A stretch of DNA of 33,257 nucleotides from Flavobacteriales bacterium (GTDB taxonomy: Bacteria > Bacteroidota > Bacteroidia > Flavobacteriales_G > NORP312): the NCBI GenBank assembly GCA_016763645.1, contig JAESTK010000149.1:1-33257 (forward strand). The letters are read 5' to 3'. Position numbers and translations under genes: made by a program. The notes below the pieces were generated by a model. The model made no database searches and had not been told where the DNA came from. It was given only the letters and a program-made list of their open reading frames with translations. Below, in pieces: positions 1-33,257 of the stretch; within the stretch, counting starts at the first letter, position 1; the number at the start of each line of letters is the position of its first letter.

Positions 1-791
1 AAAATTGATTCATCTACTATTGATGGATTTTCTTTTGCTATCATTATAGCGCCTAGATAATAGCTTAATTTGAACTTTTGCTCATCGTACTTCTTCAGTT
101 TATATTCTTTAAAGTAGAAGAAATTTTGATATGTAATATGATGCTCTAAGGCAAAATAAGAAGTATCACCTATTCCATAGAATTTACGGTGTGACATTTG
201 CTCAAAGACTACTGGCTTTGGCTGAGGGTTAACACCACATCCGCCAGTATAGCCCTGCTCTTCGCAGACCAACACAAAGTCTCCCACACTTATGTCCATA
301 TAAGAATGGACAACTTCAATGACCTCAACAACAAACTCAGTTTTGAAATTATAGCATTTATCCCACAGCTCTTGAGAAACGTATCGCACATCAACTACTT
401 TACCTTGTATAAAAGCGTCTGCCCTGATAATACTATATATAGTCCTGTAATCAACACCTTTATAATCTAGTTCGCTACCCCTTGTAGAAAATGAATCAAG
501 CCAAGGACTGTTGTGGATGCCTCTCACTCTAGGAAGCAAATAATAAAGGTTAGCTATTGCAGTGTCTCCGTTCTTCATTATGGCATGTTCAATCAAGCCT
601 AATGATATGGCATATTTGACTATTTTATCCTCTTCTTCACTTGTTACCGTCTGTAATTTGTCATACCCAAAGTAATTTTTAAAATGGTATTTACTCTCTA
701 AATCAATACTCTCAATTGACTGTGTAAATCCCAAGCTGGCATTGAAAAAAAATGTGGTAATTATAACTAATACGTAAACCATAATTTTCAT
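1..791 (-). CDS. Secreted protein of unknown function, C-terminus cut by window edge
   Basis: An open frame of 263 codons runs without a stop from an ATG at 791 to the window edge, so the C-terminus is missing. The first ~24 residues (MKIMVYVLVIITTFFFNASL then GFTQS) form a typical signal peptide, so the product is exported. The mature part is rich in aromatic residues and has two cysteines near a GYTGGCG stretch, around residues 181-187. I recognise no family. It begins one base after the stop of the upstream tail-fibre-like gene, so the two are probably co-transcribed. The plus-strand frame across 198-470 is a shadow of this gene: this frame is longer, has a signal peptide and sits in an operon-like position. 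Confidence 0.7.
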   Translation of the reverse strand, partial: MKIMVYVLVIITTFFFNASLGFTQSIESIDLESKYHFKNYFGYDKLQTVTSEEEDKIVKYAISLGLIEHAIMKNGDTAIANLYYLLPRVRGIHNSPWLDSFSTRGSELDYKGVDYRTIYSIIRADAFIQGKVVDVRYVSQELWDKCYNFKTEFVVEVIEVVHSYMDISVGDFVLVCEEQGYTGGCGVNPQPKPVVFEQMSHRKFYGIGDTSYFALEHHITYQNFFYFKEYKLKKYDEQKFKLSYYLGAIMIAKENPSIVDESI

Positions 792-792
792 T

Positions 793-2280
793 CTATCTCT
801 GTTTTAGCAGTTCTACTTCAGATTTAAGAAAATCATTCTCTTTTTTCAGCTCGATAACATATAGATATAATTCTTCTACTTTCTTAAGTATAGCCGCATC
901 CATTGCTCCTAAATCAATTCCGTTTTCTAGTACTTCTTTTTCTGATGGTACACCAGGTAGGTGTTTGTTTTCTTTTATGTATTGTTCGACTTCGTGTACA
1001 CTCATCAAATCATATTTTTTTTCAAAAACATAATCTGGCCAAAGAAATGACGTTGGGTCGGCTCTAACTTTTACAGTTTTTGCGTATAAAGTTTTACTAA
1101 CGTTCACTACTCCATTACCTCTTACTTTAAAAACATCTTGTCCGTTCCTACTAACACAAATTGCAGCGGTTTCTTCTTTATTAACATTAATTAGAAAAGC
1201 TCGAGAGTACTCTGCACTAACAATATGATTAATTGATAATGCCGCTCCGTCTTGATTTCGATCAATTTGCAAACTAGCGTTAGGCATTGTTGTTCCAATA
1301 CCAACTTGTCCACCATCTGGGTTAATCAATGTGTTTTGCACACCCCCCACTTGCCCTTCATCAGAATTAATTTTTAAAGCTGCATCATCTGTGTAAATAT
1401 AATTAAACGCACCCGCTGTTCCTGTAGTATTTGTACCTAAATATAAAGAATTCCTTCCTATTTTTAACTCTCCACTTATATGTGCATTACCAGCAACATC
1501 TAATGGGTATTGAGGCAGAGCAAGACCTATACCTAAATTAAAACCACATAAAAATACGTTATCAGAACCTGGCACAGAATTAAAAGGCATAATTGGCAAT
1601 GCAGATGAAGCTGCGCCCCCACAAAGATGCTCTGGTCGAGGGGTATTATGTCCAGCTTCTACTATCCCATTTGCCCCAATGTAAAGCGGCCTAACCTCTC
1701 CTTGAACCAAGTCTAAGTCTTCTAAATAATCTAGTATAACCTCATTCTTAAATTCACTTTTACCAGTCGTTACAAAATCTCCCGTAATATCCAAAGCATG
1801 TGTACTTGTCGATTTAACAGTATTATTAATCTTCATTGCTCCGGATGGGTCAACAAACATGTACCTATCGTAATTTAAGGTCATATCTTCTAATGCTTTC
1901 AATTTCATATAGCCTTCTACAACAGCGTCTTGTTTAAACCTTGCCTCATAAGACACCTCAATGCCATTATTAAAACGCCCCTTACCATATACGTCAAGCG
2001 CTTTCTCAACTTTTAAAGAATCTTTCATGTTAACCTTACCTGAAACTTCCATTTCGCCTTTTAAATCTGTTTTGCCTATTACTTCAAATTCAGAATTCGG
2101 AGACATTGTGCCAATTCCAATTTTTCCTGTTGGAGTTAATTTATTTGTAGCTCCATTTCCGTTGCCTCCAGCATTAGAATTGCTATTGCCGTTTTGGGCT
2201 ACCATTAAAAACGGCACAGCAGTAATTACAGCTATTAGCATGATTTTTCGAAACAAGCATATTACTTTAAAAGATGTCAT
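793..2280 (-). CDS. Secreted tail-fibre-like surface protein with C-terminal coiled coil
   Basis: A 495-aa exported protein. The N-terminal hydrophobic stretch ends in MVAQNG, a likely signal peptide; Met14 is an alternative start that would give a more usual signal length. A low-complexity Asn/Gly linker (residues ~30-45) follows. The body carries repeated GIGT-x-MPN segments (near residues 55 and 325) and many short beta-rich stretches, as in trimeric fibre proteins. The C-terminus has the motif HEVEQYIKENKHLPGVPS and ends in a leucine/glutamate-rich coiled coil. That ending is very common in Bacteroidota proteins annotated as tail-fibre or endosialidase-chaperone-like. No T9SS sorting domain is visible. 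The role is probably a surface structure; the ligand is unknown. Nothing phage-like lies nearby. Confidence 0.8.
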   Translation of the reverse strand: MTSFKVICLFRKIMLIAVITAVPFLMVAQNGNSNSNAGGNGNGATNKLTPTGKIGIGTMSPNSEFEVIGKTDLKGEMEVSGKVNMKDSLKVEKALDVYGKGRFNNGIEVSYEARFKQDAVVEGYMKLKALEDMTLNYDRYMFVDPSGAMKINNTVKSTSTHALDITGDFVTTGKSEFKNEVILDYLEDLDLVQGEVRPLYIGANGIVEAGHNTPRPEHLCGGAASSALPIMPFNSVPGSDNVFLCGFNLGIGLALPQYPLDVAGNAHISGELKIGRNSLYLGTNTTGTAGAFNYIYTDDAALKINSDEGQVGGVQNTLINPDGGQVGIGTTMPNASLQIDRNQDGAALSINHIVSAEYSRAFLINVNKEETAAICVSRNGQDVFKVRGNGVVNVSKTLYAKTVKVRADPTSFLWPDYVFEKKYDLMSVHEVEQYIKENKHLPGVPSEKEVLENGIDLGAMDAAILKKVEELYLYVIELKKENDFLKSEVELLKQR

Positions 2281-2415
2281 AATGTAGATTTAGTTACTAA
2301 TATTCAACAATATATTAAAAAATTAAGTTCTATACGATTCTTGTTAGCTTGTTCGCCTAAAATAACTCACCGAACAGTCATTGTCAGTTGAAAGCTAAAA
2401 TATGACTTTTCGGTC
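2281..2415. other. Divergent intergenic region between fibre gene and XRE gene
   Basis: These 135 AT-rich bases must hold the promoters of both divergent genes. On the minus strand TATTGTTG (2305-2312) is one base off TAnnTTTG for the fibre gene. On the plus side several GTCA half-sites lie between 2369 and 2416. No RNA gene was seen. Confidence 0.4.
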
Positions 2416-2416
2416 A
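2403..2416. promoter_or_regulatory. TGAC-N6-GTCA inverted repeat at the XRE gene start
   Basis: TGAC (2403-2406) and GTCA (2413-2416) form an inverted repeat whose last base is the A of the XRE gene's ATG. Further GTCA half-sites (2376-2379 and 2382-2385 region) lie just upstream. A small XRE protein commonly binds such a site and represses itself. The operator role is inferred from position and symmetry. Confidence 0.4.
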
Positions 2417-2628
2417 TGGAAACAAGTTTTCTTCTGCTAAATTTAGCCACACGTGTAAAAAAATTACGTTTGGCTAAAGGTGTCAGTCAGGAGGAAGCTA
2501 ATAATGCTACGGGAATACATTTCGGAAGACTAGAGCAAGGAAAAAGAGATGTCTCGTTTACAACTCTATATAAAATAGCTGACTATTTTGAATTGAGCTT
2601 AACGGAGTTTCTTAGTGAAGGGTTTTAG
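2416..2628 (+). CDS. Small XRE-family helix-turn-helix regulator
   Basis: At 70 aa this is a stand-alone HTH_3 (Cro/C1) DNA-binding domain. The pattern RVKKLRLAKGVSQEEAN, then GIHFGRLEQGKRDVSF, then TLYKIADYFELSLTEFL gives the usual five helices, with the recognition helix around residues 30-42. It has no sensor or partner domain and is the only plus-strand gene between two minus-strand blocks. Similar small proteins act as self-repressors, as controllers of restriction-modification systems or as antitoxins. No toxin, methylase or nuclease gene is adjacent here, so its target is unknown apart from a likely self-operator over its start codon. Confidence 0.85.
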   Translation: METSFLLLNLATRVKKLRLAKGVSQEEANNATGIHFGRLEQGKRDVSFTTLYKIADYFELSLTEFLSEGF

Positions 2629-2636
2629 CAAAAAAA

Positions 2637-3365
2637 CTACTCTTCACAAACTTCCTTAATCGTTTTATCAATTTGGGCATAGCCAATTTTACGGGCTCTT
2701 CTAAAATCGCCACAAGCCAACGAATCTTTACCTTGGTACATTTTAGCAATGGCTCTATTAAAATACACATGGGAGCTTCCAATACCTACTGGGCCACAAA
2801 TTTCTAATGCTTGGTCAAATAATTCTTCTGCTTTTTGGTACTTTTTGTGTTTTAGTGCATTTATTGCCTCGTTGTAAACCCATACAAAATACTGACTATC
2901 ATAATATACAGATGTTCCGTACTGGTCAAAATTAGGCATTGAGTTACACCTTATTTTTTTGTTCTCATGCTTATAGGATCTTAACTCTAGTGGAAAATCT
3001 ACTTGAATTGTCATTTGTACTTTTACCAGTTTCCCGTTTTGTTTACCTGGAGCCCATTTGGGCATTTTTTTCACCAAACGGATAGCCTCCTTACTTAATC
3101 CCATCGGTTTGCCTCTTAATATTTTTATATTGCTAATGTTTCCTTCTTCATCCACAATAAAACCCACATGAACCTTTCCTCTAATCCCTCCACCGGCAGC
3201 CAAACTCGGATACTCCATTTCTTCCAGAAAAAACTTATTCATTTCTTCCTCACCTCCAACAAAAGAAGGCATGTGATCCACAATTACAAATACATCATCT
3301 TCTTGTGCAAAAACTGCATATGATGTAATAAATAAGATAAATAATAAAGGAAATATTTTTTTCAT
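2637..3365 (-). CDS. Periplasmic TonB C-terminal domain protein with TPR-like tail
   Basis: A 242-aa protein with a cleavable signal peptide ending in AVFAQ rather than the proline-rich stalk of true TonB. Residues ~33-130 match the TonB C-terminal fold: PSFVGGEEEM, then YP, then GKVHVGFIVDEEGNI, then MPKWAPGKQNGK. Residues ~160-235 look like two TPR-type helical hairpins (ALKHKKYQKAEELFDQAL and FNRAIAKMYQGKDSLACGDF). Without a membrane anchor it is unlikely to energise outer-membrane receptors by itself; such proteins are common in Bacteroidota and their role is unclear. It begins 33 bases after the aroA stop. A TATTTTTG element (minus strand, 3385-3392) may give it its own promoter. Confidence 0.8.
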   Translation of the reverse strand: MKKIFPLLFILFITSYAVFAQEDDVFVIVDHMPSFVGGEEEMNKFFLEEMEYPSLAAGGGIRGKVHVGFIVDEEGNISNIKILRGKPMGLSKEAIRLVKKMPKWAPGKQNGKLVKVQMTIQVDFPLELRSYKHENKKIRCNSMPNFDQYGTSVYYDSQYFVWVYNEAINALKHKKYQKAEELFDQALEICGPVGIGSSHVYFNRAIAKMYQGKDSLACGDFRRARKIGYAQIDKTIKEVCEE

Positions 3366-3384
3366 AACCGAAATTTACCGCATC

Positions 3385-3392
3385 CAAAAATA
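3385..3392 (-). promoter_or_regulatory. Putative -7 element for the TonB-C protein
   Basis: Read on the minus strand this is TATTTTTG, an exact TAnnTTTG match, about 20 bases before the ATG at 3365. No well-spaced -33 TTG was found, and the motif can arise by chance in AT-rich DNA. Confidence 0.3.
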
Positions 3393-3398
3393 GGGAAA

Positions 3399-4634
3399 TT
3401 ACTTCTCAATTAAAAATCCTACTTGCTCCAAATCTTTCCAAAAAGAGGGGTAAGATTTCTCAACAACTTCTGGATTTTCTATTTCCAGCACACCACATTT
3501 CAGCGCAAGGGGTGCAAAAGCCATTGCCATTCGGTGATCTTCGTAGGTTTCAACCGGAGTTGAAAGTTCCAAGTTGAAAGTTGAAAGTTTTATTGCCTGA
3601 ATTTTTAACCAGCTTTCCCCTCCTTCAGTTTGTACTCCGAATTTTCTTAATTCGTTCTGCAAAGCTACAATTCTGTCTGTTTCCTTAATTTTTAAGGTTT
3701 TTAGTCCTGTTAATTTCGCTTCGACACCCAATCCTACACAGGTTACAGCTATTGTCTGCGCTAAATCTGGACAAAGAGTAAAATCATACTCAAACAATGC
3801 TGGAAGTGCAACATCTACTTTTTTCAGAATCACATTACCAGTTGTGAAATTTGTCTCCACTCCGAAATTTTTGAATATTTCAACCACAATCGAATCACCT
3901 TGTAAACTATCTTTTTTTAGCCCTTTTAACTCAATTTCTGCCGTGTCAGAAAAAGCCACGATTTCGTACCAATATGACGCAGCACTCCAGTCTGATTCGA
4001 CACTAAAACTTACCGAATTGTATTTTTTAGGAGAAATACGAATTGACGATTGACTGAACATAACTTCCCCTCCAAAATGCCTAATAATGCTAGCCGTCAT
4101 TTCTAGATATGGTCCCGAAACTAAATCGTTAAAAATCTTAATTTCTAACCCCCCAGTAAGCGTTGGGGCAATGAGCATTAATGCAGAAATATATTGACTA
4201 CTCACACCCCCATCAATTTCAATTTCGTTACTGACAAGTTGAGATTCGTTAATTTTTACGGGTGGATAACCTTCTTTCTTTACATAATCAACCGAAGCGC
4301 CCAAAGTTCGAAGTGCATCAACTAAGATACTTATAGGACGCTGTTTCATCCGTTCCGATCCCGTCAAGGTTTGTCTTCCCTTTTGAACAGAAAAAAAAGC
4401 TGTTAAAAACCGCATGGTTGTGCCCGCTGGACCAACATCAAATTCAACATTTCCTTCTCGAAATTCTTTTAAAATTCGAACTAGCGTTTGAGTGTCAGCA
4501 GCCTTCGAAACATTACCTACCAAGTGCTTCTCACTAAGTAATGCCTCAATAATTAACGCTCTGTTACTTTCACTTTTTGATGCTGGAAGATGAGCCGCCC
4601 CTTGAATATTGGTATTTGGTTTAGATAGCTTCAT
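3399..4634 (-). CDS. aroA: 3-phosphoshikimate 1-carboxyvinyltransferase (EPSP synthase)
   Basis: A cytoplasmic enzyme that joins phosphoenolpyruvate to shikimate 3-phosphate in the sixth step of aromatic amino acid synthesis. Family motifs are intact: HLPASKSESNRALI (Lys20, Ser21, Arg25 bind substrate), GPAGTTMRFLTAF, the catalytic-Asp region DFTLCPDLAQTIAV, KIKETDRI and TYEDHRMAMAFAPLAL. The length of 411 aa is normal for Bacteroidota. It follows aroB by 34 bases, so two shikimate enzymes are probably co-expressed. An oddity is a heptamer repeat (3559-3586) encoding part of LSTFNLELSTPV just before the TYEDHR motif; it is in frame and probably tolerated in a loop. Confidence 0.97.
   Translation of the reverse strand: MKLSKPNTNIQGAAHLPASKSESNRALIIEALLSEKHLVGNVSKAADTQTLVRILKEFREGNVEFDVGPAGTTMRFLTAFFSVQKGRQTLTGSERMKQRPISILVDALRTLGASVDYVKKEGYPPVKINESQLVSNEIEIDGGVSSQYISALMLIAPTLTGGLEIKIFNDLVSGPYLEMTASIIRHFGGEVMFSQSSIRISPKKYNSVSFSVESDWSAASYWYEIVAFSDTAEIELKGLKKDSLQGDSIVVEIFKNFGVETNFTTGNVILKKVDVALPALFEYDFTLCPDLAQTIAVTCVGLGVEAKLTGLKTLKIKETDRIVALQNELRKFGVQTEGGESWLKIQAIKLSTFNLELSTPVETYEDHRMAMAFAPLALKCGVLEIENPEVVEKSYPSFWKDLEQVGFLIEK
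3548..3586. repeat. aroA: GTTGAAA heptamer tandem repeat with hairpin inside aroA
   Basis: Four heptamers run in tandem: GTTGAAA, GTTCCAA, GTTGAAA, GTTGAAA (3559-3586). TTTCAAC at 3548-3554 can pair with the first unit across a CGGA loop. A length of 28 bases (four units) shifts the frame by one, so unit gain or loss would break aroA unless it happened in threes. Confidence 0.8.
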
Positions 4635-4668
4635 GTCGTTTTATCTTCGCTCAATCGACAACAAAACC

Positions 4669-5730
4669 TTAATGGTTTTTGTAAAACTCTAATGCTTCGA
4701 TAATTTGATCTACTTCACAAATTTGGTTCACCTCTACTTCGCCAATTCTTTTTAGCAACGTAAAATTTATTCCCTGCAGCGTATTCTTTTTATCGTGCTG
4801 CATCAATTCAATTAGTCGATGATAATTACTTGAATCTATATCTATTTTTGGAAAAACAGCGTTAATATAGTTAGCCACTTCCATTGCATCTTCCATTAAA
4901 ATAAATCCCGCTTTGTATGATAAGTATGTTTCACAAATCATACCGATTGCAATAGCTTCGCCATGCAATAAAGAAGATTTACTGCCCAACAGATTACTCT
5001 CGATTGCGTGCCCGATCGTATGTCCAAAATTTAACGCTTTACGGGTGCTCTTTTCTTGAAAATCTTTGAGTACAATGTTGTTTTTAATTTCAACCGATTG
5101 TTTGATTACATTGTCAAGTTCTTGTATAGCTTCAAAATTTAGGTCTTGAATTTCATCAAAATAATTACGACTAGCTATCAGCGAATGCTTTATTATTTCG
5201 GCAAAACCAGAAAGGATTTGACGATCATCTAGCGTTTGTAAAAACTCGGTATGCGCAAAAACTGCTTTTGGGTTTTTGAAAACGCCTACTTCATTTTTTA
5301 ATCCTTCAAAATCAACCCCTAATTTTCCTCCTACCGAAGCATCTACCTGAGAAAGCAGTGTAGTCGGGAAATTTACAAAATCTATTCCTCGTTTATATGT
5401 CGAAGCTGCAAACCCACCCATATCACCAATTACCCCTCCTCCAACATTGATAAAAAGAGCCGTTCTGTCAATTTTAATTGAAGATAAATATTTCCAAATG
5501 TGCGATGTTGTTTCTATGGTCTTGTGCTCTTCTCCACTTTGAATTTGCAAAACTTCGGCATTTAACAATGATGGTAACGCTTGAATTTTAGGAAGGCAAT
5601 ATTCGGCCGTATTTTCATCCACCAAAATCACTTTTTTACACCGAGCGTAGTGTTTGCCAATAAACTCATCCGCCTTGGTTAACACATCCCCAACAAAAAC
5701 TGAGTAATCATCTGATTTTATTTCAAACAT
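4669..5730 (-). CDS. aroB: 3-dehydroquinate synthase
   Basis: This NAD- and metal-dependent enzyme converts DAHP to 3-dehydroquinate, the second shikimate step. Visible motifs: the NAD-binding GGGVIGDMGGFAASTYKRG, the substrate-binding FPTTLLSQVDASVGGK, and the metal-ligand segments GFAEIIKHSLI (Glu), ALNFGHTIGHAIE (His) and LLHGEAIAIGM (His). I chose the ATG at 5730 (353 aa), which overlaps the upstream gene's TGA by one base. An in-frame TTG two codons earlier is possible but less likely. The overlap suggests translational coupling with the upstream small gene, and aroA follows 34 bases downstream. Confidence 0.97.
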   Translation of the reverse strand: MFEIKSDDYSVFVGDVLTKADEFIGKHYARCKKVILVDENTAEYCLPKIQALPSLLNAEVLQIQSGEEHKTIETTSHIWKYLSSIKIDRTALFINVGGGVIGDMGGFAASTYKRGIDFVNFPTTLLSQVDASVGGKLGVDFEGLKNEVGVFKNPKAVFAHTEFLQTLDDRQILSGFAEIIKHSLIASRNYFDEIQDLNFEAIQELDNVIKQSVEIKNNIVLKDFQEKSTRKALNFGHTIGHAIESNLLGSKSSLLHGEAIAIGMICETYLSYKAGFILMEDAMEVANYINAVFPKIDIDSSNYHRLIELMQHDKKNTLQGINFTLLKRIGEVEVNQICEVDQIIEALEFYKNH

Positions 5731-6119
5731 CAGCAATCACATTGTAATGGATTATCAACCAGCTTAATTTCAACAATTTCAGCGTGGTTGGGCAACATTT
5801 TTGCTCTAAGAAAAAACAACTTACCAGAGATCGATTCACCTTCTACATAATATATTTTCGGCTTATCCTTTGTAGAGCTTTTGCCGAAATTTACATCTCC
5901 ATCTTTGATGATTTTCAAGACACTTCTTTTATCAATTGAATAACATTCGAGATAACATTCTGCCGATTCTGAGTAAGTCAATGAATCTGAAATTTCGGTT
6001 AAAACTCGTTGTTCTGGCAGCCAAAAAGTAAAATCGTGCTCACCTCTTCGCAAAAAGAAGTACGTCATTACGCATCCTAAAATTATACCGAAAGCATACA
6101 CTCTAATTCTTCTTGCCAT
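5730..6119 (-). CDS. Small membrane-anchored protein, probably DUF4258-like
   Basis: A 129-aa protein with one N-terminal membrane segment (residues ~5-23, RVYAFGIILGCVMTYFFL) and a soluble domain expected outside the cytoplasmic membrane. The core VLKIIKDGDVNFGKSST, followed by KIYYVEGE and a beta-strand end, resembles the short DUF4258-like proteins that Bacteroidota often carry beside aroB. This is from memory and not verified. Four cysteines are present, two in an AECYLECYS pattern and two at the C-terminus (QCDC). No enzymatic function can be assigned. It sits between ald and aroB and overlaps the aroB start. Confidence 0.7.
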   Translation of the reverse strand: MARRIRVYAFGIILGCVMTYFFLRRGEHDFTFWLPEQRVLTEISDSLTYSESAECYLECYSIDKRSVLKIIKDGDVNFGKSSTKDKPKIYYVEGESISGKLFFLRAKMLPNHAEIVEIKLVDNPLQCDC

Positions 6120-6146
6120 TAGCGATTTGTTGAGTGCAAAATAAGG

Positions 6147-7367
6147 CTAAAAAGCCGCCATAAGCAAGCCTAAATCTTTATATGGAATACCAAACGTTTC
6201 GCCCATGTATTGATTTGTAAGCGTTCCGTTGTAAATATAAACTCCTGCACATACACCCGGGTGCTTTTTAATCATATTACCAATACCACCTTCTTCGCCT
6301 GTATCGACAAGAATTGGTGCAAAAATATTACTTAATGCCGTTGATGCTGTTCTCGATACGCGTGAGGCAATATTTGGCACACAATAATGAATCACTCCAT
6401 ACTTAATGTAAGTTGGCTTTTCGTGACTTGTAACTTCAGAAGTATCAAAACAACCACCTTGATCTATGCTTACATCAACAATCACAGAACCATCTTTCAT
6501 GGTTTCAACCATTTCTTCTGTAACCACGCAGGGGGTTCTTCCTTCAACAGCTCGAATAGCTCCGATGGCTACATCAGCAGTTTTCAGGGCTTGTTTCAAC
6601 ACTTCGGGTTGCAATGTTGATGTATATAATCGGGATCCTATACTGTTTTGCATTCTTCGTAAACGATAAGTAGAGTTGTCAAAAACCTTAACCTGAGCAC
6701 CTAAACCTATTGCCGAGCGTGCAGCAAATTCACCAACTGTTCCTGCACCCAAAATAACTACTTCGCTTGGTGCAACGCCTGAAATCCCACCCAGCATTTG
6801 CCCCATACCATCGTTGGCATTACTTAAATATTCAGCAGCGATAAGTATTGTAGTATTTCCAGCAATTTCGCCCATGGAGCGGACTATTGGCAAAATTCCT
6901 TCGAGGTCTTTTACGTAATCCCATGCGATGGCGGTAATGCGTTTTGCCATCAATTTTTTTATTAAATCTTTTTGTTGCACGGTGAGTTGTAGTGCCGAAA
7001 TCAAAGTCTGCTTGTGCTGCATCAACTCCACTTCCTTCAAAGTTGGTGGTTCAATTTTTAAAACAATATCTGCCTTATATACCTCTTGGACTCCATCAGC
7101 TATTTCAGCGCCTGCCTCGCTATAATCGGTGTCAGAATATTTACATGCTTTACCTGCCCCAGTCTCAATTACAACCTTATGTCCATTATTGCACAAAAAA
7201 GCTACCGAAGTTGGCACAAGCGCTACTCGATTTTCTTGAAATGAGGTTTCTTTGGGAATTCCGATATACAATTTGCCCTTTTTCTTGCCTACTTCTAGCA
7301 TTTCTTCTTGCGTTTGAAGCGATGCAGAATGAGAAAGGGACTTCAACAAATCTTGTGAAGTGATCAT
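6147..7367 (-). CDS. ald: Alanine dehydrogenase
   Basis: Catalyses reversible NAD-dependent deamination of L-alanine to pyruvate and ammonia. The N-terminal AlaDh/PNT substrate domain carries GIPKETSFQENRVALVP. The central Rossmann domain has VVILGAGTVGEFAARSA (GxGxxG). Then come VFDNSTYRLRRMQ, AIRAVEGRTPCVVTEEMV and the conserved SIDQGGCFDTSE. The length of 406 aa, including a ~30-residue N-terminal extension, fits the Bacteroidota version, which is longer than the ~370-aa Bacillus enzyme. Its ATG overlaps the tsaE TGA (ATGA), so translation is probably coupled to tsaE. Confidence 0.93.
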   Translation of the reverse strand: MITSQDLLKSLSHSASLQTQEEMLEVGKKKGKLYIGIPKETSFQENRVALVPTSVAFLCNNGHKVVIETGAGKACKYSDTDYSEAGAEIADGVQEVYKADIVLKIEPPTLKEVELMQHKQTLISALQLTVQQKDLIKKLMAKRITAIAWDYVKDLEGILPIVRSMGEIAGNTTILIAAEYLSNANDGMGQMLGGISGVAPSEVVILGAGTVGEFAARSAIGLGAQVKVFDNSTYRLRRMQNSIGSRLYTSTLQPEVLKQALKTADVAIGAIRAVEGRTPCVVTEEMVETMKDGSVIVDVSIDQGGCFDTSEVTSHEKPTYIKYGVIHYCVPNIASRVSRTASTALSNIFAPILVDTGEEGGIGNMIKKHPGVCAGVYIYNGTLTNQYMGETFGIPYKDLGLLMAAF

Positions 7368-7786
7368 TGGTTTTGCTCTTCTAAGGTGATTACTCTTTTA
7401 CTTTCCTGGTCTGTAATAGTAATCCTTACGTAGGTTGGTGGTAAAAGGTTAGCAATTTTTTCGGGCCACTCGATAAAGCAATAATTACCACTATATATAT
7501 AGTCTTCATAACCAATATCGAACGCTTCTTCTTCTGTTTCGATACGAAAAAAATCGAAGTGGTAAATAGTACCAACTTCCTGAGAATAATATTCATTGAC
7601 TAATGCAAAAGTTGGACTACTTGTTTCATCCTCAGAGCCCAATGCCTCTACAATTTTTTTGATAAGTGTAGTTTTCCCTGCGCCCATCTCACCATAAAAG
7701 GCGAAGACTCTTTCATTAGTTAGCTTAATAATTTGTTTGGCTAATCCGCCTAAGTCTTCTAGCGAGTTGGATTCTAATTGCAACAT
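7364..7786 (-). CDS. tsaE: tRNA threonylcarbamoyladenosine biosynthesis ATPase TsaE
   Basis: A P-loop ATPase that works with TsaB and TsaD to install t6A at position 37 of ANN-decoding tRNAs. The 140-aa product has Walker A GEMGAGKTTL, SSPTFALVNEY, YHFDFFRIE and CFIEWPEKI in family order. I start it at the ATG at 7786, which gives the usual N-terminus (MLQLESNSLEDLGGLAKQI). The frame stays open for 32 more codons to a TTG, but that extension reads through a hairpin-bearing, repeat-like spacer with no family resemblance. The gene overlaps ald in an ATGA junction. Confidence 0.93.
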   Translation of the reverse strand: MLQLESNSLEDLGGLAKQIIKLTNERVFAFYGEMGAGKTTLIKKIVEALGSEDETSSPTFALVNEYYSQEVGTIYHFDFFRIETEEEAFDIGYEDYIYSGNYCFIEWPEKIANLLPPTYVRITITDQESKRVITLEEQNQ

Positions 7787-7869
7787 ATTCAGTGACTTAT
7801 GACACAATAAAAGCCTCCCCCTTGGAAAAGATATTTCGAGGGGTTGACACCAAATTCCAATCTCCCGAA

Positions 7870-7887
7870 CCCTCTTCGCCAAGAGGG
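7870..7887. terminator. Hairpin in the porX-tsaE spacer
   Basis: CCCTCTT (7870-7876) pairs perfectly with AAGAGGG (7881-7887) across a CGCC loop, about 20 bases after the porX stop. No T-run follows on the minus strand, so it may be a processing or attenuation hairpin, or part of a decayed intergenic repeat. The neighbouring 7805-7850 segment is unusually rich in C and G runs for this genome. Confidence 0.45.
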
Positions 7888-7907
7888 GAAAAAATTGAAT
7901 AAATTCA

Positions 7908-9458
7908 TCACTTCGGACTCAATTCAATAAAGGGAATCAACATTTCTTCCATAGAAATACCACCATGCTGAAACGTATCTCTGTAGAGCTTTACGTAATG
8001 GTTAAAATTATTCGGGTATGCGAAAAACTTATCCTCTCTTGCAAAAAGATAGGTTGAGCTTACATTGGTTTTTGGAAGAAAAATATCGTCTGGATTACGT
8101 ACTTCAAACACATCTTTAGGGTTGTACTGCAAGTTTTTTCCTACTTTGTAACGAAGATTCGTATTCGTGTATTTATCGCCAATAACCTTCGTGGGTTCCT
8201 TAACACGTACTGTTCCATGATCGGTCGCGATAAGTATTTTCCCTTTACAGGCATGAATTTTTTTAACGATATCGTATAACGGAGAATGCTCGAACCAAGA
8301 AACCGTTAACGAACGATATGCCGCTTCGTCATCTGCCAATTCTTTAATGACTTCCATATCGGTTCTAGCATGCGACAACATATCTACAAAATTGTAAACG
8401 ATTACATTAAAATCATTGTGCTGAATATTACTGAAATTATCTACCAATCTTTTACCCGCAGCGTGATTTGTGATTTTGTTGTACGATGATTTTACATTCT
8501 TGCCTAATCGCCTCAATTGCTCTTTAAGGAATTCATCTTCGTGCATGTTTTTTCCGCCCTCGTCATTTTCATTTTTCCACAACTTGGGAAAACGACTTTC
8601 AATTTCTGAAGGCATTAACCCCGCAAAAAGTGCATTTCGAGAATATTGGGTTGCTGTTGGCAAAATACTATAAAAAAGCTCTTCGTTGTCAACATTAAAA
8701 TACTCTCGCATAATGGGACGAATCATTTGCCATTGATCGTAACGCAGGTTATCAATCAACAATAAGAATACTGGCTGACTACCTTCAATTTTAGGTGCAA
8801 TTCTTTCCTTAAATAACGTGTGTGACATAATTGGCGCATCATCTGAAGAATGCAACCAATCAATATAATTTCGTTGAATGAACTTAAAAAACTGTGCATT
8901 AGCTTCCTGCTTTTGCATAGTTAGAATTTCGGTCATACTCTCGTCATTTCCGTTTTCCAATTCTAACTCCCAATAGACTAATTTCTTATAGATTTCACCC
9001 CATTCTTCAACAGATAAATTCCCAGAAAGAGTCATAGCAATTTCGCGAAATTCTTGCTGATAATTCGATGTAGATTTCTCTGAACGTAACCGTTTCGAAT
9101 CCAAATTCCGTTTCAGTGAAAGCAAAATCTGATTAGGATTTACTGGTTTTATTAAGTAATCAGAAATTTTAGAGCCAATCGCTTCTTCCATGATTGATTC
9201 TTCCTCGCTTTTAGTAATCATGATAATAGGCAGCGAAGGATGTTTAGCCTTTATTCGCGTTAAAGCTTCTAAACCAGATATTCCAGGCATGTTTTCATCA
9301 AGAAAGACAATATCAAAGTTTTTCTCGTTCACTTTATCAATGGCATCATCGCCATTGTTTACAGTTTCAACGGTAAATCCTTTTTGTTCAAGAAACATGA
9401 CATGAGGTTTTAACAAATCAATTTCGTCATCTGCCCATAAAATCTTGATATTTTCCAT
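7908..9458 (-). CDS. porX: PorX: response regulator fused to a PglZ phosphatase-like domain
   Basis: PorX is the response regulator paired with the PorY sensor kinase. It controls type IX secretion genes together with the sigma factor SigP, and its PglZ domain is a metal-dependent phosphodiesterase-type fold. The receiver domain (1-~120) has the acidic pair Asp10/Asp11, phospho-acceptor Asp54 (DIVFLDENM), Thr82 and Lys104 (LIKPVNP). The PglZ domain (~200-516) shows PVFLLLIDNLRYDQW, the nucleophile-type motif PTATQYSRNALFAG, KILIATDHGTVRV and TFQHGGISMEEML. Length (516 aa) and order match the family. porY, sigP and por structural genes are not in the window. It leads the minus-strand run into tsaE and ald. 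Confidence 0.95.
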   Translation of the reverse strand: MENIKILWADDEIDLLKPHVMFLEQKGFTVETVNNGDDAIDKVNEKNFDIVFLDENMPGISGLEALTRIKAKHPSLPIIMITKSEEESIMEEAIGSKISDYLIKPVNPNQILLSLKRNLDSKRLRSEKSTSNYQQEFREIAMTLSGNLSVEEWGEIYKKLVYWELELENGNDESMTEILTMQKQEANAQFFKFIQRNYIDWLHSSDDAPIMSHTLFKERIAPKIEGSQPVFLLLIDNLRYDQWQMIRPIMREYFNVDNEELFYSILPTATQYSRNALFAGLMPSEIESRFPKLWKNENDEGGKNMHEDEFLKEQLRRLGKNVKSSYNKITNHAAGKRLVDNFSNIQHNDFNVIVYNFVDMLSHARTDMEVIKELADDEAAYRSLTVSWFEHSPLYDIVKKIHACKGKILIATDHGTVRVKEPTKVIGDKYTNTNLRYKVGKNLQYNPKDVFEVRNPDDIFLPKTNVSSTYLFAREDKFFAYPNNFNHYVKLYRDTFQHGGISMEEMLIPFIELSPK

Positions 9459-9498
9459 AATTTGGTCGAGTTATTTAAAGTGTAAAAATACTATTTAA

Positions 9499-10740
9499 GT
9501 GAGCAACCAATCAACAATTAGCAACCGACTCTTTAACGACCCTATCTATGGTTTTATTTCTATCCCAACAGGAATAATTTTCGAGCTTATCGAACACCCT
9601 TATTTTCAACGGTTAAGACGAATAAAACAATTGGGGTTAACACATTTGGTATATTTAGGTGCGAATCACGACCGGTTTCAACATGCCTTGGGCGCTATGC
9701 ATTTGATGCAGCAAGCCATTAAAACGATTCGAGATAAAGGCAATGAAATTTCAGGGCAAGAAGAAGAAGGTGTATTAATTGCAATTCTACTTCACGATAT
9801 TGGACATGGTCCTTTTTCTCACGCCTTAGAGCATAGTATTGTTGAAGGCGTTCATCACGAGCATATTTCGTTGTTGTTTATGACCCAATTAAACAAAGAG
9901 TTTAACGGGAAATTAGATCTAGCGATCCAAATCTTTAAAAACGAGTACAGCAAAACTTTTCTTCACCAATTGGTTTCCAGTCAGTTGGATATGGACCGTT
10001 TGGATTACATTAAGCGTGACAGTTATTTTAGCGGTGTTGAAGATGGGGAAATTGGCTCTGAACGGATTATAAAAACACTTAATGTAATTAACGACCAACT
10101 GGTTGTAGAAGCTAAGGGGATTTACTCTGTTGAGAATTATTTAGTAGCAAGAATGTCGATGTACTGGCAAGTTTACCTCCATAAAACGGTGCTTTCGGCA
10201 GAGTTTACGTTGATGAATGTTTTAAAAAGAGCCAAAGAACTCGCAACACAAGATAAAGAGATTTCGGTCAACAAAAATTTCGACCGATTTATGGCGAATT
10301 CTTATTCGAAAACGGACTTCGAAAATATCGAAATACTTGATTGTTTTTCTAAACTTGATGACATTGATGTAATGTCTGCTATAAAAATTTGGAGGTACAA
10401 CCCCGACCCAGTTCTAAGTAGATTATGCAACATTCTGCTCAATCGAAACTTACTAAAAGTTGATATTCGTAATACGGCATTTTCTAAAGATGAAGTCGCT
10501 AATAAAAAGAAAGCTATTCTTCAAAATAGTGATTTAACCGAAGAACAGTTAATCTATTTTGTTTTTACCGATTCAATAAAAAATTCGACTTACAATTTTA
10601 AGCAAGACGAAATCAACATCTTGCATAAAGATGGTACAATTAAAGAAATTTCTGAAACCGCTGATTTATTGAATGCTTCAGTAGTCTCCGAACCTATCAA
10701 AAAGCATTATTTATGTTATTTGAATACGCCAATTTCGTAA
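9499..10740 (+). CDS. HD-domain phosphohydrolase (dGTPase-like/YwfO-like)
   Basis: A 413-aa HD-superfamily metal-dependent hydrolase. The N-terminus INDP-like segment (LFNDPIYGFISIP), YFQRLRRIKQLG and LGANHDRFQHALGAMHLM (His62) precede the HD pair LLHDIGHGPFSHALEH (His99, Asp100, His103); the distal Asp lies in SSQLDMDRLDYIKRD. The family hydrolyses nucleotides in some members, but the substrate here cannot be read. The start is GTG at 9499, directly after an in-frame TAA; no nearer ATG precedes the conserved region. It diverges from porX over 40 bases. A second, diverged copy of its last codons lies downstream of the neighbouring toxin gene (11338-11376). Confidence 0.9.
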   Translation: MSNQSTISNRLFNDPIYGFISIPTGIIFELIEHPYFQRLRRIKQLGLTHLVYLGANHDRFQHALGAMHLMQQAIKTIRDKGNEISGQEEEGVLIAILLHDIGHGPFSHALEHSIVEGVHHEHISLLFMTQLNKEFNGKLDLAIQIFKNEYSKTFLHQLVSSQLDMDRLDYIKRDSYFSGVEDGEIGSERIIKTLNVINDQLVVEAKGIYSVENYLVARMSMYWQVYLHKTVLSAEFTLMNVLKRAKELATQDKEISVNKNFDRFMANSYSKTDFENIEILDCFSKLDDIDVMSAIKIWRYNPDPVLSRLCNILLNRNLLKVDIRNTAFSKDEVANKKKAILQNSDLTEEQLIYFVFTDSIKNSTYNFKQDEINILHKDGTIKEISETADLLNASVVSEPIKKHYLCYLNTPIS

Positions 10741-10749
10741 AAAATTTAG

Positions 10750-10757
10750 TACCTTTA
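10750..10757 (+). promoter_or_regulatory. Near-consensus -7 element of the ParE-type module
   Basis: TACCTTTA matches TAnnTTTG at all but the last base and lies about 20 bases before the antitoxin ATG. No -33 TTG at good spacing was found. Confidence 0.35.
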
Positions 10758-10776
10758 TAACACCAAACCAATCTAA

Positions 10777-11006
10777 ATGGATTTACAGTCGAGAAAAATA
10801 TCGTTTATTCAGGAATTTTTGAGAATTCAGAATGAAGAAATAATCAGTGGATTAGAAGCTTTTTTAAAAAAAAAACGAAAAATAACCTCTATCCACTAAG
10901 CGAAAGTCAATTTAATTCTGAAATTGATTTAGCAATTAAAGATGCCGAAAACGGAAAAACAATTTCTGCCGAAGACTTAAAAGAGAAAATCAAAAAATGG
11001 AGTTAA
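10777..11006 (+). pseudogene. Frameshifted antitoxin of a ParE/RelE-type module
   Basis: The ATG frame gives MDLQSRKISFIQEFLRIQ and then reaches a run of ten A (10866-10875). After it the frame runs to an early stop at 10897-10899, giving 40 aa. One more A would continue through NNLYPLSESQFNSEIDLAIK and AENGKTISAEDLKEKIKKWS to a stop at 11004-11006, the C-terminus expected of Bacteroidota addiction-module antitoxins. The restored product would be about 77 aa, with the toxin-binding half lying in the shifted part. The shifted end overlaps the toxin start by ten bases, as in an intact operon. Causes could be a real mutation, polymerase slippage at the A-run that restores some full-length protein, or a sequencing error. 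Confidence 0.75.
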
Positions 11007-11314
11007 CTGTTCTTTGGACTCGGTTCGCAGAAAACAAACTTGAAGACATTTATAACTATTACAAAAAAGAAGTTGGATTAAACTTAGCTTCAAAAATGAT
11101 TACCAATATTATCGACTCCACAATATCATTGAAACACTCACCAAGAATTGGTCAAATAGAACACCTGCTGGCACAACGAAAACAAGAATTTAGATATTTA
11201 ATTGTCAAGAATTATAAAGTAATTTACTGGATTGAAGAAGACAAACGCCAAATTAAAATTGCTAACGTTTTCGATTGCAGACAAAATCCAATAAAACTTA
11301 GTGAAACTATATAG
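10997..11314 (+). CDS. ParE/RelE-family toxin
   Basis: A 105-aa toxin of the RelE/ParE superfamily. It has the typical pattern: VLWTRFAENKLEDIYNYY (first strand and helix), SLKHSPRIGQIEHLL, EFRYLIVKNYKVIYWIEED and KIANVFDCRQNPIKL. The conserved arginine of the EFRYLIVKNYKVIY segment is present, as in ParE-type proteins. ParE-type members poison DNA gyrase and RelE-type members cut ribosome-bound mRNA; sequence alone favours the ParE-like side without proving it. The gene looks intact while its antitoxin is frameshifted, which would be lethal if the toxin were active and no antitoxin were made. Confidence 0.88.
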   Translation: MELTVLWTRFAENKLEDIYNYYKKEVGLNLASKMITNIIDSTISLKHSPRIGQIEHLLAQRKQEFRYLIVKNYKVIYWIEEDKRQIKIANVFDCRQNPIKLSETI

Positions 11315-11337
11315 CCCATATCACTTATACAAAAGGG

Positions 11338-11376
11338 GCAGTTGAGAAACATTATTTGTGTTACTTAAGTACTTAA
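11338..11376 (+). repeat. Diverged second copy of the HD gene's 3' tail
   Basis: In one frame this stretch reads AVEKHYLCYLST and a stop. The HD gene ends IKKHYLCYLNTPIS. Over the shared KHYLCYL-x-T core the amino acids match except one, but most codons differ at the third base (for example AAG/AAA, TTA/TTG, TAT/TAC, TTG/TTA, ACG/ACT). That pattern indicates two alleles that diverged under selection, not a fresh duplication. The two tails bracket the toxin-antitoxin cassette. Confidence 0.7.
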
Positions 11377-11382
11377 CAAAAA

Positions 11383-12249
11383 ATGAAACTATTCACGCTG
11401 CTTGTCTCTATAATATTCTTCACGAAAGGATTTTCACAGCAAATAAATGATAGCTCGTTAACCAATTTAATTGTACTCTGCAAAACAGACACATCCGCAT
11501 ATATCAAAAATGTTAACAAAATTGGTTATTCAAGCGTTCCAAGTGAATGTGTTTTCAAATTGGCTGAGATGGAATTTAACCGAAAACATTTAGAAGAAGC
11601 AAAAACAGCTTTAGAATACCTCTATCGAAACCGGAATAATCTTACGTATGTTCGTTATACGATAAAAGACTCCCACCTTCTAAAGGCGCATGAACTCGAA
11701 GTTGATATAATACGAAGTTTACGAGAAGTGTACATTCTGCTATCTCAATTTGATAAGGCAATACCGTTGATTGATGAGGAAGAGGTTACTTATTTAGACG
11801 TTCATGCAGATGGCGATTGGGCAAATGGTTGGATAGAAAGTCGCAAACAAATTGATTATAGTCGTTGTAATCTGGGCAGAGGTGACACATTGAAAGCATT
11901 GAATTCTCTCTTTTGGGATAAATGCTTTTTTACCGAAGGATTCGATGTGGAAAGTCATTTTAAAACTTTATCTCAGATTATTGGCAATGAAGATGCAGCG
12001 ATTTTATTGAAAAATGCCTTTAAAAGTCCAATATGCGTTTCTCGTAAAGTAGGTAATGGGAATGAATCAATAACCTATATTGACTATGTGTTAATTATAT
12101 ATGATAATACTATTTTCACTCCACATACACTAATACACTATGAAGATTGTGAAACAATCCCTAAAAATATTGTAGACTCAGTGCGACTTGAAACTCTTGA
12201 CAATTATTACTACAAGTATATCTGCAAAAAAACAGTAAAACTATTGTAA
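11383..12249 (+). CDS. Secreted protein of unknown function
   Basis: A 288-aa protein with a clear signal peptide (MKLFTLLVSIIFFTKGFSQQ, cleavage near residue 19). No lipobox cysteine is present, so it is likely periplasmic or released. Residues ~60-130 contain helix-forming stretches (CVFKLAEMEFNRKHLEEAK and a following LREVYILLSQFDKAIPLI) that resemble TPR-like repeats. The rest is unassigned. It starts just after the HD-tail remnant and has no obvious promoter of its own. It could have arrived with the toxin-antitoxin cassette or be an older neighbour; nothing in it decides this. Confidence 0.75.
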   Translation: MKLFTLLVSIIFFTKGFSQQINDSSLTNLIVLCKTDTSAYIKNVNKIGYSSVPSECVFKLAEMEFNRKHLEEAKTALEYLYRNRNNLTYVRYTIKDSHLLKAHELEVDIIRSLREVYILLSQFDKAIPLIDEEEVTYLDVHADGDWANGWIESRKQIDYSRCNLGRGDTLKALNSLFWDKCFFTEGFDVESHFKTLSQIIGNEDAAILLKNAFKSPICVSRKVGNGNESITYIDYVLIIYDNTIFTPHTLIHYEDCETIPKNIVDSVRLETLDNYYYKYICKKTVKLL

Positions 12250-12251
12250 TC

Positions 12252-12259
12252 TACCTTTG
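12252..12259 (+). promoter_or_regulatory. TACCTTTG -7-like element upstream of lpxD
   Basis: An exact TAnnTTTG match about 100 bases before the lpxD ATG. It would give a longer leader than the nearer TACTTTTG element at 12339. No well-spaced -33 TTG was found. Confidence 0.3.
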
Positions 12260-12338
12260 TTGATTAAAGCTCGATAGCCGCATTATCTCGTTGTTAATAA
12301 GTTTGCATTCCTCAAAACCAGTTAACACCTTATATTAG

Positions 12339-12346
12339 TACTTTTG
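12339..12346 (+). promoter_or_regulatory. lpxD: Predicted lpxD operon -7 element
   Basis: TACTTTTG matches the Bacteroidota TAnnTTTG element exactly and would start transcription about 9 bases before the lpxD ATG. It overlaps a 14-base palindrome. No well-spaced -33 TTG was found. Confidence 0.45.
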
Positions 12347-12358
12347 CTCTTAAGAGCA
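12345..12358. promoter_or_regulatory. lpxD: 14-base perfect palindrome at the lpxD start
   Basis: TGCTCTTAAGAGCA is a perfect palindrome with no spacer. It overlaps the end of the predicted -7 element and lies four bases before the lpxD ATG. A regulator bound here would block transcription start of the lipid A operon. The operator role is inferred. Confidence 0.5.
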
Positions 12359-12361
12359 TTA

Positions 12362-13354
12362 ATGGAGTTTTCGGCACAACAAATAGCAGAATTATTAAGC
12401 GGAGAAGTTGAAGGCGACTCTCAAATTACTGTTAATCAATTAGCTAAAATTGAGGAAGGGAAAACTGGCTCTATTTGTTTTTTATCCAATGAAGCTTATG
12501 CAAAATATATATACGACAACGATGCTTCCATAATTATTCTAAATACTGGTTTTAAGTTAGAACAAGCGGTAAAACCTTCTTGTACCTTAATCCGTGTAGA
12601 AGATGCCCGATTAGCTTTTACTAAACTTATAGAGACCTACCATCAATACACAAAAAAAGAACCTGAAATATCTCCAAATGCTTTTATAGATAGCTCGGCT
12701 ACCATTGGTGAAAATTGTAGTATTTCGGCAGGAGTTGTTATCGAAGCAAATGTAAAAATTGGCGACAACTGTGTAATTCATGGTGGTTGTCAGGTATTAC
12801 ACGGGGGCCAAATTGGTAATAACTGTATTCTGCAGTCGGGTGTTGTAATCGGTAGCGATGGTTTTGGATTTGCACCGAACTCAGAAAACGACTACCAAAA
12901 GATTATCCACCTAGGAAATGTTATTATAGAAGACAACGTAGAAATTGGGGCTAATACAACAATCGATCGGGCAACTTTGGGTTCTACTATCATCCGAAAA
13001 GGTGTCAAATTAGATAACCTGATACAAATTGCGCACAATGTGGAAATTGGCGAAAATACGGTTATCGCCTCTCAAACAGGAATTGCAGGTTCTACCAAAG
13101 TTGGTAAAAACTGCATGATTGGTGGGCAAGTTGGAATTATCGGGCACTTAACCATTGCAAATGGCGTAAAAATAGCCGCACAATCGGGCATTGGGCAAAA
13201 CATAGAAAATGAAGGAGAAATTATACAAGGTTCTCCCGCATTCGGAATCGGTGAATACAAAAGGTCTTATGTAATGTTTAGGAAACTTCCTAAACTAAAA
13301 CAAACAATCGACCGTTTAGAAAACGAATTAAACACACTTAAAGAGAAGATCTAA
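12362..13354 (+). CDS. lpxD: UDP-3-O-acylglucosamine N-acyltransferase LpxD
   Basis: Adds the second 3-hydroxyacyl chain in lipid A synthesis in the cytoplasm, using acyl-ACP. The N-terminal uridine-binding domain (residues ~1-100) is followed by left-handed beta-helix hexapeptide repeats from about residue 104 and a C-terminal helix ending in KQTIDRLENELNTLKEK. The catalytic His is His225 in LIQIAHNVEIG. I chose the ATG at 12362 (330 aa), which gives the normal MEFSAQQIAELLSGEVEGD start; the frame is open six codons upstream to a TTG with no support. The stop overlaps the lpxC ATG by one base. This is the head of the lipid A operon. Confidence 0.96.
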   Translation: MEFSAQQIAELLSGEVEGDSQITVNQLAKIEEGKTGSICFLSNEAYAKYIYDNDASIIILNTGFKLEQAVKPSCTLIRVEDARLAFTKLIETYHQYTKKEPEISPNAFIDSSATIGENCSISAGVVIEANVKIGDNCVIHGGCQVLHGGQIGNNCILQSGVVIGSDGFGFAPNSENDYQKIIHLGNVIIEDNVEIGANTTIDRATLGSTIIRKGVKLDNLIQIAHNVEIGENTVIASQTGIAGSTKVGKNCMIGGQVGIIGHLTIANGVKIAAQSGIGQNIENEGEIIQGSPAFGIGEYKRSYVMFRKLPKLKQTIDRLENELNTLKEKI

Positions 13355-14370
13355 TGAGTGATAAGCAAAAAACATTAAAGCAAGATATTTCTATTTCAGG
13401 GATTGGATTGCACACGGGTTGTAAGGTAAACATGACAATTAAACCTGCTCCGGAAAATCATTGGTTTGTTTTCAAACGAGTTGATTTACCGGAACAACCA
13501 ACTATAGATGCCAATGTTGACAACGTAACTACCACAAAAAGAGGTACAACCTTGGAGCAAAATGGTGCAGAAATTAACACTACTGAACATGTACTTGCCG
13601 CATTAGTTGGAATGGGGGTTGACAATGCACTTATCGAAATTGATGGCCCCGAAATTCCGATTTTAGATGGTAGCGCTCGACAATATGTAAATGCTATTGA
13701 AGCCGTTGGTATTAAAGAACAAGAAGCAGATAGGAATTATCTCGTAATTAAAGAGAACCTAACTTTCGAAGATCCAGAAAAGCATGTAGAAATGTTAATT
13801 GTACCGCAAGACGAGTTTCGATTAACGGTAATGGTCGATTACAAGTCTCCATTGCTAGGAACACAGCACGCCTCAATGTACCATATTGGTGAGTTTCAAA
13901 AAGAGATTTCCTCTTGTAGAACCTTCGTTTTCTTACGAGAAGTTGAAGCATTGTTCAAGGCCGGTTTAATTAAAGGTGGCGATGTTGATAACGCCATTGT
14001 AATGGTTGATGAGGAAGTTAGCCCTGAAAGGTTGCAGGAACTTCAAACATTATTTAATAAACCTGAAATTAAAGTTGAAGGGATTGGGTATCTCAATAAT
14101 TTAGAATTACGTTTTAGAAACGAACCTGCTCGTCATAAACTTTTGGATATTGTAGGGGATTTAGCGTTAGTTGGACAACCTATAAAAGGTCATGTTTTAG
14201 CTGGAAGACCCGGGCATGCAGCAAATGTTGCTTTCGCGAAAGTGATTAAAAAACATTTCAAAAAAGACAAACGTGCTGTACCAACATTTGATTTGGATGC
14301 TGAACCTGTTTATGATATCAATGACATCATGAATTTATTGCCACCGCCCTCCTTTTTTATTGGTAGATAA
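13354..14370 (+). CDS. lpxC: LpxC deacetylase half of a broken lpxC-fabZ fusion
   Basis: A zinc-dependent UDP-3-O-acyl-N-acetylglucosamine deacetylase, the committed step of lipid A synthesis. Catalytic residues are present: Glu78-His79 (TTEHVLAAL), His261 and Asp265 (ARHKLLDIVGDLA) and His288 (GRPGHAANVA). In Bacteroidota LpxC is usually fused to FabZ. Here the frame ends at LLPPPSFFIGR, where the fusion would read LLPHRPPFLLVDK. The +1 frame supplies exactly HRPPFLLVDK, so one CA dinucleotide of an expected CACA is missing near 14340-14346. The LpxC domain itself is complete, so deacetylase activity should survive. The ending is either a recent split or an assembly error. Confidence 0.93.
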   Translation: MSDKQKTLKQDISISGIGLHTGCKVNMTIKPAPENHWFVFKRVDLPEQPTIDANVDNVTTTKRGTTLEQNGAEINTTEHVLAALVGMGVDNALIEIDGPEIPILDGSARQYVNAIEAVGIKEQEADRNYLVIKENLTFEDPEKHVEMLIVPQDEFRLTVMVDYKSPLLGTQHASMYHIGEFQKEISSCRTFVFLREVEALFKAGLIKGGDVDNAIVMVDEEVSPERLQELQTLFNKPEIKVEGIGYLNNLELRFRNEPARHKLLDIVGDLALVGQPIKGHVLAGRPGHAANVAFAKVIKKHFKKDKRAVPTFDLDAEPVYDINDIMNLLPPPSFFIGR

Positions 14371-14776
14371 GATTATTGAACTTGGAAAAGAACACATTGT
14401 TGGCGTTAAGAACGTAACGATGAACGAAGACTTTTTTAGGGGACACTTTCCGGGGAATCCTGTAATGCCTGGAGTTTTAATTGTTGAAGCCATGGCACAA
14501 ACAGGCGGAATTCTTACATTGAGTATGGTTGACAATCCTGAAGATTACTCAACCTACTTTTTAAAAATTGACAATGTTAAGTTCAAAAAGATGGTCTTAC
14601 CAGGCGATACACTCATTTTTAAACTAGAAATGATGGCTCCTGTGCGAAGAGGAATTTGTCAAATGAAAGGAAGTGCGTATGTTCGCAACAAATTAGTTGC
14701 CGAAGGAGAATTAATGGCACAAATAGTTAAGCAAGAAAAAAAGAATGAGCCAGCCGCAAGCGTACATACATCCTAA
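14360..14776 (+). CDS. fabZ: FabZ 3-hydroxyacyl-ACP dehydratase half of the broken fusion
   Basis: A hotdog-fold dehydratase that removes water from 3-hydroxyacyl-ACP in fatty acid elongation. HFPGNPVMPGVLIVEAMAQ holds the catalytic His29 and Glu43 (counted from TTG 14360); the rest (FLKIDNVKFKKMVLPGDTL) is intact. As a separate gene it would need the TTG at 14360, eleven bases inside the lpxC end, or reading of the +1 frame from further back, which restores HRPPFLLVDK. No good ribosome-binding site is visible. It overlaps lpxA by 32 bases. Best explained as the C-terminal half of an LpxC-FabZ fusion interrupted by a 2-base deletion. Confidence 0.88.
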   Translation: MVDKIIELGKEHIVGVKNVTMNEDFFRGHFPGNPVMPGVLIVEAMAQTGGILTLSMVDNPEDYSTYFLKIDNVKFKKMVLPGDTLIFKLEMMAPVRRGICQMKGSAYVRNKLVAEGELMAQIVKQEKKNEPAASVHTS

Positions 14777-15518
14777 TGCTAAGATAGGCAAAAACGTTAC
14801 CATAGAGCCTTTTTCAAGCATTTATGGCGATGTAGAAATTGGCGATGGGACTTGGATTGGACCCAACGTAACCATTATGGATGGGGCTAGAATAGGCAAA
14901 AATTGCAAAATTTTTCCTGGAGCAGTAATCTCCGCAATACCACAAGATTTAAAATATAACGGTGAAAACACAACTACAGAAATTGGTGATAACACTGTTA
15001 TTAGAGAGTGTGTAACCATCAATAAAGGCACTACCGATAAAATGAGAACTGCCGTAGGTAGTAATTGTTTAGTTATGGCATACGTGCATGTAGCACACGA
15101 CTGCATAGTAGGCAACCATTGCATCTTGGCAAATAATGTTACCCTTGCTGGACATATCGAAGTTGAAGATTTTGTAATTATGGAAGGGCTTGTTGCCGTT
15201 CAGCAATTCATAAAAATTGGAGCTCATGCTTTTGTTTGTGGTGCTTCTTTAGTTCGTAAAAACATTCCCCCGTTCGTCAAGGTTGCTCGCGAGCGGTTAT
15301 CGTATGTTGGTATTAATTCTATTGGTCTAAAAAGAAGAGGTTTTGACGATAATACGGTAAAGCAAATAGAGGATATTTACAGAACAATTTTTGTAAAAAA
15401 TCAAAACACATCTAAAGGCGTTGCTCAAGCTAAAGCAGGGTTCGATGATTCAGATGCTAAAAAACAAATTATCGATTTTATCGAAGCTTCTGATAAAGGC
15501 GTAATGCGAGGAGCATAA
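14745..15518 (+). CDS. lpxA: UDP-N-acetylglucosamine O-acyltransferase LpxA
   Basis: Catalyses the first lipid A step, moving a 3-hydroxyacyl chain from ACP to UDP-GlcNAc in the cytoplasm as a beta-helix trimer. Hexapeptide repeats run from residue ~8 (YIHPNAKIGKNVTIEPF) to ~170. The catalytic His is His118 in YVHVAHDCIVGNH. The C-terminal helical region starts near RERLSYVGINSIGLKRRGF. The length of 257 aa is normal. It starts inside the end of the fabZ segment (32-base overlap) and is followed by an ABC ATPase 8 bases later, so the operon is tightly packed. Confidence 0.96.
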   Translation: MSQPQAYIHPNAKIGKNVTIEPFSSIYGDVEIGDGTWIGPNVTIMDGARIGKNCKIFPGAVISAIPQDLKYNGENTTTEIGDNTVIRECVTINKGTTDKMRTAVGSNCLVMAYVHVAHDCIVGNHCILANNVTLAGHIEVEDFVIMEGLVAVQQFIKIGAHAFVCGASLVRKNIPPFVKVARERLSYVGINSIGLKRRGFDDNTVKQIEDIYRTIFVKNQNTSKGVAQAKAGFDDSDAKKQIIDFIEASDKGVMRGA

Positions 15519-15526
15519 ACATTATC

Positions 15527-16153
15527 ATGCTAAAAATTCATCTTGATGATATCGGCAAACGATTTAATAGAGAATGGATATTCCGAAAAGTAAATCTTGA
15601 ATTATCCTCAAAAAACAATTATGTAGTTCTAGGACGAAATGGTTCTGGAAAATCTACCTTTTTACAAACGTTGGCAGGACGCTATGAAACATCCGATGGT
15701 ACTATTTCATATTCCATCAACGAAACCAAAATTGACGCAGAAAATATCTACAAACACCTAAGTATTTGTGCACCTTATCTTGAGTTATTCGAAGATTATA
15801 CGTTAGTAGAATCAATCGAATTACAAAGCAAATTCAAGTCATTTATTGATGGTGTCAAACTAACTGAAATTCCTAAAATACTTCAACTAGAATCTTCTAA
15901 AAACAAACAACTAAAGTATTATTCCTCTGGGATGAAACAGCGAGTAAAATTAGGATTAGCAATTCTTGCCGATACCTCAATTTTGTTACTTGACGAGCCA
16001 ACCAACAACCTAGATAAAAATGGTTTTGACTGGTATAAAAAACTAATTTCTGAATATTCAGAAAATAGACTAATCGTTGTTTGTTCTAATGACCAATCTC
16101 ATGAATATGAGTTCTGCAACAAAACCATAAACATTGAGGACTTTAAAAAATAG
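15527..16153 (+). CDS. Orphan ABC transporter ATP-binding protein
   Basis: A 208-aa ABC ATPase with Walker A GRNGSGKST (36-44), signature YSSGMKQRV (132-140) and Walker B ILLLDEPTNNLD (152-163). The switch region reads VVCSNDQSHE, with Asn where most transport ATPases have the H-loop His, so hydrolysis may be unusual. No membrane partner is adjacent. It sits between lpxA and efp, an arrangement I have met in other Bacteroidota, and could serve lipid export or a partner encoded elsewhere. The substrate cannot be assigned. Confidence 0.88.
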   Translation: MLKIHLDDIGKRFNREWIFRKVNLELSSKNNYVVLGRNGSGKSTFLQTLAGRYETSDGTISYSINETKIDAENIYKHLSICAPYLELFEDYTLVESIELQSKFKSFIDGVKLTEIPKILQLESSKNKQLKYYSSGMKQRVKLGLAILADTSILLLDEPTNNLDKNGFDWYKKLISEYSENRLIVVCSNDQSHEYEFCNKTINIEDFKK

Positions 16154-16162
16154 TTACATTTG
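16134..16162 (+). promoter_or_regulatory. efp: Predicted efp promoter
   Basis: TACATTTG (16155-16162) matches TAnnTTTG, with TTG at 16134-16136 and an 18-base spacer, close to the flavobacterial -33/-7 layout. It overlaps the end of the ABC ATPase gene and would start transcription about 15 bases before the efp ATG. Confidence 0.5.
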
Positions 16163-16183
16163 AAACACATTAAAAAACAGTAA

Positions 16184-16747
16184 ATGGCAACAACATCAGA
16201 TTTTAGAAACGGACTTTGTATAAATTTCAACAACGACCTTTGGACAATAGTTGAATTTCAACACGTAAAACCAGGAAAAGGTCCTGCATTTGTGCGAACT
16301 AAAATAAAGAGTTTTACTACTGGTAGATTGTTAGAGAACACATTTACCGCAGGCGTTAAAATCGACACCGTGCGAATTGAAAGAAGACCATACCAGTACC
16401 TATATAAGGATGACTTGGGCGTTCATTTTATGCATAATGAAACCTACGATCAAATATTTATTGATGAAAAACTGATTGATAACCCTCAGTTTCTAGTCGA
16501 TGGCATTAATTGTGAAATTTTATTTCATGCAGAAGAAGAGAAAGTGTTAAGATGCGAATTACCTCAGTTTATTAATGCAGAAGTTACCTACACCGAGCCT
16601 GGAATTAAAGGCGACACAGCAACCAACACTATGAAACCAGCAACTCTTGACTGTGGCGCAGAAGTTAAGGTTCCGCTATTCATTAACATGGGTGACAAAA
16701 TTAAAATCGACACCCGAAAGGGCGAATACAACGAACGAGTAAAGTAA
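16184..16747 (+). CDS. efp: Translation elongation factor P
   Basis: EF-P enters the ribosomal E site and relieves stalling on polyproline stretches. The 187-aa product has the KOW-like N-terminal domain with the loop [16 protein letters not shown]; Lys32 sits at the tip where other bacteria carry a modified lysine. The OB domains follow, with [21 protein letters not shown] and the C-terminal signature [15 protein letters not shown]. No modification enzyme (EpmA/EpmB type) is nearby. It is 30 bases after the ABC ATPase, with its own predicted promoter, and the phosphatase gene follows two bases after its stop. Confidence 0.97.
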
Positions 16748-16749
16748 GA

Positions 16750-18018
16750 ATGTCTAGTGATCAAAAGACATATAAAAAGCTTAAACTACTAAAGTTTAAG
16801 CTTTTTTCTTTACTAGAAATCACTAAAGAAATTAATGAAAATGCCTCTTCGAAAGAACTGTTCAGTCATTTCGAATTTATACTAAAAAACCAACTATCTA
16901 TTGGTAGTGCTGTACTATTCAGTAAGCAAGGCAAACACTGGAAGTGCGTACTAAAATATGGAGTAAAAGGCAACGAAAAAAAATTCAACATTGGCAACGA
17001 CCTTGAGCACTTTAAAGACATTACGACAATAGAATCTTCATCTAAAGAACACCTTAATTTCTTCGATGTTGTTATTCCTGTGTACCACAAAAGTGTGCCA
17101 CTCGCCTATTTAATTTTAGGAGATTTAAACGAGGAAGCGATAAAAATTAGCCCAGTTATCAAGCACCTTACATTCATCCAAACCCTTGCAAGTATTATTT
17201 CTGTCGCTATAGAGAATAAACGATTGGCGAAACAAGATGTAAAGCAAGAAGGGATGAAAAAGGAGCTTGAATTAGCCTCTGAAATGCAAAAAATGTTGTT
17301 TCCTGAAGAATTACCCAACAATCATAAAATACAACTTGCCGCTTTATACAAACCTCATCATCAAGTCGGTGGAGATTACTACGATTACATCGAGATTACC
17401 GAAAACATATTTCTATTTTGCCTTGCCGATGTCTCTGGAAAAGGTGTTTCTGCTGCCTTATTAATGTCAAACTTCCAAGCAAATTTAAGGGCGCTGGTTA
17501 GTCTAAATCCTACGCTCGAAGATTTGGTTCACCAACTTAACGAAAAGGTATTTCAGACAGCTAAAGGAGAGAAATTTATCACGTTATTCATCGCAAAATA
17601 CAATACTATTTCGCGAGAGTTGGTTTACGTAAACGCTGCACATAATCCGCCTATTTTAAAATCGAGTGGCGAAACTCAATTTTTAGATAAAGGCTGTACA
17701 GGCTTGGGGATGTTTGATGTAATTCCAAAACTTGAAGTCGGCATTATTGAAATACCAGAAATGTCAACGTTAATGTGTTATACCGATGGCGTTGTGGAGC
17801 TAGAAAACGATGCCAAGCAAGAATATGGCACAGATAGGTTGGTTAATTACCTAAAAAATTCGAAAGCTTTGGGTATGAAAAAACTGAATAAAGAATTGGC
17901 TACAGAATTGGCTATTTTTAAAGAAGTCCAACCTTATATAGATGATATAGCGTTATTGTGTTGTAAGTTTTTCAGATTTACCTTTTGGCTTCTCATGATA
18001 AATCTCAATCGCTACTAA
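16750..18018 (+). CDS. SpoIIE-type PP2C phosphatase with N-terminal GAF-like domain
   Basis: A 422-aa serine/threonine phosphatase of the SpoIIE/RsbU type. Residues ~20-160 resemble a GAF sensor domain. Residues ~175-410 form the PP2C domain, with metal ligands Asp209 (VGGDYYDY), Asp227 (LADVSGKGVSAALLM), Asp346 (CYTDGVVELE) and Asp398/399 (YIDDIALL), and the AAHNPPILKSSGE loop. Such enzymes often control anti-anti-sigma factors, but no STAS or HATPase partner is adjacent. Relatives usually stop just after DDIALL-x-C-x-x-F; here 14 residues (RFTFWLLMINLNRY) follow, running 66 bases into the convergent ligase gene, which suggests loss of the original stop. Confidence 0.92.
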   Translation: MSSDQKTYKKLKLLKFKLFSLLEITKEINENASSKELFSHFEFILKNQLSIGSAVLFSKQGKHWKCVLKYGVKGNEKKFNIGNDLEHFKDITTIESSSKEHLNFFDVVIPVYHKSVPLAYLILGDLNEEAIKISPVIKHLTFIQTLASIISVAIENKRLAKQDVKQEGMKKELELASEMQKMLFPEELPNNHKIQLAALYKPHHQVGGDYYDYIEITENIFLFCLADVSGKGVSAALLMSNFQANLRALVSLNPTLEDLVHQLNEKVFQTAKGEKFITLFIAKYNTISRELVYVNAAHNPPILKSSGETQFLDKGCTGLGMFDVIPKLEVGIIEIPEMSTLMCYTDGVVELENDAKQEYGTDRLVNYLKNSKALGMKKLNKELATELAIFKEVQPYIDDIALLCCKFFRFTFWLLMINLNRY

Positions 18019-19404
18019 AGCGGCAATCATCCCCCAAAATGGTGTGGCAATTTTATCGGTATCTAAATAGTTGTTCAGTATTCCGTGAACGAAATAAGTA
18101 ATTAACCCGAGTAGTAAAATCATAACTAAAGCTTTCATCTCTTTATCTTCTAATCGAATATAAAGTTTGGCAGCATGGTAAATCACGAGAACTATTATCA
18201 ACACAAAAGTTAAAGAACCAAGAAGTCCTGCTTCTGCAAGCGGACCAAAGTACTCGCTATGGGCGTTGCCTTTATCTCCTCCATTGGTACTGATAATCGT
18301 TAACTCACTTGAGTGTTGAAACGGAGCATAATAAAAGGCATACGTTCCCGGCCCCCAGCCAACAATTGGTCGCTCAGCAAACATTCGAAAAGCACACGCC
18401 CAACGGTTTAGTCGTTCTAAGTTCGATGCATCTGATGCCACATTTGAAATAGACTGAACATGTTCTGCAAAATCTTCGGAAGATTCTGTTTTATTCTTTT
18501 TGAGCGAATGCAATATTTCGTTTTGAAACGTGAAGAAACCCAATAACAGAACAGCGCCAATTAACGCAACCGTTCTAAACTTTATTTTCCACCAAAACAG
18601 AACCCCAACGCCAAATGCAGCAACCAAACTAACCCAAGCTGCACGAGTATAAGACAATACCAATCCGATAGTAAAAATGGCAAAAACGAACACAATAATC
18701 ATCTTTACATGAAAGCTTATTTTCTTGTTCAATAATGTCCAGATAAGAAAAGGATACATCATCGCCTGAACGGCACCATAAGATGTATGGTCTTTAAAAA
18801 ATGGCTGCATTACATAGTGCGCAGGGTCTTCGGCAAAACCAAATGTAGCATGATGAATAACGGTATAAATTATTACACACATTACACCTAAAGTGTACAT
18901 CCATAAAAATTTAGTGATGTTTTTTCTGTTCTTAAAAAGATGGACTCCCAAAAAGTAAAATGCAACAATAAACCAAATGCGTGACAACACAAATTTGAAC
19001 GATACCAACGGATTTTGACTCGTTATACTTGTGATTAATAGCCAAATGATATTCGCTGCAATTGCAATAGATATTGGATGTTTTAATACTTTTTTATCGA
19101 ATTTTCCATCGACAAAAAACCGAAGAGATGTAATGGCAAGCACACCGAACAAGAGTGGTTCAGTTGGAACAAACAATCCTAGGCCTACGTCACCCAAATA
19201 ATCTTCTAAATTGATTGATAGCGGTGCTAAAAATGCTAAAACAAGTAGCAAGGTGTCTAATTTAAACAATGTCAATGCTACCATTACGATAACAAATGGC
19301 AACCCATTTAACCAGTAAAATTCAAAGAAAATCGCCAAAGAATTGACTAACACGAACAAACCCGCAAGCCAATAAAACCACTTTAATTTGGCAGATTGAA
19401 GCAC
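17953..19404 (-). CDS. O-antigen ligase/polymerase family membrane protein
   Basis: A 483-aa multi-pass protein with about ten to twelve hydrophobic segments from residue 8 to ~465. The Wzy_C/WaaL signature lies in the large loop after residue ~320: LERLNRWACAFRMFAERP, then VGWGPGTYAFYYAPF, then NAHSEYFGPLAEAGLLG. Members either ligate polysaccharide to lipid A-core or polymerise repeat units, and sequence alone does not settle which. The start is GTG at 19404, three bases after the wzz stop, so the two are co-transcribed. Its 3' end overlaps the phosphatase gene tail to tail by 66 bases. Confidence 0.9.
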   Translation of the reverse strand: MLQSAKLKWFYWLAGLFVLVNSLAIFFEFYWLNGLPFVIVMVALTLFKLDTLLLVLAFLAPLSINLEDYLGDVGLGLFVPTEPLLFGVLAITSLRFFVDGKFDKKVLKHPISIAIAANIIWLLITSITSQNPLVSFKFVLSRIWFIVAFYFLGVHLFKNRKNITKFLWMYTLGVMCVIIYTVIHHATFGFAEDPAHYVMQPFFKDHTSYGAVQAMMYPFLIWTLLNKKISFHVKMIIVFVFAIFTIGLVLSYTRAAWVSLVAAFGVGVLFWWKIKFRTVALIGAVLLLGFFTFQNEILHSLKKNKTESSEDFAEHVQSISNVASDASNLERLNRWACAFRMFAERPIVGWGPGTYAFYYAPFQHSSELTIISTNGGDKGNAHSEYFGPLAEAGLLGSLTFVLIIVLVIYHAAKLYIRLEDKEMKALVMILLLGLITYFVHGILNNYLDTDKIATPFWGMIAALVAIEIYHEKPKGKSEKLTTQ

Positions 19405-19407
19405 GAT

Positions 19408-20427
19408 TTACAGTTTTCCTTGTGCCCTAAGTTGATTGTAATTCTCTATTGCAATAATCATCAAAATACCGAACATAAATGCTGAAATAGTAGAGACTAC
19501 CACAATAAGCCACCGCACGGGATATGATTTCTTTTCAGCCGCAAAAGCACTATTTACAACAAATTTATAAGGTATCTGAGCTGTTGCATCCACTCTGGCT
19601 TCTTTGTATTTTAACCTCAAATTTGCTAACCGTTCCGTTTGAAATTCGATAGTTTGAGACAATTGCATATATGCACTACCGTATTCGGACAAAATTTTCA
19701 TTTTCTCCTCAATTGCATCTACCCCGCGCTGATTTCCACTCACCAAAGCCTTAGCAGATTCTTGTGTGTACATCTCAACTTGGCTCTCGTAATCGTTAAC
19801 CCCTAACTTTCTCAATACCGTGAGCGAGTCATTCATTACGTTCATAAAATCTTCTAGTTCTTTGTACTCTCCCTCAACAATTTCGAGCGCTTTTACCGCC
19901 CTTTGTTTTTGCATTTTGTTCATTACTGTATCTAATAAAGAAGAAATATCGTTAGCTATTAACGCAGCTGTATCACGACTTATATCCATAACGATAATCT
20001 CTACCGATTGAAATTTAGTTTTTCTAAACCCAATGTTGCTAGAATATTGCTCCGCAAGCTGTGTGTTTTTGTAAGAGTCGTTAGGATCGATACCGTAATG
20101 ATCGAGGAGATTATACTTTTGGCAAATTCGAGTTCTAATATGGTCAGAATTTAGCACTTGAAGCATTTGCTCTGCTTGTTCTTCTTCCCCAAAAGACATT
20201 ACATCATATTTACCTCCATTGCTTTCTGCTATTAAGGCTTTAGATAATGAGTTTGTTGATGCAGGAAACATTACCACCACCGACTTAAATTTCTCTTGAA
20301 TAATTAGCGAAACAGCACTAGAAATAATGGCTGCGGAAACACAGAGAATAATTAATGGCTTTTTCCATTTCAGTAAAAAAACTAATAAATTAGTTGAATC
20401 GAAGACTTCTTGATTGTTTTCTGACAT
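19408..20427 (-). CDS. Wzz-like polysaccharide chain-length determinant
   Basis: A 339-aa inner-membrane protein with membrane segments at ~29-48 (PLIILCVSAAIISSAVSLII) and ~303-325 (WLIVVVSTISAFMFGILMII), flanking a long periplasmic helical domain. Pro-Val-Arg just before the second segment fits the Wzz/GNVR layout. No cytoplasmic tyrosine-kinase domain is attached. It should set the length of the polysaccharide handled by the downstream O-antigen ligase-like protein. It diverges from the flippase gene over 141 bases. Confidence 0.88.
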   Translation of the reverse strand: MSENNQEVFDSTNLLVFLLKWKKPLIILCVSAAIISSAVSLIIQEKFKSVVVMFPASTNSLSKALIAESNGGKYDVMSFGEEEQAEQMLQVLNSDHIRTRICQKYNLLDHYGIDPNDSYKNTQLAEQYSSNIGFRKTKFQSVEIIVMDISRDTAALIANDISSLLDTVMNKMQKQRAVKALEIVEGEYKELEDFMNVMNDSLTVLRKLGVNDYESQVEMYTQESAKALVSGNQRGVDAIEEKMKILSEYGSAYMQLSQTIEFQTERLANLRLKYKEARVDATAQIPYKFVVNSAFAAEKKSYPVRWLIVVVSTISAFMFGILMIIAIENYNQLRAQGKL

Positions 20428-20449
20428 CTTTTTCAGTTAAATATTCGAG

Positions 20450-20457
20450 CAAAAATA
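20450..20457 (-). promoter_or_regulatory. Putative wzz -7 element
   Basis: On the minus strand this reads TATTTTTG, an exact TAnnTTTG match, about 22 bases before the wzz ATG. The nearest CAAA on the plus strand (-33 candidate) is 27 bases away, more than the usual spacing. Confidence 0.35.
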
Positions 20458-20552
20458 ATATAAATAACTCCTAACGTTTTTTTACAAAAATATTATGTTC
20501 TTCATACGATTTTTAAAGAAAATGAGTTTTTAATCATCAATCGATTAAGCGT

Positions 20553-20560
20553 TACATTTG
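20553..20560 (+). promoter_or_regulatory. Predicted flippase -7 element
   Basis: TACATTTG, an exact TAnnTTTG match, eight bases before the flippase ATG. No clear -33 TTG was found. The leader would be very short. Confidence 0.4.
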
Positions 20561-20568
20561 CAAAATCA

Positions 20569-21876
20569 ATGAAAGATGCTTTAAACAAGATATTGGGCGA
20601 CAAAAATCTTACCGAGTTACTTACAGGTAGTGGGTTAGTGCTGTTTTTTAAAGCGCTCGGAATGTTTGCAGGATATGTGTTTACTTATCTCATTACGCAG
20701 TATTTAGGCGCAGAATCCTACGGTGTTTATGCAATCTGTTTTACTGTTTTAAGTATTGTTGTTGTTGTTTCAAAACTGGGACTAGACAGCGCTTCTGTTA
20801 AATCAATATCAGCATACATTACCGAAGGAAACCAAGAAAAAGCGCTGTTGTATTTCCGAAAAAGCATTGTTGTAGTTGCAGTGAGCTCTATCGTAACTGG
20901 TTTGGCACTTTACCTTTCTGCCGGGTGGCTCGCAACTGTCTTCGATAATGACTTATTAGAAAATTCACTTAAAGTAACCGCGCTAATAGTTGTACCGAAC
21001 GCTTTGCTTCACATTCAAGCTGAGAAACTCCGTGGGCTCAAAAAAATGGCAGGGTATTCATTTTTAATCAATGGTTCTGTCGCCTTATTGGCAGGAGGGC
21101 TGTTTTTACTTCTAATCAACCTCTACTCTGCGGCAACAGAAACATCTCTATGGGCGTTAGGAGGGTCTATTTCCGTATTGTGTTTAGTCATTTTCTTTAA
21201 AAGAGATTTTAAAGTAAAAGCGCCAAAATGGGATTCTATTCCCTACAAAAATATGTTTGCATTAAGCCTCCCGATGTTACTCTCTAGCTCTATGCTTGTG
21301 ATAATGAGTTGGACAGACATTTTGTTACTTGGTTACTATATGGATGAAACGCAGGTAGCCGTTTATAACATCGCCTTTAAAATAAGTGCAATTGTATCCA
21401 TAGTTCTTTACGCCATCAATGCTATTGCTTCGCCTCAGTTTTCCGTGCTTTTTGCAAGTTCACAAAACGGACAACTAAAAACACTCGCCATGCAAATTGC
21501 CAAACTCAACTTTTTTCTCACATTACCCGTAATGCTAGGTATTGTTGTCTTTGCACCATATATTCTTGGTTTCTTTGGTGAAGAATACCATGCTGGACAA
21601 ACAGCCCTTCTTATTCTCTGTGCTGGTCAATTTTTTAGTGCTGTTTGTGGTTCTGTTTTAACGTTACTAAATATGGCTGGAAAAGAGAAAATAGTACGCA
21701 ATATTGTTGGAGGAACGGCTTTATTAAACATTGTGTTAAATGTCATTTTTATTCAACTTTACGGAATAGAAGGAGCCGCTTTCGCGACATTTATTAGTCT
21801 TATATTGTGGAATATTCTCGGATTAATAGCGGTTAAAAAGCATTTTGGTTTTGTAATGTTACCATTCATAAAATGA
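20569..21876 (+). CDS. Polysaccharide flippase (Wzx/MOP superfamily)
   Basis: A 435-aa membrane protein with about twelve to fourteen hydrophobic segments. It begins with the pattern LLTGSGLVLFFKALGMFAGY and YLITQYLGAESYGVYAI, typical of the oligosaccharide flippase (Polysacc_synt) family, and has ALSLPMLLSSSMLVIMSWTD at mid-protein. It should move lipid-linked oligosaccharides across the inner membrane for the Wzz/ligase system. It diverges from wzz and overlaps the sulfotransferase by four bases (ATGA), suggesting coupled translation. No glycosyltransferases are in the window, so the repeat-unit genes lie elsewhere. Confidence 0.93.
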   Translation: MKDALNKILGDKNLTELLTGSGLVLFFKALGMFAGYVFTYLITQYLGAESYGVYAICFTVLSIVVVVSKLGLDSASVKSISAYITEGNQEKALLYFRKSIVVVAVSSIVTGLALYLSAGWLATVFDNDLLENSLKVTALIVVPNALLHIQAEKLRGLKKMAGYSFLINGSVALLAGGLFLLLINLYSAATETSLWALGGSISVLCLVIFFKRDFKVKAPKWDSIPYKNMFALSLPMLLSSSMLVIMSWTDILLLGYYMDETQVAVYNIAFKISAIVSIVLYAINAIASPQFSVLFASSQNGQLKTLAMQIAKLNFFLTLPVMLGIVVFAPYILGFFGEEYHAGQTALLILCAGQFFSAVCGSVLTLLNMAGKEKIVRNIVGGTALLNIVLNVIFIQLYGIEGAAFATFISLILWNILGLIAVKKHFGFVMLPFIK

Positions 21877-22772
21877 GTGTTACCAAACAAATAGATTTTA
21901 TCGGGATTGGCGCTGCCAAAAGCGGAAGTTCTTGGCTTAACAATATTTTGCTGCAACATCCACAAATTGAAATTCCTACAAGAAAAGAACTCACCTTTTT
22001 TAATCGGTTAGATATTTCTGGTATCGTCAATAAAAATTTCGATAACAAGTTAGATTACTATTTACAATTCTGGGATTTTAATCTGGATAAAACTCGTGGG
22101 GAATTCAGTCCACAATACCTCAGCGATGTTGAAGCTCCTAAAAGGATAAAAGAACACTTTCCTAACGCTAAGCTGATTGTTATTCTTCGGAACCCCGTTC
22201 ATCGAGCGTTATCTCATTTAGAGTACGACCAACATTTTAATGCAGTTATTTCAAAAGAAATTGCGGTTGAAGATGCTTTCAAAAAACATAATTATCTCCT
22301 TACAGCAGGTCTGTATGCAAACCATCTAAAACGTTGGTTTGATGTTTTTGCCAAAGAACAAATCAAAATCATCATTTTTGAAGAAGCGGTTGAAAATCCA
22401 AAACAAGCGAGTACAGATTTATTCAAATTTTTAGGTGTAACTACCACTAAAAATTTAGATTTTTCAGCTATTAACGAACGGAAAGAAATTAAATCTTCCA
22501 CCATTTCTAAACTGCTAAAAGTCCCTGGTAAGATAGACAAGAAGCTGGAAAAACTTGACTCTTGGAAAAAAGTTAAACAAAGCGGATTTTACAATTCGCT
22601 AATCGATGCCAAAACTTATTTGGTTGATAAAAATGCTCAAAAAAGAGAAAAAAGTGAATTTACGCCCGAGGTTTACAGCACATTAAATGAGTATTACAAA
22701 GAGCCAAAGCTAGAGTTGGAAAAACTGCTAGATATTGAATTAGGAAGTTTCTGGAAATTACCTAACGAATGA
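21873..22772 (+). CDS. PAPS-dependent sulfotransferase
   Basis: A 299-aa cytoplasmic sulfotransferase. The 5'-phosphosulfate loop is GAAKSGSSWL (residues 13-22) and the 3'-phosphate-binding segment is LIVILRNPVHRALSHLEY (101-118), with Arg106 and Ser114. These transfer sulfate from PAPS to hydroxyl groups of sugars, lipids or other small molecules. Overlap with the flippase start-stop makes a glycan or lipid-linked oligosaccharide the most likely acceptor. Sulfated exopolysaccharide would fit a marine habitat; that is inference. It overlaps the next unknown gene by four bases. Confidence 0.92.
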   Translation: MSVTKQIDFIGIGAAKSGSSWLNNILLQHPQIEIPTRKELTFFNRLDISGIVNKNFDNKLDYYLQFWDFNLDKTRGEFSPQYLSDVEAPKRIKEHFPNAKLIVILRNPVHRALSHLEYDQHFNAVISKEIAVEDAFKKHNYLLTAGLYANHLKRWFDVFAKEQIKIIIFEEAVENPKQASTDLFKFLGVTTTKNLDFSAINERKEIKSSTISKLLKVPGKIDKKLEKLDSWKKVKQSGFYNSLIDAKTYLVDKNAQKREKSEFTPEVYSTLNEYYKEPKLELEKLLDIELGSFWKLPNE

Positions 22773-23326
22773 TAAAGTCTAACGCATCAAAAGACAGAGA
22801 AAGTTCTCCATTTTTCATTGAGAACAGAGATATATGTGAGTTCTGGGAGAATTACATTTCAGAAAAAGGCGGGAAATCATCTGGGGAATACACTGCTTGG
22901 GCTTTATCCTTTAACGGAAAATTTACTACCCAATATCAATGGGTAATTAAACTTAAAAAAGCTACTTTTTCAAATGGCGGGTTATTAATCAGTGCTGATA
23001 AAAACATCTTTAAGCAAACAACTTTCATTACGGATAATACCGATAGGTTTTCTCAAGATTTCATTATCCGAAAGTCTAATTGGCTAGATATTCTAAGATC
23101 TAAAATAAACCCTCTTAAATTATGGAAATCGTATGTTGTTATCGGAACGGAAAACCAAGACAATTTAAAAGAGTTAACTTCTGCTCTGTCAGATTTGTTT
23201 TCTAACAAAAAAGTAAAATCCGTTTCCTATTCTAAGACAGATAAACAGTTAGAGATTCACATTCATCAACTCGTCACAGATAAGCGTATTATTGACCAAA
23301 TAGTCAATTTTACATCTAAAAAATAA
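22769..23326 (+). CDS. Conserved-looking protein of unknown function
   Basis: A 185-aa protein with no signal peptide and no membrane segment. It alternates beta-strand-like stretches ([44 protein letters not shown]) with a charged linker, and ends in a lysine-rich tail. The layout FI-TDNTDRF followed by a short core loosely recalls DUF3137-type proteins, without a confident match. It overlaps the sulfotransferase stop (ATGATAA) and its own stop overlaps the rnhB start (TAATG), so it is translationally coupled on both sides. A role with the flippase and sulfotransferase is possible but unproven. Confidence 0.75.
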
Positions 23327-23925
23327 TGCTCCTTTCTTACCATACCGAAGGTATTGTCGAAGCAGGCTGCGATGAAGCTGGAAGGGGGCCTTTGGCTGGA
23401 CCAGTATCTGCTGCGGCCGTTATATTGCCACCAGACTTTAAACACAAGCTGCTAAACGACTCAAAACAACTAACCGAAAAACAACGCGACTTATTGCGCC
23501 CAATAATTGAAAAAGAAGCTATTTCTTTTGCTGTGTCGATTATTGACAATCATAAAATTGATGAAATCAATATCTTAAACGCATCATTTTATGCTATGCA
23601 TTGCGCTGTTAACCAACTCAAAACAAAACCAGAAGCATTACTTATTGATGGAAATCGTTTTAACCCTTATAATGGGGTTCCACATCATTGCATCATAAAA
23701 GGTGATGGCAAATATCTTTCGATAGCTGCGGCCTCCGTATTGGCAAAAACGTACCGCGATGAATTAATGGAAAAACTGCACAACAAATTTCCAATGTATA
23801 ATTGGAAAAAAAACAAAGGCTACCCCACAAAAGAACATCGCGCTGCTATAAGGGAATTCGGAGCTACAGATTACCACAGAAAAAGTTTTCGGTTATTACC
23901 TGAGCAGTTGAAGTTGAATATTTGA
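23326..23925 (+). CDS. rnhB: Ribonuclease HII
   Basis: Removes single ribonucleotides from DNA and RNA primers. The 199-aa product has the family start [21 protein letters not shown] (Asp16, Glu17), the second catalytic segment LLIDGNRF and the later [15 protein letters not shown]. The C-terminal YDWHRKSF-like pattern appears as [12 protein letters not shown]. It starts one base inside the previous gene's stop codon, placing this housekeeping gene at the end of a surface-polysaccharide run. A hairpin about 30 bases after its stop may end the transcript. Confidence 0.96.
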
Positions 23926-23956
23926 AATTCCAACCACACTCCCTCAACAATCAATT

Positions 23957-23984
23957 CTTAATTTCTAACCGAAGAAAAATTAAG
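23957..23984 (+). terminator. Possible terminator hairpin after rnhB
   Basis: CTTAATTTCT (23957-23966) pairs imperfectly with AGAAAAATTAAG (23973-23984), with two bulged A, around an AACCGA loop. A T-rich stretch follows from 23990. The stem is AT-rich and weak. Confidence 0.35.
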
Positions 23985-24029
23985 TACCGTTTGTTTTCCT
24001 TTTAATTTCGCATCGAAATACAATTTCGG

Positions 24030-26756
24030 ATGTTGCGAAAACTATTTTTCTTTCTCGTTTTACTTGCTTTTGCAGGAGCAATGGCGTATTCATACTTTCA
24101 TTTTAAAACCATTAAACAACCAATAAGCAACTCGATAAAAGCGATTCCTACTTCGGCTGCGTTGGTTATCGAATTGAAACAAATTGTTGACACGTGGCAA
24201 AAACTCAGCAAAACCAACCTTATCTGGCAAGAGCTGTTGAGAACAACATGTGTTAACGACCTAAACGAGTCACTAAAATATTTAGATTCTTTACGAAAAA
24301 AAGATCGACATTTCGATGCTTTTTTAAAAAGTCAACCAGTATTTATTTCAGCGCACATGTCGGGGGCGAGTAACTTCAATTATCTATTTACCATTGGTTT
24401 GCCCTCTACTATTAATGGGCAAGACGTGGATAATTATATTTTGGAATCTACTCGACAAGCCAATACTTCTACTAAACAATATGATGGTATTTCGATAACT
24501 TCGATAAAAAGTTCGAGCTCGGCTAATTCCTTTCATTATGCTGTGCATGATGGTATTTTGTCTTGCAGTTATTCCATGATTTTAGTGGAAGACGCTATAC
24601 GGCAAAAACAATCTCAAAATTCATTATTAAACAATACAGATTTTAGTAAGGTTATGCGTACTTCGGGAGATAAAATTGATGCCAACATTTTTATCAATTA
24701 TAAAGTGTTTCCAAGTATTATTTCTTCTCTTATTTCACCAGAATTTCAAGCCGAACTAGGTGATTTGACCAACATAGCAAATTGGGCAGAAATCGATTTA
24801 GACCTTGTTCCCAACGCTATAAGACTAAGTGGGTATACATACGCTAACGATTCGGCTAACAATTACTTGAGTGCTTGGACGCATCAAAAACCGCAAAAAC
24901 CGACCATGTTAAAAATGTTGCCAAAAAACATTTCTACCTTTATTCATTTAGGATTTAGCGATTTCAAATTGTTTAGAAAAGACTACAAAATCTATCTCGA
25001 AAAAAACAACAAATTGTTCGAATATAGTACGGCTCTAAAACTGGTTGAAGCCAAATACCACATCAATTTTACAACCCAATTTTTAGATAATATTGATGAT
25101 GAAATGGCTTTGGCAATTACAGAATCTAATGCCGAAAACTATAAAAACGGAGCGTTTGCTATTTTCAAAATGAAAGATATTGAAGCCGCACTCAATGCGT
25201 TTACTGCGCTAGACATAGCAATTGACAATGTAAAAAACATCGTTAGAGACTCTATCGAATTTAAAGGGCACATCATTCAACAAGTAAATTTAAAGGGGAT
25301 GCTGCAGGTGCTTTTTGGCTCTCCATTTTCTATAATTACAGAGAATTACTACACCACAATTGGCAATTATCTTGTGTTAGGCAATAGCGTTAACAATTTA
25401 CGCGATTTTGTGAACTATCACGCAAGAGGAAAAACGTTGGCACGAGACGAACATTTTGCTCGTTTTATGGATAATTTGAATCAAAATTCTAATATTCTCA
25501 TTTACTCGAATATTGCGCAATCGCAAGGGGTGTACAAAGCTTTTGTTGCCCCCGAAACTGCCACTGATATCGAAAACAATAAAGCTATGCTAAACAAATT
25601 TGAAGGTGTGGCAATTCAACTAAGTAAAAGCAAAAACAACTTGTATTACAATAGTGTTTACCTCAACCACAACCCCATCGAAAAAAGAGAAACATCATCA
25701 CTTTGGGAAGTTGAATTAGACACCTCAACTAGCCAAAAGCCTCAATTGGTTACCAATCATTATAGTTTCGAAAAAGAGATTTTTGTGCAAGACGATGCAA
25801 ACACCATTTATTTAATTAGCAACACGGGTGAACTTTTATGGAAACGCAACATTGCAGAAAAAATAATGGGTAATGTTTCTCAAATAGACATTTTTAAAAA
25901 TGACAAATTACAGCTACTTTTCAATACAAAAAAAGCGATTTACCTTATTGATAGAAACGGAAAAGATGTTAGTGGCTACCCAATAAAATTAGAATCTGAT
26001 GCTGCTACTCCACTTTCTGCGATGGATTACGACCGCAATCGAAATTATAGAATTTTACTTCCCACCAAAAATGGGCAAGTACTCAATTTTAGTGCCGCTG
26101 GTACAAAAGTTAAAGGGTGGAAATACGAATCTAATGGTGTTGCGATAATGTACCCTTTTCAACACATTGATATCGCTGGAAAAGATTACATTATTTCGAT
26201 AGATAGTCGAGGAAAAATACACGCATTAAGCCGAAAAGGAGAAGAGCGACTTTCGCTGAATAACGCCACTGCATTATCTCCGTTTTTTCTTGTTGAAACT
26301 CAAACTTTAACCGATTCGTATATTCTTACGCAAGACACTTCAGGTGCTGTTAAAGTATTTTTAGACGACACAAAAATCACTCAAAAACTACCAGACGTGT
26401 CATTAGATACACGTTTTTTCTACCATTACAACCAAACCGACAAATACATCTTGATTGACGACAACGAGCTACGTTCTTTAGACAACGAATTAAAAGAACT
26501 CACCTATTTCGAAACCGATAGCGCCATAACATCTAACGCGAGTGTGCATCGCTTGCCGAACAATGTAACAGAGATTGGTTTTTCGTCTGCTGCAGCCAAC
26601 GAAATTTATCTACTCAACAATGCTGGTGCGTTACATAACGGTTTCCCTCTATATGGTTCTTCTCCGTTTACGATTGGAGACCTCAATAAAGATGGGCAAT
26701 TGGAGCTAATTGTTGGTAGCAAAGACGGACACATTTACGCCTATGGTTTGGAGTAA
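24030..26756 (+). CDS. Large membrane-anchored protein, DUF3352-like, with C-terminal propeller-like repeats
   Basis: A 908-aa protein with one N-terminal membrane segment (residues ~4-23, KLFFFLVLLAFAGAMAYSYF). Residues ~30-540 look like the DUF3352-type domain seen in many Bacteroidota next to rnhB: AIPTSAALVIELKQI at the start, and repeated KNISTFIHLGFSD and NSNILIYSNIAQ-type strands. From ~590 to the end there are beta-propeller-like blades: YLISNTGELLWKRN, YLIDRNGKDVSGYPIKL, HALSRKGEERLSL and the final GDLNKDGQLELIVGSKDG, an FG-GAP/Ca-binding-like motif. The large domain should face the periplasm. Function is unknown. Its intergenic region to rnhB is 104 bases. Confidence 0.82.
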   Translation: MLRKLFFFLVLLAFAGAMAYSYFHFKTIKQPISNSIKAIPTSAALVIELKQIVDTWQKLSKTNLIWQELLRTTCVNDLNESLKYLDSLRKKDRHFDAFLKSQPVFISAHMSGASNFNYLFTIGLPSTINGQDVDNYILESTRQANTSTKQYDGISITSIKSSSSANSFHYAVHDGILSCSYSMILVEDAIRQKQSQNSLLNNTDFSKVMRTSGDKIDANIFINYKVFPSIISSLISPEFQAELGDLTNIANWAEIDLDLVPNAIRLSGYTYANDSANNYLSAWTHQKPQKPTMLKMLPKNISTFIHLGFSDFKLFRKDYKIYLEKNNKLFEYSTALKLVEAKYHINFTTQFLDNIDDEMALAITESNAENYKNGAFAIFKMKDIEAALNAFTALDIAIDNVKNIVRDSIEFKGHIIQQVNLKGMLQVLFGSPFSIITENYYTTIGNYLVLGNSVNNLRDFVNYHARGKTLARDEHFARFMDNLNQNSNILIYSNIAQSQGVYKAFVAPETATDIENNKAMLNKFEGVAIQLSKSKNNLYYNSVYLNHNPIEKRETSSLWEVELDTSTSQKPQLVTNHYSFEKEIFVQDDANTIYLISNTGELLWKRNIAEKIMGNVSQIDIFKNDKLQLLFNTKKAIYLIDRNGKDVSGYPIKLESDAATPLSAMDYDRNRNYRILLPTKNGQVLNFSAAGTKVKGWKYESNGVAIMYPFQHIDIAGKDYIISIDSRGKIHALSRKGEERLSLNNATALSPFFLVETQTLTDSYILTQDTSGAVKVFLDDTKITQKLPDVSLDTRFFYHYNQTDKYILIDDNELRSLDNELKELTYFETDSAITSNASVHRLPNNVTEIGFSSAAANEIYLLNNAGALHNGFPLYGSSPFTIGDLNKDGQLELIVGSKDGHIYAYGLE

Positions 26757-26854
26757 AAAGCCTGATTCGTTAACAACTTTGTTGAAAAACGTACTCACAA
26801 CAAGTGTAACATAGTGTTTATTCACGTTTTCTTTGTGCCGAACAGAATTTTAGG

Positions 26855-27397
26855 ATGTTTAAAACCCTTTTAAAGAAGAAAATAACAGAAGAAAAATTAG
26901 CGAATGTATTCGTTAACGGCATTATCGACTTGGTTGATAACGCTTTTCCTGAAGTAGCCGCTTTAATTAATGAAGACACTTGTTTTGCGGTTAGCCCTAA
27001 CATACAAGCTACCGATTCTGATAAATTCTTATTAGTTGTTATCGCGGGTAACTTACAATACATCCCCACACATTTCGAGGCGTACCAAGACATGAGAATG
27101 CAAGACCAGATTTACAGGGCTTTAGCAACAGCTTTTGGTTGGGATTTAGAAACCACAAAACGAATTATTGGGCAATATCAAAACTTTTGTTCAAACAAAA
27201 ATCACCCTTCAAAAAACACGCTTTACGCGATGTCGAAAGGAGTATTTTTTAAATACGAACTCACTCAATACCAAGACGAGTATTTTAGAGGTATGGGGTG
27301 CGCTAATCCTGTTTTCTTAAAAAGATTAGACGAAATTATGCTCAACTTTATCTGGGATTGGGACGCTTATTTGGGGAAGTATAGGGTTGTGGAGTAA
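26855..27397 (+). CDS. Conserved Bacteroidota-type protein of unknown function
   Basis: A 180-aa soluble protein with no signal peptide. It is mostly helical, beginning FKTLLKKKITEEKLANVFVN, with a central FLLVVIAGNLQYIPTHFEAYQDMRMQ-type segment and a C-terminal FIWDWDAYLGKYRVVE. The regular composition and intact frame support a real gene, but I recognise no domain or catalytic motif. It is 98 bases after the large anchored protein and 134 bases before the HigB gene, so probably monocistronic. A TTTCTTTG (one base off TAnnTTTG) lies about 23 bases before its start. Confidence 0.75.
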   Translation: MFKTLLKKKITEEKLANVFVNGIIDLVDNAFPEVAALINEDTCFAVSPNIQATDSDKFLLVVIAGNLQYIPTHFEAYQDMRMQDQIYRALATAFGWDLETTKRIIGQYQNFCSNKNHPSKNTLYAMSKGVFFKYELTQYQDEYFRGMGCANPVFLKRLDEIMLNFIWDWDAYLGKYRVVE

Positions 27398-27495
27398 AAG
27401 CTGACCGACATTGGTGGTGAGTGTTTATACAGCGTATTGAAGCTATTGTTGTAGTTGCTATTGAGTTTTCGATGTCTTTGAATACCATTTTAAAC

Positions 27496-27526
27496 TTGCC
27501 AAATAGTAACTTTTAAGTTACCTTTG
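27496..27526 (+). promoter_or_regulatory. higBA promoter (-33 TTG, -7 TACCTTTG)
   Basis: TTG at 27496-27498 and TACCTTTG at 27519-27526 are 20 bases apart, the spacing expected of a Bacteroidota housekeeping promoter. The toxin ATG follows five bases after the -7 element, so the mRNA would be nearly leaderless. Confidence 0.65.
27506..27521. promoter_or_regulatory. Inverted-repeat operator between the higBA promoter elements
   Basis: GTAACTT (27506-27512) and AAGTTAC (27515-27521) form a perfect 7+7 inverted repeat with a TT spacer. It sits between the -33 and -7 boxes and overlaps the -7 TA, the usual place for HigA autorepression. The binding protein is inferred to be the adjacent XRE antitoxin. 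Confidence 0.65.
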
Positions 27527-27531
27527 TCGTA

Positions 27532-27882
27532 ATGAATAAAGTAAGAGAGGTAATCGCGTTTGAAAACCATTTTGAAGATTTCTTGCAGAAACAACCTGTT
27601 AAGGTTCAAAACAAAATCTTTAAAATAATTGAAGCGATTGAAACTCTTGAAAGAGTTCCATCGAATTACCTCAAATCAATTACTGGGGCAGATGGGTTAT
27701 TTGAAGCACGAATAAAACTTGGTTCAAATATCTGGAGGGTATTTTGTTTTTTCGATAAAGGAAAGCTCGTTATTCTTTTGAATGGCTTTACAAAAAAGAC
27801 TAAGAAAACTCCCAAGAATGAAATTAACAAAGCCGAAATATTAATGGCGAAGTATTATGAGATCAAAAACAAGAAAAGATGA
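27532..27882 (+). CDS. HigB-type (phage Gp49-like) toxin
   Basis: A 116-aa RelE-superfamily mRNA endonuclease of the Gp49/HigB group. The core LKSITGADGLFEARIKLGSN, then IWRVFCFFDKGKLVILLNGF, then TKKTKKTPKNEINKAE is diagnostic for the family. Such toxins cut mRNA at the ribosome. It is the first gene of the pair, with the antitoxin second, the reversed order typical of HigBA. Its stop overlaps the antitoxin ATG by four bases (ATGA). The promoter and operator lie directly upstream. Confidence 0.92.
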   Translation: MNKVREVIAFENHFEDFLQKQPVKVQNKIFKIIEAIETLERVPSNYLKSITGADGLFEARIKLGSNIWRVFCFFDKGKLVILLNGFTKKTKKTPKNEINKAEILMAKYYEIKNKKR

Positions 27883-28169
27883 GAACAAATAGCTGGAAAG
27901 ACATAAAAGATAATGTTTACGGAAAACAAGGAACAGATAGACGTGATGAATTAGACAGAGATTTCGAATCTTTTAAAATCGGCTTATTACTTAGGAAAGC
28001 AAGAGAACAAAAGGAATTAACCCAAGAGCAATTAGGTGATTTAGTCGATAAAAAGCGTACCTATATCTCAAGAATTGAGAACAATGGCAGTAACTTGACA
28101 TTAAAGACCCTTTTCGATATCGTTGAAAAAGGGCTTGGAGGTAAAGTTAAAATCTCAATTGAAGTTTAA
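27879..28169 (+). CDS. HigA-type XRE antitoxin
   Basis: A 96-aa antitoxin. An N-terminal arm (residues ~1-33) rich in charged residues probably covers the toxin. The HTH_3 domain (34-90) reads LLRKAREQKELTQEQLGDLV, KKRTYISRIENNGSNLTLK, TLFDIVEKGLGGKVKISIEV. It neutralises HigB and should repress the operon through the inverted repeat upstream of higB. The start overlaps the toxin stop, which keeps the two products in step. No frameshift is seen, in contrast to the ParE-type module at 10777-11314. Confidence 0.92.
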   Translation: MRTNSWKDIKDNVYGKQGTDRRDELDRDFESFKIGLLLRKAREQKELTQEQLGDLVDKKRTYISRIENNGSNLTLKTLFDIVEKGLGGKVKISIEV

Positions 28170-28211
28170 ATCCAAATTAAAATATTAGCGACCTTTTAAC
28201 CTCAACGATTC

Positions 28212-28265
28212 TTTATTTGGGACTGTGTTCGTATTTCATTAAAACGAAATAGAACACCAAATAAA
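28212..28265. terminator. Long imperfect hairpin between convergent higA and lhgO
   Basis: TTTATTTGG (28212-28220), TGTTC (28226-28230) and TATTTC (28232-28237) pair with GAAATA, GAACA and CCAAATAAA (28246-28265). That is about 20 base pairs, broken by a five-base and a one-base bulge, with an eight-base loop. It lies between two convergent stops and could end both transcripts, but the size and bulges also fit a small RNA or a decayed inverted-repeat element. Confidence 0.5.
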
Positions 28266-28286
28266 CGAACATTCGAGGTTCGAGAC

Positions 28287-29510
28287 CTACCGTAACACCA
28301 ACCCAAAATGCTTTTCTGCCATTTCTTTAATGTCTCCACCAATAGCTAAACAAGCAGTTGCAGCAGGAGATGGAGCATTTAGCACATGAATACTATCTTG
28401 GGTGTATTCAATTCTAAAATCATCTCGAGTTTCGCCCCCTGTTCCGAGTAATTGAGCGCGAACTCCAGCTCTACCTGGCTTGATATCATCCATCGTTAGC
28501 GATGGAATCATACGTTGCAATGTTTGCAGAAACAACTTTTTTGAGAAGGCTCTGCGGTACTCGTCTATTGCAAATTTAGTGTTGTTAAAAAATAGTTTCC
28601 AAGTACCCGAATAGCTTAGTGCATCGACAGTATCGCGTAAACTAAAATCTGTTTTTCCGTAGCCCTCACGTTTAAATGTAAATACCGCGTTTGGTCCACA
28701 TTCAATTTCTCCGTTAGTCATTCGCGTAAAATGCACCCCCAAAAATGGAAACTCGGGATTTGGAACAGGATAAATCAGGTTTCTAACTTTCTCTTTTCCC
28801 TGTTCGGTTAAATCGTAATAATCGCCTCTAAAGCCAACCACTTTTTCTTTTAAAGCAACCTTGTCTTGTTTCGCTAAACGGTCGGCCTGGAGTCCCCCGC
28901 AAAAAATCATTTGCTTGGCTTTAAATTTCCCTTTTGAAGTTACGATATTTCGATGGTCTCCATCCCGCTCGAACGAAGTAACTTTATGCCCGGTTAGTAA
29001 TTCACTTTCAGGGTTAATTCCTTTTACGATTTCAATTAGTTTAGTGGTTACGCCCACAAAATCGATAATACCAGTACAAGGAACCCAAAGCCCACCAATG
29101 CTTTCAACAAAGGGCTCTATTTCTTTTACTTGATTACCCGTAATTTTTTCAATGCCTTCAATCTTATTTGCTAATCCATTGGTATAGATTTTCTCCATAA
29201 ACTGAAGTTCCTTTTCTTCAGTTGCAACCACAACCTTTCCGCAAACATCATGAGCAACATTATGTTCTTTTGCAAATTGGACAAGCTCTTTGCGGCCGTT
29301 TACACAATTAACTGCTTTTTTTGAGCCAGGTGTGTAATACATGCCTGAATGAATAACACCCGAATTATTTCCTGTTTGATGAGGCGCAAAATGGTCTTCT
29401 TTTTCGAGAAGCAATATTTTTATCTCAGGATAAGCAGTTTGTAATTTATAAGCTGTTGCTGCTCCCACAATACCTCCACCAACGATGGCAATATCAAAAA
29501 TTTTATCCAT
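28287..29510 (-). CDS. lhgO: L-2-hydroxyglutarate oxidase
   Basis: An FAD-dependent oxidase of the DAO family that oxidises L-2-hydroxyglutarate to 2-oxoglutarate. The N-terminal dinucleotide motif is IVGGGIVGAATAYKL, followed by the family stretch HQTGNNSGVIHSGMYYTPGS, with GKVVVATEEKEL and GLQADRLAK later and RAGVRAQLLG near the C-terminus. The 407-aa length matches. It overlaps the MFS gene by eight bases, so both are in the run that starts at hemE. The transporter beside it might carry a related dicarboxylate, but that is only suggested by the pairing. Confidence 0.93.
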   Translation of the reverse strand: MDKIFDIAIVGGGIVGAATAYKLQTAYPEIKILLLEKEDHFAPHQTGNNSGVIHSGMYYTPGSKKAVNCVNGRKELVQFAKEHNVAHDVCGKVVVATEEKELQFMEKIYTNGLANKIEGIEKITGNQVKEIEPFVESIGGLWVPCTGIIDFVGVTTKLIEIVKGINPESELLTGHKVTSFERDGDHRNIVTSKGKFKAKQMIFCGGLQADRLAKQDKVALKEKVVGFRGDYYDLTEQGKEKVRNLIYPVPNPEFPFLGVHFTRMTNGEIECGPNAVFTFKREGYGKTDFSLRDTVDALSYSGTWKLFFNNTKFAIDEYRRAFSKKLFLQTLQRMIPSLTMDDIKPGRAGVRAQLLGTGGETRDDFRIEYTQDSIHVLNAPSPAATACLAIGGDIKEMAEKHFGLVLR

Positions 29511-30765
29511 TTTTAGCTACTTTCTCTCTAGGGATAAAAGCTAGAATTAACAATCCGGCTACAAAAAATAATAGCAATGCGAATACCGAATTACGCATAC
29601 TTCCAGTAAAGCCTACAATTGTTCCAAATGCAAATGTGCCGATAACGACACCTATTTTCTCTGTAACATCGTAAAAACTAAAATAAGATGCTGTATCTTT
29701 TGTCTGTGGTAATAGTTTCGAATAGGTTGAGCGTGATAGCGATTGAACGCCTCCCATAACTAAACCTACAACTCCAGCTAAAATGTAAAATTCTGTTGCT
29801 TTATGTGTAAAGTAAGCTGCTATACAGATACCAATCCAAATGATTAATGTAATCCCTAACGCTTTTATATTTCCGAGTTTAGACGATAAATAAGAGAACA
29901 AATAGGAGCCTCCAACAGCTACAAATTGAATAATTAAAATACTAATTATCATTCCCGAATCGGGCATATCATCAATCTCTTTAATGCCAAATAAGGTTGC
30001 CATTTGCATAACGGTTTGTACACCCATACTAAACACAAAAAAAGACAGAAGGTATGTCTTTAGTCTTTTTTGAGGCTTGATCTCCTCCCAAACTTTTTGA
30101 AGTTCTTTAAATCCCTTTGATAAAAGGCCTGATTCCTTTTCTTGTATTGGATTACCTTGCGGTAGTTTTCTGTACGTAATTTGCGCAAATCCAAACCACC
30201 AAACTCCGACAATAGGAAACGACCATTTTATATCCATTCCTAAACCCATGTATGCAATTAGAATAAAGATAAGCAAAATGCTACTCCCAATATAACCCAT
30301 CGCATAGCCTTTGGCACTCACTTTATCGTGGTCTTTTGGCTCGGCTATTTCGGGAAGGTAGGCGTTGTAAAACACGATACTACCCCAAAAACCAACACTT
30401 GCCATGACTACTATTAATAGGCTTAACTCTAGGTATTCTTGACTAAAGAAATACAATAGCCCTGTCGATACTGACCCAAGTAAACAGAATGATTTAAGGA
30501 AATACTTTTTGTTTCCTGCATAATCAGCAACCCCAGAAAGCAAAGGGCTTAATATAGAAACGACTAAAAAACTAAATGAAATTGTATATGAATACAATTC
30601 CATATTATTGGATTCTACTCCGAAAAATTGAAGGTTATCATCGGTAACGGCATCGAAAAAAATAGGGAAAATTGCAGTAGTTATAACTAGCGCATAAACC
30701 GAATTTGCCCAATCGTAAAAAGCCCAAGCATTGATTACTTTTTTATCCCCCTTAACCAATAACAT
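29503..30765 (-). CDS. MFS transporter, UMF1/Atg22-like family
   Basis: A 420-aa major-facilitator protein with about twelve membrane segments. The N-terminus VINAWAFYDWANSVYALVIT is the signature of the UMF1 (Atg22-like) family, and GGVQSLSRSTYSKLLP lies between segments 10 and 11 (residues ~337-352). A central cytoplasmic loop (residues ~210-240) is charged. Family members in Bacteroidota are uncharacterised; the fungal ones export amino acids from vacuoles. It begins nine bases after the OmpA-like gene's stop and overlaps lhgO, so it should be co-transcribed with both. Confidence 0.9.
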   Translation of the reverse strand: MLLVKGDKKVINAWAFYDWANSVYALVITTAIFPIFFDAVTDDNLQFFGVESNNMELYSYTISFSFLVVSILSPLLSGVADYAGNKKYFLKSFCLLGSVSTGLLYFFSQEYLELSLLIVVMASVGFWGSIVFYNAYLPEIAEPKDHDKVSAKGYAMGYIGSSILLIFILIAYMGLGMDIKWSFPIVGVWWFGFAQITYRKLPQGNPIQEKESGLLSKGFKELQKVWEEIKPQKRLKTYLLSFFVFSMGVQTVMQMATLFGIKEIDDMPDSGMIISILIIQFVAVGGSYLFSYLSSKLGNIKALGITLIIWIGICIAAYFTHKATEFYILAGVVGLVMGGVQSLSRSTYSKLLPQTKDTASYFSFYDVTEKIGVVIGTFAFGTIVGFTGSMRNSVFALLLFFVAGLLILAFIPREKVAKNG

Positions 30766-30774
30766 TGTTGTGTT

Positions 30775-31910
30775 TTACTCTAAAACTTTAAATTGAACCC
30801 TTCTGTTTTTAGCTCTCCCACCTGCCGTACCTTCTTTGTTATCTAATTGATCACTTCCGTATCCTTTTACAGATAACCGATCGGCTGAAATTCCTTTTGA
30901 GATAAGGTATTGCATCGCAACTTTAGCCCTTTCTTCTGATAATGTTACTACCGCTTTCGTTTTCTCTATTTCATCGGTATGCCCTTGGATTTCAAGTTTA
31001 AACTTTGTTTCCTCTTTTAAATTACAGCAATTTTATCTAAATCTGCTTTAGAGTCTTCATGTAATTCTGATGATTTAGAATCGAAATGCAATTGAGTAAA
31101 CTCAACCACATGCTTATCTTCTAATTCGTGCTCAGTACTCATGTTTTCGTTGTACACAACTGCCATTCGACTAGTAGTTTGTTTTTCGCAAATACATTCG
31201 TCTTCGCGCAAACTATCCGTTGGAATAACAGATATATCATCAAAATAATAATAACCAACCGTTTGTTGAGGTTTAGAAAAGCCGCTTGGCCTTTTTACTT
31301 TTACAGCCTTAGTTGTAGTGGGGTCAACAAAATTTCCGATAGTGATAAATTGTTCTCCGCCTTCTGCAATAAAGGTTCTGCAAACAGCTTCGAACACATA
31401 TTGCTGCCCTAATTGCGCATTTTGACTGTGCATAATTTGAGGCTTAATTTCATTCTTATCAATCACAGTTGAGGTGAGTTTTTCTTTCGACAAATGCAAC
31501 CCAATGTTGTTACAAGAATACTTTGCTAAATCCGCCATACTGTACCAAAACTTAACGCAGTACACTCTTCCAGCCTCTAGTGGACTAGATAATTGGGTCT
31601 GTAAGTATGTTCTTGGTTTGGTGTTTTTGTAGCTCCAAATCATAATTCCCGCATAATTTTCGCCTAACTCTGGCGTTTCTCTACCATATACATTGTCTGG
31701 AGCGCTGTATGCATCTGACTTAGCTGCTGTTGAAAACAAATCAGCTTTTAAATCGTGGGGAGATTCCCATCCTTCTGCTAATTCAATTTGACCACCTGCT
31801 TTAATCTTCTTACCGGGAGCATCAAAACCACCATTGGGAACTAAATTTTTTTGTGCAATTGAAGTTACTGAAATAAATAATGCAATAAATAAACTTGTTG
31901 ATTTTAACAT
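30775..31910 (-). pseudogene. OmpA-family outer-membrane protein gene with a frameshift
   Basis: The N-terminal part (297 aa, 31910 to 31017) has a signal peptide (MLKSTSLFIALFISVTSIAQ) and a Bacteroidota-type beta-sandwich beginning NLVPNGGFDAPG, then the start of an OmpA domain (VEFTQLHFDSKSSELHEDSK). It stops early at ADLDKIAVI. The remaining OmpA_C domain continues in another frame with LKEETKFKLEIQGHTDEI, LSEERAKVAMQYLISKGI, RLSVKGYGSD and GGRAKNRRVQFKVLE, stopping at 30775. The total length is one base short of a multiple of three, and adding one base near 31018 joins the two parts into 378 aa. As written the peptidoglycan-binding end, including the conserved NRRV motif, is lost. Confidence 0.85.
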
Positions 31911-31913
31911 AAA

Positions 31914-32942
31914 TTAGAATTTGTGTTCTTTGACTGTTTCAATAAAATACTTTACATGGTCTGGATTTGTGTCAGGGTACAACCCGTGTCCTAAATTTGC
32001 AATATGCTTTGTTGCCCCAAATGTATTTAACATTTTTTTGGTTGCCGCTTTTATTGTTGATTTATCTGAGTAGAGCAAACATGGGTCCAAATTTCCTTGT
32101 AAAGTCATGTTTTGCCCAATGAGCGCCCTCGATTCTTCAATGTCCATATTCCAATCAAGACCAATAGCTTGGCAATTGAGCATTCCTAACTCTTTTCTCA
32201 CATAATAAGCCCCTTTGGCAAATACCGTTTTGGGAACAGTGTCTACCGCATCACAAATTTTGCTAATGTATGGAAGAGCGAACTCTAAATATTGTTCTCT
32301 GCTTAGTACTCCCGCCCAACTATCAAACAACTGAATGAGGTCTACCCCCGCTGCAACTTGCGCTTTTAAATAGGCGATAGTGCTTTCCGTTATCATCCCC
32401 AGCAATCTATGAGAAAGTTCAGGATTTGTGTATAACATCTTTTTTGCTTTCGCGAAAGTTTTCGTTCCTTGACCTTCTATCATATATGAAAAAATAGTCC
32501 AAGGAGCGCCTGCAAACCCAATAAGAGGCACTCTGCCATTCAATTCATTTTTGGTCAAACGAATAGCATCGGTAACGTATTTAAGCGATTCTTCTGGGTC
32601 GGCAATTCTTAATTGTTCAACATCTGATAACGTTTTTACAGTATTCTCAAAGTACGGACCTTGTTTTTCAATTAGTTGATACGGCAGCCCCATTGCCTCC
32701 GGAATTACCAAAATATCGGAAAAAATAATGGCAGCATCTACCTCCAAAATATCGACTGGCTGTATGGTGACTTCACACGCTAACTCTGGTGTTTCTACCA
32801 ATTCTTTAAATCCACTAATACTGTTTCGAATTGCTCGATACTCAGGCAAGATTCTACCTGCTTGTCGCATTAACCAAACGGGAGTTCTCTCAACATTTTC
32901 TCCCTGTGCCGCTCTAAGTAATAAATCGTTTTGAAGTTTCAT
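31914..32942 (-). CDS. hemE: Uroporphyrinogen decarboxylase
   Basis: Removes four carboxyl groups from uroporphyrinogen III to give coproporphyrinogen III in heme synthesis. The 342-aa product has the family signature [20 protein letters not shown], the catalytic Asp segment [14 protein letters not shown], the [13 protein letters not shown] stretch and the C-terminal [12 protein letters not shown]. It is the first gene of a tight minus-strand run, with the OmpA-like gene starting three bases after its stop. It diverges from the acetyltransferase over 53 bases. Confidence 0.97.
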
Positions 32943-32947
32943 TGGTG

Positions 32948-32955
32948 CAAATTTA
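32948..32955 (-). promoter_or_regulatory. hemE: Putative hemE -7 element
   Basis: On the minus strand this reads TAAATTTG, an exact TAnnTTTG match, six bases before the hemE ATG. It would give a nearly leaderless transcript. No -33 partner is clear. Confidence 0.3.
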
Positions 32956-32979
32956 GGATAAATGTTTGCTTTTCTGTAC

Positions 32980-32987
32980 TACCTTTG
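32980..32987 (+). promoter_or_regulatory. Putative -7 element of the acetyltransferase gene
   Basis: TACCTTTG, an exact TAnnTTTG match, eight bases before the acetyltransferase ATG. A TTTG sits only 11 bases upstream, which is too close for a -33 box. Confidence 0.4.
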
Positions 32988-32995
32988 AATCTGTT

Positions 32996-33241
32996 ATGAA
33001 ACTAAAATGGACGGCTAAAACTTTTGATGAGTTAACAAACACAGAGCTGTATAATATACTCGCTCTTAGAACTGAAGTTTTTGTAGTTGAGCAAAACTGC
33101 CCGTACCAAGAATGTGATGGCAATGACGAAGTTTCCATTCATTTTTTTGGAACACTTGACAATAAAATTGTTGGCCCGCTGTTGCCAACGAACGACGCGA
33201 CGGTGTCCGATCACCAGGATCGAACAACTGCGCCGTGCTGA
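32996..33241 (+). CDS. ElaA-like GNAT acetyltransferase, truncated by foreign sequence
   Basis: The first ~59 residues, MKLKWTAKTFDELTNTELYN to about LDNKIVG, match the N-terminus of ElaA-type N-acetyltransferases (LRTEVFVVEQNCPYQECDGND is the diagnostic part). Family members are about 150 aa and would continue into the acetyl-CoA-binding core. Here the reading frame runs on as PLLPTNDATVSDHQDRTTAP to a stop at 33239-33241, with no family resemblance and a sharp rise in GC. I count about 60% GC in the last 85 bases, against the AT-rich rest. The true gene probably continues elsewhere. I start it at the ATG at 32996; a TTG ten codons upstream would precede the predicted promoter. Confidence 0.75.
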   Translation: MKLKWTAKTFDELTNTELYNILALRTEVFVVEQNCPYQECDGNDEVSIHFFGTLDNKIVGPLLPTNDATVSDHQDRTTAPC

Positions 33242-33257
33242 AACACCTTGTTCCTGA
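33173..33257. other. GC-rich foreign-looking contig end
   Basis: These 85 bases are about 60% GC by my count, whereas the preceding sequence is AT-rich, and they break a recognisable acetyltransferase gene. No transposon end, tRNA or attachment site explains the switch. A chimeric or contaminated assembly end is the simplest reading. Confidence 0.7.

Follow-up and report, generated by a model that had tools for sequence, protein, structure and literature searches.

Does the abrupt GC-rich end of this contig, which breaks an acetyltransferase gene, record an event in the history of a chromosome, or is it a fault of the assembly? The window, by which we mean the whole stretch of 33,257 bases that was analysed, is an entire contig (C120, 1-33257), and its end is therefore also the end of the contig. 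An earlier note on this DNA had described an ElaA-like acetyltransferase gene that is broken here, and had considered a chimeric contig end or contamination to be a better explanation than a horizontally acquired segment. We have followed the gene beyond its break, compared the locus with its counterpart in same-genus genomes and searched for a source of the terminal bases. We are highly confident that the end of C120 is a chimera, in which a chimeric read or a wrong extension of the assembly joined GC-rich DNA to the native sequence at base 33173.

The Genome and the Sample

The draft genome consists of 361 contigs and 3,314,940 bases, with a completeness of 92.1 and a contamination of 1.42. 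Its fragmentation, together with the size of the shortest contig sampled (3,088 bases), suggests that it is a metagenome bin. Composition was examined in 141 of the 361 contigs (1,300,935 bases), which provided 14,747 internal windows of 84 bases and 270 contig ends; a fourth-order Markov model was trained on these same contigs. The figure for mean GC content (0.366) comes from a smaller sample, the internal 84-base windows of the first 121 contigs. The features of the contig end are collected in table 1.

Table 1. Coordinates of the features at the right-hand end of the window
Feature	Position	Strand	Remarks
Native 5' part of the elaA-like GNAT acetyltransferase gene	32996..33173	+	59 codons and the first base of codon 60
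Segment identical to bases 1-38 of contig C64, on which the gene really continues	33136..33173	+	38 bases
GC-rich foreign tail, very probably a chimeric contig end	33174..33257	.	84 bases; atypical composition, single copy

The Broken Gene and Its Continuation

When the genome was searched with window positions 32900-33257, the only match besides the query itself was to the first 38 bases of a second contig, C64, which are identical to window 33136-33173; from 33174 onward the two sequences diverge. Conversely, a search with bases 1-300 of C64 returned only C64 itself and this same segment of C120. The acetyltransferase frame continues on C64 to a normal stop at 305-307, and native sequence is thus resumed on another contig from the very breakpoint at which C120 departs from it. 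What is missing from the acetyltransferase gene on C120 is to be found on C64, within the same genome.

The sequence and frame of the broken gene are as the earlier note had described them. The frame that opens with the ATG at 32996 encodes 59 native residues, the last of which are LDNKIV; the tail contributes another 22 before the stop at 33239-33241. The note had also warned that the predicted protein, which it gave as 82 residues long, would mislead those who used it; this warning is justified, the last 22 residues being foreign to the gene, but the read-through product has 81 residues, 82 being the number of codons with the stop included. A Pfam search with this 81-residue product found no family at E<=1. 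The protein called at the contig end is an artefact.

When the frame is followed from C120 into C64, the gene yields a protein of 148 residues with a very different profile of matches. It aligns with PA0115 (PDB 1xeb) over residues 1-147 (E 1.9e-39) and with Escherichia coli ElaA (PDB 5z6n) over residues 3-146 (E 2.3e-33). It also matches two GNAT families of Pfam above their curated cut-offs, PF13673 (residues 33-147, E 3.9e-13) and PF00583 (residues 36-128, E 5.4e-10).

The Locus in Same-Genus Genomes

Window positions 33100-33257 were compared with 41 genomes, the own genome and those of 40 relatives. Apart from the own genome, a match was found only in G002, one of two other genomes of the same genus; it covers window 33100-33173 at 84% and ends right at the junction at 33173. 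The second same-genus genome (G001, 82% complete) had no match to window 33100-33257. In G002 the elaA gene is uninterrupted, with a GTG start and 148 residues, and the piece of that genome which carries it aligns with C120 33016-33173 and also with C64 2-297 and 402-1418. In G002 as on C64, the next gene after elaA is one for aconitase, recognized by its Pfam aconitase domains, and it lies on the opposite strand. These alignments and the common aconitase neighbour indicate that the continuation shared by the two genomes is the right-hand neighbourhood found on C64 and not the GC-rich tail. The upstream neighbours differ: in the window the gene is preceded by one for uroporphyrinogen decarboxylase (PF01208, E 1e-133), and in G002 by another gene.

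Taken as it was deposited, the contig reads as though the tail were native and a recent horizontal acquisition or rearrangement had cut the gene short in the chromosome. We regard this as extremely improbable, given that C64, a contig of the same assembly, opens with the shared 38 bases and completes the gene, and that the order of genes on C64 is that of a same-genus genome. A horizontal acquisition, in particular, was rejected because the assembly also contains what the gene lacks on C120.

The Composition of the Tail

The earlier note had put the GC content of the last 85 bases at about 60%, and the value measured for 33173-33257 is 60.0%. The tail proper (33174-33257) has a GC content of 59.5%, against a mean of 36.6% for the internal 84-base windows of the 121 contigs; as high a value occurs in just two of the 14,747 internal windows of the larger sample (141 contigs), and a likelihood as low as that of the tail under the Markov model in none of them. 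By the same measure of likelihood, the right end of C120 is the most atypical of the 270 contig ends sampled. There are 10 CpG dinucleotides in the tail, where 2.6 would be expected. The stretch that has been joined to the gene is therefore atypical of the genome.

The position at which this change of composition occurs can be fixed rather precisely. An alignment-free scan for GC change-points in the last 600 bases had its best break at 33173, with a gain of 7.4 nats, followed by 33170, 33172 and 33174 with gains of 6.9-7.0 nats. The alignments with C64 and with G002 both make 33173 the last native base and 33174 the first foreign one, and the scan and the alignments hence agree on the location of the break, which the earlier note had placed at 33173 and which proves to be correct to within one base.

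The Search for a Source

The nucleotide search of the tail that the earlier note had suggested was carried out in several collections, and it returned only a partial match of 22 bases and some hits at the level of chance. Within its own genome the tail is single copy, the sole other match being one of 14 bases (E 2.9). A blastn search of 33170-33257 with settings for distant matches found nothing in phages, in E. coli genomes or in plasmids. Two patterns taken from the tail, one of 25 and one of 22 bases, had no exact match in a collection of genome contigs. Three 20-base patterns gave 0, 1 and 0 matches in a collection of viral contigs, and the single match, to the pattern 33173-33192, extends to 22 bases and then breaks off. 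It lies within long open frames of a piece of viral contig with 69% GC; we regard it as probably due to chance, or else as too short to be meaningful. A search of 395 genomes of the phylum, one of them the own genome, brought up weak matches in five others. These matches are 22-34 bases long, with E values per genome from 4.0e-4 to 7.3e-3, and are dispersed over the tail with some overlap; about four matches of this kind are expected by chance in 394 genomes at E<=0.01 per genome, close to the five observed. Four open frames of the tail matched no Pfam family at E<=1. Neither a donor nor a full or nearly full match to the tail was found in the searches of the own genome, the relatives, the phylum, the phages, E. 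coli, the plasmids and the contig collections.

These searches bear on two further explanations. The first is that a GC-rich mobile element not described before, such as an insertion sequence, had entered elaA in part of the population and that the 84 bases are one end of it. Such an element would account for the presence of two branches at a single base, C64 representing the empty site and the tail of C120 the occupied one, as well as for the sharp change of composition where the tail begins; the exact viral match of 33173-33192, situated in a stretch of 69% GC, could be read in the same way. But that match stops after 22 bases, inside long frames and not at a recognized end of an element. 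The tail, moreover, is present in one copy in its own genome and was matched by no DNA of the phage, E. coli and plasmid collections; the four of its open frames that were compared with Pfam found nothing there, and in the two pattern scans of genome contigs there were no exact matches that would point to a recurring end. Finally, C120 is the only other contig that shares sequence with the opening 300 bases of C64 (E<=0.001), and the far side of any such element is accordingly unseen. Taken together, these observations make the mobile element very unlikely.

The second explanation is that the tail is a remnant of an adapter or of a cloning vector rather than DNA of another organism. It has no match in the E. 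coli genomes or in the plasmids, and we judge the chance that this explanation is correct to be almost negligible. To our knowledge, the tail resembles no adapter.

Other Contig Ends of the Assembly

Overlaps of 129 and 99 bases shared by contig ends recur in the sampled contigs, as expected for contigs whose extension is limited by k-mer length. The 38-base overlap of C120 and C64 differs from both of these lengths and does not point to a particular step of the assembly. One further pair of ends shares 38 bases (C4/C23), but both of these ends run the same way. A scan of the sampled contigs for forks with an overhang gave 19 ordered pairs, 16 of them within one repeated end family; the three others are C120/C64 (38 bases shared, overhang of 84), C125/C98 (25 and 60) and C132/C91 (27 and 3).

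Several other contig ends merit a brief description. Many contigs, with ends at L008, L014, L024, L035, L039, L044, L053, L057, L061, L070, L080, L084 and L095, terminate in repeated sequence that they have in common, with overlaps of up to 129 bases; this is probably a repeat in many copies at which the assembly was interrupted. The right end of C14 (L031, about 8440-8781) turns GC-rich, at 49-53%. An open frame on the opposite strand matches DUF11 weakly, below the cut-off (E 0.0075); it runs against a frame of the + strand which by eye is like a transporter permease and of which the part compared with Pfam gave no match. The C14 end may be another chimeric one; no contig that continues it was found in the genome. 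The left end of C123 (L142, 1-100), with 58% GC, is the second most atypical of the 270 ends sampled; the rest of this contig has ORFs for a helix-turn-helix protein (HTH_17) and a KAP NTPase, and it may be a mobile or defence island. In C78 (L092, 3732-3892) a stretch of 24% GC is followed by the start of a contig-terminal ORF with a TniQ match that is just below the Pfam cut-off (26.3 versus 27 bits, E 1.3e-5), and C78 may thus belong to a transposon-borne island. When the genome was searched with the GC-rich right ends of C14 and C78, neither of them provided a second chimeric end with a proven continuation.

Discussion

The preference of the earlier note for a chimera or contamination over horizontal transfer is borne out by the remainder of the gene on C64, by the intact elaA and neighbouring aconitase gene of G002 and by a tail that is both single copy and unmatched. 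The sequence of events that we envisage is a simple one. The native elaA-like sequence would run to base 33173, and there the assembler, or a chimeric sequencing read, would have joined to it 84 GC-rich bases, probably from a different organism represented in the library. At this same base the genuine sequence would branch off, and its further course would have become a contig of its own, C64, which overlaps C120 by 38 bases. What leads us to a chimera is that the foreign branch of 84 bases ends its contig, and that the other branch is native and common to a relative. It can be held against this reading that the searches yielded no donor, that the overlap of 38 bases departs from the lengths which recur in this assembly, and that a real insertion in part of the population would likewise produce a fork with two branches. 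None of our results speaks for an insertion in a minority of the cells, and we infer that the join was made by a chimeric read or a wrong path rather than by a real insertion in some of them. The tail is an ordinary artefact and not a biological feature.

The significance of this result is one of annotation hygiene only, and the 81-residue protein is to be discarded. Reading the gene over C120 and C64 also supplies a supported adjacency of the two contigs, which should be treated as neighbours at the next curation of the genome. In addition, where a contig end and another contig of the same bin coincide over a short exact stretch and then fork, this is a sign by which such a chimera can be recognized without recourse to the reads.

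Section 2.7 of one published account (PMC10978663) concerns the contamination of assemblies by chimeric sequences. The end of C120 resembles the chimeras treated in that section in that sequences of apparently different origin are combined in one contig of a fragmented draft genome, and it differs from them in that the added stretch is only 84 bases long and the correct continuation has been kept on another contig. The protein encoded across C120 and C64, for its part, resembles ElaA (5z6n) and PA0115 (1xeb) over nearly its full length, but its match to NCBIfam NF007644 scores 128.2 bits, under the equivalog cut-off of 171, and for this reason we call it ElaA-like and do not name it an equivalog.
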